A stretch of 64,000 nucleotides of DNA from Methanococcus voltae (lineage in GTDB: Archaea; AGJL01; Methanococci; Methanococcales; Methanococcaceae), in NCBI RefSeq assembly GCF_024807655.1, contig NZ_JANUCR010000001.1, positions 186,001 to 250,000 on the forward strand. The letters are read 5' to 3'. The position numbers and the translations under genes were made by a program. Each line of letters starts with the position of its first letter. Position 1 is the first letter of the stretch. The notes below the pieces were generated by a model that saw nothing but the letters and a program-made list of their open reading frames with translations, searched no databases and had not been told where the DNA came from. Positions 1-64,000 of this stretch are shown piece after piece.

Positions 1-1906
1 AGAATTTTCTTGCAGCTTCTGAACCGAATTCTTTAACAATAGTGTTTAATACGATACCAGCTTCTGAACCGAAACCGTTTTTATCGATTACACCTTTTAA
101 AAGCTTACCATTTTTAATTAAAACGTAGCCTTCGTGTTCACAGTTTTCTTTTTTACAGTCATCACATTTTTTACAGGTTTTACTCTTGTATTCAAGACTT
201 AAACCTTCAGGTAATGCCGTACCGAACAAACTTCTACCGCTGTATAATTCTTCACCATTTTCAAGTACGTCAGGTTCTCCTAATTCAGATTTGAAACCTG
301 CACTTCTTAAAAGTGATAAAGCTTGGTCTTTGTTAAAGTTTGAACTTGTAAGAACGTATGCACCAGAAATAAAGTCGTGAATAGCCCCAATAATTGGACC
401 ACCAAATCTTGGTGAAACGATGTGCTTTTCAACTAACATTAAAGTTTCTGCTTCCGCTCTTGCTTCTTCGGATTGAGGAACGTGAACGTTCATCTCATCA
501 CCATCGAAATCCGCGTTATATGGTGGACAAACACATAAGTTGTGTCTGAATGTCCTATAAGGTAAAACTTTAACTTTGTGTGCCATAATAGACATTCTGT
601 GTAAAGAAGGCTGTCTGTTGTACAATACAACATCTCCATCTATTAAATGTCTTTCAACGGACATTCCTTCTTCAATGTTCTCTGCCCAATGGTCTTTATT
701 CTTATCACTTACCCTTATTGAGAAGTTTTCTTGCTTTCCTTCTTTATTTTTAATGGTTTTGATAACGTAATTTACACCAGGGTGTATTTCCGAGCCATTT
801 TTAAGCAATTCTTTTATATGGTCAATGTTATGTGCAGTCACTTTTTCAGGCACTGTTAATTCCTTTGCGATTAACTCGGGAATACCTACTTCATTGATAC
901 TTAAACGTGGGTCTGGAGAAATAACAGTCCTTGCGGAGAAATTAACCCTTTTACCAGCTAAGTTGTGTCTGAATCTACCTTCCTTACCTTTAAGCCTTTG
1001 TGCGAGTGTTCTTAAAGGTCTACCGCTTCTGTGTCTTGCAGGAGGAATTCCTGGAGCTTCATTATCAAAGTAAGTGTTTATGTGGTATTGTAATAAATCC
1101 CATAAATCCTCAATAATTAAGTTAGGAGCACCACCATTGATATTTTCTTCCAACCTTTGGTTAATTCTGATAATATCAACTAATTTGTGCGTTAAATCAT
1201 CTTCACTTCTTTCCCCACTCTCGAGAGTAATTGAAGGTCTAACGGTAACGGGTGGAACTGGCAAAACTGTTAATATCATATATTCAGGTCTTGCAACGAT
1301 GTGGTTAATACCTAAAAGCTTACAATCATTAGCAGGGATTTTTTCCAAAATTTCCCTAACTTCTGAAGATGTTAATTGTCTTGAAGCTTTACCATCTATT
1401 TGGTGGTAAGTTGAAGGTTTATCGTATTTAATATCATACTTAACTTCACCACATTCAGGACAAATGCTACCTTTTGCAGCTTCTTTTAAGATTTCATCGC
1501 ATAAAATCCACATATCACCGCCGTCTTCTAAAAGCTTCTCCATTTTTTCCAGGTATTCAGCTTTTCGAGACTCTGATAAAGTCACTTTACCACAGTGCGG
1601 GCATGTTGCTTTTAATATTTTATAGATATCCTTTGCAAAACCTATGTGTACAACAGGCTTTGATAATTCTATATGACCAAAGTGGCCTGGACAGGTGCCT
1701 ACTCTACCACCACAGCTTTTACATACTAAACCTGGGTCAATTACACCCAATCTCGTATCCATCAATCCACCATCGATTGGATAACCATCGTCGTCGTATG
1801 TGTCTGCGGTAACTATTTTAGCTACTGACATTATCCTTGTTTGTTCAGGAGACAATAAACCAAAGGTAATGTTTCCAATTTCTTTTGGAACGTCGAACCC
1901 ATTCAT
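1..1906 (-). CDS. rpoA1: DNA-directed RNA polymerase subunit A' (partial, C-terminal side off the window)
   Basis: Largest catalytic piece of archaeal RNA polymerase. About 635 residues are visible from the ATG at 1906, and the frame runs off the left edge. The N-terminal zinc-binding cysteines (CKSCGGRVGTCPGH) are followed by two further CPxCG knuckles, the RPPVTVRPS-type segment, and the active-centre loop NADFDGD at residues 464-470, whose three aspartates hold the catalytic magnesium. The start follows a good Shine-Dalgarno (AGGTGAAAATTT then ATG). It is the last visible gene of the rpoH-rpoB2-rpoB1-rpoA1 series on this strand; rpoA2 would be expected just beyond the window. Identity is certain; only the 3' part is missing. 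Confidence 0.97.
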   Translation of the reverse strand, partial: MNGFDVPKEIGNITFGLLSPEQTRIMSVAKIVTADTYDDDGYPIDGGLMDTRLGVIDPGLVCKSCGGRVGTCPGHFGHIELSKPVVHIGFAKDIYKILKATCPHCGKVTLSESRKAEYLEKMEKLLEDGGDMWILCDEILKEAAKGSICPECGEVKYDIKYDKPSTYHQIDGKASRQLTSSEVREILEKIPANDCKLLGINHIVARPEYMILTVLPVPPVTVRPSITLESGERSEDDLTHKLVDIIRINQRLEENINGGAPNLIIEDLWDLLQYHINTYFDNEAPGIPPARHRSGRPLRTLAQRLKGKEGRFRHNLAGKRVNFSARTVISPDPRLSINEVGIPELIAKELTVPEKVTAHNIDHIKELLKNGSEIHPGVNYVIKTIKNKEGKQENFSIRVSDKNKDHWAENIEEGMSVERHLIDGDVVLYNRQPSLHRMSIMAHKVKVLPYRTFRHNLCVCPPYNADFDGDEMNVHVPQSEEARAEAETLMLVEKHIVSPRFGGPIIGAIHDFISGAYVLTSSNFNKDQALSLLRSAGFKSELGEPDVLENGEELYSGRSLFGTALPEGLSLEYKSKTCKKCDDCKKENCEHEGYVLIKNGKLLKGVIDKNGFGSEAGIVLNTIVKEFGSEAARKF

Positions 1907-2081
1907 AAATTTTCACCTATGAGGTAAATTTTTTAATTATTCCGATTAATTTCGATAATTTAGATAATTTCAATAATTTCAATATATAATAAAGAAATTT
2001 TAGTTTATTTTACATTATCTAATTAAATAACGTGTTTTCCAATAACAATAATATCAAATTAAATATAGAGAATAAAATAAA

Positions 2082-2117
2082 TTAATCAATTATTTAATAA
2101 TATTAATCATTGATTAA
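2082..2117. repeat. Inverted repeat in the rpoB1-rpoA1 gap
   Basis: TTAATCAAT at 2082-2090 is matched perfectly by ATTGATTAA at 2109-2117, giving a 9-bp stem with an 18-nt loop directly after the rpoB1 stop codon. It could be a processing or partial termination hairpin between rpoB1 and rpoA1. An AT-rich chance dyad is also possible. Confidence 0.4.
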
Positions 2118-2118
2118 A

Positions 2119-3963
2119 TTATGCCCTATCTTTTAATTTTAATTTAGGGTCTATACCCATACTTTTAAGCTCATCAAGCAATAATTTGAAAGCGTATGCG
2201 ATTTTAACTGATGGTATTTTTCTATTATCTTGTACGTCTTCAACTTCACCACAGATTGGGCAGTACTTAATTCCTCTTTTGAAGTCGTAAATAGCGATTT
2301 CCCCACATTTTGCACATACATAATCTTCGTGAGGGTCAGACTCGTCCAAAAGTCTTTCTTTTAGCAATAAAGCTGCACCGTGTGCAACCAAAACATCCCT
2401 TTCCATTTCCCCAAATCTAAGACCACCTTCTCTTGCTCTACCTTCAGTAGGTTGTCTTGTAAGAACTTGGATAGGTCCTCTACTTCTTGCGTGTATTTTA
2501 CCAGCTACTAAGTGGTGTAATTTCTGGTAGTAAGCAACACCGACGAATACTTCACATTCGAGTTTTTTACCAGATTTACCTTCGTAAACGGTTTCTTTAC
2601 CATTATGTTTAAATCCGTGAGCTTCAAGAGCATCTCTTAAAGACCATTCTCCTTCACCGCTGAAAATGGTACCGTCAATCCTTCTACAGTCTAAAGAACC
2701 TACTTTACCACCAATCATTTCCAAAACCTGTCCGATAGTCATCCTTGATGGAACAGCGTGCGGGTTAATGATTAAATCAGGAATTACTCCGTCTTCTGTG
2801 AATGGCAAATCTTCTTGAGGCACAACTAAACCGATAACCCCTTTCTGACCGTGTCTTGAAGCGAATTTATCCCCTAATTCTGGAATTCTGGAATCTCTTA
2901 CCCTAACTTTCGATAAACGATTACCTTCTTTAGTTTCACTTAAAATCACTAAATCGACAGTACCTTCTTCACCGTGTCTAATTGTAACGGAAGTATCTCT
3001 TCTTTGTGATTTTTGCTGTAAAGAAATCTCGTTTTCTTCTAAAAATCTTGGAGGTGAGGTTTTACCGATAATTACATCCCCTGAAGATACTTCAGACTCC
3101 AATTCGATTAAACCATCGCCTCCCAAATTTCTATAAGCTCCTTCTGCCCTATATCCCCTTACACCTTTTTCAGGTACTTCAAAGCGGTCTAACTGACCTC
3201 CAGGATATCTTTTTTCAAAGCTTTCATAGCTTCTAAAGAATGAACTCCTACCGAGACCTCTCTCGATGGATGCTTTGTTTATAATAAACGCATCCTCCAT
3301 ATTGTACCCTTCATAACTCATAACTGCTACAACAAAGTTCTGTCCTGCAGGTCTTTTGTCAAATCCTAAAATTTCCTGGTGTTTCGTTCTTACCAAAGGT
3401 ACTTGAGGATAGTGTAATAAATGACCTCTTGTGTCCATTCTCCATTTTATGTTTGCCATTGGGACACCTAATGACTGCTTACTCATCGCTGCCGCCATTG
3501 TAATCCTTGGAGCGGAGTTATGTTCTGGGTATGGAGCTACACCCGCACCGATACCCAAAATTGAGATAGGGTCAATTTCCATATGGGTCGTATTTTCATT
3601 GATATCTTTTTCATATATTGCAATATATGCGTTTTCTTCTTCTTCGGCGTCCAAATATTCAACCAAACCTCTTTCAACCAAATCGCTGAATTTAAGTTCC
3701 CCTTCTTTTACCAATTCTAAATGTTCTTGGGTAATTTTAAGTTCACCATTTTCAACCACTACTAAAGGTCTAACAGCCCTACCACCGTCTGTAGAAATAT
3801 GAACGTCGTTGCTTTCTTCGTTAAATGAAATGGATGTATACGGCGAAATTCTTGCATTTCGTCTTGATTCCCTTAAATTTCTAACGAGTTCTTCTGGATT
3901 GTCGACTGTGTCGATTAATTTTCCATTAACATATACATTCGTTTTGTTATCCAAGGTTTTCAC
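2119..3963 (-). CDS. rpoB1: DNA-directed RNA polymerase subunit B' (C-terminal part of split B)
   Basis: Protein of 614 residues, the C-terminal half of the second largest polymerase subunit, which is split in methanogens. NMEDA lies at 221-225, the conserved [12 protein letters not shown] loop at 364-375, and a four-cysteine zinc site at C550, C553, C568 and C571. The segment around 505-535 ([21 protein letters not shown]) is the typical anchor-clamp connection to A'. The start ATG follows AGGTGAAAACC. It sits between rpoB2 (181-bp gap) and rpoA1 (212-bp gap); these gaps are wider than in many archaeal rpo operons. Confidence 0.98.
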
Positions 3964-4144
3964 CTTTAAAGTTCAAATTAACTTTTAATAATATTTAATA
4001 TAGATTATATTACTTTAAATTATGATAAATTACGTTAAATTACTTAATTGACCTTTTAAATATAAAAATAAAATATTAAATTTAATAAATTAACATTGCA
4101 TTTTTAATTTTTTATTTCAATATTTTTATTTTAATAATTGTCAA

Positions 4145-5959
4145 TTATAATTCTTTTTCACTTTCGTCGTTAATTTCTTCCTCATTTTCATTAACGTCTT
4201 CTTCTGTTTTAGTATCCTCATCAGATTCAGCTTCTTCTGATTCTACAGCTTCAGGTGTTTCTACAGAGTCTTTTTCTGCAATTTCTTCTGATTCTTCTGA
4301 TTCTTCTGATTGCCCTACTTCTTTGGACTCCACTTCTGATTCTACAGCTTCAGGTACTTCTTGTGTTTCAGATGATTCAGATGATTCAGCTAATTCCAAA
4401 TTTAATTCTTTTTCAATTTCTGAATCAATTTCATCAATTGCGCCGATATCATCTTCTTGAATTAATTCTCTTGAAATACCCATACTGCTTAGTAAATCAA
4501 TTACTGAGTCGTCAGGTTGGTCAGTTGTAACTTTACACATCACAGCTAAGTTTTTAACCAAACCACAGTTAGGACCTTCTGGTGTTTCAGATGGACAGAT
4601 TTTACCCCATTGCGTAGCGTGCAAATCCCTTGCCTCGAAGTGAGGTTGTGAACGAGATAATGGTGATACAACTCTTCTTAATTGAGATGTAGTAGCCAAA
4701 TAACTGGTTCTATCTAAAAGTTGGCTTACACCAGTTCTTCCACCGACCCAGTTTCCAGTAGCCATTGCGTGTCTCATTCTTTCAGTTAAAACGTCGCTTC
4801 TAACCGCTGCTTGGATTGAAGGTTCTTTATTCCTTATGGATTGTCTTTCAAGCTGATATTTGATATCTTTAACTAACTGGTTAAATGAATTTCTAAATAA
4901 ATCTTCCATTAAGTCCCCAGCTAATTTTAATCTTTTATTTGAATAGTGGTCTTTATCATCTTCGACCCTTAAACCTAAGTATAACTCGATTGAGTTTTTA
5001 GCCATTCTACCCAAATATTTAGCCTTTGTTCTCATATCTGCAGGTTCTACACCTAAGTGAGGTAATAAATAGCTGCATAAGATTGTTTCAGCTCTTTTTA
5101 ATTTATATTCTCTTGGTTGACCGGGTGCAACTCTTTTTCCGATGTGTTCGAGTGCGTCTTCTCTTGTATTTATGCTGTGCTCTTCTCTTACTTCTTGTAA
5201 GTTTGCAACTAACTGCATAATTACGGAAGGCTCATCAGAGATTAATTCTATAATATCTCTATCTGATTGCGCACCTAAAGCTCTCATTAATATAACTAAT
5301 GGTATATTACTTGGCATACCTGGGAAAGAAACATTTAACAAACCGTCTGGGTTTCTTTCTACTGCACATAATGCCCTAAATCCGTGTCTTGTTGAGAATA
5401 CTTTTGCAACGTCAACCATTTTGTTGTTTTTCTCTACTTTTTCACACAAAATTCTATTAGGGATTAAATCTTCTTGTGCTACCACTGCCTTTTCAGAACC
5501 GTTAACAATAAAATATCCTAATGGGTCCTCTGGGTCTTCACCATACTCGATTAATTCTTCTGGCGATTTTCCTTTTAAATGACAAATATCAGAACCTAAT
5601 ATAACAGGTAATTCACCCATATAAACAGTTAGAGGGGATAATTTTTTTTCTTCTTCATTTTCTCCAACAAAAGGTACAATTTCCAAATACATTGGTGCAG
5701 AATATGCTAAATTTCTTATTCTAGCTTCCATAGGTGTTATTGGTTTCACTGAACCATCAGCTTCCTTATTAACTGGTTTTGAAATAGCAACTGTTCCAAA
5801 TTCAACCCTATAGCCGGATTTAATCTCAGTATTAACTCCACCAACTTCTGAAATAATCTTTTGAACTTTGTTCTCAACAAAGCTGTTAAATGAGTCGATG
5901 TGGTGTTTAACTAAATTATTTTCTTCAAAAAATGCATCAACGATAACTCGGGACTTCAT
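4145..5959 (-). CDS. rpoB2: DNA-directed RNA polymerase subunit B'' with long acidic C-terminal tail
   Basis: Protein of 604 residues, the N-terminal part of split subunit B (protrusion, lobe and fork regions). Recognisable are SDICHLKGKSPEEL near 123-136, the conserved RRVVSPLSRSQPHFEARDLH stretch near 428-447 and GKICPSETPEGPNCGLVKNL near 452-471. The conserved fold ends near residue 500. From about 502 to 604 there is a Glu/Ser/Asp-rich tail with a duplicated PEAVESE (536-542 and 569-575). B'' proteins of methanogens are usually about 500 residues, so the tail is an addition located exactly where B is split from B'. The start ATG follows GAGGGAGATAT. Identity is certain; the tail's role is unknown. 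Confidence 0.97.
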   Translation of the reverse strand: MKSRVIVDAFFEENNLVKHHIDSFNSFVENKVQKIISEVGGVNTEIKSGYRVEFGTVAISKPVNKEADGSVKPITPMEARIRNLAYSAPMYLEIVPFVGENEEEKKLSPLTVYMGELPVILGSDICHLKGKSPEELIEYGEDPEDPLGYFIVNGSEKAVVAQEDLIPNRILCEKVEKNNKMVDVAKVFSTRHGFRALCAVERNPDGLLNVSFPGMPSNIPLVILMRALGAQSDRDIIELISDEPSVIMQLVANLQEVREEHSINTREDALEHIGKRVAPGQPREYKLKRAETILCSYLLPHLGVEPADMRTKAKYLGRMAKNSIELYLGLRVEDDKDHYSNKRLKLAGDLMEDLFRNSFNQLVKDIKYQLERQSIRNKEPSIQAAVRSDVLTERMRHAMATGNWVGGRTGVSQLLDRTSYLATTSQLRRVVSPLSRSQPHFEARDLHATQWGKICPSETPEGPNCGLVKNLAVMCKVTTDQPDDSVIDLLSSMGISRELIQEDDIGAIDEIDSEIEKELNLELAESSESSETQEVPEAVESEVESKEVGQSEESEESEEIAEKDSVETPEAVESEEAESDEDTKTEEDVNENEEEINDESEKEL

Positions 5960-6378
5960 ATATCTCCCTCATTTTTGTTTAATAGAATTATCAATAATTT
6001 TGGTATTATCTAAATTTACATATTATATAATAATTAATTTTATGTGATTTTATAAGATAGTAAAGAAATATACCCTAATTAAAAAACCATATATAATGGG
6101 TATTAAAATTCAATCATAACATCAAATTAAATGATTTATCATATAACAAGATACTGTATTTTAGACATTTGCCTTACATTTATTGACAATTTAGGTAATA
6201 ATGTAATTTAATATATTTTTATTTTTAATCTTTATTTTTATTTTTAATATACAATGTTTAAGTTCGTAATTATCGCTACGAGAACGTTTAAAGCTTAAAT
6301 AAAATTTGCAGATTTGCAATGTTTAATGATTGACTTGTGCTAAAAAATTTTATGTCGTATATACCCATACATAACAAC
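5960..6378. other. 419-bp gap between rpoH and rpoB2
   Basis: No gene seen. It holds the candidate promoter at 6089-6096 and an imperfect hairpin at 6262-6285 (GTTC and GTA arms pairing with TAC and GAAC, two bases bulged). The word CAATGTTTAA occurs twice, near 6252 and 6318. The rest is AT-rich sequence without recognisable content. Confidence 0.6.
6089..6096 (-). promoter_or_regulatory. Candidate TATA box for rpoB2-rpoB1-rpoA1
   Basis: Read on the minus strand the sequence is TTATATAT. A start site about 26 bp downstream would lie near 6067, giving a leader of roughly 108 nt before rpoB2. This suggests rpoB2 has its own promoter despite the rpoH gene upstream. Box match and position are seen; activity is inferred. 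Confidence 0.45.
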
Positions 6379-6615
6379 TTAGATGTTTGTAGGTACTACT
6401 AATCTATAGTATATTGTTTCACCAGCAGTTTCACTTGGGCGAGTAATTTTAACCACATCACCTTCTTTTGCACCTATTTCAATAACCACAGGGTCAATAT
6501 CGAGCAACTTCGGCAATTGTTGAATTTTTATGTTATACTGCTTAAGTAAAAGTGGTATTTCTTCTTTGTCAATAATTTCATGCATTGGAACCATGTTATG
6601 AGACAATAGCTTCAC
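6379..6615 (-). CDS. rpoH: DNA-directed RNA polymerase subunit H
   Basis: Protein of 78 residues, the archaeal counterpart of the C-terminal domain of eukaryotic RPB5, which sits at the polymerase jaw near downstream DNA. Typical are [11 protein letters not shown] near the N-terminus, the LLKQYNI helix, and the C-terminal [20 protein letters not shown] strand pair. The start codon is GTG at 6615; AAAGGAGG seven bases upstream is one of the strongest Shine-Dalgarno sites in the window. First gene of the polymerase cluster, as in other Methanococcales. Confidence 0.96.
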
Positions 6616-7153
6616 AATTTGGCCTCCTTTAGTTTAAAATAAATATAAAATAACAATTATAAGTTATACAATACGATAATTTTTTTTCTATTTGTATAAT
6701 ACTTAATAACATTACGAATTTACATGAATTATAAAGTTAATTAATTATTTAATAAATATATCAAATAATTGAAATTTTTTTACATGTGATATATATCATA
6801 CAAATTATTGTATAAATTTATCGTGAAATAATAGTATCATAAAAAGTAGGGATATCTACTATATATTACTTTCTGTTATTTAAAAAAATAATTGTACAAT
6901 ATATAAAATAATATAAATAGGTATTAGATAATAAAAAATCTTTTTAAAATATCTTTAAAATATCTTTAAAATATCTTTAAAATTGTACGAATATACAAGA
7001 TGTAAAAAATCATAACAAAAATAATATAAATATGTATTAGATATACCATAAGATTAAACTTATTTACGATTACAATATTTAAAAAACAGTTGTATGTACG
7101 ACTAAATACGATTAATACTAATTTGTAAGGTATAGAACTTCGAGAGGGTTCGC
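6616..7153. other. Divergent intergenic region rpoH / homocysteine gene, with direct repeats
   Basis: No gene seen in 538 bp. It contains a perfect 12-bp palindrome TGATATATATCA (6787-6798), a short dyad AGTAG/CTACT (6845-6860), and a 26-bp segment present twice with one mismatch (6905-6930 and 7018-7043). Between these copies lie three perfect copies of the 11-mer ATCTTTAAAAT (6951-6983) with a degenerate fourth upstream. Each 26-bp copy includes an AATATAAATA TATA-like core oriented towards the downstream gene at 7154. Confidence 0.6.
6951..6983. repeat. Three tandem copies of an 11-bp unit
   Basis: ATCTTTAAAAT at 6951-6961, 6962-6972 and 6973-6983, with a degenerate copy from 6939. The 11-bp period is close to one helical turn, so equal faces are presented on one side of the DNA. 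It may be a cooperative binding site; slippage-made repeats are the alternative. Confidence 0.6.
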
Positions 7154-8683
7154 ATGAAAACAATAAAACAAATCAACGAAAAAATCAAAAATGGTGATGC
7201 AGTAATCGTAACTGCAGAAGAGATGATATCCATTGTAGAAGAAGATGGTGCAGAAAAGGCCGCCGAAAGGGTGGATGTAGTAACAACAGGTACTTTTGGA
7301 GCAATGTGTTCAAGCGGAGTATTTTTAAATTTTGGACATTCTGACCCCCCTATCAAAATGATGAAGACTTACTTAAATGGTGTTGAAGCATACTCAGGTA
7401 TTGCTGCTGTTGATGCTTATTTGGGTGCTACACAAGCTAATTCTGATGATGATATTGGTATCGATTATGGAGGTGCTCACGTAATAGAGGACCTTGTAGC
7501 AGGCAAAGAAATAGAATTGGAAGCTGAAGGATATACTACAGATTGCTATCCGAGAAAAAGGGTATCTACATTATTAACAATTGATGATTTAAATCAAGCA
7601 ATGTTATTTAACCCGAGAAACTGCTATCAATCGTACAATTCTGCTACAAATAGTAGAGACGAAAAGTTATACACATATATGGGCAAATTATTGCCAGAAT
7701 TTGGAAATTTAAACTATTCCGGTGCTGGACAACTTAACCCTATGCAAAACGACTTCAATACCACAACAAAAACGTACAACACTCTTGGCGTAGGTACAAA
7801 AATCTTTGCAGGTGGTGCACAAGGATATATCGCTGGAGAAGGTACTCAGCATAGTCCCGCAAGTGGATTTGGTACATTATCCATACAAGGGAACTTAAAA
7901 GAAATGGATACTAAATTCATTAGGGGAGCTACGATACCGAAATACGGCTCAACTTTGTTTATGGGTATTGGGATACCTATTCCTGTGTTAAACTCAGAAA
8001 TTGCTCAGACCTGTGCAATTAGAGATGAAGATATCAAAGTTCCTATTCTTGATTACGGCATACAAAGAAGAGATAAACCTACAATTGGAACTACAAACTA
8101 TAAAGATTTAAGAACTGGTAAAATATCAATAGAATTAGATATTAACGGTGAAAAAGTAGATAAATGTATTAGAACCACCTCTGTTTCAAGTTATAAAACA
8201 TCCCGTGAGATTGCTGGCGAATTGAAAGATTGGATTATTAATAAAGAGTTCTTCTTAACTGAAAGAGTTGCAAAACTTAATACGTCTGCTCCAAAACCTA
8301 TGAAAGCAAATGCAAAACTCGTAAGAGATATAATAAAAAGACCTCCAATAGTTGCAAAACAAACCATTTCTGTTTCAGAAGCTTCTAAAGTATTGATTGA
8401 AAATAATATAAATCACTTACCGATAGTTGATGAAAACGACTGTATAATGGGTATTATTACATCGTGGGACATTGCAAAAGCTATGGCTCAAAGTAAAAGT
8501 GCTATTTCAGATATTATGACCCGATATGTTGTATGGGCCTCACCTGACGAGCCTATCGAAATGGTTGCTAAGAAAATGAGTGCAAACAACATTTCCGGAT
8601 TGCCGATTGTAGATAACAACAAAAAAGTACTTGGCGTAATCTCAGCAGAGGATATCTCAAAATTAATTGGACATTATATGTAA
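7154..8683 (+). CDS. Homocysteine biosynthesis protein, DUF39 (COG1900) with C-terminal CBS pair
   Basis: Protein of 509 residues. The first ~380 form the DUF39/COG1900 domain; from ~395 to the end there are two CBS motifs (ending HLPIVDENDCIMGIITSWD and GLPIVDNNKKVLGVISAED). Family members in Methanosarcina act, with a NIL-ferredoxin partner, in sulfide insertion that turns aspartate semialdehyde into homocysteine without O-acetylhomoserine chemistry. Two cysteines suit a role in sulfur handling: C52 (GAMCSSG) and C131 (TTDCYPRK). The CBS pair may sense an adenosyl ligand. The ATG follows GAGAGGGTT. The partner lies next door at 8810, which supports the assignment. Confidence 0.9.
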   Translation: MKTIKQINEKIKNGDAVIVTAEEMISIVEEDGAEKAAERVDVVTTGTFGAMCSSGVFLNFGHSDPPIKMMKTYLNGVEAYSGIAAVDAYLGATQANSDDDIGIDYGGAHVIEDLVAGKEIELEAEGYTTDCYPRKRVSTLLTIDDLNQAMLFNPRNCYQSYNSATNSRDEKLYTYMGKLLPEFGNLNYSGAGQLNPMQNDFNTTTKTYNTLGVGTKIFAGGAQGYIAGEGTQHSPASGFGTLSIQGNLKEMDTKFIRGATIPKYGSTLFMGIGIPIPVLNSEIAQTCAIRDEDIKVPILDYGIQRRDKPTIGTTNYKDLRTGKISIELDINGEKVDKCIRTTSVSSYKTSREIAGELKDWIINKEFFLTERVAKLNTSAPKPMKANAKLVRDIIKRPPIVAKQTISVSEASKVLIENNINHLPIVDENDCIMGIITSWDIAKAMAQSKSAISDIMTRYVVWASPDEPIEMVAKKMSANNISGLPIVDNNKKVLGVISAEDISKLIGHYM

Positions 8684-8809
8684 TTATATAATTATGTAAA
8701 AATTGATGATTTGAACGACAAAATACAAAAATAAATTAAAAATAAATTAAAAATAAAATAACTCAAAACAAGATAAATTAAATCATCAAAAGGTTTGTAG
8801 GTGAATAAT

Positions 8810-9208
8810 TTGAAAAAAAGAATATTTTATTGGATATCTGGAAGAAATGTAAAAAAGCCAATCGTTTCAGATATAATAAAAAGTTATGATGTAGATGTTA
8901 GCATTTTAAAGGCTAAAATGGAACCAAGCGAAGGTTTTTTAACCTTGGAATTAAATGGTAATGATGATAGCGTATTAAAATCCGTAGATTATTTAAAAGA
9001 ATATGGTGAAGTAGAAGATATTTCACAACCTATTCAAAAAAAGGAAGAAAAATGTATCGATTGCGGTGCTTGTATTGTACATTGTCCAGTTGGTGCAATC
9101 AAATTTGAAGAAGACTTTTCAGTTGCTTTCGATATTGACGAATGTATTGGCTGTAAAACTTGTGCTAAAATATGCCCGACTAAAGCAATTATTGTACACG
9201 ACCTTTAA
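8810..9208 (+). CDS. NIL-domain 4Fe-4S ferredoxin, homocysteine biosynthesis partner
   Basis: 132 residues from a TTG start at 8810, chosen because GGTGA ends five bases upstream; the GTG at 8801 lies inside that Shine-Dalgarno. Residues ~1-75 form a NIL domain (small alpha/beta ligand fold also found on methionine transporters), followed by two 4Fe-4S motifs, CIDCGACIVHCP and CIGCKTCAKICP. In methanogens this two-domain ferredoxin works with the DUF39 protein encoded immediately upstream, delivering electrons or sulfur for homocysteine formation. The two genes are 126 bp apart and likely co-transcribed. Confidence 0.88.
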   Translation: MKKRIFYWISGRNVKKPIVSDIIKSYDVDVSILKAKMEPSEGFLTLELNGNDDSVLKSVDYLKEYGEVEDISQPIQKKEEKCIDCGACIVHCPVGAIKFEEDFSVAFDIDECIGCKTCAKICPTKAIIVHDL

Positions 9209-9412
9209 AACAGATTACAAATTAACTAATTTATTAATTAGTTTTATTATTTTTAATTATTTTCAAATTTTTTAAGTATTTTTAATTGTACTATGTATAG
9301 GGATAAAAATACCAAAATCTTTAAATTTAATTAGATACATTTCTATTTTTTAACATAGTATTATAAATTTTATTATAAATTTTAATATACATCTTATTAT
9401 TTTGGTGATATT

Positions 9413-9670
9413 ATGACACTAAATTTAAAAGTAAAATTTTTTGCAAGTTGTAAAGAAAAATTCGGTAATGAAATAGATTTAAAAATTGAAAAATCCAAAT
9501 TAACAGTTGAAGAATTGGTTTTGGAATTAAAAAATAACAATATTGACATTAAAAATGATTTTGAAACTGGAAATGTGATTATTTCATATGATTTTGAAAT
9601 AATGGGAAGCGATGACGTTATTGAAAAAGACGGAGAATTAGGGATATATCCACCAGTTTCTGGCGGTTAA
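9413..9670 (+). CDS. MoaD/ThiS-family ubiquitin-like sulfur carrier
   Basis: 85 residues ending in SGG. The terminal Gly-Gly, with the preceding YPPV, is the mark of beta-grasp sulfur carriers that are adenylated and converted to a thiocarboxylate. ATG follows GGTGATATT. It lies 53 bp before a TtuA/NcsA-type tRNA thiolase, which suggests that the carrier supplies sulfur for tRNA 2-thiolation, by analogy with TtuB-TtuA or Urm1-Ncs6. A role with molybdopterin or tungstopterin synthesis is the alternative, but no such genes are nearby. Confidence 0.85.
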   Translation: MTLNLKVKFFASCKEKFGNEIDLKIEKSKLTVEELVLELKNNNIDIKNDFETGNVIISYDFEIMGSDDVIEKDGELGIYPPVSGG

Positions 9671-9723
9671 GTTAGTTAAAATAATTAGTTAAAATAGATA
9701 GTTAAAATAAATACGGTGAAATT

Positions 9724-10680
9724 ATGACTACAATTTCCAAATCCAAATGTGGAAAATGTGGAAACGCATTTAATGATGATAAATTATACTTTCAAAAGCA
9801 TTCTGGAGTTAAATTCTGCGAAGAATGTTTTATAAAAGATACAAAAAGAAAAATAAGAAAAAATCTCGGTAAAGATATTTTAAAAAATCATATTACAATC
9901 GCTGTTGGAATTAGTGGGGGTAAAGATAGTTTAGTAATGGCCTATGTATTAAACGAATTCTTTAAACAAATTCCTAATTCCAAAATCATTGGTATTATGG
10001 TTAATGAAGGTATCGAAGGATTTAGAAATGACGGAATTGAAAAAGGAATAAAATTCTGTGAAAAATTCGGTATTGAGTACCATATTGCTACATTTTCAGA
10101 ATACATCGGCGCAAATCTTGATGAAATTGTAAATATTGCGAAAGAAAAAAATATGACTATGAATCCGTGCTCTTTTTGCGGTGTGATTAGACGTAAAATA
10201 TTAAATAGAGTTGCAATTGAAAAAAAATGCGATTATTTGGCAATTGGTCATAATTTAGACGATATTTCTCAAGCTGTGATGATGAACTATATTGAGGGTG
10301 ATATTAAAAAACTCGCAATATTGGGCAAATCATCAAATAGTGATAAGTTTGTTAAACGAATAAAGCCTCTTTCAAAGATTCCCGAAAATGAAGTCAAATT
10401 ATTTGCAGATATTCTTAAAATGGACTATCACAAAGCGCCTTGTCCGTACTCTTGCTTATCATATCGTTCAGAAGTCTCTGACATTATAGATATGCTCGAA
10501 GAAAAGCACGCTGGAACTATGTACTCTATTGTAGCAGGCTACGAGAGACTTCTTGAACATTTGGAAGTTCCTGGAGATATAACGTTATGTGAAAAATGTG
10601 GTGAACCGTCTGCTTTAAAAATTTGTAAAGTATGTAGTTTTTTAAAAGATTTGGGATTGGAAAAAAACTCTAAATTTTAA
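9724..10680 (+). CDS. tRNA 2-thiolation protein, TtuA/NcsA (Ncs6) family
   Basis: 318 residues. N-terminal zinc site C9-C12-C32-C35, PP-loop ATP motif GISGGKDS at 62-69, Fe-S cluster ligands C149/C152 (CSFC) and C240, and a second zinc site C289-C292-C301-C304. This is the complete arrangement of the TtuA/Ncs6 group, which activates a tRNA uridine with ATP and uses an Fe-S cluster to pass in sulfur. The archaeal Methanococcus homologue NcsA thiolates U34. It forms a likely operon with the sulfur carrier upstream. Whether U34 or U54 is the target cannot be told from sequence alone. Confidence 0.9.
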   Translation: MTTISKSKCGKCGNAFNDDKLYFQKHSGVKFCEECFIKDTKRKIRKNLGKDILKNHITIAVGISGGKDSLVMAYVLNEFFKQIPNSKIIGIMVNEGIEGFRNDGIEKGIKFCEKFGIEYHIATFSEYIGANLDEIVNIAKEKNMTMNPCSFCGVIRRKILNRVAIEKKCDYLAIGHNLDDISQAVMMNYIEGDIKKLAILGKSSNSDKFVKRIKPLSKIPENEVKLFADILKMDYHKAPCPYSCLSYRSEVSDIIDMLEEKHAGTMYSIVAGYERLLEHLEVPGDITLCEKCGEPSALKICKVCSFLKDLGLEKNSKF

Positions 10681-10846
10681 ATAAACTATTTTTTAGTTTT
10701 ATTATTTTATATTTTATATTTTATATTTTATATTTTATTATTTTATAGTTTATTATTTTATAGTTTATTATTTTATTATTTTTTAAAAAAGTAAAAAAGA
10801 AATTTGTATTTATCTTATAATTTATTATTTTATTATAGTTTAATAA
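10681..10846. terminator. Convergent T/A-rich terminator region
   Basis: Between two convergent genes. The plus strand has long T-rich runs and repeated ATTTTAT words (10690-10785), then a TTTTTTAAAAAA dyad near 10780-10792, suitable for intrinsic archaeal termination from both sides. Confidence 0.5.
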
Positions 10847-12223
10847 TTAGTTTGTCATTGATTGAATAGGTGCTGGTATTCTACCGCCTCTTTCGATGAA
10901 TTCCTCTGATGAAAATTCACTTACGGGCATAATTGGAGCTGTACCTAACAATCCACCATATTCTACGTGGTCTCCAACGTCTTTATTTGGAACTGGTATC
11001 AATCTTACAGCGGTTGTCTTTTTGTTAACCATACCGATTGCCATTTCATCTGCAATGATTCCTGAAATTGTTGAAGCGGGTGTTTTACCTGGTACGGCAA
11101 TCATATCTAAACCTACTGAACATACGCAAGTCATAGCTTCTAATTTTTCGATTTTAAGAGCCCCTACTTCTGCTGCTTCAATCATACCTGCATCTTCACT
11201 TACTGGAATAAATGCACCACTTAAACCACCAACGTTTCTTGAAGCCATAGCCCCACCTTTTTTAACTGCATCGTTTAATAAAGCGAGTGCTGCTGTTGTA
11301 CCGTGTGTACCACATCTTTCTAAACCCATAGCTTCCAAAATGTTTGCAATACTGTCTCCAATTGCTGGTGTTGGTGCCAATGATAAATCAACGATACCAA
11401 ATTCAACGCCCAAGTTTTTAGCAACTTCTCCACCGATTAATTCACCCATTCTTGTGATTTTAAATGCGGTCTTTTTGATTTGGTCGCTTACTACGTCGAT
11501 TCTTTCTCCAGGTAATTTTTCGAGTACTGCCCTAACTACACCAGGACCTGAAACACCTACATTTATAACTGAGTCTCCTTCACCTACACCGTGGAAAGCT
11601 CCTGCCATAAATGGATTGTCCTCTGGAGCATTACAAAATACAACGATTTTAGCACAACCTATTGCATCTTTGGTTATTAATGAGGTTTCTTTTACAATTT
11701 CCCCCATTTTTTTAACCGCATACATATTTATACCAGCTTTTGTTGTAGCTACGTTGACTGATGAGCATACTCTGTCTGTTTTTGTCATCAATTTTGGTAT
11801 TGATTGGATTAATCTTTTTTCCCCAGGTGTTGCTTTTTTCTGAACTAATGCTGAATAACCACCGATAAAGTCCACGCCAACGTCTTTTGCGATTTTATCG
11901 AGTGTAATACCTACTTCAACACAAGCGTCGATAGCTTCTTCCTTGTTCAATCCTTTTAAAGTAGGACCCATTATTAAACCGATAGGTGTCACTGATATCC
12001 TCTTATTTACAATAGGAATTCCGTATTTGTCCGCTACTCCATTTGCTGTTTCTACGAGATTTCCGCCCAATCCAGTCACTTTTTGGTATATATTATCGGT
12101 CAATGTATCCAAATCTTTATCGACACAATCTTTTAAGTTAACTCCCAAGGTAGTTGTCCTTATATCCAAATTTTCGTATTCTATCATTTTTACGGTTTCT
12201 ATAATTTCATCGGCAATATACAT
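10847..12223 (-). CDS. UPF0210 / PFL family protein (DUF711)
   Basis: 458 residues from the ATG at 12223, preceded by AAAGGTGTTTAAAT. A longer reading up to 12340 has no ribosome binding site and a low-complexity extension. The protein belongs to the UPF0210 family (COG2848), distantly related in fold to glycyl radical enzymes but without their catalytic glycine loop. Conserved segments include [20 protein letters not shown], the glycine-rich [19 protein letters not shown] near 370-390 and a cysteine pair in [14 protein letters not shown]. In some bacteria the gene sits beside an ACT-domain protein, which is absent here. Function unknown. Confidence 0.85.
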
Positions 12224-12519
12224 ATTTAAACACCTTTTAATTTTACTTTGTGATTTTAAAATTTGTTTTTCTTGTTTTATTTTGACATATTTTGCATTAT
12301 CATAAATTAATCTATAATATGAAAATGATATTTCATACATATGTGCGTTTTAAATTTAAAGTTAATGTTTTTTTGAAATAATTTGTATATAATTTTATGG
12401 GTAATATTACTCCAATTAAATATATTAATGAAAACTAATAGAAAAATAAGAAAATAAAAAATAAAAAATAAATAAAAAAATAAAAGGATTATAAAATAAT
12501 ATTTAGATATATAACAATA

Positions 12520-13125
12520 TTATTCAAAATCTTTTTTAATTAATGAGTGCATTACAGAATTCTGCCCAACATATTTTGAACATTCTCTTTCTGAATAACC
12601 CACCTTTGAAGGTGTTAAAGTTTTACTAAATATTAATTGCCCAACTCTTTGATTTTTATATAATATTACTGGTTTATCATATGCCACGATTTCCAAAGTT
12701 ATTTTACCGTGAAAACCTGTATCAATCCAACCCGCTGTTTGATGAGATTGCAAAAACACTCTTCCGAAACTACTTCTTCCTTGATATTGTGCACATATGT
12801 CATTTGGAAGTTTTATATACTCGTTTGTAGTACCTAAAAGCCCACCACTGACGATTTTATCAACATTGTATTTTTCTTTAAAATGTTCAATTGTAGGCTC
12901 GTCAAGATGGTAATTTAACGGGCATATCATTATTGAATCATCAATACTAAATTTTATAGGCACTAATTCCTCCTTAATGTCATAAACAGGACTCGAATAC
13001 CGTATAAACTCGCTCCCCAATGTAACATCATAAGAGCAAGGACCGACACATTTTTCATTGAATGGCGTAATGTCCAAATTTCCATTAGCTATTTCATTTA
13101 ATATATCAACATCGCTTAACATCAT
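12520..13125 (-). CDS. dcd: dCTP deaminase, dUMP-forming type
   Basis: 201 residues. Trimeric dUTPase-fold enzyme; the methanococcal form is bifunctional, deaminating dCTP and hydrolysing the product to dUMP. Visible motifs: GPCSYDVTLGSEF near 29-41, the QGRSSFGR nucleotide-binding segment, and HQTAGWIDTGFHGKITLE carrying the catalytic glutamate. Start ATG at 13125 follows TTTGGTGAAATT; the second ATG, one codon later, is less well spaced. It provides dUMP for thymidylate synthesis. Confidence 0.92.
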   Translation of the reverse strand: MMLSDVDILNEIANGNLDITPFNEKCVGPCSYDVTLGSEFIRYSSPVYDIKEELVPIKFSIDDSIMICPLNYHLDEPTIEHFKEKYNVDKIVSGGLLGTTNEYIKLPNDICAQYQGRSSFGRVFLQSHQTAGWIDTGFHGKITLEIVAYDKPVILYKNQRVGQLIFSKTLTPSKVGYSERECSKYVGQNSVMHSLIKKDFE

Positions 13126-13193
13126 AATTTCACCAAATTAGCCCAAATTTTTATAAATAACACATAATGCCCAAAATAATCGAATTTATTAAC

Positions 13194-13224
13194 TTAATAA
13201 ATTAATAAATTAATAAATTAATAA
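13194..13224. repeat. Tandem 8-bp repeat TTAATAAA
   Basis: Three perfect copies of TTAATAAA and a partial fourth, in the 140-bp gap between trm56 and dcd. Likely made by replication slippage. It may affect initiation of the downstream dcd gene, which starts at 13125. Confidence 0.6.
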
Positions 13225-13265
13225 TTTACTAAATAATTAACTAATTAAATTGTAAATCTGATGAT

Positions 13266-13916
<651 letters not shown>

Positions 13917-14098
13917 AAAACCACCGATAAATTAATTTTGTGTTTCATCCTTAATTAAATTTTATAAAAAGATAATACTCTCTTAAGTTAATTCAACATT
14001 ATAATTTATATAAATAACGATAACAGATTTAAAAATAAAATCAGATATTTTAAAAATAAAATAAAATAAAATAAAAAAGAAATTTAATTAATTATTTA

Positions 14099-16852
14099 TT
14101 ATTTTGAATAATTACCGTAATCTACGCTAAATACTTTAAATCCTGGTTGTACACCTGTTGCAGTCGGGTCAGTTGAAGCTTTTTCAAGTTTCATTGTTTC
14201 TAAACCTTCACCGTTGAAGAAGTGTAATTTTGAATATACGCTATCTTCCAAGTTTTTAGTAGTTATCCAAGAATTTGTGGTATAAACTGGATTACCAGAA
14301 CCATCTGTACCAATTATTGAATTCTTATTAACGTTCATTAATAAGCTTAATTCACCATCAACACTTGCTAAAGTATTGTACATTTTAGTTTCTCCATTTT
14401 CTGAAACCATTAATTTTACTTTATGCATACTTAATTGTTGAGTCTGTATTTGACCATCACTTGATACTGCCATCATAGCTCCGGTTAAAGTTTCGTTATT
14501 AACTTCAATTAACGCATAAATTGAATAATCATTGGTTTGTTGAAGTAATGACCTAACAACTAAGGTATCATTCATAGTTGTTGCATAAGTATTTAATGCT
14601 TCGAAAGAACCTGCTTCTCTTTCACTTCTTGAAGTATCTGCAGGTAAACTGAAATTCCAATTACCGAAATAACTCCATACTGAAGCTATTGAAGTCATTC
14701 TGTTGTAAGTAATTAAATAATCTGGATTTGTAATTTCTGGGTGCGTTGCATCCAAAATTTCAGATATTTCAGTATCTGTGAATTTATAGGTACTGTTTTT
14801 CAAAGTTTCTTCAGCTTCTGTTTTTGTTAACGGCAATATCTCATTTAATACATCAACCGTATTCGCAATAGAACCTGTCTTTTTAATCAGTACACTATCA
14901 CTATTGTATGCTTTATCACCTGAAGAAGCTAACATCCTAAATATACCATTTGAAAGACTTTCATCAGATGTTGCGAAAGCTCTACCAACCCAGTATGCCC
15001 TTGGAGTGTTTTGAGTACTTCCATCGAAAGTTACCATTCTTTCAGTTTTCCAAGTGTATATGTGTCCGTTATCCCACCAACAAGTTATAACTGAATTATT
15101 TGGTGTTTGTGTATTTATCCATTCTAAACTTTCTCCCCAACCATCATTATAGGTAGGTACACTGTAAAATGGAACTATTGCAGCCATTGTAGGCGTGATT
15201 AACCCAATTGCTAATAATATCATAAATAATTTATTCATTACTAACTTTTTATTAGATTCTGAAACCATATCTGCTATTTTATAGATTATTAAGAGCGCTA
15301 ATGATGCGAGCATTATTCCTTCTGCGATAGGTACATAATCTGAAGGGAATAATATTCTTAATAAATCCCCGTTATCTGCTTTATATGTTGAATATAATGA
15401 ATATAATGCAATTATGGCAATTGTTGGATAAGCAACATATTCATATTTTTTATCAAGATTATTTTTAATAAATTGTTCAATAAATCCTGTGAATATACCC
15501 ACACCAATTGATAATGGGGGTACCATCAATGCTACAAACCGTACACCTTTTGATGCTGCCCAGAATGTAACAGCTAACCAAATTACAAGGAGTAAAGCAT
15601 ATTTTACATCTATTTTATCAACTAATCCATTCACAATTTGCTTTGTAGGGGTTAATACTTTTCTAAATAAGGATAAGAAAATACCAACTAAACCTATAGC
15701 AAATAAGTATATACTACTCAGTGAAGAACTTACCATTTCGTCAAAGGATGCAGTATCTAACTCAGATACCGTAGTTAAAACGTTAGGCCATCCACTTGTT
15801 GATGAAACTTCATCTAATCCTATATAATTTAATGGAGCTTCAAAAGCACCCATTATGGTGTTTGTACCATATAATGCAGTTATTGCTATTGCACCACCAA
15901 TAACAAATAAACCAGCTACTTTTAAAGTGTTTAAAAATTCTAAATTTTCAACTTCAACTTTTTGAGCACTTCTACTATTTTTATTTTTATTATCTTTGTT
16001 GTATTTTGCATCGTGGCTATATATTAGCCCCTTGTAAATTAAATACAATACCAAGAACGCAATTATAATATAGTACCCATACCACCAAGCTGACCACATA
16101 AATGGATATGCAACAAGCATTATTGTAGCCAATAAACCAAATAATAGTGATTTAGGGCTTTTGTCCTTTGAATAGTGCATTGCTTCAATTATAAACCATA
16201 CAATAAATAATAAAGGCAATATCTCCAATACTGGCGTATCTGCAAAACCAGCTATTGTTTTTACGAATATTGAAGGCGATAAGGATGTTAAAATTGCTGC
16301 AACAGCTCCGCCGATATCACTTGAAGTTATTCTTCTTACGATGAAGAAAATCGGAATAACTATAAACATACTTAATATTGCAGGAACCCAGAATGCTGCG
16401 TTCATCAATGTAACTGTTGAATCCATAGAGTGCCATATTTGATAAACACCCACCGTTAAAACATTTATTAAGTTAAAAGTTGCGGGAGCCCCCGTAGGCC
16501 CGTATTTATAAGAATCCCATGGAATTTCTTGTCCATTTACATCTTTTAGGGTATCTCCAGTATGTCCATATTCGAGGTAATCTTCAGACATCCTTAAGTA
16601 ATAATAAGGGTCCAATGCTGTTAAATACATTCTTCCATTGTCGTCTGAAAAAATATCTAAGTATTGTTCGTTTGTCGTAAAACTCATATCTGCAGTTTGC
16701 GCCCTCATCTGAAAGCTTAAAAATGCTAAAAATATAATAATTAATATTGTTTTTGCACATTTTACTTTCTTATCTTGAAAATTAAAATTAAATTTCTTCG
16801 AGTTTGCAGTTGCAGAGGTAGAATTTTTGACATTTTCGTTGTTTTCAGTCAT
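14099..16852 (-). CDS. aglB: Oligosaccharyltransferase AglB (STT3 family)
   Basis: 917 residues. Single-subunit oligosaccharyltransferase moving a lipid-linked glycan onto Asn of secreted N-X-S/T proteins such as S-layer protein and archaellins. Residues ~30-560 hold about a dozen membrane segments, with the first external loop carrying the ALDPYYYLR acidic metal-binding site. The soluble C-terminal domain follows, with the acceptor-recognition WWDNG motif at 592-596. A cytosolic-side loop near residues 275-300 is Asn/Lys-rich. ATG follows AGAGGGAATAAA. Divergent from aglH, separated by 416 bp. Known in M. voltae as essential for glycosylated archaellin and S-layer assembly. Confidence 0.96.
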   Translation of the reverse strand: MTENNENVKNSTSATANSKKFNFNFQDKKVKCAKTILIIIFLAFLSFQMRAQTADMSFTTNEQYLDIFSDDNGRMYLTALDPYYYLRMSEDYLEYGHTGDTLKDVNGQEIPWDSYKYGPTGAPATFNLINVLTVGVYQIWHSMDSTVTLMNAAFWVPAILSMFIVIPIFFIVRRITSSDIGGAVAAILTSLSPSIFVKTIAGFADTPVLEILPLLFIVWFIIEAMHYSKDKSPKSLLFGLLATIMLVAYPFMWSAWWYGYYIIIAFLVLYLIYKGLIYSHDAKYNKDNKNKNSRSAQKVEVENLEFLNTLKVAGLFVIGGAIAITALYGTNTIMGAFEAPLNYIGLDEVSSTSGWPNVLTTVSELDTASFDEMVSSSLSSIYLFAIGLVGIFLSLFRKVLTPTKQIVNGLVDKIDVKYALLLVIWLAVTFWAASKGVRFVALMVPPLSIGVGIFTGFIEQFIKNNLDKKYEYVAYPTIAIIALYSLYSTYKADNGDLLRILFPSDYVPIAEGIMLASLALLIIYKIADMVSESNKKLVMNKLFMILLAIGLITPTMAAIVPFYSVPTYNDGWGESLEWINTQTPNNSVITCWWDNGHIYTWKTERMVTFDGSTQNTPRAYWVGRAFATSDESLSNGIFRMLASSGDKAYNSDSVLIKKTGSIANTVDVLNEILPLTKTEAEETLKNSTYKFTDTEISEILDATHPEITNPDYLITYNRMTSIASVWSYFGNWNFSLPADTSRSEREAGSFEALNTYATTMNDTLVVRSLLQQTNDYSIYALIEVNNETLTGAMMAVSSDGQIQTQQLSMHKVKLMVSENGETKMYNTLASVDGELSLLMNVNKNSIIGTDGSGNPVYTTNSWITTKNLEDSVYSKLHFFNGEGLETMKLEKASTDPTATGVQPGFKVFSVDYGNYSK

Positions 16853-17268
16853 TTTATTCCCTCTGAAAAGATATTTAGGAATATTTTAGATATCTTCAAT
16901 ATAACCATTTTTTTTTAATATTATGTAAATTTATAATAATATGTTAAATATAATCGATAATAATAATTAAATTATTTCATACAATATATTTAATTATTAA
17001 ATAGATATTTATTTACATTTAATATATAATTTATTGGATATTGGTTAGATATCAAATTGTAAATTAAATTTATTTCGTATTTGGATTTATTAAATAATTA
17101 GTATCGTATTTAGTATTATATACTTATCTAATCATTTAATAGCTATCTATATATAATTTATGAATTAATTTCTATTGTTGTATTGTAATAGTGCATATAT
17201 TGTAATATTACATATTGATGTTGCTAATATTAATTATACATTGTTAAAAAGATTATTTCGGTGTAATT
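16853..17268. other. Divergent regulatory region aglB / aglH
   Basis: 416 bp of extremely AT-rich sequence with promoters expected for both glycosylation genes. Candidate TATA-like words are TTATATAC near 17116 and CTATATATAATT near 17148. I see no long dyad or tandem repeat and no small gene. Confidence 0.45.
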
Positions 17269-18201
17269 ATGATTTATGAAAGTGTTAATTTAGGGATAAA
17301 CACTGTTTTTTCAAAAGGATATGGTTTAATAATAGTTTTAGGTTTTTTTACGAGTATTATATTAACCAAATTTATGATTAATAAGATGGTAAATTGTAAA
17401 TTTGGAATGGATTTGCATAAAAAAGAGAAATTAAAAGTTGCGGAAATGGGCGGGTTAGCAATATTACTAACTTTATCGATATTTTTACCATTTATAGAAG
17501 CTAATTTATTGTTGCCTTTATTAATAGCGGGTATATTGGGCATCATAGATGATATTGCTAAATTATCACCTAAAGAAAAACTCTTGATTCTTGCACTTTC
17601 TGCAATACCTATTGGTTTATTGCTTGGTTTAAGCCCATTACCCATTATTTTGTTGATGGTTGGCATATCAATATGCTCAAACTTCACAAATATGCTCGCA
17701 GGATTTAATGGTCTTGAAATAGGTACTGGCACACTTGCATCATTGTTCTTAGCATTAATTATGTTTCAAAATGGGGACATTGTTGGATTCAACAGTTTGA
17801 TGTTGTTTTTTGCAGTTTACTTGGGCTTTTTAATATATAATAAATATCCTGCAAAAGTATTTCCCGGAGACACTGGAACATTACCAATTGGTGCGTTTTT
17901 AGCAACTGTTGCGGTTTGGAAAAGTGCGGTATTACCACTCGTTATTATTATGTTGCCTTACATAGTTGATGCAGGCTTAAAATACTATAGTGCAGGAATC
18001 ACAAAAAGAGAAGACCATAAACCTACACAATTGCGTGATGATGGTAAACTTTACGTAGGAGGAGGTTATTTATCATTACCTCGATTAATACTTATGAAAA
18101 AACCGATGAAAGAATATAATATCGTTTTCGCCATTTGGGGCTTAGAAATGTTATGCGGAATATGTGCATTACTTGTAAATTCCACGATTAAAATAATTTA
18201 A
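17269..18201 (+). CDS. aglH: Polyprenyl/dolichyl-phosphate GlcNAc-1-phosphate transferase-like protein AglH
   Basis: 310 residues, about ten membrane segments, GT4 family (Alg7/MraY/WecA). Motifs: GIIDD aspartates near residue 91, NMLAGFNGLE near 144, FPGDTG near 204, and the cytosolic HKPTQLRDDG loop near 261. These are the magnesium, nucleotide-sugar and lipid-phosphate binding loops. The M. voltae homologue complemented a yeast alg7 mutant, but later biochemistry assigned the first dolichol-linked GlcNAc step to AglK, so its true step in Methanococcus is debated. ATG follows CGGTGTAATT. Divergent from aglB, fitting a shared pathway. Confidence 0.88.
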   Translation: MIYESVNLGINTVFSKGYGLIIVLGFFTSIILTKFMINKMVNCKFGMDLHKKEKLKVAEMGGLAILLTLSIFLPFIEANLLLPLLIAGILGIIDDIAKLSPKEKLLILALSAIPIGLLLGLSPLPIILLMVGISICSNFTNMLAGFNGLEIGTGTLASLFLALIMFQNGDIVGFNSLMLFFAVYLGFLIYNKYPAKVFPGDTGTLPIGAFLATVAVWKSAVLPLVIIMLPYIVDAGLKYYSAGITKREDHKPTQLRDDGKLYVGGGYLSLPRLILMKKPMKEYNIVFAIWGLEMLCGICALLVNSTIKII

Positions 18202-18509
18202 AAATTTATTTTTTTTATATAATATTTTTTTTGTATATTTTAAGATATTTGTATTTTTAAACTATTTTAAAATAAAAATTCCAACATACCTATTAATTAG
18301 AATTATACTTGCAAAAAATCATACTTAAATAATAAACTACGAAAAAAATAAAACAATAAAAAAAATTGGGAACATTTGGGGTATCAAATATAATTTGATA
18401 ATAAATAGTAAGTATTATGGTATATAAATATTAGGATTTAAAGTTATTAATTAAATCATTATTTAATTAGTAGTTAATTAGTAGTTAATTAATAATAATT
18501 AATTATTAC
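18202..18509. other. Convergent gap aglH / secY with T-runs and an 11-bp repeat
   Basis: 308 bp. Two runs of eight T's near 18211-18232 follow the aglH stop and suit plus-strand termination. At the secY side, TTAATTAGTAG occurs twice in tandem (18463-18484) plus a partial third. No gene seen. Confidence 0.5.
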
Positions 18510-19838
18510 TTACTTTTTAACTATTTTCGATAACATCGGGTGTAAATCAGATAACTGTTCTTGAACTAACTGTTCATAGAACCTGTAAACGATTGATACT
18601 GTAAGTAATACCCCAGTACCGCCACCTAAAGCACCAGTGAAGTCTGCGAGTGCTGCAAGGAGACCTACAAATGCTGAACCCATAACTGTGATTGGTTTAA
18701 TGTATCTTTTTAACCTGTTTTCAATGGATTTATTACTCTTTCTAAATCCTTTAATTGCCATATTTAAACCGCCAAGTTTCTTTGCCATTGATTTAGCGTC
18801 GAGTCCTGAGGTTTCAACCCAGAATAAACCGAATAATACACAAAATCCGATTAAGAACAATGTGTAAACTATTGCGTGAATTGGGTCAGATATTACGCTC
18901 GATAATCCATAAGGGGTCGAGAAATAGTATGCAATACCATCTATCGCCCTACCATTTGCATAATTACCCAATATAGGGAATCCTACTTTATATAATACCA
19001 AACCCCAAAGTTGGAAGTTTGCAAATAAAGCTGCTGCAAGAATTACGGGTAAGTTTGAAACGTAAATAAACTTAATTGGATATTTACCTACTGCACCTTT
19101 AACTCTACCGTGAGCCAATGGTATTTCTACCCTAATACTTTCAGCATAAACTACAACTAAGAATACGGATATTGTTGCGAGTATTGGCAATATGTATTCT
19201 AAAGCTGGCCCCATACTTCCTGAAACCATTGCGGTAAAGAATTTCCATAAATAACCTTGTGGACCTAAAGCACCTACGAATATTGTTTGGGAAACCCCTG
19301 CTGCAATGAATAAACCGATACCAGAACCTATACCATATCGTGAAACAATTTCATCTAAATAGATAAGTAATATAGCACCGATTGCTAACTGCAATATTAA
19401 AGCTAATGACATCGTTGGCGTAAGTGCACCAAAAGCTCCTGCCAATACGAACATTCCAGCTTCTAAGAAACATAAGAATATACCAAATGCTTTTTGGAGA
19501 CCTTGGAATAATGCCCTATTATCTGGTTTTGACATATCTAACTTAACCAGTTCAGAACCGATTAACAGCTGCATTATAATACCTGCTGTAACGATAGGAC
19601 CAATACCTAATGTGATAATAGTTCCCATTTTTGATGCAGTAACAGTCTGCCAAAAGTCAAACAATGCGGGAATTTCCGAACCGCCAGTATAAACATCTAT
19701 TGTACCCAATATGAAATATAATAGAAGTACAATTCCTGTCCAGTAGAGTTTACCTTTAAATGATATATCCCTATCAGGTCTCTTAACTTCCGGTATATAT
19801 TCTAAAACGGGTCTTATTTTTTGAAGAAATGATTCCAA
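18510..19838 (-). CDS. secY: Protein translocase subunit SecY (Sec61 alpha)
   Basis: 442 residues from a TTG at 19838, chosen because GGGTGATATT lies directly upstream; a longer reading begins inside that site. About ten membrane segments form the protein-conducting channel with SecE and the Sec61-beta protein (gene at 36663). Typical are the N-terminal PVLEYIPEVKRP amphipathic helix, GIGPIVTAGIIMQLLIGSEL plug-region segment, and the C-terminal cytosolic loop GFRKSNKSIENRLKRYIKPI. Last gene of the ribosomal cluster, as in other archaea, separated from rpl15 by 581 bp. Confidence 0.96.
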   Translation of the reverse strand: MESFLQKIRPVLEYIPEVKRPDRDISFKGKLYWTGIVLLLYFILGTIDVYTGGSEIPALFDFWQTVTASKMGTIITLGIGPIVTAGIIMQLLIGSELVKLDMSKPDNRALFQGLQKAFGIFLCFLEAGMFVLAGAFGALTPTMSLALILQLAIGAILLIYLDEIVSRYGIGSGIGLFIAAGVSQTIFVGALGPQGYLWKFFTAMVSGSMGPALEYILPILATISVFLVVVYAESIRVEIPLAHGRVKGAVGKYPIKFIYVSNLPVILAAALFANFQLWGLVLYKVGFPILGNYANGRAIDGIAYYFSTPYGLSSVISDPIHAIVYTLFLIGFCVLFGLFWVETSGLDAKSMAKKLGGLNMAIKGFRKSNKSIENRLKRYIKPITVMGSAFVGLLAALADFTGALGGGTGVLLTVSIVYRFYEQLVQEQLSDLHPMLSKIVKK

Positions 19839-20127
19839 AATATCACCCAATATGATACATATTGTAAATTTGTGAGATTTAAAACTATAAGCTTAAAAAT
19901 TATATACAACATTCGTACATTATTATGCCTACAATATATTAAATTACAATACGGGTTTTATTTATGATTTTAATTATAAATTATGTATTCATAGATTAAT
20001 AGTTTATAATCTATGGATTTAGTTGTATAATCTCCTAATTACATCAACATACAATTACATAGTATATTAATATAACGATTTAAATCTAAATTAATTACCA
20101 AATATTATTAAAAATATTAACTTATTT

Positions 20128-20430
20128 TTAACTATTACAAACACTATAAACAAGAATATTAGATTTAAACCTTTTAAAAGAGTATTCACTAAATTTAAAG
20201 TTGATAATACACTTATTTTTTAAATTAAATGGTAAATATCTACAAATTCCATAAAATACTTTTTTAGCGATACTTTTCAAAAAAAGCTTTTTTTCATAGA
20301 TTTTTGCATAGTATTCACTATCATAAAAAATAAAAGCCAAAAGAAGAATTATTTGAATGCTAATTCTAATTTTATGGTTGTTATTCTTAAAATTTTTAAG
20401 AATAAAACGTTTTTCAGAATTATAATTCAA
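20128..20430 (-). CDS. Hypothetical 100-residue Lys/Asn-rich protein (doubtful)
   Basis: Open frame from a TTG at 20430 overlapping the last codons of rpl15. GGGGGAG stands six bases upstream, so translation could be coupled to rpl15. The product is basic and has one hydrophobic stretch near residues 22-38 (ISIQIILLLAFIFYD). A hundred codons without a stop is long for DNA this AT-rich. There is no recognised domain, the composition resembles translated intergenic sequence, and the usual neighbour of rpl15 is secY. Possibly a local orphan, possibly nothing. Confidence 0.3.
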   Translation of the reverse strand: MNYNSEKRFILKNFKNNNHKIRISIQIILLLAFIFYDSEYYAKIYEKKLFLKSIAKKVFYGICRYLPFNLKNKCIINFKFSEYSFKRFKSNILVYSVCNS

Positions 20431-20851
20431 CAGCTTCTCCCCCTGCTGCTTCTAATTTTGCAACTGCATTTTCTGAAAATTCTACTGCTGAAACTGCCAT
20501 AGCTAATGAAATTCTACCTTTACCGAGTATTTTATCAAAACCTAAAGCTGCTGCATCTACAACGATTTTGTCGCCGTCTTTTTCGAATGCGTCAATGTTG
20601 CTTAAAACATATTCTTGGAGTTCTCCAACGTTGATTGTTTTCAAATCTTTGATAAGGCTTGCGTGTCTTACAAATCCACTTCTTCCGAAGTAGTCAGGGT
20701 TGAATTTACAGATGCTTAACCATTTATGTTTCTGAACACCTGCGTTACCTCTACCCCCTCTGTGACCTGCGCCTCTATGCTTTTTAGCTTCTCCATAACC
20801 GCAAGTTCTGGAGCCTCTTAATTTAGTAATTTTTTTACTTTTTCTAATCAT
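20420..20851 (-). CDS. rpl15: Large ribosomal subunit protein uL15
   Basis: 143 residues from the ATG at 20851, which follows GGTGGTCTTA; the GTG three codons earlier is part of that Shine-Dalgarno. Typical archaeal uL15 N-terminus, RKSKKITKLRGSRTCGYGEA followed by the KKHRGAGHRGGRGNAG loop that binds 23S rRNA. Sits between rpl30 and secY in the standard order. Confidence 0.96.
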   Translation of the reverse strand: MIRKSKKITKLRGSRTCGYGEAKKHRGAGHRGGRGNAGVQKHKWLSICKFNPDYFGRSGFVRHASLIKDLKTINVGELQEYVLSNIDAFEKDGDKIVVDAAALGFDKILGKGRISLAMAVSAVEFSENAVAKLEAAGGEAVEL

Positions 20852-20898
20852 TAAGACCACCTTAAATTACAAATCTAACTATAACTTAAAAAAGTTAA

Positions 20899-21363
20899 TT
20901 ACATCATCTTTATAATTAAATCGTTTATTTTTCCAGCTCTGTAACCTAAGGCTCCACCTACTGAAAATGGCCTTTTGATTCCTTCTTTGTCATATCCTTT
21001 TCTTGGAGGGTGTAATCTGAATACAGGTTTTACTTCTGTATCTTTTAACTTGATTTCGCCAGCCATAACTTTTTCAGCGAATTCTGAAACTGATAAATCT
21101 GTAGATTCTTTAACAATTTCTTCACTTACTCTGTTATTGCCTGCTAATCTTCCTCTTTTCAAGATTAACTTTTCAAAGGTTTCGTTGTCAATTTCACCGT
21201 AGGTTACGAAATCCTTAACCTTTTTAACCATTCCAATGTAGTGTTCATTTTCTGGAACGATTACACAGTGGTTTACCTTGTGGAGTCTTAACATTTTTAA
21301 TGTATCAGCGATGTCTCTTTTTACGCCAACGCTTCCTCTTACTCTAATAACTGCGTAAGCCAT
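20899..21363 (-). CDS. rpl30: Large ribosomal subunit protein uL30
   Basis: 154 residues, the long archaeal/eukaryotic form. Begins [20 protein letters not shown], with [19 protein letters not shown] next and a basic C-terminal [14 protein letters not shown] segment. ATG follows ATGGTGAAAAC. Lies 47 bp before the rpl15 start, in the operon order rps5-rpl30-rpl15. Confidence 0.95.
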
Positions 21364-21523
21364 GTTTTCACCATTGACCTTTTTATAGGCATTATATGAA
21401 TTATCCGCTAAATTTTAAAATAAATTCAACCAAATATCATATAATTTATTGATATATTTAATAAAAATTAATTATTACACCAAGTATAATAATTAATTTA
21501 TCGTTTTTAGATTATCGAGCTAA

Positions 21524-22189
21524 TTAGTAAACTTTACCTTCTTTAAGACCTAATTTAGCCTTTTGAGCAGGTAAACATTTTACAAAGTTTAAGTTGTTTA
21601 AAGAATCAAATACAGCTAATGCAAAGTTGTATGTTGTTCTTGTGTCTCCGAATGTTTTTGTCCAAACATCTTTAACACCAGCAAGTCCTAAAACTGACTT
21701 AGCAACATTACCTGCAACTAAACCTACACCTCTCGGTGCTGGTATGATTTGAACTTTAACACTACCGCAATTACCGTCTGCTGTGAATGGAATTGAGTGT
21801 GGTCCACCGCAACCGCATTCCCACGAACCGCAACCTACTCTAACTCTAATGAGTGATAATTTTGCGTGTGCGATAGCTTTTCTAATAGCTGGGCCAACTT
21901 CTTTAGCTTTACCCATGCCTACTCCAACGTAGCCGTTTTTGTTTCCAACTACTGCTGTAGCTCTGTATCTTGCCCTTCTTCCTGACTTGTGCATTCTTTG
22001 AACTAATTTAACGTCCAAAACTTGCTCTTCAAGTTCAGGTAAAAGTACATCAACAATCTCTGGTTCAAGTATAGGAGTACCTTTATCGATGATTTCGTCG
22101 ATTGAGGTAATTTGCCCTTCCTTTACTAACCTACCAACTTGAGTTTTTGGTTCCCAAGCATCGGTGTTAAATCTTCTTTTTTCAGCCAT
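21524..22189 (-). CDS. rps5: Small ribosomal subunit protein uS5
   Basis: 221 residues. Contains the S5 double-stranded RNA-binding-like N-domain ([20 protein letters not shown] near 72-91) and the C-domain with [20 protein letters not shown] near 152-171. An archaeal cysteine-rich insert [17 protein letters not shown] lies near 119-135. ATG follows AAGGTGATAAA, which overlaps the end of rpl18. Decoding-fidelity protein at the mRNA entry channel. Confidence 0.96.
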
Positions 22190-22198
22190 TTTATCACC

Positions 22199-22783
22199 TT
22201 ACAAGCTAAGGATTTTTTCTTTTATTTCTTCAAAGTGTGCTGGCAAATCTTCAGGGTTTAAACCTTTTTCTAAGTACTTTGAGAATTGTTTCTTGTAAGC
22301 GTCTTCGTCTTCAGCTTTTAAAACTTTTGCATATTCAGCGATGTGAGCACCTGAAAGTCTTTCCTCATTACCGATGATTTCATCACCGTGTGGAATTTCT
22401 AAGCCTGCATCAAGAGCACCTTTTAAAACTGCGAATATTGCAGCTCCTTTTGTAGCTCTGTGTAAACCTTTATCGAGTACTGCTTCTTCAACGCCTTCTT
22501 TTACAGCTTTTTTACCAATCAATAAACCTGTTAAGTACGCTGTTGGTAAATTACCACAGTGTCCTTTATATCCTAATTTAACAAGCTCTTTTGAATGTGC
22601 TGAAGCTAATATGATATCTCCTTTCTCATCGTAAGCTACTATTTGAGCTACAATGTTGTTCAAGGATTTTCTCGCAACTAATCTTGGCTTACCAGACAAT
22701 AATAATCCTAATCTTTGTCTGAAATCTGTTTTTCCTTCTCTTCTTCTTCTAAAAGGAACTCTGTACTTGGCGTTTCTTGCCAT
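22199..22783 (-). CDS. rpl18: Large ribosomal subunit protein uL18
   Basis: 194 residues from the ATG at 22783, seven bases after AAGGAGG; an ATG two codons earlier is too close to that site. Archaeal/eukaryotic L18 (yeast L5 type), binding 5S rRNA: N-terminal [20 protein letters not shown], then [20 protein letters not shown], and later [20 protein letters not shown]. Stop codon is nine bases before the rps5 start, so translation is probably coupled. Confidence 0.96.
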
Positions 22784-22977
22784 AACCATTCCTCCTTATA
22801 ACTTTAGTTATAAATCAATAATAATTACGTATTATTAATAATTAATTAATAATTAGTTATTAATTATTTAATAATCAAATAACATGAATTAATATATATT
22901 AACTCTCTCGCAATTATTAGTTTATTAATTATAAAGGATAATTATTTTATGAAAAAATTAATAAATCAAAACACTAA

Positions 22978-23427
22978 TTATTCGCTTAAGATACCGTGAT
23001 CTTTCATGTAGAGTTTCATGTGGTTTCTACTTCTGAAAGCGCCACCTTTAGCCATTCTGTACAATTTTCTGTACTGTGTTCTTTCGATTTTATCTTCTTC
23101 TCTCATTTCTTTTAACATTCTTCTTAAAGGTCTAATGGTGTTAATCCATTTTTCTTTCTTAGGAGTTCTTGCACCCTTAGCACCTTTTCTAGAACCTTGG
23201 CCTTTTCTTTTGCCTTTTCTTTTCTGTTCTTGTATCTTTTTCTTTCTTGCGCTACTGATACCCTTTTCTTGCTTTTTAACAATGATACCGTCTTTAACTA
23301 AAGCTCTAATATCATCTTTGGTAATTGCAAGTTTAACTTTTTCTAAGTTTTCAGGGTCAACCCATACTCTATCAATACCGCAATCGAGTATGTTAGCTGC
23401 AATTCTTCTTTGAGTTGATACATCCAT
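22978..23427 (-). CDS. rpl19e: Large ribosomal subunit protein eL19
   Basis: 149 residues. Begins MDVSTQRRIAANILDCGIDR, then VWVDPENLEKVKLAITKDDI, with a very basic middle (KRKGKRKGQGSRKGAKGART near 89-108) that runs along 23S rRNA at the subunit interface. Start ATG follows ACAGGTGATATT. A 194-bp gap with no gene separates it from rpl18. Confidence 0.95.
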   Translation of the reverse strand: MDVSTQRRIAANILDCGIDRVWVDPENLEKVKLAITKDDIRALVKDGIIVKKQEKGISSARKKKIQEQKRKGKRKGQGSRKGAKGARTPKKEKWINTIRPLRRMLKEMREEDKIERTQYRKLYRMAKGGAFRSRNHMKLYMKDHGILSE

Positions 23428-23585
23428 AATATCACCTGTCTTTACATTTTCAGACGTATGGATTCGATTGTTATAATTGCAATAACATTAATTCATGAGA
23501 ATTACTCTAATTAGCCTGAATTTGATAATTGAATTATAGAATTGAATTATTATTATTTTTAAATAAATTTTGAATTTTTACTTAA

Positions 23586-23990
23586 TTATTGTAATAATTC
23601 TTCTTGTTTTTGTTTTGAAATGTTTAAAATTCTAATATTTAATTCGTTAGCTTTTTTAATCATTTCAATTCTTTTTCTCTTACCAACTGTTGATGCAATT
23701 CTTGCTGCCTGAGTTTCAGGGTTTAAAGCTGAAATCTCTTTAACGTTATTAACAAGAACGTCTTCCAAACCTGATGGATGAAGATTCCTTACTAATGCAG
23801 GACATCTGTATCCGATTTTAACTACAGCAGCTCTGTGTTTCAATCCAATTCTCATACCACTGTGTTTACCGAATGGTCTTCTCCAGCTGGTACCGATTCT
23901 TGCGGTTCTGTGGCTATCTTGTCTTTTGAATTCAGGTCTTTTCTGTTTCATTTTGAGTTTTAATCTCATTAATCTTTTAAAATCACTCAT
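23586..23990 (-). CDS. rpl32e: Large ribosomal subunit protein eL32
   Basis: 134 residues. Contains the eL32 core: RPEFKRQDSHRTARIGTSWR then RPFGKHSGMRIGLKHR and the GYRCPALVRNLHPSGLEDVL segment. ATG follows ATAGGTGGTTTC. Its start is eight bases from the end of rpl6, indicating coupled expression. Absent from bacteria, so it confirms the archaeal setting. Confidence 0.95.
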   Translation of the reverse strand: MSDFKRLMRLKLKMKQKRPEFKRQDSHRTARIGTSWRRPFGKHSGMRIGLKHRAAVVKIGYRCPALVRNLHPSGLEDVLVNNVKEISALNPETQAARIASTVGKRKRIEMIKKANELNIRILNISKQKQEELLQ

Positions 23991-23998
23991 GAAACCAC

Positions 23999-24547
23999 CT
24001 ATAATACCTTACCTGCTTTTTCAACGATGTAGATACCGTCTTGGAATACTCTTGTATCTCTTCCGCTTACTTTAGTGGCTTGTTCAATGTTTGCAGCAGT
24101 TTGACCAACAAATTCCTTGTTGATTCCGCTAACTATTACTTGTTCACCGCTTACTTTAACAGTGACATTAGGCATTACTTTTGCATTTCTTGGGTGTTTT
24201 TCACCTAAGAAGTTGTCAATAATTACAATGTTGCCTTTAACACTTACTTTCATAGGAAAGTGGGCGTATTTAATTGCTAATTTGTAATCAAAGCCTTCAG
24301 TAACTCCTTTTATCATGTTAAGAGCGTGTGCTTTATATGTACCTACCATAGCGGTCTGTTTTTTATTCGGGAAAGAACATTGAATAACAAGTTTATCATC
24401 TTCTAATGAGAATTCGATTCCTGTGTAATTTAATGTTTTTTCTAATTGTTTACCGCCGGATTTTACAGTAATGTTGTTGCCGTTTAGTTCAACATTTACA
24501 TTTTCTGGGATAGAAACTTCTTCCCTTATAATTGCAGCAACTGGCAT
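23999..24547 (-). CDS. rpl6: Large ribosomal subunit protein uL6
   Basis: 182 residues from the ATG at 24547, after CGAGGAGGTATAGTT; a longer reading to 24583 includes the Shine-Dalgarno and leader and is rejected. Two L6 domains; conserved are [20 protein letters not shown] near 77-96 and the C-terminal [20 protein letters not shown] near 140-159, which contact the sarcin-ricin region of 23S rRNA. Confidence 0.95.
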
Positions 24548-24634
24548 AACTATACCTCCTCGTCTTATCGTATGAAAATACAATAATAATGAATAATATC
24601 TTAGGATATTAGCTTATAAATTTGCTTAACGCAA

Positions 24635-25027
24635 TTAATAGATGTATGAAATTAGCCTTCCACCAATTCCGGCATCTTTTGCTTCATCGTGAGTCATTAA
24701 CCCCTTAGGGGTACTTACGATTAACAAACCGAAACCTTTTGCTGGTAAGTATCTCTTTTCAAACTTTTCAAATTCTTGGTTTTTAACTGCGAATCTTGGT
24801 TTTACAGCGCCACATTTATTAATCTGACCAATTAATGCTACTTTGTAAACTCCCGCTTTACCATCTTCAATGTATTCAAAGTTTCCAATGTATCCTTGGT
24901 CTTGCATAACTTTGAGTACTCTTCCAATTAATTTAGATGCAGGTTTTAAGTAAGCTGTGTTTTTACCTACGTTTTCACAGTTGGATATATGGTTCAATGC
25001 GTTCGCAAGAGGGTCCATTAAGCTCAT
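24635..25027 (-). CDS. rps8: Small ribosomal subunit protein uS8
   Basis: 130 residues. Begins [20 protein letters not shown] and ends with the conserved GGRLISYIY after [20 protein letters not shown], the part that binds 16S rRNA helix 21. The first ATG is chosen because AAGGAGGTAACAGT stands just before it. Primary assembly protein in the rps14-rps8-rpl6 order. Confidence 0.96.
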
Positions 25028-25064
25028 ACTGTTACCTCCTTGTCCTTTCTAATCCTTTCATCAC

Positions 25065-25226
25065 TTAATCGTACTTTTTAAATCCTAAGTTTTGTGCCAT
25101 TTCTCTAAAGCATTGCCTACATAAGTTTAAGCCGTATTTTCTAATAATTCCCGGTCCTTTTCTTCCGCATCTTTTACAAACCTTGGAACCTTGTCCAAAT
25201 TTTTTCTTGAACGGTGCTTTTGTCAT
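25065..25226 (-). CDS. rps14: Small ribosomal subunit protein uS14, zinc-binding form
   Basis: 53 residues, read directly from the sequence. It begins [17 protein letters not shown] and ends FRKYD-like as LGFKKYD. Four cysteines C17, C20, C36 and C39 (CKRC and CRQC) form a zinc knuckle, the archaeal S14 type. ATG at 25226 follows AAGGTGATTATTT. It lies 11 bp downstream of rpl5 and 37 bp before rps8, its standard place. Confidence 0.95.
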
Positions 25227-25237
25227 AAATAATCACC

Positions 25238-25783
25238 TTATTCTTCAAGTACTTCCATATCGAATGTTGCTTTAACTAATTCGATAGCTTCGACTTTTTT
25301 AACTAAGTGTTTTTCAGGAATTGTGTTTCTTTTAAGCTTTCTTGATTTAACTCTGTATCCTGGCTTTTCAAAAGTTACACATACGTCCATACCGTATATT
25401 CCAACTGATGGGTCGTATTTTTGGCCTGGGAAGTCAATGTGTTCTGGAACACCAAATGAAAAATTACCGACTTTGTCAAATGACCTGTCGTATAATACCT
25501 TACCAGATGCTTTGAAAGCAGTGAATGCGTTCTTTAAAAACTCTTCAGCTTTAATACCCCTTAAGGTAACTTTCAATCCAATAGGTAATTTTTTCCTGAT
25601 TCCGAATGCAGGGTTAGTTTGTTTTGCTAAAGTCCTTACAGGTGCTTGTCCAGTAAGGTCTTCAATAACCTTAGCCCCAATAGTTAACCTATCGCCTGCT
25701 TCACCAACACCAAAGTTTACTGTAACTTTTTGAATTCTTGGTTTTTTCATCGGTTCTTTTTCCCATATTTCTTGGAATGACAT
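25238..25783 (-). CDS. rpl5: Large ribosomal subunit protein uL5
   Basis: 181 residues. Binds 5S rRNA and the P-site tRNA. Typical are KKPRIQKVTVNFGVGEAGDR near 13-32, LTGQAPVRTLAKQTNPAFGI near 44-63 and the FGVPEHIDFPGQKYDPSVGI segment near 110-129. ATG follows AGGAGGGCAAAAT. A 192-bp gap to rps4e upstream holds no gene. Confidence 0.96.
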   Translation of the reverse strand: MSFQEIWEKEPMKKPRIQKVTVNFGVGEAGDRLTIGAKVIEDLTGQAPVRTLAKQTNPAFGIRKKLPIGLKVTLRGIKAEEFLKNAFTAFKASGKVLYDRSFDKVGNFSFGVPEHIDFPGQKYDPSVGIYGMDVCVTFEKPGYRVKSRKLKRNTIPEKHLVKKVEAIELVKATFDMEVLEE

Positions 25784-25975
25784 ATTTTGCCCTCCTAATC
25801 TTTTTAGGGTTCTTGTTTCTAAAACTATATTTTTAGAAATAATAGTTAGAAATCTTTGAAATTAACCAATTTCAATTATCATAACAATAATTAAAATTAA
25901 TTCAAAGTTAGCTAATTTATAATAGTTGTTAATAAATCTTTAATCATTATTAATTAATTGATAAAAACCATTTAA

Positions 25976-26710
25976 TTATAAATTGATTACCGGTTCATTG
26001 TCGCCTACGATAAATACGTAATCTTTAACGGTTTTAAATTGTTCGCCGTCTTTTGTTTCAAGTGTAATTATATCTGCATATAATTTTCTTTCTTCAATTT
26101 CTATAATTTTAGCGAATTCTCCAACGTGTTTACCGCCAGTAACGTATGCTAATTTGTTTTCTCCAAATTGAACATGTCCTGCAATTTTTTGTTCAGGTAT
26201 TGATAATAAAATACTGTCGCCTGTTTTGTAAACGTCTTCTTCTGCTTTTGTAGCATCTGCAACGGTTATTATTTGGTTTCTACCATCGTGTAAGTTTAAC
26301 TGGATGTGTCCGCCTTTAATAACTGTTTTGTTTACAATTTTACACAATTTTACGCCAGCTTCTTCAACTTTTTTCAAAGTTAATCTTCCGGATTCGTCAA
26401 ACAATACAACATAATTCTCGTTAATTAAAGGAACTGAAATTAAGTCCATTAATCCTACTGGAAGTTTGTATTCTTTTCTCTTTTTACCGTCGATTAAGAT
26501 TTTTCCTGTTTGGATAATCTTTTTAGCTTCTCTTGAATTGTCAGCGTATTTTAATACATCTCTTATTATCAATAACAATGGTAATGATTTATCCATTGCG
26601 TGTGAACCAGGTGCAGGTCTTACTGTGAATGTTCTGACTTTTCTTGGGATTTGCCAGTTTGCTGGAGCGGCTAATCTTTTTAGATGTCTTTTAGGTCCTT
26701 TAACTGCCAT
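25976..26710 (-). CDS. rps4e: Small ribosomal subunit protein eS4
   Basis: 244 residues from the ATG at 26710. The GTG two codons earlier is part of the GAGGTG Shine-Dalgarno and is rejected as a start. Begins AVKGPKRHLKRLAAPANWQI; an S4-type RNA-binding segment near 50-80 (AKKIIQTGKILIDGKKRKEY) is followed by a KOW-like C-terminal domain (VTGGKHVGEFAKIIEIE). Starts 11 bp after the end of rpl24. Confidence 0.96.
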   Translation of the reverse strand: MAVKGPKRHLKRLAAPANWQIPRKVRTFTVRPAPGSHAMDKSLPLLLIIRDVLKYADNSREAKKIIQTGKILIDGKKRKEYKLPVGLMDLISVPLINENYVVLFDESGRLTLKKVEEAGVKLCKIVNKTVIKGGHIQLNLHDGRNQIITVADATKAEEDVYKTGDSILLSIPEQKIAGHVQFGENKLAYVTGGKHVGEFAKIIEIEERKLYADIITLETKDGEQFKTVKDYVFIVGDNEPVINL

Positions 26711-26721
26711 GCTCACACCTC

Positions 26722-27081
26722 TTATTTATTAGCGTTTTTAAATCTCTTATCGTCTGAATCATCCAACTTTACAATCATCACATTTGATGGATGTATTGGG
26801 TAGGATTTTTCTGTACCATCTTGCTTTTTGTTAACTACGCCAGCTACAACAACATTATAGTTTTTGTAGTTTACGCTTGTAACTTCGCCTTCAACGCCTT
26901 TGAAGTTTCCTCTCATAACTTTTACCAAGTCTCCTTTCTTCAAAGGTATTGAATTTTTATTTAATTTTTCTTTTAACTCTTTTGACAACATAGCTGACAT
27001 TAAGTTATTTCTTAAATGTAGCGGTGCGTTATAGAGTGCTTTTCTTTGCTTTCTTGGCTGTTTTGAACTAGTCAACACCAT
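26722..27081 (-). CDS. rpl24: Large ribosomal subunit protein uL24
   Basis: 119 residues. Archaeal L24 (eukaryotic L26 type): [20 protein letters not shown] at the N-terminus and a KOW motif, [20 protein letters not shown] near 47-66. It contacts 23S rRNA near the exit tunnel. ATG follows AAGGTGGAATA. Standard order rpl14-rpl24-rps4e. Confidence 0.96.
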
Positions 27082-27111
27082 TATTCCACCTTACTTATTT
27101 TTGTGACTCGA

Positions 27112-27510
27112 TTAGTGAATAATTTTAGCCAATCTTGAAACACCAGGCCATCTTTCAGCAGCTTCTTTTGAAACTGGACCTTTGATTTCTGAACCTTTTG
27201 GTGTTCCTTCTGGTGTTACAATAACTGCTGCGTTATCTTCAAACTTAACTCTTGAGCCGTCTGCTCTTTTATATTCTTTCTTCTGCCTGATGATGATAGC
27301 AGGTAAAACTTGCTTTCTCATTTCAGGAGTACCTTTCTTAACTGAAACAAAAACCATCTGACCTACACCAGCAGCTGGTAATCTTCTAACTACACCAGAG
27401 TAATTCTTAACTGATATAACTTCCAATTCTTTAGCTCCTGTATTGTCTGCACAGAATATTCTTGCTCCGTTTGGTAATGACCTTACTACGGTTGACCCGA
27501 TTCCTTTCAT
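27112..27510 (-). CDS. rpl14: Large ribosomal subunit protein uL14
   Basis: 132 residues from the ATG at 27510, after GGGTGAATATC; an earlier in-frame GTG lies within that Shine-Dalgarno. Conserved [20 protein letters not shown] and [20 protein letters not shown] segments, and the C-terminal [20 protein letters not shown]. Interface protein binding 23S rRNA. It starts 22 bp after rps17. Confidence 0.97.
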
Positions 27511-27532
27511 GATATTCACCCATTTAAAGGAA

Positions 27533-27859
27533 TTATTCTTGTATTGTCTTTTCGATTACTACAAAAGATTTTGTTTTGCTGATTGGTCTGCATTCCATAA
27601 TTTTCACGATGTCTCCAACTTTCGCTGCGATACAAGGTGAGTTGTGTGCAATCATGCTAACTGTTCTTTTTTCGTATCTCTCGTACTTTGACAAGTATCG
27701 TATAATTTCTCTTTCGATTACAACTGTGTTGTGTCCTTTATCTGAGGTTACTACGCCTTCAAATGTTTGACCTCTAACTGGTAATTTCCCGTGGAAAGGA
27801 CAGTTTATGTCATCACAAACATTTTCAGGAGTTTTTACATCAATTCCTATGTTTGTCAT
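27533..27859 (-). CDS. rps17: Small ribosomal subunit protein uS17
   Basis: 108 residues from the ATG at 27859, preceded by TGGAGGTATAATA. A longer open frame to 27961 runs through the promoter and is rejected. OB-fold protein: [20 protein letters not shown] near 19-38 and [15 protein letters not shown] near the end. First gene after an apparent promoter at 27951-27958, so the rps17-to-rpl15 run may be transcribed from here. Confidence 0.95.
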
Positions 27860-28308
27860 TATTATACCTCCAGATATAGAGTGTATTTGTATATATGTGA
27901 TACATATAATTATTAATTGGTATAGTCCCAGAGTAAATACGGGTTGCAGGTATATAAACATTTTTCAGATATATCATTACGATAAATAATTACGATAAAT
28001 CACCATAATAATATCAAAATTCAATATCGATAAATATTTTTTTCTGTCAAATTTATAATAATACTCATAAATCATACAAAATTAGCAAATCACTTTGCAA
28101 TAATCAACATATCAATTAAAATCAATAGAATTACTAAAATCAATAGTATACCAATTTTAATATAAAAAATATTGATTATGTTTTGTATAACCCATATACT
28201 TTTAATATACACATTTAATAGATTTTTAAATGCATCTTGGGACCATTAAAATAATTTCTAACGATTATAATAGGGTTATCCTTTAAACGCCAAATTAAAA
28301 TTTAACAT
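27860..28308. other. 449-bp gap between rnp1 and rps17
   Basis: No gene seen. Holds the rps17 leader (about 70 nt), the promoter box at 27951-27958 and about 300 bp of AT-rich sequence downstream of rnp1. Unusually large for the middle of a ribosomal cluster. Confidence 0.55.
27951..27958 (-). promoter_or_regulatory. TATA box upstream of rps17
   Basis: Minus strand reads TTTATATA, a full match to the methanogen box A, preceded by purine-rich GAAAAATG as a possible BRE. Start about 26 bp downstream would be near 27928, giving a leader of about 70 nt. Inference from motif and spacing. Confidence 0.6.
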
Positions 28309-28671
28309 TTAATAAGGATAAATTTTTTTAAACTTTCTTTTCAACCTATCTTCAGGTCTTCCAATAAGTAAATTTCCATCGATTTTTACTTTAAAAAGAC
28401 CCTCGGAAGTAGTTATGTCGAATTGAAATACTGCAATATCTTTTGGAATTTGAAACTCCTTATATAGATATTGAACGTCATCGTCTAAGTTTTCATTCTT
28501 TTGTTCGATATGGACAGAAGAATTCACTACTTTGGACTCAATGGTCAAGGTATTTCTTGTTTCGTCAACAATTACTCCCTTTTTACCGATAAGTTGTTTG
28601 TTGGTACATTGAATTACTTCAACGCTTAACCCTATTAACTCATGTCTGAGAATATCTTTCGAAATTTTCAT
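28309..28671 (-). CDS. rnp1: RNase P protein component 1 (Rpp29/Pop4)
   Basis: 120 residues. Archaeal Rpp29, an Sm-like barrel that binds the RNase P RNA specificity domain with Rpp21. Core motif near 10-45: RHELIGLSVEVIQCTNKQLI, GKKGVIVDETRNTLTIE, and C-terminal LLIGRPEDRLKRKFKKIYPY. Placement beside rps17 and aIF1 is the usual archaeal arrangement. ATG at 28671 lies after TAGGGACACCC, a weaker Shine-Dalgarno than its neighbours have. Confidence 0.93.
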   Translation of the reverse strand: MKISKDILRHELIGLSVEVIQCTNKQLIGKKGVIVDETRNTLTIESKVVNSSVHIEQKNENLDDDVQYLYKEFQIPKDIAVFQFDITTSEGLFKVKIDGNLLIGRPEDRLKRKFKKIYPY

Positions 28672-28802
28672 GGGTGTCCCTACCCAAATAAAGGCTTGAG
28701 GGTGTACATTTACGTATCCACTACCTTTTCAATAGTATTTAATGTATTAATGTATCTATTACATTTTAAATAATAATGTATTATGTTAGTATGGTAATAT
28801 AG

Positions 28803-28810
28803 TATATAAA
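28803..28810 (-). promoter_or_regulatory. TATA box upstream of rnp1
   Basis: Minus strand reads TTTATATA within AAGTTTATATACTATATTAC. Predicted start near 28780, so rnp1 would have a leader of about 105 nt. A second full-match box inside the cluster; suggests rnp1 is transcribed apart from aIF1. Confidence 0.55.
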
Positions 28811-28836
28811 CTTAATTACGTCATTACATTGCATTA

Positions 28837-29145
28837 TTATCTTACGTCAATCATATTTTTTGAGAAGCCCATACCTATGAGAATGTCTTCAGCTTTTTTC
28901 CTATGATCGCCTTGCAATTCAATACTATCTTTCTTAACAGTTCCACCGCAAGCACAGATATCTTTCAATTTTTTCGCAAGGTCTTTAACGTCTATAAGGT
29001 CTGCGTCGAAGCCCTCAACAACAGTCATTAATTTACCAAACCTACGTTTGGTAATGTAAACTTTTATTTTTTGTTCTTCTTTAGCTATTTCCTCACAAAC
29101 ACATAAATCTTTAGGTAAACCACATATTGGACAAATCTCCGGCAT
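28837..29145 (-). CDS. Translation initiation factor aIF1 (SUI1 family)
   Basis: 102 residues. SUI1 fold with [20 protein letters not shown] near 34-53 and [20 protein letters not shown] near 69-88. The N-terminal [13 protein letters not shown] adds a likely zinc knuckle common to archaeal members. aIF1 promotes fidelity of start-codon selection on the small subunit. ATG follows GAGAGGTGCATTA. Lies between rpl29 and rnp1 as in other euryarchaea. Confidence 0.95.
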
Positions 29146-29357
29146 TAATGCACCTCTCGTTTTGATACAACGTTCTGTATTTTTTACATTTATAATATAT
29201 TAGTTTATAGTATTTTATAGTATTTTATATTAATTTTATGCTATATTTATAGCTATTAATTTATATTATTTAAAGTTAATGTCGATTTTTTATAAATTTT
29301 AAATATTTTTAGAAATATTATTACAAATAATACGTACATTATACTTAAATTATCAAA

Positions 29358-29567
29358 TTAAGCATTTTGTGCTTCTTTTTCTTTGATGATTGTCAATACT
29401 CTTGCAATTGTTCTTTTGAGTTCCTTGATTTTACCAGGGTTTGAAGGTGAACCGCCTGTTGCTTTATTAACGCCTTCTTTCATTAACTCTTTTTTCATTT
29501 CAACAATTTTTTCTTGCATTTCTTCGAGTGACAATTCCCTGATTTCATTTGCTTTTAAGATTGCCAT
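29358..29567 (-). CDS. rpl29: Large ribosomal subunit protein uL29
   Basis: 69 residues, two-helix protein at the tunnel exit where SRP docks. Typical [20 protein letters not shown] at the N-terminus and [20 protein letters not shown] near 39-58. ATG follows AAGGTGGTAAG. Starts 35 bp after rps3. Confidence 0.95.
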
Positions 29568-29602
29568 CTTACCACCTTTTTATGTATTTGGTGTTTATCG
29601 AA

Positions 29603-30259
29603 TTATTGTTCTTCAGTTGCTTCAACTACTTCAGCTACTTCAACTACTTCTGACACTTCTTTAATTTCTCCGGAAGTGATTACGATTTCGTCAGGTAATG
29701 ATACATCAGGTAACATAATTTTAACTGTAACCCCAACAACACCCAATTTTAATTTTGCGAGTTGGTGTGATTTCATAACTAATTCTTCTGATGGTTCACC
29801 ACAGTGTTTCATGTATCCGTCCATGAACTTTTCAGTTCTTGACCTTTCACCGGATAATTTACCGGAAACGATAATGGATACACCTTTTGCACCAGCGTTC
29901 ATAACTCTTCTTACTGCTGAGTGTGCTGTTTTTCTGAAGTGCATACCTTTTTCGAGTGAAGCTGCAATTTTATGACCTACTACTGCAGGGTCTAAATCAG
30001 CGTTTTCAATCTGTTTAACTTCTATTTGTGGGTTTTCGATTTTGTAAACTGTTCTTAAGGTTTCAGTTAATTCTTTAACCATTTTACCTTTTCTACCAAT
30101 TACAAATCCAGGTTTTTCAGCAAATACTGTAATTCTTGTACCTATTGGTGTCTTTTTAACATCAATGTGGCTGTATCCAGCTTTTACTAACTTTTTACAA
30201 AAATATTCATTAATTAATGCTTCTGAAACATTATTTGTAACGAATGTTCTTTCAATCAT
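29603..30259 (-). CDS. rps3: Small ribosomal subunit protein uS3
   Basis: 218 residues from the ATG at 30259 after ATTGGTGAAACA; a reading six codons longer includes the Shine-Dalgarno. KH domain near 44-65 ([20 protein letters not shown]) and C-terminal S3 domain ([20 protein letters not shown] near 133-152). The last ~20 residues are Glu/Val repeats ([18 protein letters not shown]), an acidic tail of low complexity. Forms the mRNA entry site. Confidence 0.96.
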
Positions 30260-30363
30260 TGTTTCACCAATATTCAACGATTCACCATTAGTTCTTAACT
30301 TTTGTTCTATCGTTTAGATTAATCAAACTAAACTAAGGTAATCATTTTTTATTATATACGCAA

Positions 30364-30825
30364 TTAGTAGAATTCTTCTAATATAACTTGTACGTGTACT
30401 GTTTCTTGGTATTTAGGTGAAGCCCTACCAAATGCTCTTGGCATGTATCTTTTGATTGTGAATCCTTTGTTTGATGAGATATGTTTAATTCTCAACTTTT
30501 CTGTGTTCATGCCTTTGTATTCTGCGTTTTTCTTAGCATTTTCAAGAACGTGAAGGATTTCTCCCGCAGCTTTTTGTGGGAATCTACCAGCGTGCCATTT
30601 TAAGTCCCCTTTTCTGTGAGGAACATCTTTGTCATGTCTTTTGAACGGTACAGCTTGTTCTAACTTAATAACTCTGTTTAAGTAAGCCATTGCTTTATCT
30701 AATTTCATACCGTTTATTTCTCTACAAATCTCAATTGTGTGTTTTCTTGAAATTTTTAAAGTTCTTCCCATAGCTCTTGCTGTTTTGCTTGGGTCAGTTT
30801 CAACTTTATAGTTCAATTTAACCAT
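30364..30825 (-). CDS. rpl22: Large ribosomal subunit protein uL22
   Basis: 153 residues. Two ATGs are adjacent; the second at 30825 is six bases after TTGAGGTG and is preferred. Conserved KVETDPSKTARAMGRTLKIS near 5-24 and the basic tunnel loop followed by RIKHISSNKGFTIKRYMPRA near 112-131. Usually preceded by rps19, which is not present here; a small unknown gene takes its place. Confidence 0.95.
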   Translation of the reverse strand: MVKLNYKVETDPSKTARAMGRTLKISRKHTIEICREINGMKLDKAMAYLNRVIKLEQAVPFKRHDKDVPHRKGDLKWHAGRFPQKAAGEILHVLENAKKNAEYKGMNTEKLRIKHISSNKGFTIKRYMPRAFGRASPKYQETVHVQVILEEFY

Positions 30826-30843
30826 CATATACACCTCAATAGG

Positions 30844-31074
30844 TTAAAGCTTCATATTGTATATGAGTTTAACAGTGTTGATGCAGTTGACTTTCACATT
30901 TCCAACAGTGTTTTTTAATACAAAATTGGGTTTTGCGTGCTTGCCTACTACCATAATAGGTTTTTCATTTTGCCTAATATTAACAGTATATCCATTTTCT
31001 GAAATATACTCTATAGCCGTTTTTAATTGCTTATACTGATTTATATAGTTTTTCATACCGCCCATATTAAACAT
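30844..31074 (-). CDS. Small protein of unknown function upstream of rpl22
   Basis: Up to 76 residues; the start could be the ATG at 31074, or one three or six codons later, since GTGGG and GGCGGT both stand nearby. I do not recognise a family. It contains a helix-rich N-terminus (NYINQYKQLKTAIEYISENG) followed by alternating strands (VNIRQNEKPIMVVGKHAKPN, FVLKNTVGNVKVNCINTVKL). It ends 18 bp before rpl22, whose Shine-Dalgarno overlaps the region just after its stop, so co-transcription with the ribosomal genes is very likely. It stands where rps19 is found in the classical order. Confidence 0.6.
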   Translation of the reverse strand: MFNMGGMKNYINQYKQLKTAIEYISENGYTVNIRQNEKPIMVVGKHAKPNFVLKNTVGNVKVNCINTVKLIYNMKL

Positions 31075-31503
31075 CCCACTTCTAAATTTTGAAATATTTT
31101 TGCATAAATTTTTTATAAATATACATTTGCTTTTAAAAGCATATTATTTTAAAATATAGTTAAATGTTAGTTTTTTAAGCTGTAATTATTAATATAACCA
31201 ATTAAGCAAGTTAAATAACCATTTATAACCATTTGGCAGATAATTCAAGTTTGCAAATTTATTTAATTAACATAATTTCATAATTGATTAATAATTCAAT
31301 AAATAACAATAAAAGTAAAATACAATCTATCAAATTGACTATTAATTAATCCAATATTAGGAATAACTAATTATTATCACATAATACCAATTAATAATTG
31401 TTAATTAGTACTTAACGTTAGTTTCATGTATTTAAATTTATATACTTTATTTAATTTATTTAATCTATTTACGAATTTTAATACCATAATAAATAATTGT
31501 TAA
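31075..31503. other. 429-bp gap upstream of the ribosomal cluster
   Basis: No gene seen. AT-rich, with a TATA-like word at 31437-31445 that reads acceptably on either strand and another near 31117-31128 (minus: GTATATTTATAA). The promoter for the small gene-rpl22-rps3 transcript should lie here. Confidence 0.45.
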
Positions 31504-31773
31504 TTAAATTAATGAAAGTTCTACAACTTCTGCACTTTCTACATCTTCTAAATCATTCATTGCTTGTTCGATAGGGTCCATTCCACCCTCTCTTTCTTCC
31601 ATTTCAACCATAACGTAAATTGTGTACAATCCGAATGCTAAAGGTTCGTCAGATACACCCCTACATTTAGCGTCATTTTCTTCAACAACTTTTGTTAACT
31701 TTTCTTTTAAAGCTTCTTTTTCTACTTCTGGGCTTACAGGCATTACTTTTACTTTTGCAATTACATCAGCCAT
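31504..31773 (-). CDS. Elongation factor 1-beta (aEF1B)
   Basis: 89 residues, the archaeal guanine-nucleotide exchange factor for aEF1A. Single ferredoxin-like domain: DVIAKVKVMPVSPEVEKEAL at the start, FGLYTIYVMVEMEEREGGMD near 47-66 and DPIEQAMNDLEDVESAEVVE at the end. ATG follows ATCGGTGATAAC. Lies directly downstream of the zinc ribbon gene, an arrangement kept in many archaea. Confidence 0.95.
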   Translation of the reverse strand: MADVIAKVKVMPVSPEVEKEALKEKLTKVVEENDAKCRGVSDEPLAFGLYTIYVMVEMEEREGGMDPIEQAMNDLEDVESAEVVELSLI

Positions 31774-31942
31774 GTTATCACCGATTAAATCGTTTTATTG
31801 ATATAGATAGGATATAGACTATATGATATATTATGTAAAATATACTATATTAACTATATATTTGATTTAATGTAGGGAAGTATTCCTTAGATTTAGAATA
31901 TTTGACCAAATCAATATTAAAATCATACGATTAGTAGTTCGA

Positions 31943-32107
31943 TTATGGTCCTTCGTATCCACATACAGGACATTTGTATTGGTTACTTAATTTTCTACAT
32001 TTTTCGCATCTAACGATTTCTACTTTTCCACAGTTAGGACATAAAAATCTTGTAGCGTTTTCTCTTGGTGCAATTTCTGCATTACATGTAGTACATTTAG
32101 CTTTCAT
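31943..32107 (-). CDS. Small zinc ribbon protein (four CxxC, HVO_2753-like)
   Basis: 54 residues, read directly from the sequence. Four cysteine pairs: C5/C8 (CTTC), C23/C26 (CPNC), C34/C37 (CEKC) and C46/C49 (CPVC), giving two zinc ribbons in almost no other sequence; ends GYEGP. Relatives occur next to aEF1B genes across euryarchaea, and the haloarchaeal member HVO_2753 affects swarming and biofilm formation, but its molecular role is unresolved. ATG at 32107 follows GTGGTGAAACA. It sits 169 bp before aEF1B, so the pair may share the promoter at 32203-32210. Confidence 0.9.
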
Positions 32108-32445
32108 TGTTTCACCACTTTTATTTATTTAAGCTATGATATTCGGATAAATATAAGGGTTAAATTTACCCATATGTTTCCTATTTTAATAGGCGTATAT
32201 CCTATATAAAATATAGCTTTATAAAAGTTTTTATGAAATTGAATAATATAAATTTAGACTTATTGTTTAATTATATTTAAAGTTATATATCTCAAAGAAT
32301 TTTGAGTATAAACTAAATATGATTACTATAAATTATTATATAAACCTATGTAAATCAAATATGAAAAATAGAAAATACATACCAGTTTAATAATTTATTT
32401 AATTAATATTTTAATAGATTAATATTTATTTTAAGAATATACTAT
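32108..32445. other. 338-bp gap mfnE / zinc ribbon gene
   Basis: No gene seen. Holds the zinc ribbon gene promoter near 32203-32210 with the leader below it, and AT-rich sequence downstream of mfnE. Confidence 0.45.
32203..32210 (-). promoter_or_regulatory. TATA box for zinc ribbon-aEF1B transcript
   Basis: Minus strand TTTATATA in the context ATTTTATATAGG. Predicted start near 32180, leader about 70 nt before the zinc ribbon ATG. Confidence 0.55.
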
Positions 32446-33159
32446 TTATTTTAATATTTTTGTATACCTATCGATTTTATTTTCCAAAATATTGATTATC
32501 CTTTCTGGAAAATTACCATTTACCACATAACATTCAAAATTACTTGAACATATGAATTCTGGCAAATATTTGTCAATCGAGGTAAAACCTTTAATCGATT
32601 TGGCATTTATGGTATTTAATAGTTTTCCTTCTGGGTATTTATTATATATGCCATCAACATCTGTTGCAATGATTAACTTCCCACATTTTAGTAATTTTGC
32701 AAGATAACCCGCAAAACTGTCTGAAGTCACATCCCAAGAACGAGGCAACTCATCAGTTGATAATATCAAATTAGAAGGTAGAAAAATTAATAAATCATCA
32801 TTTTTAAACATATTTTTTACATCGTAGACGTTATTAGCGGTTTTTATATTTGAAATATCGCCCATATACATTCCGGTTAAATCCGTGCATAAAGTAGCTA
32901 ATTTATGAGCTCCGTCATTAGACAGGTTTGTTTTATCATAAATTTCCCTTACATTGTTTGCAAAGTTTCCCCCGCCCGGGATTATGAGTAATTTTATTTT
33001 TTTTGAATTAGATATGTTTAAAGAATTATTTATTTGATTTAACTCTTCTTTTAAAGTATTCAAAAGATTTTCACAGTTTAATGTTAAACTACCGCCAATT
33101 TTTAAAATAACAATATCGTATTTTAATTTTAATTTTAATTGCTTTTCGTCAACTTCCAT
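32446..33159 (-). CDS. mfnE: [5-(aminomethyl)furan-3-yl]methyl phosphate kinase, methanofuran biosynthesis
   Basis: 237 residues, amino-acid-kinase fold of COG2054. Motifs: LKIGGSL near 17-23, IPGGGNFANNVREIYDK near 57-73, LPRSWDVTSDSFAGYLAKLL near 145-164 (the PSWDVTSD signature) and IIATDVDGIY. MfnE adds a second phosphate to the aminomethylfuran phosphate, giving the pyrophosphate that is coupled to tyramine in methanofuran. A family-typical loop near residues 36-48 is Asn/Ser-rich and somewhat expanded. ATG follows TTAGGGGATTTT. Known family function; substrate inferred. Confidence 0.82.
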   Translation of the reverse strand: MEVDEKQLKLKLKYDIVILKIGGSLTLNCENLLNTLKEELNQINNSLNISNSKKIKLLIIPGGGNFANNVREIYDKTNLSNDGAHKLATLCTDLTGMYMGDISNIKTANNVYDVKNMFKNDDLLIFLPSNLILSTDELPRSWDVTSDSFAGYLAKLLKCGKLIIATDVDGIYNKYPEGKLLNTINAKSIKGFTSIDKYLPEFICSSNFECYVVNGNFPERIINILENKIDRYTKILK

Positions 33160-33249
33160 AAAATCCCCTAAAATATGTCGTATAATATAAAATATTGTAA
33201 TAACATAATAAAAGTCATATAATAAAATTAAAAAATAAATTTATTTAAA

Positions 33250-34632
33250 TTAATTTTTATCCTCTTTTATCATCATAGTAAGATATATCTTACCCATATT
33301 TAATAAATCCACGATATCAACGTTTTCATTTGGTTGGTGAGCTGTTTCATTGCCCATACCCCATACAACAGCTTCATATCCTTTAACTCTTATAGGTGCT
33401 GCTACAGTACCACCACCCATTCCGCATAATTCTGGTTCTATATTCAATATTTTATCAATAGAATCACATATTTCTACAACAGATTTTGAATTTTCAGATA
33501 ATTTTCCAGATTTTTCTAAATTTTCTACATTATAAGTAATTTCAATATTATCAGATAAATCTTCACAATAATATTTCAAATTAATAGGCAATTCTCTTTT
33601 AAATTTCATAATTGTATTGTCTATTGTTTTTAAAACATCATCTACATTATAATCGGGTAAAACTCTGCAATCGAAATACATTTCAACATTCCCTGGGATA
33701 GTATTTGCATTTTCTACGGAATTTTTAACGATTGTTGGTTCAAAACTTGAATAAGGGAATGTAAATATATCATCTTTTGCGTTATATGTATTATATAGAG
33801 TTTTATAGAGCATATCGCCGAATAAAAATGACAGCATACCTGCATTTATTCCTTTATGTGGCGTACTACCGTGGCATTGGAAACCAGTGATTGTAAATTT
33901 AATCCACATTATTTGTTTTTCAGCAATTTCTACAAGATTTCCATGACCCACTCCAAAATCTGGAACTATTATGACGTCTCCTTTTTTAAATATCTCATCT
34001 TCGTATTTTAAAAGATGTCTAATACCATAAGTACTACCGTTTTCTTCGTCAGCTACAAAAATTAGTTTTAAATTATACTTTAAATCATCTGCAGTGATTG
34101 ATTTTTGCTTTAATTCGTCTAACAATAATTTTAAAATTAAAAAAGATGAAACTATACCTTTTCCGTTGTCTTCACTACCCCTACCATAAATTTTACCGTT
34201 TTTTATAACTGGTTCGTACGGTTCTGTGTCCCATAGAGCAATATCGCCCTCTGGTACAATATCCATATGTGAAATTATAGTTAAACTGTTTTCTTTGTTT
34301 AAATCCAAATCTACAACGATGTTTGGTCGTATTATGTTGTCATTGTCAGTTGTGTTATATTCTTTTATTTTTAAATCAACGTTGTATTTTTCCACGTATT
34401 CATTTAATTTTTTTAATATATACTGTGCTTCTTCAAATTCCCCTTTTCCACCAAAACCCGGATTTACAGAATTTATTCTTATTAAATTTGAAGCAATGTT
34501 TATTGTTTCAGTTTCCAATTCTTTTTTATATAAATTTTCGTCTTGTTTTTTCAGTAAGTTCAATAATTTTGGAGAATTAGAAATATTATATTTATTATTA
34601 GTTTTAAGTTGATTTTTAAGTTTATTTTGCAT
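33250..34632 (-). CDS. M20 family metallopeptidase (ArgE/DapE/ACY1 type)
   Basis: 460 residues from the ATG at 34632, after TGAGGAATATT; an earlier ATG overlaps this site. Two-zinc amidohydrolase: ISHMDIVPEG, GRGSEDNGKG and VADEENGSTYG carry metal ligands and the catalytic acid, and GMGGGTVAAPIRVKGYEAVV plus NETAHQPNENVDI complete the site. A dimerisation domain lies near 235-350. The substrate is not clear; succinyl-diaminopimelate desuccinylase and Xaa-His-dipeptidase-like roles are both possible. An Asn/Lys-rich N-terminal 25 residues precede the domain. Confidence 0.85.
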   Translation of the reverse strand: MQNKLKNQLKTNNKYNISNSPKLLNLLKKQDENLYKKELETETINIASNLIRINSVNPGFGGKGEFEEAQYILKKLNEYVEKYNVDLKIKEYNTTDNDNIIRPNIVVDLDLNKENSLTIISHMDIVPEGDIALWDTEPYEPVIKNGKIYGRGSEDNGKGIVSSFLILKLLLDELKQKSITADDLKYNLKLIFVADEENGSTYGIRHLLKYEDEIFKKGDVIIVPDFGVGHGNLVEIAEKQIMWIKFTITGFQCHGSTPHKGINAGMLSFLFGDMLYKTLYNTYNAKDDIFTFPYSSFEPTIVKNSVENANTIPGNVEMYFDCRVLPDYNVDDVLKTIDNTIMKFKRELPINLKYYCEDLSDNIEITYNVENLEKSGKLSENSKSVVEICDSIDKILNIEPELCGMGGGTVAAPIRVKGYEAVVWGMGNETAHQPNENVDIVDLLNMGKIYLTMMIKEDKN

Positions 34633-34653
34633 AATATTCCTCATAGATGGTGA

Positions 34654-34695
34654 TTATTATTCTTATTATTCTTATTATTCTTATTATTCTTATTA
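34654..34695. repeat. Tandem 9-bp repeat TTATTATTC upstream of the M20 gene
   Basis: Four perfect copies and a partial fifth, starting 22 bp upstream of the M20 start codon and so probably inside its leader or at its promoter. Read on the minus strand the unit is GAATAATAA, containing stop codons, so it is not coding in that sense. Confidence 0.85.
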
Positions 34696-34863
34696 GTATT
34701 AAATTATAATTATTTTAATATTTTAACATTTATATTATTTTTTTAGTTTGGTGTAAATTTTAAGATAAAAACAATTATATATTATTTATATGTATAATAT
34801 TAATTCCTACTAAATTTAGTTGGGGGCATAAAATAGATATAATAGATATAATTCGGTGAAATT

Positions 34864-35649
34864 ATGGTTAAAAATAGTATTAAAGCTCTTTTCTTAGTTG
34901 CTTTAGTTGCGGTTGTTGTTTCCTTCGCAGGATGTACTGATAACGGCAATGCAAACAGCAATGTGGAAGAGCCATATGTTTTAACAGTTGGTTCGAGTGT
35001 GGATTTCAGACCTTTTGAATATATGGATGAAAACGGTAAACCAACAGGATTTGATATGGATATAATCCACGAAATCGGCAGAAGACTTGATATGGAAATT
35101 GAAATAATCGATTCACAGTTTGGCGGTCTTATACCTGCGTTGAATACTAAAAAATTTGATTGTGTTATCTCAGCTATGACAATTACAGAAAACAGGTCAA
35201 AAGAAGTTAAATTCTCAGAACCTTACTTCGAAGCTGGTCAAATTTTGTCAGTTAACAAAGATAATAACGAAATTACAACTTTAGAAGACTTGTCTGACAA
35301 AAAAGTTGGTGTACAAATTGCTACAACTGGAGACCTTATTGCTTCAGAAAATGCTTCAAAATACAACTATGAAGTTAAACAATACAACAAAATTGGCGAT
35401 GCTTTCATGGACATGAAAAACGGTAAAATTGACGCTGTTCTTGTTGATAACGTTGTTGCTACAGAATACTTCCAAGAAAACCCTGGTTTATATAAATTAA
35501 CCGGCGATTTAATGACTTCAGAATCTTATGGTATTGCTACAAGATTAGACGATACAGAATTATCTGAAAAAATCGATAAAGCGTTAGCGGATATGAAAGC
35601 TGACGGTACATACGATGAAATATACAATAAATGGTTTGGAGATAATTAA
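34864..35649 (+). CDS. Polar amino acid ABC transporter, substrate-binding lipoprotein
   Basis: 261 residues. Signal peptide with lipobox ending FAGC at C24, then a family 3 solute-binding domain: VGSSVDFRPFEYMDENGKPT, FDMDIIHEIGRRLDMEIEII and FDCVISAMTITENRSKEVKF are diagnostic of the amino-acid binding pocket (Arg in NRSKEV contacts the carboxylate). ATG follows TTCGGTGAAATT. The matching permease and ATPase are encoded on the other strand at 36966-38346, not adjacent; two other genes intervene. Specific ligand unknown. Confidence 0.9.
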   Translation: MVKNSIKALFLVALVAVVVSFAGCTDNGNANSNVEEPYVLTVGSSVDFRPFEYMDENGKPTGFDMDIIHEIGRRLDMEIEIIDSQFGGLIPALNTKKFDCVISAMTITENRSKEVKFSEPYFEAGQILSVNKDNNEITTLEDLSDKKVGVQIATTGDLIASENASKYNYEVKQYNKIGDAFMDMKNGKIDAVLVDNVVATEYFQENPGLYKLTGDLMTSESYGIATRLDDTELSEKIDKALADMKADGTYDEIYNKWFGDN

Positions 35650-35928
35650 ATAGGTTAAACCACCATTAAATTACTTCAAATTTCTCTTAATTTATTTTTA
35701 ATTTTTAATTTTTAATTTTTAGTTATTTATAACCATATTCTTGATATTTTAAAATATATAATATGTTTAAAAATACTTTTAAAAAATAGTTAGATATCAA
35801 AATATATGAATATACGGGTAGTATGGATAATTTTTTATCAAAGAAAAGTCTAATTATTAATATATTTATTTACCCCATACAATAAGACTAAAATCCATAA
35901 CAAATACAATAAGATTAGATGTGATATT

Positions 35929-36504
35929 ATCAAAAATAACAGTAATAAAAATGGCATAGGTACATTAAAAAGTATTTTAATTATACTAATTAGTTCCATA
36001 CTAATTGTTACATGCGTTTCTACCTCGGGCTGTCTTGAAGAAGATAACGAAAACATCGATGGAATTAAAGCATTTAATGACTTTAAAAATCAAATTCCCC
36101 ATGAAAAAGTAGGAGTATTAATTCCAGAAATTGCAGAAGAACAGATTGCAAAAGATACTGAAAATGAAGTGTATGGCACTAAAAAAATGACTGGTGAAAG
36201 GGGCACTGTGTACTATATGAGCACAATAGAAACCAGCGATATTAGCTTAATAGTAAATTTTATGGACCAACAATCTACACACAACTATATAGTTTATGTT
36301 AATAAATTAGGCTCGAGATATATTGTAAATTACTATTCAGTATTTGGCAAAGGCTCACAATTAACATCAGAAGATAAAGATGCTTATGATGAAATGGCAA
36401 GTATGCTTTCTATGATATTGCCTTCAAAAATAACATTGGTAATGCGCTCTGGAAAATATATAAGAGACCAGGAAATATACGAATCAATGGTTACTTCGAT
36501 TTAA
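35929..36504 (+). CDS. Unknown lipoprotein, no canonical start codon (ATC at start position)
   Basis: The frame is open from 35854 to the stop at 36504, but no ATG, GTG or TTG precedes the signal peptide. TGTGATATT is followed by ATC at 35929, where the same spacing elsewhere (for example before 9413) gives ATG. From there 191 residues: basic start, hydrophobic segment (SILIILISSILIVTCV), lipobox STSGC at C35, and a ~155-residue extracellular domain I do not recognise (conserved-looking YYMSTIETSDISLIVNFMDQ). The first usable GTG (36169) would remove the signal. Either a non-AUG start, a start-codon mutation, or a sequence error. Sec61-beta follows 158 bp downstream. Confidence 0.6.
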   Translation: MKNNSNKNGIGTLKSILIILISSILIVTCVSTSGCLEEDNENIDGIKAFNDFKNQIPHEKVGVLIPEIAEEQIAKDTENEVYGTKKMTGERGTVYYMSTIETSDISLIVNFMDQQSTHNYIVYVNKLGSRYIVNYYSVFGKGSQLTSEDKDAYDEMASMLSMILPSKITLVMRSGKYIRDQEIYESMVTSI

Positions 36505-36662
36505 AAAGTATATACAAATTTAAAAAATAGATAATGTATTAAAATACTACAATACTAACTATGAAAAGTATGCTAAATATGATAAATATAAATATTATGA
36601 ATATATAAATAATAATAATTAAAAATTATAAATAAATTTTATAATTAGAATTAGGTGGAATC

Positions 36663-36827
36663 TTGGCTAGGGATAAAAACGATGAAGGGTTAAGCACAAG
36701 TGCTGGTTTAGTAAGATATATGGATACAGATATCTCTAAAATTAAAGTAGAACCTGAAAAAGTGCTTGGAATTACTTTTGCAATAATTGTTGCAGAAGCT
36801 TTATTAAACTACGGATTTTTAATTTAA
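36663..36827 (+). CDS. secG: Protein translocase Sec61-beta / SecG-type subunit
   Basis: 54 residues from a TTG at 36663, after TAGGTGGAATC. N-terminal cytosolic part with the archaeal Sec61-beta signature STSAGLVRYMDTDISKIKVE near 11-30, then one membrane segment (VLGITFAIIVAEALLNYGFL). It is a small peripheral subunit of the SecY-SecE channel. Too short and with a TTG start, so easily missed. Located away from secY, between transporter genes. Confidence 0.93.
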   Translation: MARDKNDEGLSTSAGLVRYMDTDISKIKVEPEKVLGITFAIIVAEALLNYGFLI

Positions 36828-36965
36828 TTAGAAAATAATTATTTTTATTTTATTATTTTATTATATTATTTTATTATTTTATTTTATTTTATTTTTATAG
36901 TGATTTTTCGATTTTTATTTTTTTTAGATAACATAATAAATTTAAAAGAAAAGAAAAAATAACTT
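36828..36965. terminator. Convergent T-rich terminator region
   Basis: Sec61-beta (plus) and the ABC ATPase (minus) converge here. The plus strand is almost entirely T/A with a TTTTTTTT run near 36919-36926; the minus strand end also runs into A/T blocks. Suitable for termination of both. Confidence 0.5.
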
Positions 36966-37697
36966 TTAATTATGTGATAAAATTTTTCCAAAGAAATTTT
37001 TAGTTCTGTCGTGTTTTGGATTTGTAAATATCTCAGAGGGCGCCCCTTCTTCGATTATATTGCCTTCGTCCATAAAAACTATCCTATCTCCGACTTCTTT
37101 TGCAAAACCCATTTCGTGAGTCACTACAACCATTGTCATACCTTCGTATGCAAGTTGTTTCATTACATCTAAAACTTCGTTAACTAATTCAGGGTCTAAT
37201 GCGGAAGTAGGTTCATCAAACAACATTGCATCTGGTTTCATTGCCAAAGCACGTGCAATTGCAACCCTTTGTTGTTGACCTCCTGAAAGTTGTATGGGAT
37301 AAGCATCATCCTTGTCTTCGAGCCCTACTTTTTTAAGTAATTCTCTTGCAAGTCTTTCTGCATCTTCTTTTGATTTTTTTAGCACTTTAATTGGTGCAAA
37401 AGTAATGTTTTCCATTACTGTAAGATGAGGAAATAAGTTAAACTGTTGGAATACCATTCCGATTTTTTGGCGAATTTTATTAATATCTGCTTTTTTATCA
37501 CAAATATCTTGATTTTCAAATATTACTTTTCCATCAGTTATTACTTCAAGACCGTTGATACATCGTAATAAGGTTGATTTACCACTACCACTCGGCCCTA
37601 AAATCACAACCACTTCCCCCTTATGTACTTTTAAATCTACTCCTTTTAAAACGTGATTTTCACCAAATTTCTTATGAATATTAACCATTTCTATCAA
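36966..37697 (-). CDS. Polar amino acid ABC transporter, ATP-binding protein
   Basis: 243 residues from a TTG at 37697, four bases after AAAGGTGG; the product then begins [20 protein letters not shown], the normal GlnQ-type start. Walker [10 protein letters not shown] near 36-44, Q-loop [17 protein letters not shown], signature [20 protein letters not shown], Walker [14 protein letters not shown] and the switch histidine in [10 protein letters not shown] are intact. It overlaps the end of the permease gene by 17 bp, so the two are translationally coupled. Confidence 0.93.
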
Positions 37698-38346
37698 TTT
37701 TCCACCTTTTCTCAATATATAAGACTAATCTACTTAATGGTATCGTCATTAATAAATAAAATAATGCTACACCCAATAATGGGGTCCAAGCGTTATATGT
37801 CGACCCTCTGACTTGATCACCGACTCTTAAAAGTTCCACAATAGCAATCACGGATAATAAAGAGGAATCTTTTAAAAGTATGATAAATTCATTACCTAAT
37901 GCAGGTAAAACATTTCTAAATGCTTGAGGGAGAATAATGTGTCTCATAGCTTGGAAGTAATTCATTCCCAAACTTCTTGCAGCTTCCATTTGCCCGTGAT
38001 GAACTGATAAAATACCTGCTTTTATAATTTCACCAATATAAGCACCACTGTTTAAACCGAGTGCTAAAACCCCGGCTAAGAATGCATCGAGATTGATACC
38101 TAAATCAGGTAAACCGAAGTATATTATCATAATTTGTACAAGCATCGGCGTACCCCGTATTAATTCTATATATACCGAGGAAAAGCTACGATATATAAAA
38201 TTGGAAGATATTCTACCAACCCCTACGAATACGCCTAAGACTATGCCCAGTATAATGGAAAATACTGTTATTTTTAAGGTCATTAAAGCGCCTTCAAATA
38301 ATCGGGGAACAATAGAAATAAATAAATTAACATCAAAACCTGACAT
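37681..38346 (-). CDS. Polar amino acid ABC transporter, permease
   Basis: 221 residues from the ATG at 38346, after TTTGGTGAAAAT. A reading 24 codons longer lacks a ribosome binding site. HEAT/HisM-type permease with about five membrane segments; EAA loop near 147-166 ([20 protein letters not shown]) contacts the ATPase. [20 protein letters not shown] near 58-77 is the family signature. Works with the ATPase and probably the binding protein at 34864. Confidence 0.92.
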
Positions 38347-38884
38347 ATTTTCACCAAATAAAACTAAAAATCCATACAATAAATCCGATAATTGAATAAA
38401 TCGATTAACATAATCCAAATTTGAGTAGATAATTTAATTAGATTAAAATTTAATGTAAATATATTATTTAAATATTATCTATATGGCCTCAGTATTTTTT
38501 TATATTTGCGTATCTAATTATACCGTTTAAAGATAAAATAACTTGTTTGAAAATATCAAAAAATATATATATTAATTAAACCATCATTAGTTGAATTATA
38601 TTATATAATAACAGAAATATGCTCATATCTAAAATCAATAAAAAAGCATATAAACCAATAATATTAAAAATAAATTGTAAACTAAAATAATAAAGTCATC
38701 TATAAAATTATCGACTTTTATTTATGAAATGAATTAATTAAACCTTGTATTATGTGTATAATAATATGTGCAATAATATGTATAATTTTAAGTTATTACG
38801 ATTTAAATTATTTCAATGAATAAATCGTAATTTGTTTTCATTTTAGATTATGATAATTTGTATATTAAACTATAGAGGGAAATT
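38347..38884. other. 538-bp divergent gap permease / tfs
   Basis: No gene seen. AT-rich, with TATA-like words (AATATATATATT near 38561-38574, TTTTTATATTT near 38496-38506). A GC-richer island ATGGCCTCAG lies at 38481-38490. No dyad longer than a few bases was recognised. Confidence 0.45.
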
Positions 38885-39202
38885 ATGGTTGAATTTTGCC
38901 CAAAATGTAATAATATAATGTTACCTAAAGAAGGTATCTTAAAATGCGTAGTATGTGGATTTGAAAGTAGCTTAGAAAATAATAAAGATAAATATGAATT
39001 ATCTGAAAAAATAGAAAGTAAATCACAAGATGTTACAGTAATTGAAAACGTAAATACATTACCATCCATTAGGATTGAATGTCCAAGCTGTGGAAATATG
39101 GAAGCATACTGGTGGTTACAACAAACAAGATGTGCAGATGAACCGGAAACAAGATTTTATAAATGTAAAAAATGCTCACATACTTGGAGAGAATACGATT
39201 AA
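38885..39202 (+). CDS. tfs: Transcription factor S (TFS, TFIIS-like cleavage factor)
   Basis: 105 residues, two zinc ribbons: N-terminal C5-C8-C21-C24 and C-terminal C66-C69-C94-C97, joined by an acidic/Lys linker. The hairpin LQQTRCADEPETRFYKC carries the D85-E86 pair that reaches into the polymerase funnel and stimulates RNA cleavage in stalled complexes. This intact pair indicates an active TFS rather than an inhibitory paralogue. ATG follows GAGGGAAATT. Confidence 0.95.
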   Translation: MVEFCPKCNNIMLPKEGILKCVVCGFESSLENNKDKYELSEKIESKSQDVTVIENVNTLPSIRIECPSCGNMEAYWWLQQTRCADEPETRFYKCKKCSHTWREYD

Positions 39203-39443
39203 TTAAATTAAAATATTATATTACTATTATAAAATGTCCAAATTTTTATTTTTTTAATATCAGAAATAATTTCATAATTTATAATAAACTTTTTTTACAA
39301 TACATTATATATTTAATTATTATCCATTGAATTTTACCATTGAATTCAATTTCACATTAAAATACACCATATTTTAACATAGCATATGTAATTCGTATCA
39401 TATTTTTATATCATATTTCTTAAAAAATTAGCACGGTGAAAAA

Positions 39444-40073
39444 ATGTCAAACGGTTCGATTAAGGAAAGTTTTTACAAAAAACCGATTGAAATAAACGAC
39501 CCTAACATACGTATTGGTATTATATCAGATACTCATATACCCGATAGACATACTTGCAGAGAGATAGATGATATAAATGAGTGCATAAAAGAACAGTTTT
39601 CAGAATATGTGGAAAATGAACTTAAAAAAGTAGATTTAATAATCCATTGTGGAGATTTAACCTCAAAAGAAGTAATTGAAAAGTTAAATGAGTTAAAAAG
39701 CACAAAATATAAATTAATCCTTGTAAAAGGTAATATCGATAGGTACGACCCTATATTATCAAAAATAGATTTACCTCAAGAATATGAGTTTATTGTAAAT
39801 GGGCTTAAAATTGGAGTAATTCACGGTAATACTATAGAACCACGTGGTGATAAGTTAAAACTGAAATATATGGCACTCGAAAAAGGTTGGGACGTTTTAA
39901 TTTCGGGTCATACCCATATACCGATGATTGAAAGTGTGGAAGGTTTTGATAAAACCATTATGTTATTAAACCCTGGTAGTTTCACTTGTCCAAGAATACC
40001 ATTAAAAACATTTATAATATTAGATTTTGAGAATAATAAATTAAATAAAATAGAATTAAAAGAAGTATTGTAG
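39444..40073 (+). CDS. Metallophosphoesterase, YfcE/MJ0936 family phosphodiesterase
   Basis: 209 residues. Calcineurin-like fold with all metal motifs: GIISDTHIPDRH near 25-36, IIHCGDLTS near 66-74, VKGNIDRYD near 95-103, VIHGNT near 124-129 and SGHTHIP near 153-159. The family hydrolyses small phosphodiesters in vitro; the natural substrate is not known. About 20 extra N-terminal residues precede the fold. ATG follows ACGGTGAAAAA. Confidence 0.9.
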   Translation: MSNGSIKESFYKKPIEINDPNIRIGIISDTHIPDRHTCREIDDINECIKEQFSEYVENELKKVDLIIHCGDLTSKEVIEKLNELKSTKYKLILVKGNIDRYDPILSKIDLPQEYEFIVNGLKIGVIHGNTIEPRGDKLKLKYMALEKGWDVLISGHTHIPMIESVEGFDKTIMLLNPGSFTCPRIPLKTFIILDFENNKLNKIELKEVL

Positions 40074-40176
40074 ATTTAGGATATATTTAAGATATATTTA
40101 TTAGATATTTATTATATAGTTATTATATATTTATAATATTATATTATTAAAATTATTTAATAGAATATTTTTTAAA

Positions 40177-40596
40177 TTATTTGTTCAATGTAGTCAATTT
40201 TTTTAATTTAACTAACATATCGTCCCTTTTATCGTCTACAATTTTTTTATATGAAGATAAAGCACCTGTTGGACATACATCCACACAAATTTCTGAATCA
40301 AATTCCATACAATCATTACATTTTGTAGCAATTCCTGTAGCACCGTCTATTCTTATAGCCCCGATAGGACACACTTCCGTACATAAAGAACAGCCGATAC
40401 ATTTATCATTATCGAGAATTACCCTATCCCCTACTTTTTTAAGTGCATTTTCCGGGCATACTTGAATACACGGAGCACTTTCACAGTGCATACACCTAAT
40501 AGGAATGCCTTCAACGATAAATATTGCGTTATGAGGGCAGGAACGTTCACATCTTCCGCAATCCACACATAACTCGATGTTGGGCATTATTTTCAT
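40177..40596 (-). CDS. porF: Polyferredoxin PorF, pyruvate oxidoreductase accessory protein
   Basis: 139 residues with four cysteine clusters: CVDCGRCERSCP, CMHCESAPCIQVCP, CIGCSLCTEVCP and CNDCMEFDSEICVDVCP. Last gene of porGDABEF. In Methanococcus maripaludis, PorE and PorF are needed for electron transfer to pyruvate oxidoreductase in vivo and for its anabolic direction. The gene order here is identical. ATG follows AGTGGTGATGTT. Confidence 0.93.
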   Translation of the reverse strand: MKIMPNIELCVDCGRCERSCPHNAIFIVEGIPIRCMHCESAPCIQVCPENALKKVGDRVILDNDKCIGCSLCTEVCPIGAIRIDGATGIATKCNDCMEFDSEICVDVCPTGALSSYKKIVDDKRDDMLVKLKKLTTLNK

Positions 40597-40652
40597 AACA
40601 TCACCACTTTAAGATATAATTATTTAGTAAAACTAATAATCCAAAATATAAC

Positions 40653-41174
40653 TTACGGATTATTTACTCTTGAAGAAGAAGTTATTAAAGACATTAAACT
40701 TTTATTTTTAGATTTACCTGCTTTTGAACCTGGCTTTGTGATACTTGCTAAATTTGGTAAATTTTTGAGTTTTTTGGATAATACGATATCTTCAACATCT
40801 ACTACTTCTAAGCATCTTTTAGAACATGCTTTTATACAAGCACATTCGTCATTTTCTTCAATACATAAATCACATTTGTGAGCGGTTTTTTCATTTATGA
40901 AAATTGCACCAAATGGACAAGCTAATGCACATAATCCACAGCCGATACATAATTCCTCGTTTAAGTGAACTACGCCGTTGTTAACGTCTATTGCATTTAC
41001 AGGACATATTTCGCCACAAGGAGCTGAAGCACAGTGTTGGCACACTACTGGGAAGTATTCACCTTGATAATCGAGTATACTTATCCTACTTACCCCGTGA
41101 ACCTCTGAACATGCTTTCATGCAATCTCCACAATTATCACAAGATTTACTATCCAACATGACAATTTTTTTCAT
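40653..41174 (-). CDS. porE: Polyferredoxin PorE, pyruvate oxidoreductase accessory protein
   Basis: 173 residues. HycB-like arrangement: CDNCGDCMKACSEVHG near 13-28, CQHCASAPCGEICPVNAI, CIGCGLCALACPFGAI and CDLCIEENDECACIKAC, enough for four 4Fe-4S clusters. The basic C-terminus after ~150 (KPGSKAGKSKNKSLMSLITS) lacks cysteines and looks flexible. It lies 66 bp after porB and 56 bp before porF. Confidence 0.93.
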   Translation of the reverse strand: MKKIVMLDSKSCDNCGDCMKACSEVHGVSRISILDYQGEYFPVVCQHCASAPCGEICPVNAIDVNNGVVHLNEELCIGCGLCALACPFGAIFINEKTAHKCDLCIEENDECACIKACSKRCLEVVDVEDIVLSKKLKNLPNLASITKPGSKAGKSKNKSLMSLITSSSRVNNP

Positions 41175-41240
41175 AATAAATACACCTTTGAATAAAAATT
41201 TAATTAATAGTACTGAATAGAATTTAAAATTTAATTAAAT

Positions 41241-42134
41241 TTAAATTCCCATCTCTTGACATTTGTGGTCGATTAATTGTTGCATTTCTTCAACGTCTTC
41301 TTCGGTTAAATGCCTGTATCTTTTTTGAGTTTTTAAGTACTCTTCAATTGAAATTCTTTTTGAAGGTTTGTATGTTACCCTATACTCACCATTTTCAATT
41401 TCGTAAAGTGGCCAAATTCCTGCTTTAACTGCCAATCTACCTAATTCAACTGTTTTAGATGCTGGATAACCCCAACCTGTTGTACAAGGCTGTAAAATTT
41501 GAATAAATGCTGGCCCATCAATTTCACAAGCTTTTTTAACTTTGTTCATAAAGTCTTCTGGGTAGCTAATCGAAGCTGTAGCCACATAGGGAATACCGTG
41601 AGCTGCCATAATCATAGGCATATTCTTCTTAGGTCTATTTTCTCCCCTAATTACACTACCTGCTGGTGATGTAGTTGTTGAAGCCATAAATGGAGTTGAA
41701 CCACTTCTTTGAACCCCTGTATTCATATATGCTTCGTTATCGTACATAATATATACCATATCGTGTCCTCTTTCCATTGCACCACTTAATGCTTGGAAAC
41801 CGATATCTGCTGTACCACCATCACCGCCGAAAGCGATTACATTTACTTTTTCGCCTTCGTAAAGTCCTCTTTTTCTTTTTAAGGATTTAACTGCTGCTTC
41901 GATACCACTTGCAACTGCTGCTGCGTTTTCAAATGCAACGTGCATCCAAGGCACTCTCCAAGCTGTTTCTGGGTATGGAGTTGTCATAACTTCGAGACAT
42001 CCGGTAGCGTTTGCTACGATGGTGTTTTTACCTGCTGCTTTTAAAGCTAATCTTGCAACAATTGCTGCTCCACAACCTGCACAACCTCTGTGTCCGGGAG
42101 CAAATAATTCTTCTCTTGGGAATTGTCTTGCCAT
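41241..42134 (-). CDS. porB: Pyruvate:ferredoxin oxidoreductase subunit beta
   Basis: 297 residues. Thiamine pyrophosphate-binding subunit: [20 protein letters not shown] near 104-123 and the downstream [17 protein letters not shown] complete the magnesium-TPP site. Cysteines near the N-terminus (GCAGCGAA) and C-terminal side coordinate a 4Fe-4S cluster. It catalyses reversible acetyl-CoA carboxylation to pyruvate, the first biosynthetic step after CO2 fixation. ATG follows TCGGTGGTAAG. Confidence 0.96.
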
Positions 42135-42273
42135 CTTACCACCGATAAAATTATTAAAATTTTAAGGTTTAATTATTCGTTATAAGTTATTTTGATATTC
42201 TATTAAATTAAGTGTCAAATTAGTTATTAAATTATTAAATTATTAAATTAAATTAAATTATTATTTTATTAAA

Positions 42274-43434
42274 TTATTCTTTTAAGCCAATCCACTTTGT
42301 TTCAGTGTCTTTTGCTTCTTTTTCCACGTGTTCTATGATTTCCTTTATATGTGCCTTTTTTATGTCTCTTCCACCAAGTCCTACTATGTAGTTAGCGGTT
42401 TTAGCTTCTAAGAATGGAGCAACATCGGTAAATAAAGCACCCTTGTTTAAACCTAAGCTTATGTCTTTATCCAAGATTGCGATGTTTTTAGTACCTTTTA
42501 AAGCTTCTTTGATTTGTTCTGTAGGTAAAGGTCTGTAGCTGATGATTTTTAATAAACCGTATTCCTTACCTTCAGCTTTCAACTCATCAATTACATCTTT
42601 GATGGTTCCACATAATGAACCCATTGTAATCAAAACAGTTTCAGCTTTTTCAGTGTTGTAAGTCTCGATTAAACCATTTCCGTAAGCTCTACCGAATTTT
42701 TCAGCGAATTTGTCGTGAACTTCTTCTATAACTTTTAAAGCATTGTCTTGAGCTTGTTGTACATCATATCTTGTTTCCATATACCATTCTGGGTCGCCCA
42801 ACGCACCTTGTGTCATTGGTTTTTCAGGTCTTAAGTATGCGTGTTTAGGTTCGTATTGACCAACAAAGTTTAAAACTTTTTCTTTTTCAGGTATTTCCAC
42901 AGGTTCTACGGTGTGTGTTAAAATAAAACCGTCTAAGTTTACCATTATAGGCAATAAAACATTTTCGTTTTCTGCGATTTTAAATGCCTGAATAATTAAA
43001 TCCAAAGTTTCTTGGTTGTTTTCAGCATATAATTGAATCCATCCAGTATCTCTTTGTGAAATGCTGTCTTGCTGGTCGTTCCAGATATTAATAGGTGCTG
43101 ATAAAGCTCTGTTTGCGTTCATCATTACAATAGGCATTCTCATACCTGCTGCTGCGAATAATATCTCGTGCATTAACGCTAAACCTTGTGATGATGTTGC
43201 AGTGAATGTCCTTGCACCGGTTGCACTTGCACCGACACACGCACTTATTGCTGAGTGTTCGCTTTCTACTTTAATATATTCCGCATTCAATTCCCCATTA
43301 GCTACAAAGTCCGCTAATTTCTCTACAGATGTTGTCTGTGGGGTGATAGGATAAGCGGCTATAACATCAACGTCTGCCAATTTAGCAGCCTCTGCAGCTG
43401 CCGAAGTGCCGGTTATAACTTTAACATTTTGCAT
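42274..43434 (-). CDS. porA: Pyruvate:ferredoxin oxidoreductase subunit alpha
   Basis: 386 residues. Pyrimidine-binding half of the TPP site: VIAAYPITPQTTSVEKLADF near 25-44, with the catalytic glutamate in KVESEHSAIS and the GARTFTATSSQGLALMHEIL stretch. Domain II follows from ~250. ATG follows GGGAGGATAACC. The 139-bp gap to porB contains short ATTAAATT tandem words at 42224-42275. Confidence 0.96.
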   Translation of the reverse strand: MQNVKVITGTSAAAEAAKLADVDVIAAYPITPQTTSVEKLADFVANGELNAEYIKVESEHSAISACVGASATGARTFTATSSQGLALMHEILFAAAGMRMPIVMMNANRALSAPINIWNDQQDSISQRDTGWIQLYAENNQETLDLIIQAFKIAENENVLLPIMVNLDGFILTHTVEPVEIPEKEKVLNFVGQYEPKHAYLRPEKPMTQGALGDPEWYMETRYDVQQAQDNALKVIEEVHDKFAEKFGRAYGNGLIETYNTEKAETVLITMGSLCGTIKDVIDELKAEGKEYGLLKIISYRPLPTEQIKEALKGTKNIAILDKDISLGLNKGALFTDVAPFLEAKTANYIVGLGGRDIKKAHIKEIIEHVEKEAKDTETKWIGLKE

Positions 43435-43569
43435 GGTTATCCTCCCAATAATTTTTTGGAAATTACGATTTTGATAATTTTATATTTGAATTCTTTAAAG
43501 TTTTGATAAATAGTATATTTTTATATTTTTATATTTTGATATTTTCGTTTAATGATTAATTTTAATCAT

Positions 43570-43830
43570 TTATTTTTCTTCTCTTATTCCAGTAATTGCT
43601 TTCACAGGACATTCTTCTTCACAGATTAAGCAACCTTTACAGTAATCGTAATCAATTTTGAAATCTCCGTTTTCATCAGGTTGTATACATCCTTCAGGGC
43701 AGAATATATAACAATTTTCACATTTGATACATTTATCGTTGTCGAGGATAGGTTTGAAAACTCTCCAACTACCAGTTTTGTTATTAATTGAGTTTCCAGG
43801 TTCATATATAATAGTACCTTTATTAACCAT
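43570..43830 (-). CDS. porD: Pyruvate:ferredoxin oxidoreductase subunit delta
   Basis: 86 residues, two 4Fe-4S motifs CIKCENCYIFCP and CKGCLICEEECP, which carry electrons from the TPP site outward. Short N-terminal strand GSWRVFKPILD is typical. ATG follows ACAGGTGGACTT. Order porG-porD-porA-porB is standard for the four-subunit enzyme. Confidence 0.95.
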   Translation of the reverse strand: MVNKGTIIYEPGNSINNKTGSWRVFKPILDNDKCIKCENCYIFCPEGCIQPDENGDFKIDYDYCKGCLICEEECPVKAITGIREEK

Positions 43831-43906
43831 AAGTCCACCTGTTTTCTTAATTTAATTAAATATATTCCTACTTTTTACTACTTTTTACTACTTTTAATCC
43901 AGTATT

Positions 43907-44434
43907 TTAATTTTGAACACTGTTATAAGCTTTTTCAGCTGCTGCTGCGTTCTTTTCTCCTAATTTACCAGGAAATGTTTCTTTAATAGCTTTTTTTAAT
44001 GATTCGAGACTAACTTGATTAGTTAAACCTGCAAAAGCCCCCACCATTGTGGTATTAACAATTGGTACTCCTAAAACGTCTAAGGAAATTCCTGTTGCAT
44101 CAATTGTTTTAACGTCATAACCATTTAAATCGATATCTTTTAATGTGTTTATTAAAATTAACCCGCCTTTCTGCAAACCGCTTGTAACGTCGATAGTATC
44201 CAATAATGTAGGGTCTTGGACAATTACAAAGTTCGGTGCGTATATTTGAGTTCTTAACCTTATTTTTTCATCGTTTATTCTTGTAAATGCCATTACCGGA
44301 GCACCCCTTCTTTCTACTCCAAAAAATGGGAATGCTTGACAGAATTTACCGTCGTAAAATGAAGCTTTGGCAAGAATTTGAGCAGCAGTCACTGCACCTT
44401 GTCCACCTCTTCCGTGAAACCTTACTTCAATCAT
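43907..44434 (-). CDS. porG: Pyruvate:ferredoxin oxidoreductase subunit gamma
   Basis: 175 residues. Begins [20 protein letters not shown], the universal gamma-subunit signature, with [20 protein letters not shown] near 35-54 and [15 protein letters not shown] later. It binds CoA with the alpha subunit. First gene of the operon; ATG follows TTGAGGTGGACAA. The leader upstream is long (about 220 nt) and contains a perfect palindrome, see 44647-44672. Confidence 0.95.
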
Positions 44435-44646
44435 TTGTCCACCTCAAAACGGTTACTTTTATATATTACGTTAAATTCACACGTTAATACATTATAAATA
44501 ATATAGTAATTTTGATTTTTGATTTTTGATTATTGGTTAGTTGAAATTTTTAATTTTTAATTTTTAATGTATATTCAATAATTTGTAATGAATATGTTCT
44601 CAAATATTAATTTGTAAAATGTAATAAATAAACTGTAAGATATTAG

Positions 44647-44672
44647 AATTATAATGATTAATCATTATAATT
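44647..44672. promoter_or_regulatory. Perfect 26-bp palindrome at inferred por transcription start
   Basis: Arm AATTATAATGATT (44647-44659) is followed immediately by its exact reverse complement (44660-44672). It begins 7 bp downstream of the minus-strand TTTATATA box and covers the predicted start near 44656, the usual place for an archaeal repressor operator. Symmetry is seen; function inferred. Confidence 0.6.
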
Positions 44673-44678
44673 ATATAA

Positions 44679-44686
44679 TATATAAA
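44679..44686 (-). promoter_or_regulatory. TATA box for the por operon
   Basis: Minus strand TTTATATA, full match, preceded by AAAAATG as a possible BRE. Predicted start near 44656 gives a leader of about 220 nt. The dyad GGCAAATGCC (44701-44710) is 14 bp upstream, in activator position. Confidence 0.55.
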
Positions 44687-44928
44687 CATTTTTGTTATAA
44701 GGCAAATGCCGTATATAATGTCGATAGAATTATTATAAAAATTAACTAAATTTATCCAAATATTAAAAATAAATTCATAAAATGTAAACTTTTTTAAAAA
44801 AATAATAAATATAGGAATATATCTAATACATATAACTCAGATAAATAACGTATTATAAAAATTAATAACATAGAATTATGGTTAAATAAAATAATATTAA
44901 TGAATAGTAGTACTAATAATAATTATTA

Positions 44929-44964
44929 TAATAATTATACTAATAATTATACTAATAATTATAC
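44929..44964. repeat. Three tandem copies of a 12-bp unit
   Basis: TAATAATTATAC at 44929-44940, 44941-44952 and 44953-44964, then a partial TAATTAT. It lies 70-105 bp upstream of the DUF357 start. Confidence 0.9.
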
Positions 44965-45034
44965 TAATTATAAATGTAATGAATAATGCTAATACGACAT
45001 ATTAAAGTAATATAATAAAAATTAGGGTGTAAAC

Positions 45035-45367
45035 TTGAATATAAAAATCAACCCAGAATACGAAACACAAAAACAAGATGTATTGACATATGCAAAAATA
45101 GAAAATTATTATGATAGAACAGAAGAAGCCATTTCTATCATAAAAAAAGGATTACCATCTGAAAAAAGCTTGCTTCACGATATAGCCATAGATTTCATGA
45201 CTATGATTGAATGTTATTTTTCAGATGCAAAAACATTTATACAAAAAGGAGACTATATAAACGCATTTGCTTCGTTAAATTATGCTTATGGTTGGATAGA
45301 TGCAGGTGCAAGACTTGGCATTTTCAATGTAGGCGACGACGATGTGAGATTTACATTAGCAAAATAG
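45035..45367 (+). CDS. DUF357 family protein
   Basis: 110 residues from a TTG at 45035 after AGGGTGTAAAC. All-helical archaeal family: helix-rich [20 protein letters not shown], then [20 protein letters not shown] near 77-96, which is the conserved family core (a four-helix bundle resembling HEPN/nucleotidyltransferase-associated helices). Function unknown. It is 32 bp upstream of the UPF0212 gene, so the two are likely co-expressed. Confidence 0.82.
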
Positions 45368-45399
45368 TAAATAGTGAGAACAGTGAGATTGGTGAAAAA

Positions 45400-45741
45400 A
45401 TGACAAATTATCACGTAAAATTACAAGCAGCATATGTTGCAAAGAATGTAGAAGATGCAGAAGATGCAATAGGAATTGCAATTTCCCAGATAGGTAAATC
45501 TTTGAATAAGGGAAAATTGGACTACGTAGACATTGAGTTAGGATTAACTTTATGTCCAGAATGTAGCGAACCAGTTGATTGCGTGTTAGTGGTTGCGAGA
45601 ACTGCAATTGTAGGTATCATCCTATCAATGAGAGTATTTAACGCAGAAAGTCCGGAACATGCCCTTAGAATCGCAAAAGCTTCAATTGGTAAAGCTTTAA
45701 AAGATATACCACTCGAAGAAATCGATGTTGTAGATTTTTAA
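45400..45741 (+). CDS. UPF0212 family protein (DUF555)
   Basis: 113 residues from the ATG at 45400, after TTGGTGAAAA; an upstream-open reading without this site is rejected. Archaea-only family. One CPEC knuckle ([20 protein letters not shown] near 50-69) with a third cysteine eight residues on, and the repeated pattern [19 protein letters not shown] / [19 protein letters not shown] suggests two related alpha-beta halves. Function unknown; pairs with DUF357. Confidence 0.82.
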
Positions 45742-45912
45742 GGTAATAAACTAAAATAAAATGTTATTATTAAATTATACGAATATATTATTATATATTT
45801 GTATAAAAATATTTTTCATTCTTTTTTTGAATAATCAATTATAATTTAAACTAATAAAATAATAAAAAAAGTTAAAAAATTTTATTTAAAATAATTAGAA
45901 TCTGTTTTATAT

Positions 45913-47214
45913 TTAGAATCTATTTTCAAATTCAATCATTGTATTTAATACTTTTTCGTCGCTTAAAGGAGCTCCTTGTAATTGTAAACCGACAGGTATG
46001 CCGTTAATATCTCCACATCTTACAACTCCTGCACACATACCACATAGGTTAGTAGGAACTGTTAAAACATCGTAAGCATACATATCCATTGTTGAAATCT
46101 CTTCCCCTAATTTGTGTGGCAATTTAGGAACTGTTGAACCTGCAATAATATCTACTTTGTCAAAAAACTTTATCATTTCCGCTTTCATTGTTCTTCTTGC
46201 TTGTAATGCTTTTTTATAGTACTTTCCGCTGAATTCCTGTTCACTGATTGTTTTACCGATTAAAATTCTTCTGAGAACTTCTTCGCCACAAGCTTCTTCT
46301 ATTGGGTATCCGTATCTTCTACCATCATATTTTCTTGTAGCGGAGAAGAATTCAACGTAATTTATTAAATAGTAAGTAGGCAATGCGATATCTGTATAAT
46401 TATAGTTTAATTCTACAATTTCACAACCAACATCTTCCAAAGCTTGAATACCTTTCTCGATGTTATTTCTAATTTTTTCATCAGTGATGTCCATAAATTC
46501 TTTAACTACCCCTACTTTGTAGTTTTTAACTTCTTCTGTGTTTTTATTGAATTTAGGAGTACTTAATGAAGTAGTTTCGGAAATATCTTTCCCTTTAATT
46601 GCATTTGTTAATAATAAAGCATCTTCTGCGGTTTTTGTCAAAGGTCCAATTTGGTCAAGACTCATTGATAAATCGCATAAACCTTGCCTACTTACAACAC
46701 CGTATGATGGTTTAAATCCAACTACGCCACAATGACTTGCAGGGTTTCTAATACTACCCCCCGTATCACTACCTAATGTCATATCACACAAGTCTCCAGC
46801 TACTGCGGAAGCGCTACCGCTACTTGAACCACCTGGTATTCTGTCCAAAGCTGCTGCATTTTTTGTTGGACCATAGTAGGATGTTTCACCACTGCTACCA
46901 CTTGCAAACTCGTCCATATTTGTCATACCAATAATTAAAGCACCTTGAGACTTTAATTTTTTAATAACGGTTGCATCGTAGGTTCCAATATAATTACTCA
47001 ATGTTTTTGATGCGCAAGAAATGGTATATCCTTCAACGTTTATGTTAGATTTAATACCAATTATTTTTCCATATAATGGTTTATTCTTTAAAGCATCGTT
47101 TTTTTCTAAGTCTTGTGCTTCTTTTAAAACTCTTTCGGGTTTTACTTCTATAAAAGCGTTTAAATCAGATTTTTCTATTTTTTCGAGATATTCCTGAGCC
47201 CTATTGATAATCAT
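45913..47214 (-). CDS. gatA: Aspartyl/glutamyl-tRNA amidotransferase subunit A
   Basis: 433 residues. Amidase-signature enzyme releasing ammonia from glutamine for Asp-tRNA(Asn) or Glu-tRNA(Gln) conversion. Ser-cisSer-Lys triad: K55 (GIKSNI), S130 (PGGSSSG) and S154 (SDTGGSIRNP). Acceptor-tunnel residues follow in SMSLDQIGPLTKTAEDALLL. In methanogens GatDE makes Gln-tRNA, so this GatCAB member probably serves Asn-tRNA. gatB and gatC are not in the window. ATG follows AAAGGTGATTTA. Confidence 0.94.
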   Translation of the reverse strand: MIINRAQEYLEKIEKSDLNAFIEVKPERVLKEAQDLEKNDALKNKPLYGKIIGIKSNINVEGYTISCASKTLSNYIGTYDATVIKKLKSQGALIIGMTNMDEFASGSSGETSYYGPTKNAAALDRIPGGSSSGSASAVAGDLCDMTLGSDTGGSIRNPASHCGVVGFKPSYGVVSRQGLCDLSMSLDQIGPLTKTAEDALLLTNAIKGKDISETTSLSTPKFNKNTEEVKNYKVGVVKEFMDITDEKIRNNIEKGIQALEDVGCEIVELNYNYTDIALPTYYLINYVEFFSATRKYDGRRYGYPIEEACGEEVLRRILIGKTISEQEFSGKYYKKALQARRTMKAEMIKFFDKVDIIAGSTVPKLPHKLGEEISTMDMYAYDVLTVPTNLCGMCAGVVRCGDINGIPVGLQLQGAPLSDEKVLNTMIEFENRF

Positions 47215-47506
47215 TAAATCACCTTTTAATTAATACCACATATAATGTTATTTTAATGTTATTATAATATCATTCTTCTTTAGGGTATTTTAATTATAAT
47301 ATTGCGAGTCTATAATTTTAAATAAATAAGATATAATTATTATATTAAATTACTTAATTAAATAAAAACTTTGTGTAATTTTTTCATAAATTATAAAAAT
47401 AAATCCAATATATTTCAATATAAATCCGAATTACAAGTTAAAAAAAGTTAAAAAATAATGGGTAATAAACTATATTTTTGATATACCATATATTTCGTAT
47501 ATTTTT

Positions 47507-47532
47507 TATAGTTTATAGCGTATAGTTTATAG
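47507..47532. repeat. Paired 12-bp direct repeat between agcS and gatA
   Basis: TATAGTTTATAG occurs at 47507-47518 and 47521-47532, separated by CG. It sits 24 bp after the agcS stop within the 342-bp gap before gatA, which otherwise shows no gene. Could be part of the gatA promoter region or agcS terminator. Confidence 0.6.
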
Positions 47533-47556
47533 ATTATACTAATTTAGCATCAAAAC

Positions 47557-48909
47557 TTATTCTTGAGTTGTTTCTGCTTTTTTAATTTTTTGGAAATCTT
47601 TTGTTTCAGATACTACAACTTTTAAGAGCAATAAAATACCAATTAAGTTAGGTATAGCCATTGCACCGTTTAAAGTATCTGCAATATCCCAAACAAGTTT
47701 TAAGTCAGCTGTTGAACCCCAAATAACAACCAATACAAAAATTATTCTGTATATATGTGCTATTTTTGAGCTACCGATTAAGTATTCCAAACATTTTTCA
47801 CCGTAGTAAGTCCAACCTAAGATTGTGGTGTATGCAAAGAATGGTAATGCAATCATAACAATCCAACCACTGTTTGGTAATAATGAATCAAATGCTGCCA
47901 TTGTAAGCTGTGCACCTTCTAAACCACTTGTTAAAAGACCTGATTTTAGTGTAGCAATTGTTAAAGCTAATCCCGTAATTGAACATATGATTATGGTGTC
48001 TATAAATGTACCAGTCATTGAAATTAAACCCTGTCTTCCAGGGTGGTCTGTTTTAGCCGCTGCCGCTGCAATCGGAGCACTACCTAAACCTGCCTCATTT
48101 GAAAATACACCTCTTGCAACCCCATATCTCATTACAGTACCAATTGCACCACCTGCAACTGCCGTACCTGTGAAAGCATCGTTTACAATATAAGATAAAG
48201 CTGGGAGTATATACTGTGCATTTAATATTAAAACAGCTGCACCAGTTAAGAAATAGAATACTGCCATAAATGGAACAATATATGAAGTAACTCTACCGAT
48301 TGACTTAATACCGCCCATAGTAACTGCGGCAACTAAAACTGCTATCATTATACCGATATATAATGGTTCAATACCTAATGGTGATAATGCGGAAGCAATT
48401 GAGTTAACCTGCGCTACATTACCAATACCGAATGCTGCGAAAGCTCCAAAGAAAGCAAATAAAACAGCTAACCATTTAATACCTGCACCTTTCTCAATGT
48501 AGTACATTGGACCTCCTGCCATTTCGCCAGCATCGTCAGTAATTCTGTACTTAACAGCTAAAACTGCCTCAGCGTATTTTGTAGCCATACCAAATAACGC
48601 AGCAATCCACATCCAGAAAATAGCACCAGGACCACCAAGTGTAAATGCAGTAGCCACACCCACAATATTACCAGTACCGATTGTAGCTGATAAAGCTGTG
48701 GTTAAAGCCTGAAATGGAGAAATATCCCCTTCAACTTTTTTATCGGATTTTTTAAACATTAACTTAAAAGCGTAAGGTAATTGTATAAATTGATAACCTT
48801 TTAAAAGAATTGTAAGGATTACACCTGTACCTACCAACAAAGTAAGCATATAAGGTCCCCATACAATACTATTTAATTCGCCCATAAAAGACATAAAAAC
48901 GTCTAACAT
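47557..48909 (-). CDS. agcS: Alanine/glycine:cation symporter AgcS
   Basis: 450 residues, about eleven membrane segments. AGCS family (LeuT-like fold). Conserved ALTTALSATIGTGNIVGVAT near 66-85 contains the unwound helix-1 GTGN of the substrate site, and KYAEAVLAVKYR follows. GVFSNEAGLGSAPIAAAAAK near 267-286 is the family signature. The M. maripaludis homologue was crystallised with alanine and is sodium dependent. ATG precedes a leader with GAAGTGGTATT. A carrier allowing alanine use as nitrogen source. Confidence 0.93.
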   Translation of the reverse strand: MLDVFMSFMGELNSIVWGPYMLTLLVGTGVILTILLKGYQFIQLPYAFKLMFKKSDKKVEGDISPFQALTTALSATIGTGNIVGVATAFTLGGPGAIFWMWIAALFGMATKYAEAVLAVKYRITDDAGEMAGGPMYYIEKGAGIKWLAVLFAFFGAFAAFGIGNVAQVNSIASALSPLGIEPLYIGIMIAVLVAAVTMGGIKSIGRVTSYIVPFMAVFYFLTGAAVLILNAQYILPALSYIVNDAFTGTAVAGGAIGTVMRYGVARGVFSNEAGLGSAPIAAAAAKTDHPGRQGLISMTGTFIDTIIICSITGLALTIATLKSGLLTSGLEGAQLTMAAFDSLLPNSGWIVMIALPFFAYTTILGWTYYGEKCLEYLIGSSKIAHIYRIIFVLVVIWGSTADLKLVWDIADTLNGAMAIPNLIGILLLLKVVVSETKDFQKIKKAETTQE

Positions 48910-50157
48910 AATACCACTTCACTCCAACATTAAAATATCGTTAGCAACAAAATCGCAAATTAAAATAAACTCATTAAAATCAGAAAATCAGAAAACATTT
49001 TAAAAATTTAAACAATTATTGCTATTGCTATTTTACTATTTAGCAACTTCAAAAATGAAATGAAATAAAAACTAATAAACTGAAATTCACGGATATGTTT
49101 AATATCTCCACAATATAATAAACAAATCTCGCAATATATTGTCAATCCCCCGATTTAACAATTAAAATTCAATTTATTAGTTCTATTACACATTTAGTAT
49201 TGGCTAAATTAGAAAATACATTATAAATATAAATTATAAATTAAATTTTTATAACTTATTTTTATAACTTTATACTTATATAGTGTTTAAAAGTTTTTAA
49301 GTGTTTATAAGATTATCCTTTCTTAATAAACATATGCGGTTATTTACTAACTAGTTATAATTAATTATCGATTAGTATTTTTTTAATAATTAAACTTATT
49401 CCAACTCATTGTAAATTTAAATCACGATTAAATAACATATCAACAGTCTACGGATGATGACAATATGTACTATTTGTACTATTCAATATCTACAGTATTT
49501 AATCATTATAAATCTACTTTTCAAAATATATGATATATCCTTTATATACGTTATGATAAAACTAAAAAAATAAAAAAATAAAAAATCGGTTAAAATTTGG
49601 TTAATATAAGATTACTCGATGAAAAAAGCTTATTCATTTTTTTAAATAAATGTTGATAATTAAAACTTTAAAAAAAATAGTAATTATAAGATATATAATT
49701 ATTAAAAATGATTATATTGAGTAATAAATCATATATTCGTGAATTAAAGCGATTTTACAATTTAGAGTTGGATTAAATTTTAAAATCTGATTATTTCATT
49801 TTTTGTGGAGTTTGTATATTTGTTATAATAGTACTCTAATTAACTATATGGAGAATTCAATGTTGGAGTGATTAGTTAACATTTCCTACTTTTGTGCCAT
49901 ATACATAAGTTGTAATAATATATATTACTATTGAAATTTTCTCTTAAAATCTTGAAAAAATATTAAATTTTTTAAAAATAATATGCTTATTTTTTAATTA
50001 TGTCGCAATAATTATTAATAATATCTTAAAATTTTATGTTATAATAGAGCCCTATTTTTAGTGGATATCTAAAAATATAAAACTAAAAATAATATATGAA
50101 AATGAATTAAACTAACAAAATAGTAAATAAAATTGATTAAAATCTCATAAAATAAAA
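48910..50157. other. 1.25-kb gene desert between agcS and SRP RNA
   Basis: I find no coding region with a convincing ribosome binding site. Composition is extremely AT-rich. It contains a perfect 9-bp stem-loop with a third repeat copy (50053-50091), a near-dyad around 49838-49880 (TCTAATTAAC and GATTAGTTAAC) and an A/T block downstream of the SRP RNA (50141-50157). A small non-coding RNA cannot be excluded. Confidence 0.5.
50053..50091. repeat. Stem-loop plus direct copy of CTAAAAATA
   Basis: TATTTTTAG (50053-50061) and CTAAAAATA (50069-50077) are perfect inverted copies with a 7-nt loop; CTAAAAATA recurs at 50083-50091. Located about 70-100 bp past the 3' end of the SRP RNA. Confidence 0.6.
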
Positions 50158-50466
50158 AGTGGCATCCTTGGGGTGGACAAAAGCACCAAATTCCATTTTA
50201 CCTTAATCAATACTCAGCTCCGCTACCCTTTGAGCGTCGAAGTAAATTCTACCGTTGCTCCCTTCCGGACCTGGCGGGTTTCGAAATACAAAAAGGGTTT
50301 GACTCTTTCATAAGAAAGAGGGTCCCTTACCATCTTACCCCAAAGGACGAAACGTCTACATATTAATTAAGAATGAAATTTGGGAACTAATGCCGCCCCC
50401 AAGTTTTCGGCTTCCGCAAAGGCGATTTCGAATTACAGGAGACGCCTAACCTCCCAGCCTAGCCAA
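50158..50466 (-). ncRNA. ffs: Signal recognition particle 7S RNA
   Basis: About 309 nt. On the minus strand the 5' part reads GGCTAGGCTGGGAGGTTAGG, followed by CGTCTCCTGTAATTCG, the archaeal Alu-domain pattern. The SRP54-binding domain IV contains CCAGGTCCGGAAGGGAGCA (50256-50274), the nearly invariant GGAAGG-type hairpin. The 3' end CACCCCAAGGATGCC pairs with the 5' strand to close helix 1. GC content is far above the surroundings, standard for structured RNA in an AT-rich genome. T-rich TTTTTATTTTA follows as terminator. Ends are estimated to within about 5 nt. Confidence 0.96.
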
Positions 50467-50486
50467 TACTAAATAACTTCTTCTAT

Positions 50487-50495
50487 CTTATATAG
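50487..50495 (-). promoter_or_regulatory. TATA box for SRP RNA
   Basis: Minus strand CTATATAAG, 26 bp before the estimated 5' end near 50465, preceded by GTAAA. Spacing agrees with the RNA start deduced from the Alu domain. Confidence 0.7.
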
Positions 50496-51017
50496 TTTAC
50501 TATTTATTTAATATTTATAATAAAATTCGAATTGAGTATCTTTGAGGAAAATTTATTAAAAAAATAAGTTAAAACATATTAATTCGACAATTTAATAAGC
50601 TATTTAATAATCTAATTATTTTCAATAAGTAAAATTTATATAACTATTAAATCTTATTATTTATATAGCATTAATAATTATAAACATATACTCAAATTAA
50701 TATTAACAGAATACTAAAAATTTAAATACAACCCCCAAATTTAAAAATAAGTACAAAAAGGAAATAACCGATATATTAAATTTTAAATAACGACTAAATA
50801 ATGTATATAATATGTCATATGGGCATGGCATTAAAAAATACAAATAAATATATTCTAATATTGAATATAAGATATAATAAATAGAATAATTAAAAAAATA
50901 TGTGTATATATCAAATTACATATAAAAAATAATATATAATATGAAAATTTATAGATATTATCTATATTTTATTATAATCTATCGATTTTATTTGAGATTT
51001 GCCTTTGGAGGATTACT
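50496..51017. other. ftsZ upstream region
   Basis: About 520 bp without a gene. It holds a perfect 17-bp dyad at 50950-50966 and AT-rich sequence with TATA-like words. The GGAGG Shine-Dalgarno of ftsZ is at 51007-51011. Confidence 0.5.
50950..50966. promoter_or_regulatory. Perfect 17-bp dyad upstream of ftsZ
   Basis: TATAGATA, one T, then TATCTATA. It lies 52-68 bp before the ATG at 51018, overlapping the TTTATAGA TATA-like word at 50948-50955. It is in a position where a repressor could block initiation. Symmetry seen; role inferred. Confidence 0.45.
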
Positions 51018-52115
51018 ATGAGACTTGTTAAAGATGCACTTTCTAAAAACAATGAAGAATTATACCAGGCTCAAATGTCTAAAGATGATTTTGGGAACGC
51101 CAAAATTATCGTAGTGGGATGTGGTGGTGCAGGAAACAACACAATTTCAAGACTTACGGAAATAGGAATTGAAGGTGCTGAAACTATTGCATTAAATACG
51201 GATAAACAACATTTAGAACACATAAAAGCTGATAAAACCATATTAATAGGTTCTACATTAACAAGAGGTTTAGGTGCAGGAGGATACCCGGAAATAGGTA
51301 GGAAATCCGCAGAATTAGCCAAAAACGTTCTTGAAGATGTTTTGAAAAACGCAGATTTAGTATTTGTTTCTGCAGGTATGGGTGGAGGTACAGGTACAGG
51401 TTCAGCCCCAATTGTTGCAGAAGTAGCAAAAGAAAGCGGTGCTGTTGTAATCGGTGTTGTAACATATCCATTCAAAATTGAAAGAGCAAGACTTAAAAAA
51501 GCTGACGAAGGTCTTAAAAGATTAACAGAATGTTGTGATACCGTTATTGTAATAGACAACAACAGATTAGTTGACTTTGTTCCAAACTTACCTATGAACG
51601 AAGCTTTTAGAGTAGCTGATGAAATTATCGCTCAATCAGTTAAAGGTATTACAGAAACCATATCAACCAAAAGTATGATAAACATCGATTATGCTGACGT
51701 AAAAGCTGTTATGACAAACGGCGGTGTCGCAATGATTGGTGTAGGTGAAGTAGATAGTGATTCCAAAGGCGATAGGGTAGAAAAAGTAGTTAAAGATGCT
51801 TTACAGTGTCCATTATTAGACATTGATTACAAAGGAGCTACTGGAGCTATTATTCACATTACCGGAGGTCCTGATTTAACATTAGGTGAAGCAAACAGAA
51901 TTGGTGAAGGAATAACCAGTAGTATGGATGTAGAAGCTAATGTTATATGGGGTGCGAGATTAGATAGTACTATGGACGGAGCAATTAGAGTTATGGCAAT
52001 TATTACTGGTGTAAAATCACCTAACATATTAGGTGGCGGTAAATTACCACAGAGAATACTCCCTAAAAAACAGGTACAATCAAAAAGTTCATTAGGAATT
52101 GACTACATCGTATAA
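51018..52115 (+). CDS. ftsZ: Cell division protein FtsZ
   Basis: 365 residues. Tubulin-like GTPase forming the division ring. [10 protein letters not shown] near 35-44 binds nucleotide, [10 protein letters not shown] at 122-131 is the tubulin signature, and the T7 loop with [11 protein letters not shown] near 221-231 supplies the catalytic aspartates. C-terminal tail [13 protein letters not shown] after ~352 is the short archaeal type. ATG follows TTGGAGGATTACT. Archaea often carry two FtsZ; only one is seen here. Confidence 0.97.
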
Positions 52116-52473
52116 TGTATCATTATGTATCATTATTTGAACTTCTCATTTTCCTTTTTTAAATATCATAAAACTCTTTTTAAACATTTATTTTTTAAAT
52201 TTATCCGTGATTAATTTGTTAACTGAAAAGTAATTAAAAAAATAAATGGATATATCAAATAAATTAATAGCATATAATTAAAAAATAACAGTTTTATATT
52301 AGTAATGCCTAATAAATTAGTTAATAAGCTATTAAATAATATTATAAATTTTTAATATTAGAATTATTTGATAGAATAATTTATATTACAAGATAAAGTA
52401 TATAATATTAAATAAATTGGGTGTTTATATAATATTAAATTCAAATAAATATAATATATGTGACGTGAGTGCT
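52116..52473. other. Gap ftsZ / HTH regulator
   Basis: About 358 bp without a gene. CATTTTCCTTTTTT at 52146-52160 follows the ftsZ stop and suits termination. The rest is AT-rich; no repeat longer than a few bases was noticed. Confidence 0.45.
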
Positions 52474-52986
52474 ATGAAGGCATATGAAAGGCTTTTATTA
52501 AGTTTAGGTTCGGAAAAGTTTACCGATGAATTTAAAAAGATATTATTGGAATTGAATATTTCATTAAAAGAATTTTCAGACCATTCTGAAATACCTTACA
52601 GTACATTATACAAAGTTATGAATAAAAAAGATTTTAGAGTTTCCACGCTCCAAAAAATTATTAAAGTTATTAAAGAATTTGAAAAAGATGATGAATTAGG
52701 CGATAGAATAGCAATTATTGCAGCAAGGTCATCTCTTAACAAACTTACTCAAAAAACTATCGAATTTGACAATAAAACATATGCTATTAAAGAATATCCT
52801 TCAAATACACTTGAAGAATGTCTTATATCTGCAGTTAGTGCGGAACGTGATGGAGTAAAAGCGATTGTATGCGCCCCAATAGTCAGTGCGTGTGTTGAAA
52901 AGCTGGTACGTATACCCGTAGCTGTTGTTATTACAGAATCTACAGATTATTTAAAAGCAGTGGAAATTGCTGCTTCAAAGATATAA
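52474..52986 (+). CDS. HTH-domain protein with ligand-like C-terminal domain, probable transcriptional regulator
   Basis: 170 residues from the ATG at 52474 after ACGTGAGTGCT; the frame is open upstream but without such a site. Residues ~28-65 form an XRE-like helix-turn-helix (LKEFSDHSEIPYSTLYKVMN). The second half (residues ~80-170) has an alpha/beta pattern, AVSAERDGVKAIVCAPIVSA then VRIPVAVVI, resembling the PrpR-type sensory domain, which is my inference. Conserved in methanogens; target genes unknown. Downstream of ftsZ, but not obviously in its operon. Confidence 0.7.
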   Translation: MKAYERLLLSLGSEKFTDEFKKILLELNISLKEFSDHSEIPYSTLYKVMNKKDFRVSTLQKIIKVIKEFEKDDELGDRIAIIAARSSLNKLTQKTIEFDNKTYAIKEYPSNTLEECLISAVSAERDGVKAIVCAPIVSACVEKLVRIPVAVVITESTDYLKAVEIAASKI

Positions 52987-53030
52987 GAAATATAAAAATA
53001 ACATTTATAAAGACATATTATTTTATTTTT

Positions 53031-54089
53031 TTATATATTAAATTTTGAACCTTGAAACGATTTTCTACTTTTTAAATTATTTGAAACTTCATTTAATATT
53101 TTCAAACGTCCTAAATCCCACTCTGGAGATATTTTTATCTCATTTGGAACTTTATCTTTTGAAATTCTTTGAATTAATATCTGAGGAGATATATTTTCTA
53201 AAAAGTCTATTACTAAGCCCACATACTGTATTTTATCAAGCGATTTATATTCTGCATTCCAATACATTTCTTCGAGTTTTGTATTCTCGATAACTACGAG
53301 AGGATAGATTTTTAAAGCATCTATTTTTATTAAAGAAAGTAATTCTGCAGTTTCCCTCATTTCTTTTTTTGTTTCACCAGGTAATCCCAAAATAATATGA
53401 CCACAAACTTTAATACCTCGTTCTTTACAGTTTTTAATGGCATTTAAGGTATCCGTTGCATTGTGTTTCCTATTAAGCAAGTCTAATGTTTTATCCTGTA
53501 AAGATTGAACCCCTAAGTCAATCCAAATGTCATAACCTTGTTTTACATAAGTTTCCAAAATATCCAATTTTTCCACTTCTAAACAGTCGGGCCTTGTACC
53601 AATTGATAAACCTATTACTGTATTGTATGATAAAGCAAAATCCCATAACTTTTTTAAATTTTCTGGAGTATCATAGGTATTAGTTGCAGGATAAAAATAA
53701 ACGTAAAAGTTAGTAATACCTTTTCGACTATGTTCATTTAATTGAAATTCTATCTGCTCCTTTAGGCTGTATTTTCGGTTGCAATACTCTACAGAAATGG
53801 GTCGACCCATTTTAGGACAGTAAATACAGCCTTTATCATCTAAAGTACCATCTTTATTGGGGCAAGAGAAACCAGCATCCACAGGTATTTTAAATGTTTT
53901 TGGACTTTTAGACTTTGTATAAACTCCATATTGAGATATGGGAAAACCTTTTTTTCGTATAATGTTTATATCCCCCATTTTTGCAGTAAAATCTATATTT
54001 TTTGCCAGATTGGATGCCTTACATTTTAGTTCTTCATAACTTGCAAATTCCCTGCTTTTGTTATCCATGTTTTTTTCGTCTTTTTCCAT
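53031..54089 (-). CDS. Radical SAM protein, TIGR01212 / YhcC family
   Basis: 352 residues. Cluster motif C76, C88 and C91 (CPNKDGTLDDKGCIYC), the wide-spaced radical SAM signature of the YhcC/TIGR01212 group; then FYVYFYPATNTYDTPENLKK, GLSIGTRPDCL near 166-176 and DLGVQSLQDKTLDLLNRKHN near 191-210. GHIILGLPGETKKEMRETAEL is shared with Elp3-related enzymes. Substrate unknown. ATG follows TTTGGTGGATT. Divergent from pheS across 386 bp. Confidence 0.9.
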   Translation of the reverse strand: MEKDEKNMDNKSREFASYEELKCKASNLAKNIDFTAKMGDINIIRKKGFPISQYGVYTKSKSPKTFKIPVDAGFSCPNKDGTLDDKGCIYCPKMGRPISVEYCNRKYSLKEQIEFQLNEHSRKGITNFYVYFYPATNTYDTPENLKKLWDFALSYNTVIGLSIGTRPDCLEVEKLDILETYVKQGYDIWIDLGVQSLQDKTLDLLNRKHNATDTLNAIKNCKERGIKVCGHIILGLPGETKKEMRETAELLSLIKIDALKIYPLVVIENTKLEEMYWNAEYKSLDKIQYVGLVIDFLENISPQILIQRISKDKVPNEIKISPEWDLGRLKILNEVSNNLKSRKSFQGSKFNI

Positions 54090-54475
54090 AATCCACCAAA
54101 TTCATTAAATCATCAAATTCATTAGAAATGTAATATGTGTTATATTTTAAAATATTTTAAAAATAATAACAATTTAAGATATAATTCATAATCTACAAGT
54201 TATAATTTATAATTTATAATTTATATTCAATAAACCTATATTCAATAAATATATATAATTATATAATCACAACTAATAATTTTAATAGCCCCATTAATTA
54301 TTTAAATATGTTTTATTTCAACGAGTATAAAATCTTTTATAAATTATTAAATAGTATATTGCTATGATAATTATAATATTCAAAATACATGATTATTTAT
54401 ATTTTATATCAATATTGAATATAAATAGTGAATATCGTTAAAAATAAGTTATCAATTATAATTACAGGTGAAATT
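54090..54475. other. Divergent gap radical SAM / pheS
   Basis: 386 bp, AT-rich. Tandem TATAATT words near 54200-54224 and a repeated TATATTCAATAAA (54222-54249, imperfect). No gene seen. Confidence 0.45.
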
Positions 54476-56011
54476 ATGTTTATGGATATAGAGCTTCACA
54501 ATGATGAAAAAAGAATATTACAAATATTTCAAAAATTTGAAAAGAGTACACTTAATTTTGATGAAATTTCTCAAGAAATAGAAAAAGAAAAAATTATGAG
54601 AGCAAGTTTATGGCTTACAGGGCACAGTCTTGCAGAAGTACTCGAAGAGAGTAAAAAACTTGTAAAACTCAGTTCAGAAGGTTTAGAAGCAAATGAAAAA
54701 CAATTGCCCGAAAGAAGACTTTCAAAATATATATTAGACAATAATATTGAAAGTATTGGTATAAAAGACCTTTCTAAAGTTGAAAGTCTTGAAAAAGGCG
54801 AAATAAATCCATTATTAGGTAATTTAAAGAAAAAGAACTTAATAACAATTGATAAAGGAAATATTGTCTTTAAAAATTTAGATTACGAAGATGAAGAAGA
54901 AAATTTAATCTCAAAACTTGCAAATTTAGATGAAGGACTTGACATTTCTGAATTAAGCAAAGAAGATAAAAAAATAGTTGATTCTTTGAAAAAAAGAGGA
55001 TTAATTGAAGTAAAAGAAATCAAAAATAGGGAATTAAAATTAACATCGGAAGGTATTGAATATATTAAAAATCCTATTGAAATTAAAGAAGAAATCACTC
55101 AATTGACAAAAGAAGATATATTAAGCGGAAAATGGAAAGAATGTGATATAAGAGCTTATGATGCAACTATTCCTACTGAAAAAGTGTATCCTGCTAAACC
55201 GCACCCAATGGCTAAAATTATTGACGATGTTAAAGATATTCTTGTATCAATTGGATTCAAAGAAGTTAAAACTTCCGCTGTGCAAACTGAATTCTGGAAC
55301 TTTGATTCATTGTTTGAACCTCAAGACCACCCTGCAAGAGATATGCAAGATACATTCTTTTTAAAATATCCGAATAAAGGGGAAGTTAACGAAGAATTAC
55401 TTCAAAAGCTTAAATCAATACACGAATCTGGTATTGTAGGAGATGAGCAGATTTCTAAAGGTTGGGGCTATGTATTCAGTGAAGATGTATCTAAAAAAGT
55501 AGTATTAAGGACACATACAACCGTTTCGTCTATTAAATACTTAGCATCGTTGAGTGAAGAAGAAAAAGAAAAACCCCATAAGATATTCTGTATTGATAGG
55601 GTGTTTAGAAACGAAGCTATCGATTATAAGCACTTACCAGAATTCTATCAATGTGAAGGTATTGTAATGGACGACAATGTGAATTTTGACAACTTAGTTG
55701 GTTTATTGTCAGAATTCTTAAACAAATTAGGATTTGAAAAGGTAAGAATCAGACCCGCATACTTCCCATTTACAGAGCCGTCTCTTGAAGCAGAAGTTTA
55801 TGTCGAGGGCAAAGGTTGGATGGAATTGCTCGGTGCAGGTATATTCAGACCTGAAGTATTAGAGCCTTTCGGGATTAAAAAACCAGTTTTAGCTTGGGGT
55901 ATCGGTTTAAGTAGATTAGTTATGATGATATTAGAATTAAAAGATATTAGAGAACTCCATAAAAACGACTTAGATTGGATAAGAAATTCAAGAGTTAAAT
56001 CAGTTAAATAA
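54476..56011 (+). CDS. pheS: Phenylalanyl-tRNA synthetase alpha subunit
   Basis: 511 residues from the ATG at 54476 after ACAGGTGAAATT; a second ATG two codons on is less well spaced. Residues 1-~200 form winged-helix repeats that hold tRNA; class II catalytic core from ~230: [20 protein letters not shown], motif 2 [13 protein letters not shown] with the [19 protein letters not shown] stretch, and motif 3 [20 protein letters not shown] near 476-495. pheT is not within the window. Confidence 0.95.
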
Positions 56012-56158
56012 TACTAATAATAATACCAATAATAATAAAACATTATTAATAATAAAAATAATAAAAATAGCGCCTGTAAAAAAGAATAATACTTAATCTA
56101 TTTTTCTTTTAATTAATTATCTATTTTTCATTACAATATTTTAAATTATGGGGATATC

Positions 56159-56671
56159 GTGGAAAAGGTCAATAAAATAATTAAAAATTCATATATTCAT
56201 TCATTAGAAAATTGTAGAAATGGCGACCAAATTGAGGAAATTGAAGCCATTCAAAATGTCATCAAAAATTCTAAAAAAATTGTAGTTGCAACTTCCAATG
56301 GAAAGAAATTTAAAGTAGTAAAAAATATTATTTTGAAAGTTTTAGATAATCACTGTAATGACAATAATCAAAATAATGTTAACATTGAAATGTTAGATAT
56401 CTGCACAAATTCAGCAGATTTAACACGGATGCCTGCATTAACTAAAGGATTAATTGCAGTTGATATTACAGATGCAGATTTAATTATAGCTCGTGGTAGA
56501 TTAGGAATCGCAGGTTCTGGCTCTTTACTATTATTAATGGATGGCAAAGGACGAATTCTTACAGGTGCTATGTCTCCCTCATCAATAATCCATAAAGAAA
56601 GTATCGAACATAAAATGGAGTTTGAACTTTTACAAGCACTCAAAAAAATTGGGATAATGGTGGAACTATGA
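56159..56671 (+). CDS. hcgB: FeGP cofactor biosynthesis guanylyltransferase HcgB
   Basis: 170 residues from a GTG at 56159 after GGGGATATC. HcgB (DUF3236) joins GMP to the pyridinol precursor of the iron-guanylylpyridinol cofactor of [Fe]-hydrogenase Hmd. Typical are KIVVATSNGKKFKVVKNIIL near 40-59, LTRMPALTKGLIAVDIT and the glycine-rich GRLGIAGSGSLLLLMDGKGR near 116-135. Residues ~70-80 (NHCNDNNQNN) are an Asn-rich loop. Stop overlaps the hcgC start by 4 bp (ATGA). Confidence 0.88.
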   Translation: MEKVNKIIKNSYIHSLENCRNGDQIEEIEAIQNVIKNSKKIVVATSNGKKFKVVKNIILKVLDNHCNDNNQNNVNIEMLDICTNSADLTRMPALTKGLIAVDITDADLIIARGRLGIAGSGSLLLLMDGKGRILTGAMSPSSIIHKESIEHKMEFELLQALKKIGIMVEL

Positions 56672-57459
56672 AGTATGGTATTACTGAAAACGTTAAAACA
56701 ATCGAATCAAAAGTCAAAGTTAGAGATATTATAAAAAAGATTGCTGAAAAAAAGGCTAATGCAATAAAATATTATTTGGAAGGCGAAGAATTCGAACAAG
56801 CAATTATATTTGGTGCTTACTTATCGGGCAATTATATTGCAAATACATTAAAAGCAGATTGTGGAGAAGTAATATTAATTGATTCACAGCCTCATTTGGA
56901 AGATATAGTCACAGGAAATGGAATAAAATTTATGGATTTAAACACTTTTATGTTAAAACTTAGGAATAACAAAGATAAAGAAATAAATCCGGATTTAATC
57001 ATTGATGTCACAGGATTGGGTGGTGTAGACCCTAATATGTTAAAAGATTTTGACCCCAAAGTGTTAATAATCGAAGACCCAAAAAGTTCATTTGATAAAG
57101 AGCTAATGGAAGCAGATAATACACATAAAAGATTATGTGTGGGGCATAAAAAAGGTTCATTGAAGACTTTCCGTTCTTCAAAAATCTCAAAAACTTCCGG
57201 TACTATGACACTTACTGTTGATGTAATAATGGACAGTTGCATAGAAATTAAAGAATTAGATGGCGTATTATACTCAGTTCCAAACTTAGAGTATTTTGAA
57301 GGAATTGTATTCCACGAAAAAGACGTTAGAAAATTCTTAAGAGAAGTAAACACGCCTGCACTTACTGTAAGTTGTTTAGGTAATTTAGAAGCTGAAATCG
57401 ATGAAATAATCGATAAAAATATGCAAAAAGTATATTCATTTGTTAAATTAGTTAAATAA
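56668..57459 (+). CDS. hcgC: FeGP cofactor biosynthesis methyltransferase HcgC
   Basis: 263 residues. HcgC (DUF1188) transfers a methyl group from S-adenosylmethionine to C3 of the pyridinol. Rossmann-like GAYLSGNYIANTLKADCGEV near 50-69, IDVTGLGGVDPNMLKDFDPK near 112-131 and RLCVGHKKGSLKTFRSSK. Coupled to hcgB by a 4-bp overlap. Their presence implies that the organism makes Hmd. Confidence 0.88.
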   Translation: MKYGITENVKTIESKVKVRDIIKKIAEKKANAIKYYLEGEEFEQAIIFGAYLSGNYIANTLKADCGEVILIDSQPHLEDIVTGNGIKFMDLNTFMLKLRNNKDKEINPDLIIDVTGLGGVDPNMLKDFDPKVLIIEDPKSSFDKELMEADNTHKRLCVGHKKGSLKTFRSSKISKTSGTMTLTVDVIMDSCIEIKELDGVLYSVPNLEYFEGIVFHEKDVRKFLREVNTPALTVSCLGNLEAEIDEIIDKNMQKVYSFVKLVK

Positions 57460-57554
57460 TATACCTATATTTTATTTTTTTAAAATAATAAATTAATTCA
57501 AATATAAAAATAATTAAAAATAGTAATAATAAAATTGTAATAATAAAATTGTAA

Positions 57555-58184
57555 TTAAATTAATGGTAATGTTTTTCTAATATCTCGTTCTATTTTATCA
57601 ATTTCAGTACAGTATTCAGTAAGTATACTTTCTAAAATATCAGTTAAATCGCTTTCAGACACACCCATTTCTAATAAACCAATTGCTGAAACGTGTTCTG
57701 GCGTACCTTCTGATGTAATATTGATACCAAGATGAATTTTACCTGAGGTAATACCTTTACAAGCAATACATACAGATAATTTTTTACCATTGTAGTATAA
57801 GTCATCCCCTGTTTTTAATATTTTAATACCGGCTTTTAGTTCAATTACTTCTTTTACGATATTTACAAGCATTCTTTGCCTTAAATAAGTAGTTTTTAAA
57901 TCATTATTATCAAAATGTTCCACAATAAAGTTTATCGCTCGTTTGGAAGAAATTGGAACTTCATATTCTGCTTCTTCTTTAACATCTTTTAAATCTTTCA
58001 TATTTGCGATTTTAACTTCCATAGCTCCAATAAATCCTACAATACTATCTTTTTGGACGTCAAAAGCTTTAAAAGCCCATAATGGTTCTATTTCAACACC
58101 CGTATAATCCATTTTATCATTTAATTTTATTCCGCAGATACTATTAAAATCCAATTTATTATAATCAAATGAGTTAGATTCCAT
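57555..58184 (-). CDS. DUF366 family protein
   Basis: 209 residues from the ATG at 58184 after TTAGGTGAATTT; a longer reading to 58295 adds a Tyr/Phe-rich leader translation with no binding site. Archaeal COG2029 family, ligand-binding-like alpha/beta fold: MDYTGVEIEPLWAFKAFDVQ near 24-43, SKRAINFIVEHFDNNDLKTT and HLGINITSEGTPEHVSAIGL near 155-174. Function unknown. Convergent with hcgC. Confidence 0.82.
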   Translation of the reverse strand: MESNSFDYNKLDFNSICGIKLNDKMDYTGVEIEPLWAFKAFDVQKDSIVGFIGAMEVKIANMKDLKDVKEEAEYEVPISSKRAINFIVEHFDNNDLKTTYLRQRMLVNIVKEVIELKAGIKILKTGDDLYYNGKKLSVCIACKGITSGKIHLGINITSEGTPEHVSAIGLLEMGVSESDLTDILESILTEYCTEIDKIERDIRKTLPLI

Positions 58185-58403
58185 AAATTCACCTAAATTT
58201 TTTAAATAATATATAAATTTGAGATTGTGTAAATAACTAATTACATAACTATTAAAAAAATAATATAAAAAAGAATAGTATGGTACAGTAAACACGTCAT
58301 AAATTAATTTATAAACAAATTTAAAAAAAAGAAAAAATTTAATTGATTTTAATAATTATATATTTATGTACAATTAGATATAACTAAATATAATTAATTA
58401 TAT

Positions 58404-59741
58404 TTAGTTTAAAATTTTTACAGTGCTGTCATCTACATATTCAACTGTCATTGTAGATTCACCATTATATAATCCTTTTTTCATCGCAATAACGCAAGCT
58501 TTAGTACCGTATTTATCGGAACCTGCAAGAACTAAGATTTCACTGTTTTTATTGAATGGATTGGTTATCTTTTGAATAATACCTTTATTTTCCCCAGGAT
58601 TATCATTTGAAACTTGGAAAATTAATCCATCTTTAACTTTCTCTGTTGCTTGGTTAGCTACGGGACCGCCTACAAGAATTAAATCTGCACTTGACATCAA
58701 TAATTCATCTTGGTCAATTATATTAACTGAACCTTGGAAGTCTATGATAGTATCTTGCAATTTATTGTTTTTGTACAAGAATATTTGGTCATCCCACTCG
58801 TCATCTTCATTATTTTCAACTTTTACAGCAAATACGTTATTACCGAAACTTTTTGAACCTTCTTCAAGGTCTGCAATATAATCTGCATTTTTAATTACTT
58901 TGAAGAATACTTCACTTGTATTTGAACCAACGTCTGCAAGTTGTATATTATAATTCAAGAAATTGAAATTAGCAGGCAATTCATCTGCATTTCTCTGTTC
59001 TAATTCGATTGTTTTATCTTCTATATTAACCCTAATATCAGAATAACCTTCTAAATCTTCCCCTTTTTCAAATTCATATGATTTATATACATTGAAGAAA
59101 AATATTTTTGTTTTATCTGATTCTAACATATCATCATATTTTAAAGCGATATCTTCGCCATCTACTTTATGTACATCGTCTATGAATAATTTAAAGTTTT
59201 CAACTCTTTTACCATTTCTCAATACATCAATTAAAAGCTCCCCTTCTGTGTAAGCCAATAATTTAAATGTAATATCGCCCACGGTAAATGAATCTGATGC
59301 TGAGGTATCATTTATTAAATTACCTAAAACTATTTTATCACGGCCGGATTCTAAAACGGTATAACTACTACCCATAAATGAAACTTCGTCGCCTACTTCA
59401 TCGGAATCCAGGGTTTCACTATATTCTATATCTTTATAAATTACAGTTGTGCCTTCCCTACTAAATGAAACTTCGAGTTTTTCAGAGTTATCATTTAATT
59501 CGAATTCATCAATTGCAGGTACGAAATAGATTAAAGTTTCTAAAACTTTCAATTTGTTATCGTCAGTAACTGAAAGTTCTCTTTTTGAATAATAGCTATC
59601 TAAAAGCATATCCGCATATTCTGCATCTACTTTATCTTTATTAACTACGATAAGAGGGCTATTTAGCGAATAACCCATCGAAATTGGAGCCATTACCATT
59701 ATAGTCAATATTAAAATTGCTATATACTTTGGCAAATTCAT
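58404..59741 (-). CDS. S-layer-family secreted protein
   Basis: 445 residues. Signal peptide (residues ~1-24, YIAILILTIMVMAPISMGYS), then the N-terminal S-layer domain and the C-terminal domain with its hallmark ADLILVGGPVANQATEKVKD near 353-372. This resembles the methanococcal S-layer family but is shorter and lacks the repeats of the main surface-layer protein, so it may be a minor or paralogous component. One N-glycosylation sequon, SNTS, occurs near 272. ATG follows CGTGGTGATTTA. Confidence 0.8.
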   Translation of the reverse strand: MNLPKYIAILILTIMVMAPISMGYSLNSPLIVVNKDKVDAEYADMLLDSYYSKRELSVTDDNKLKVLETLIYFVPAIDEFELNDNSEKLEVSFSREGTTVIYKDIEYSETLDSDEVGDEVSFMGSSYTVLESGRDKIVLGNLINDTSASDSFTVGDITFKLLAYTEGELLIDVLRNGKRVENFKLFIDDVHKVDGEDIALKYDDMLESDKTKIFFFNVYKSYEFEKGEDLEGYSDIRVNIEDKTIELEQRNADELPANFNFLNYNIQLADVGSNTSEVFFKVIKNADYIADLEEGSKSFGNNVFAVKVENNEDDEWDDQIFLYKNNKLQDTIIDFQGSVNIIDQDELLMSSADLILVGGPVANQATEKVKDGLIFQVSNDNPGENKGIIQKITNPFNKNSEILVLAGSDKYGTKACVIAMKKGLYNGESTMTVEYVDDSTVKILN

Positions 59742-60175
59742 TAAATCACCACGTTGAGTAAATTAAATTGTTATTTAAATTTTACAAATTGACATATTCA
59801 TAATATCTTAGATATAGTTATAAATAGTTAGTATAAATTTTATGTAATTCAAAGAATAATAATTTTAAGTGTGATTATTATATAAATATTGATAAAAGTT
59901 TTATAATTAATATATTTTGTCATTTGGTTTGGTGTACCATCCATAAATAATAATCGAGATTTTCAAAAAGATGTATATTATAATATGTACACATTTTACT
60001 ATCTTTCATTTAAAATATAAATTACTTATTGTTTTTTTGCCTTGAAATAAAATTAAAGCAATTAAATATTATTAAATATTAGAATTATATAGTTTTAATA
60101 AAATATAATTGTAAATTTGATTGTAAAATTTTAATACGCTAAATTATAATAAAATTTCAAATACGGTGAGAGCAT
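59742..60175. other. Divergent gap S-layer protein / pyrE
   Basis: 434 bp without a gene. AT-rich; GGTTTGGTGTACCATCC near 59927-59943 is the least AT-rich part and forms a small imperfect dyad (GGT..ACC). Promoters for both genes should lie here. Confidence 0.45.
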
Positions 60176-60730
60176 ATGAATTCTAATGATTTAAAATCAA
60201 AATTGATTGAATTACTTAAAGAAGTTAATTGCGTAAAGTTTGGAGATTTTACATTAGCTTCAGGTAAAAAAAGCGATTATTATGTAGATATAAAAAAAGC
60301 TACAACAAATCCAAAAGTATTAAAAGCAGTAGCTGAATTAACAGCTGAATTATGCGAAGAATTCAAAGAAAATGGAGAATATGAAAATTTAAAAGTTGCA
60401 GGTGTTGAACTTGGCTCTGTTTCAATTGCCACAGCTGTTTCTTTGGAACTTGAAAAAGATTTGTTGATTGTTAGAAAAAAAGCTAAAAGCTATGGTACTA
60501 AAAATAAAATAGAAGGTGAACTGAACCCTAATGATAATATAATTGTTATGGAAGATGTCACTACTACTGGCGGAAGTGTATTAAAAGCAGTTGAAGAACT
60601 TAAAGAATCCGGTGCAAACGTTAAAGCTGTTTTTGTGATTGTAGACAGATTAGATGGCGCAAACGAGTTAATGGAAGAAAATAACGTTAGATTTATACCT
60701 TTAGTAGAAGTTAACGAATTAAAAGAATAA
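60176..60730 (+). CDS. pyrE: Orotate phosphoribosyltransferase
   Basis: 184 residues. Converts orotate and PRPP to OMP in pyrimidine synthesis. PRPP-binding VMEDVTTTGGS at 124-134, the DFTLASGKKSDYYVDIKKAT flexible-loop region near 24-43 and VAGVELGSVSIATAVSL near 74-90. ATG follows ACGGTGAGAGCAT. Stands alone; other pyr genes are not nearby. Confidence 0.95.
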   Translation: MNSNDLKSKLIELLKEVNCVKFGDFTLASGKKSDYYVDIKKATTNPKVLKAVAELTAELCEEFKENGEYENLKVAGVELGSVSIATAVSLELEKDLLIVRKKAKSYGTKNKIEGELNPNDNIIVMEDVTTTGGSVLKAVEELKESGANVKAVFVIVDRLDGANELMEENNVRFIPLVEVNELKE

Positions 60731-60752
60731 AAATAATTCAAAAGAATTAAAA

Positions 60753-60787
60753 GAATTAATTGAATTAATTGAATTAATTGAATTAAA
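60753..60787. repeat. Tandem 9-bp repeat GAATTAATT
   Basis: Three perfect copies and a partial fourth, between convergent pyrE and the gene at 60843. Possible bidirectional termination region, since TTTTTTTAATTTTC follows on the plus strand at 60818-60831. Confidence 0.85.
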
Positions 60788-60842
60788 TAACTAAGAATAA
60801 TAATAAGGATAATAAACTCTTTTTTTAATTTTCTATTTTAAA

Positions 60843-61262
60843 TTAGTATAATACCATAACTTCCACAAATTTATGAAGGTCATCTTCTTCGTTATACCAC
60901 ATACTTATACCTAACATCAAATTATCTTTTTTACCGAGTGCGTAATCACATTTACAACCGATATTTTCAAAAGAAGCTTTTAAAGCATCAAAACCCATTT
61001 CATCAGGAAATATGCCTTTTTCGTCCATTATTTCATTTATCCTATTGACCATTATGAGTTTATCGTCTTCATCCATTAATTCATATCCATTTTGTTTTAT
61101 CTTAGCTTCCAAATATTCTTTAATACTATTGTAATCATTGAACTCTAAATCTCTGCAAATGCTCCGTACAGCAATCATTTCTTCCTTGTTTACTACCGGT
61201 TTTGAACCTTTAAAAGCATCTAATGACCTTACTATTTTTCCAATTTTAACATTTAACATCAT
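60843..61262 (-). CDS. Conserved hypothetical protein, methanogen type
   Basis: 139 residues. Two ATGs in a row; the first is seven bases after ACGGTGA. Predominantly helical with a C-terminal beta pair: residues ~1-75 alternate helices (RSLDAFKGSKPVVNKEEMIA), and LMLGISMWYNEEDDLHKFVE closes. I do not recognise a catalytic motif; it may belong to one of the methanogen-only DUF families (DUF2120 is a guess). Transcribed separately from the flippase gene upstream (121-bp gap). Confidence 0.6.
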   Translation of the reverse strand: MMLNVKIGKIVRSLDAFKGSKPVVNKEEMIAVRSICRDLEFNDYNSIKEYLEAKIKQNGYELMDEDDKLIMVNRINEIMDEKGIFPDEMGFDALKASFENIGCKCDYALGKKDNLMLGISMWYNEEDDLHKFVEVMVLY

Positions 61263-61383
61263 ATTTTATTCACCGTGTTTATTCATCATTTATAATATAA
61301 TTTATAATATAAGTTATAATTTTACTATTGTAATCTAATATTTTATAAGTTTTAGTATAGTTATAAGGTATTATATTAACATA

Positions 61384-62520
61384 TTAATTTGTATTATTAT
61401 CTTTATTATCTTTATTATCTTTATTATCGTTATTATCGTTATTATCTTTATCATTCAATTTTCTTAACTTTTTCAATTTTTTTGATTTTGATTTAATCAA
61501 TTGGAATGATATAGCCCCGAATAGGGATACTAAAACGTAAGAAACTGCCCTATCCAATAACGTAATCGTTGCCGCACTTGAAGGACTAATATTAAAGAAC
61601 ATATACATTGCTATCATAACCGTATCTGAAGTACCTAAACCCCCAGGTAATGCAGGCACTATTCCTACCAATAATGATACAAGATAGGTCGAAGAAACTG
61701 CAAATAGTGGGGCTATAGAACCTATTGCTATGAAGAATATATATATTTTGAAAATATCGAGAGACCACCACATAAACGAGTAAAAAGTTGCAACTGCAAT
61801 TCCTTTTTTCTTAGTTTTAAAGAAAATCAATGTATCTTGGAACTCATCTACCCCTCTGCATAATTGAGTATCAGATATTTTTTTATTAGATACTTTTCGG
61901 ATTATTTTTGCAACAAATTTTACTATTTTATAGGCTATTTGTTTTTTCATTGCAGCATATAATATTAACCCAGTTAGTGCCATTACAACTATCCACGCTA
62001 TTATAAACATTAAGGTATACTGTTCAGAAAGACCATTTACTATGAAATAGAGGATTGTTATAAGGGAAAGAGTTAAAAACACCACACTATCCAGCAATCT
62101 TTCTATCATAACTGTTGAAAAAGAAACGTGATAAGGGATATCTTCAAGTTTTGAAAGATAATAAGCTCGGAAAGGTTCTCCACCCCCCTTCATAGATGGA
62201 GTTATATTGTTTATAAATTGCCCCATTAAGACTAAATTAAGCAAATCCGTATATTTTGCGTTATATCCTTTGAGTTTTAGCAAATATTGCCATCTCATTA
62301 TAAGCATTAAAATTGCAAAACCATAAACTATGATAGAAATCCCGAATATTTGGAAATTCGTTTTTAATAAAACTTGGTATATATCATCAATACCTATCCA
62401 ATTAAATATATATGCCAATATTACAAAACCTAATCCATAAAATACGATATTTTTTACCCATTTTTTGATATTAATTTTTCCTTTGGATTTGAATTTTGGC
62501 TCTGGATTCTTTATATTCAT
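61384..62520 (-). CDS. Flippase-like membrane protein, UPF0104/AglD-type, with NDK-rich tail
   Basis: 378 residues, about eight membrane segments, family PF03706 (LPG synthase-like transmembrane domain; AglD and YbhN relatives). Conserved MGQFINNITPSMKGGGEPFR near 99-118 and PALPGGLGTSDTVMIAMYMF near 296-315. Family members act in lipid-linked sugar or phospholipid handling; the substrate here is unknown. The last ~22 residues are a low-complexity Asn/Asp/Lys tail encoded by a 9-bp tandem repeat, predicted cytosolic. ATG follows TTAAGGGGAAAAA. Confidence 0.83.
   Translation of the reverse strand: MNIKNPEPKFKSKGKINIKKWVKNIVFYGLGFVILAYIFNWIGIDDIYQVLLKTNFQIFGISIIVYGFAILMLIMRWQYLLKLKGYNAKYTDLLNLVLMGQFINNITPSMKGGGEPFRAYYLSKLEDIPYHVSFSTVMIERLLDSVVFLTLSLITILYFIVNGLSEQYTLMFIIAWIVVMALTGLILYAAMKKQIAYKIVKFVAKIIRKVSNKKISDTQLCRGVDEFQDTLIFFKTKKKGIAVATFYSFMWWSLDIFKIYIFFIAIGSIAPLFAVSSTYLVSLLVGIVPALPGGLGTSDTVMIAMYMFFNISPSSAATITLLDRAVSYVLVSLFGAISFQLIKSKSKKLKKLRKLNDKDNNDNNDNKDNKDNKDNNTN
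61393..61446 (-). repeat. 9-bp in-frame tandem repeat coding the flippase tail
   Basis: On the minus strand units are GATAATAAA or GATAATAAC, giving Asp-Asn-Lys or Asp-Asn-Asn. About six copies at the 3' end of the gene, so copy number would only change tail length. Confidence 0.9.
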
Positions 62521-62689
62521 TTTTTCCCCTTAATTGTAAAATTAACCTATTTTGTATAATATAGGGTTAATTTATAATAATTATATAAATAATCGATAAA
62601 TGACTAACAAGTAATCGACAAGTACTGTATCGTATAAATACTGCCCATTATGGCATTATAAAAGTCAACAAAAATTTACATATAATTTT

Positions 62690-62727
62690 AAATTCCTAAA
62701 TTCCTAAATTCTCAAATTCCTAAATTT
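62690..62727. repeat. 8-bp repeats AAATTCCT at inferred transcription start
   Basis: Perfect units at 62690-62697, 62698-62705 and 62714-62721 with a degenerate unit between them. The TATA box at 62735-62742 predicts a start near 62712, inside the array. Confidence 0.75.
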
Positions 62728-62734
62728 ATATATT

Positions 62735-62742
62735 TATATAAA
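62735..62742 (-). promoter_or_regulatory. TATA box upstream of flippase gene
   Basis: Minus strand TTTATATA. Predicted leader about 190 nt. Full motif match; activity inferred. Confidence 0.5.
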
Positions 62743-63029
62743 AGCTAATTCTTTTCTACTTTTAAGATATTTTTTATAATATATATAATTTGTTTTTATA
62801 ATTTAATAATAAGATGAATTAATACATTAGTAATACGAAATAATAGGTTTAAATCGAAAAAATCGTATAGGAATCTTAAATAATTGCTGTTTTAAAAAAG
62901 AAATAAATTTAAAGTATTATTTTGCAAAAATATTGATTAATATTAAAAAATTGATTGTTAAAAAATTAAGTATTAAAAAATAAAGTATTAAAAATTAATT
63001 ATGAATATATTATGTAATATTTCAATACA

Positions 63030-64000
63030 TTAATATTTTCTCAACAATTCCCTTATGATTGTTGCAAATGCAGGTCTTGAGATGAATACCCCAAATAAAA
63101 CCCCTGCAATTGTTGTAATTGCAAATCCTTTTAACATACCAATACTCATTAAGAATAATGGAGACATTGCTGCTATTGTAGTTGCTGCTGCACCGAATAT
63201 GATAAAGAATGCTCTTTGAATACTTCTTTTAACCTTTTTAGATTCACCTGCCAAGGTTTCATCAGTTATCACAATTTGGTGGTCAACACTTGTACCCAAA
63301 GTTGCAATAATACCTGCAATAGCTGCTAAATCTAATTTCCAGCCGATTACTGAAGCAAAACCCAAGATAAGGAGTACTTCAGAAGCTCCGGTTATTAAGA
63401 TAGGAAGAACTATTTTAGGTGTTTTATATCTAATTCCGATTACAAGAGCTACTGCCAAAAATGCAATAATACCTGCAATCATTGAACTTTTTATGAATTC
63501 CTGACCTAATGTAGGAGATATTGAGTTAATATATGCAATATTAACTTTTACAGGTAATGAACCAGATTTTAAAGCGGTATATATTGCCCAAGCTTCTGTT
63601 TCATCTTCTTCCGTAGGATTACTACCTGCTACAGTAATTACCTGGTCAGGATGTGATTTTCCATCTGCCAAATCTGGCGAAAGTACTGGATTACTTATTA
63701 ATTTATCATCCAAATAAAGATTTACGGTATAACCGCCTTTTCCATATGAAACATTTGCAAATTTAGCTGCGCCGTCAGTGGATAATTTAAAGCTTACCCC
63801 ATAACCTGCTGCAGTTAATCCTGGTTCCTCAACGTATTCAACGTCTTTACCAGTGTATGCCGTTGTATTGGATATTTCAGCATAAAATACCCCTTGTTGT
63901 GCGATAACTTTTTCTATACGTTCCAGGTCCGCACTTTCAGGTATTTCGATGGCTATTTCGTCATTACCCCGTGCATAAACCTTCACATCACTTAAACCAT
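63030..64000 (-). CDS. secD: Protein-export membrane protein SecD (partial, N-terminus off the window)
   Basis: About 323 residues visible; the frame runs past the right edge (GLSDVKVYARGNDEIAIEIP precedes the visible core), so the start and first membrane segment are missing. Archaeal SecD of the RND superfamily, which with SecF helps release translocated proteins. Visible are the extracytosolic domain to ~160 and five membrane segments, with GTSVDHQIVITDE near 230-242 of the visible part holding the conserved acidic residue. secF would lie further upstream, outside the window. Confidence 0.93.
   Translation of the reverse strand, partial: GLSDVKVYARGNDEIAIEIPESADLERIEKVIAQQGVFYAEISNTTAYTGKDVEYVEEPGLTAAGYGVSFKLSTDGAAKFANVSYGKGGYTVNLYLDDKLISNPVLSPDLADGKSHPDQVITVAGSNPTEEDETEAWAIYTALKSGSLPVKVNIAYINSISPTLGQEFIKSSMIAGIIAFLAVALVIGIRYKTPKIVLPILITGASEVLLILGFASVIGWKLDLAAIAGIIATLGTSVDHQIVITDETLAGESKKVKRSIQRAFFIIFGAAATTIAAMSPLFLMSIGMLKGFAITTIAGVLFGVFISRPAFATIIRELLRKY

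Follow-up and report, generated by a model that had tools for sequence, protein, structure and literature searches.

A palindromic dyad at the por promoter as the probable operator of a carbon-assimilation regulon in the Methanococcales

The 26-bp palindrome at the por promoter of Methanococcus voltae is probably the operator of a carbon-assimilation regulon that extends across the Methanococcales and is read by a dimeric regulator, most likely a repressor. This assignment follows from the set of genes that share the site, from reversed-pattern controls with low or zero counts, and from the absence of the site from outgroups. The palindrome is located in a 64-kb stretch of M. voltae DNA (the window; Table 1), where the initial annotation had noted a perfect palindrome with 13-bp arms over the predicted start of the por operon and had proposed that it is an operator. 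The palindrome is present as described (AATTATAATGATTAATCATTATAATT, 44647-44672), and its proposed role is supported by conservation throughout the order and by the target set. What is new is that the por site appears to define a regulon conserved through the order.

Table 1. Features of the por promoter and operon in the M. voltae window.
Feature	Position	Strand	Remark
Further conserved element of the por promoter, ATACGGCATTTGCCTTA (order consensus TTTCGACAATTGACKAA)	44698..44714	-	Contains GGCAAATGCC
por TATA box TTTATATA	44686-44679	-	TATA box here kept in 30/30 por leaders
26-bp putative operator dyad AATTATAATGATTAATCATTATAATT, perfectly symmetric	44647-44672		Site of the por/cdh/ehb/acs motif
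Predicted (candidate) por transcription start	44656	-	Placed by the usual TATA spacing only
por leader, ~220 nt	44435..44655	-	
porG	43907..44434	-	First gene of the putatively controlled operon
porD	43570..43830	-	
porA	42274..43434	-	
porB	41241..42134	-	
porE, polyferredoxin-like	40653..41174	-	
porF, polyferredoxin-like	40177..40596	-	

A TATA box lies upstream of the palindrome, as annotated, at a measured distance of 6 bp rather than 7 bp. No mapped por 5' end was found in open papers, and PMC10450193 holds no por start site. The leader that follows the predicted start is ~220 nt long, versus ~30-80 nt in most relatives outside this clade; measured from the TATA box to the start codon, the distance is ~226-252 nt in the voltae clade (L003-L005) and 55-111 nt in almost all of the remaining Methanococcales (L006-L032), and the long por leader is thus lineage-specific. 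When the window was shuffled 30 times, no perfect palindrome with 13-bp arms arose, and shuffling of the por intergenic region (600 nt, 15% G+C) produced one in 0.25% of cases, so that a chance origin of the por palindrome is unlikely; in DNA this AT-rich, conservation is the deciding criterion. One more perfect palindrome with arms of 13 bp occurs in the window (58383-58408); it lies where a minus-strand gene (58404-59741) has its 3' end and is possibly terminator-like.

The initial annotation had made its proposal depend on conservation of the dyad in close relatives, and the element is indeed conserved well beyond them: a TATA box and, after it, the core TAAYGATTDATMATKA are present in 30/30 por leaders of Methanococcales, representing five genera and two families. 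Perfect symmetry (26/26 positions) is confined to the M. voltae genome and its two nearest relatives, and the por sites elsewhere in the order are symmetric at 12-18 of the 26 positions; the 26-bp palindrome is therefore a fully symmetric version of ATTTRTMATKATTAATMATKAYAAAT, an imperfect dyad with which it shares its centre. The most conserved part of the dyad is this centre, GATTAATMAT. The site is missing from 28 of the 29 outgroup por leaders (Thermococci, Archaeoglobi, Methanobrevibacter and others), which have far lower scores. The exception, one Altiarchaeales por leader with a score of 25.8 (L266, about 852-877), counts against a site limited to the order.

A search for further copies of the 13-bp arm, which had been recommended, locates a copy matching at 25 of 26 positions upstream of a BASS/SBF-family transporter gene in the M. 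voltae genome, and this copy is kept in two sister genomes despite diverged flanks. Among 36 Methanococcales genomes, the core pattern TAAYGATTDATNATKA has 204 matches versus 31 when the pattern is reversed as a control (17 of these 31 in the AT-rich voltae clade), and a longer exact pattern has matches in 25 of the 36 genomes versus none for its reversed control. With a search matrix trained on the por sites alone, and with each target judged against 200 shuffles, sites are found at cdhA (encoding the alpha subunit of CODH/ACS) in 26/26 genomes, at acs in nine of 11, at ehbA in 17 of 28 (18 if G024, in which the site is at a contig start, is included) and at the BASS transporter gene in all three voltae-like genomes; for each of these targets, none of the 200 shuffles scores as high. 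The genomes that have no site at ehbA or acs count against a uniform regulon.

The neighbours of other sites were read from the DNA and named in part by Pfam/NCBIfam, the names ehbN, thiC, thi4 and vor being due to sequence recognition and not to a family search that named them. In subsets of genomes, the site is also found at the CODH/ACS genes cdhC and cdhD, at ehbN (divergent from thiC), at thi4, and at bioW, which has two to three sites in some species. Further site-bearing genes include the AMP-forming acs, the gene of the acetate transporter SatP/YaaH, an aspartate-type aminotransferase gene divergent from ehb, cobaltochelatase-type genes and AhaH. The M. voltae genome has sites at por, BASS, vor, satP, bioW and thi4, some of them weaker, and functionally linked operons within one genome have the site in common. 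In methanogens, CODH/ACS and Por carry out CO2 fixation with electrons that Ehb provides, and concerted changes of these enzymes are known. The control of por by carbon status that had been suggested gains support, at the level of sequence, from the presence of CODH/ACS, Acs, Ehb and acetate uptake among the other site-bearing genes. The cdhA gene is absent from the voltae clade (G000, G002 and G006), which is consistent with acetate-requiring Methanococcus. In thi4 promoters of the voltae-like clade (L086, L088, L089), the dyad and an adjoining similar copy lie just upstream of TATA.

The geometry of the sites fits a repressor: counted from the first T of TATA, the centre of the dyad lies 23-49 nt further downstream in most por, cdhA, acs and ehbA promoters, which places it on the expected start or shortly past it; the dyad is near the TATA box and the start, at a position conserved among orthologues. 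A protein bound there would be expected to block transcription, which makes it unlikely that the dyad is instead an activator site from which TBP/TFB or RNA polymerase is recruited when carbon is short. An activator would explain why all of the targets, wanted together under C2/C3 shortage, share a site, and the site immediately precedes TATA at thi4 and at a small-protein/TusA operon divergent from bioW, where this placement could signify activation.

In its asymmetric form, the dyad has sense orientation in 86 cases versus 13, several of the 13 being at divergent promoters, and such polarity, which a plain symmetric dimer site does not need, counts against a site of that simple kind. It would suit an RNA-level element in the 5' leader, either a hairpin or an mRNA binding site, as would the fact that the cdhA site can fall within the leader; this is nevertheless very improbable, since the por site would be transcribed only in part, given the predicted start, the symmetry at divergent ehb promoters suits DNA, and the M. 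voltae por leader is less structured than its shuffles (z = +1.16). It is hardly credible that the dyad is a core-promoter or initiator element common to strong genes in general, although its proximity to the start would also suit one: the distance from TATA to the core varies (17-31 nt at por, larger at cdhA), which disfavours an initiator role, and each genome has only a handful of sites, with most strong matches at carbon and cofactor genes. The sense bias of the asymmetric dyad holds at cdh, acs and satP as well.

A more specific version of the repressor-type operator would identify its regulator as the XRE (HTH_3) protein whose gene directly precedes ehaA, and it is doubtful that this is so. 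The protein is present in single copy in 36/36 Methanococcales and has no full-length homologue in 25 outgroup genomes; its HTH is near-invariant and is confidently predicted in a structure model, the rest of which has no clear PDB match. The XRE protein and the sites co-occur in the same genomes, a pattern that many order-specific genes would likewise show, and the Altiarchaeales genome with the strong por-leader match is without the protein. A por-type dyad is found at the XRE gene's own promoter in 10 Methanocaldococcus, two Methanothermococcus-like and two M. maripaludis-like genomes, but not in the M. voltae genome, G002, G004 or G006, and nearly all XRE promoters, including those without a por-type dyad, carry a different palindrome, GAATAATRTTATTC, next to TATA. 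Because of this palindrome of its own, the XRE protein may mainly control eha, and GAATAATRTTATTC is probably the site through which XRE regulates its own synthesis and the eha operon (L346, L349, L110-L139).

Upstream of the TATA box, GGCAAATGCC had been annotated as a second dyad, 14 bp further upstream; its location is correct (44701-44710), but its status as a dyad is not upheld, as the symmetry is not conserved and sister genomes have CGACATTTGAC in its place, with no dyad. Instead, GGCAAATGCC is the local divergent copy of a conserved element, TTTCGACAATTGACKAA, the CG of which precedes TATA by 25 nt at almost every por promoter. This element may plausibly be an activator site. A second genome-wide regulon acting through it was considered and rejected, the exact matches being few, with no excess over the reversed control in the genomes and no excess in the window either. 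In G001, the form TWCGDCAWTNNNCKAA has only two exact matches, at por and acs (L248, L253).

What is observed of the por-type dyad (its presence, conservation, targets and position) suggests how a repressor could act through it. A sequence-specific dimeric regulator would bind the palindrome over the por transcription start, and a single protein would read all copies of the site. The same site would then control the making of acetyl-CoA from CO2 (CODH/ACS) or acetate (SatP and AMP-Acs), the making of pyruvate (Por) and the supply of low-potential electrons (Ehb), to which certain species would add cofactors (thi4, thiC, bioW, chelatase) and 2-oxoacid enzymes (vor). With C2/C3 intermediates, the putative effectors, in plentiful supply, the bound regulator would block RNA polymerase, and when they run short it would be released. 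It seems fairly likely that one putative regulator has, since the ancestor of the Methanococcales, coordinated the autotrophic carbon core (CODH/ACS, Por and Ehb), acetate scavenging (SatP and Acs) and the cofactors of those enzymes by means of a polar, sense-oriented start-site operator, and that this constitutes an undescribed master carbon-fixation regulon of hydrogenotrophic methanogens. At the least, the site is probably the mark of a system controlling carbon fixation that has not been described so far. Being common to cdh, por, ehb, acs and acetate uptake, the 26-bp site offers a bait for isolation of the regulator, a means of predicting the controlled genes species by species, and a handle for engineering the flux of acetyl-CoA and pyruvate in Methanococcus.

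Some of the genes in question are subject to concerted changes, which lends the proposed regulon independent support: CODH/ACS, POR and AMP-Acs were reportedly all raised in an ehb mutant described by Porat et al. in 2006. Proteomics of M. maripaludis shows a joint rise of Por, Vor and AMP-Acs when nitrogen is limiting, and a fall of CODH/ACS and Acs when phosphate is limiting (PMC2723118). These carbon-assimilation responses involve the same genes as the por-type site (por, CODH/ACS, AMP-acs and vor), which change partly together; no operator or regulator for them, and no such regulon, was found in open papers.

Of the known systems, the NrpR operators of Methanococcus resemble the por dyad in being short palindromes at the starts of metabolic operons, with repressor geometry and several target operons in the same organisms, but they differ in sequence and in gene set. 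Membership of por in the NrpR regulon is rejected: as the initial annotation had observed, the palindrome is not an NrpR operator, there being no GGAA-N6-TTCC near por, and the single match in the window (46579) is at chance level. The BirA biotin operator has the consensus TTGTAAACC-N14/15-GGTTTACAA, and BirA operators share with the por-type dyad the outer TTGT/ACAA halves of some copies and, in some species, the target bioW. In the por-type dyad, however, the centre GATTAATMAT is conserved and most targets are not biotin genes; a BirA regulon is rejected as well, since TTGTAAACC halves around a non-conserved spacer of 14-15 bp are not found and the centre is the most conserved part. The sites of Ptr2 and other Lrp-type archaeal activators, GGACGATTTTCGTCC, are located upstream of TATA; they too are dyads in Methanocaldococcus promoters, and the second por element is similarly upstream, whereas the main por dyad is downstream of TATA and unrelated to them in sequence.
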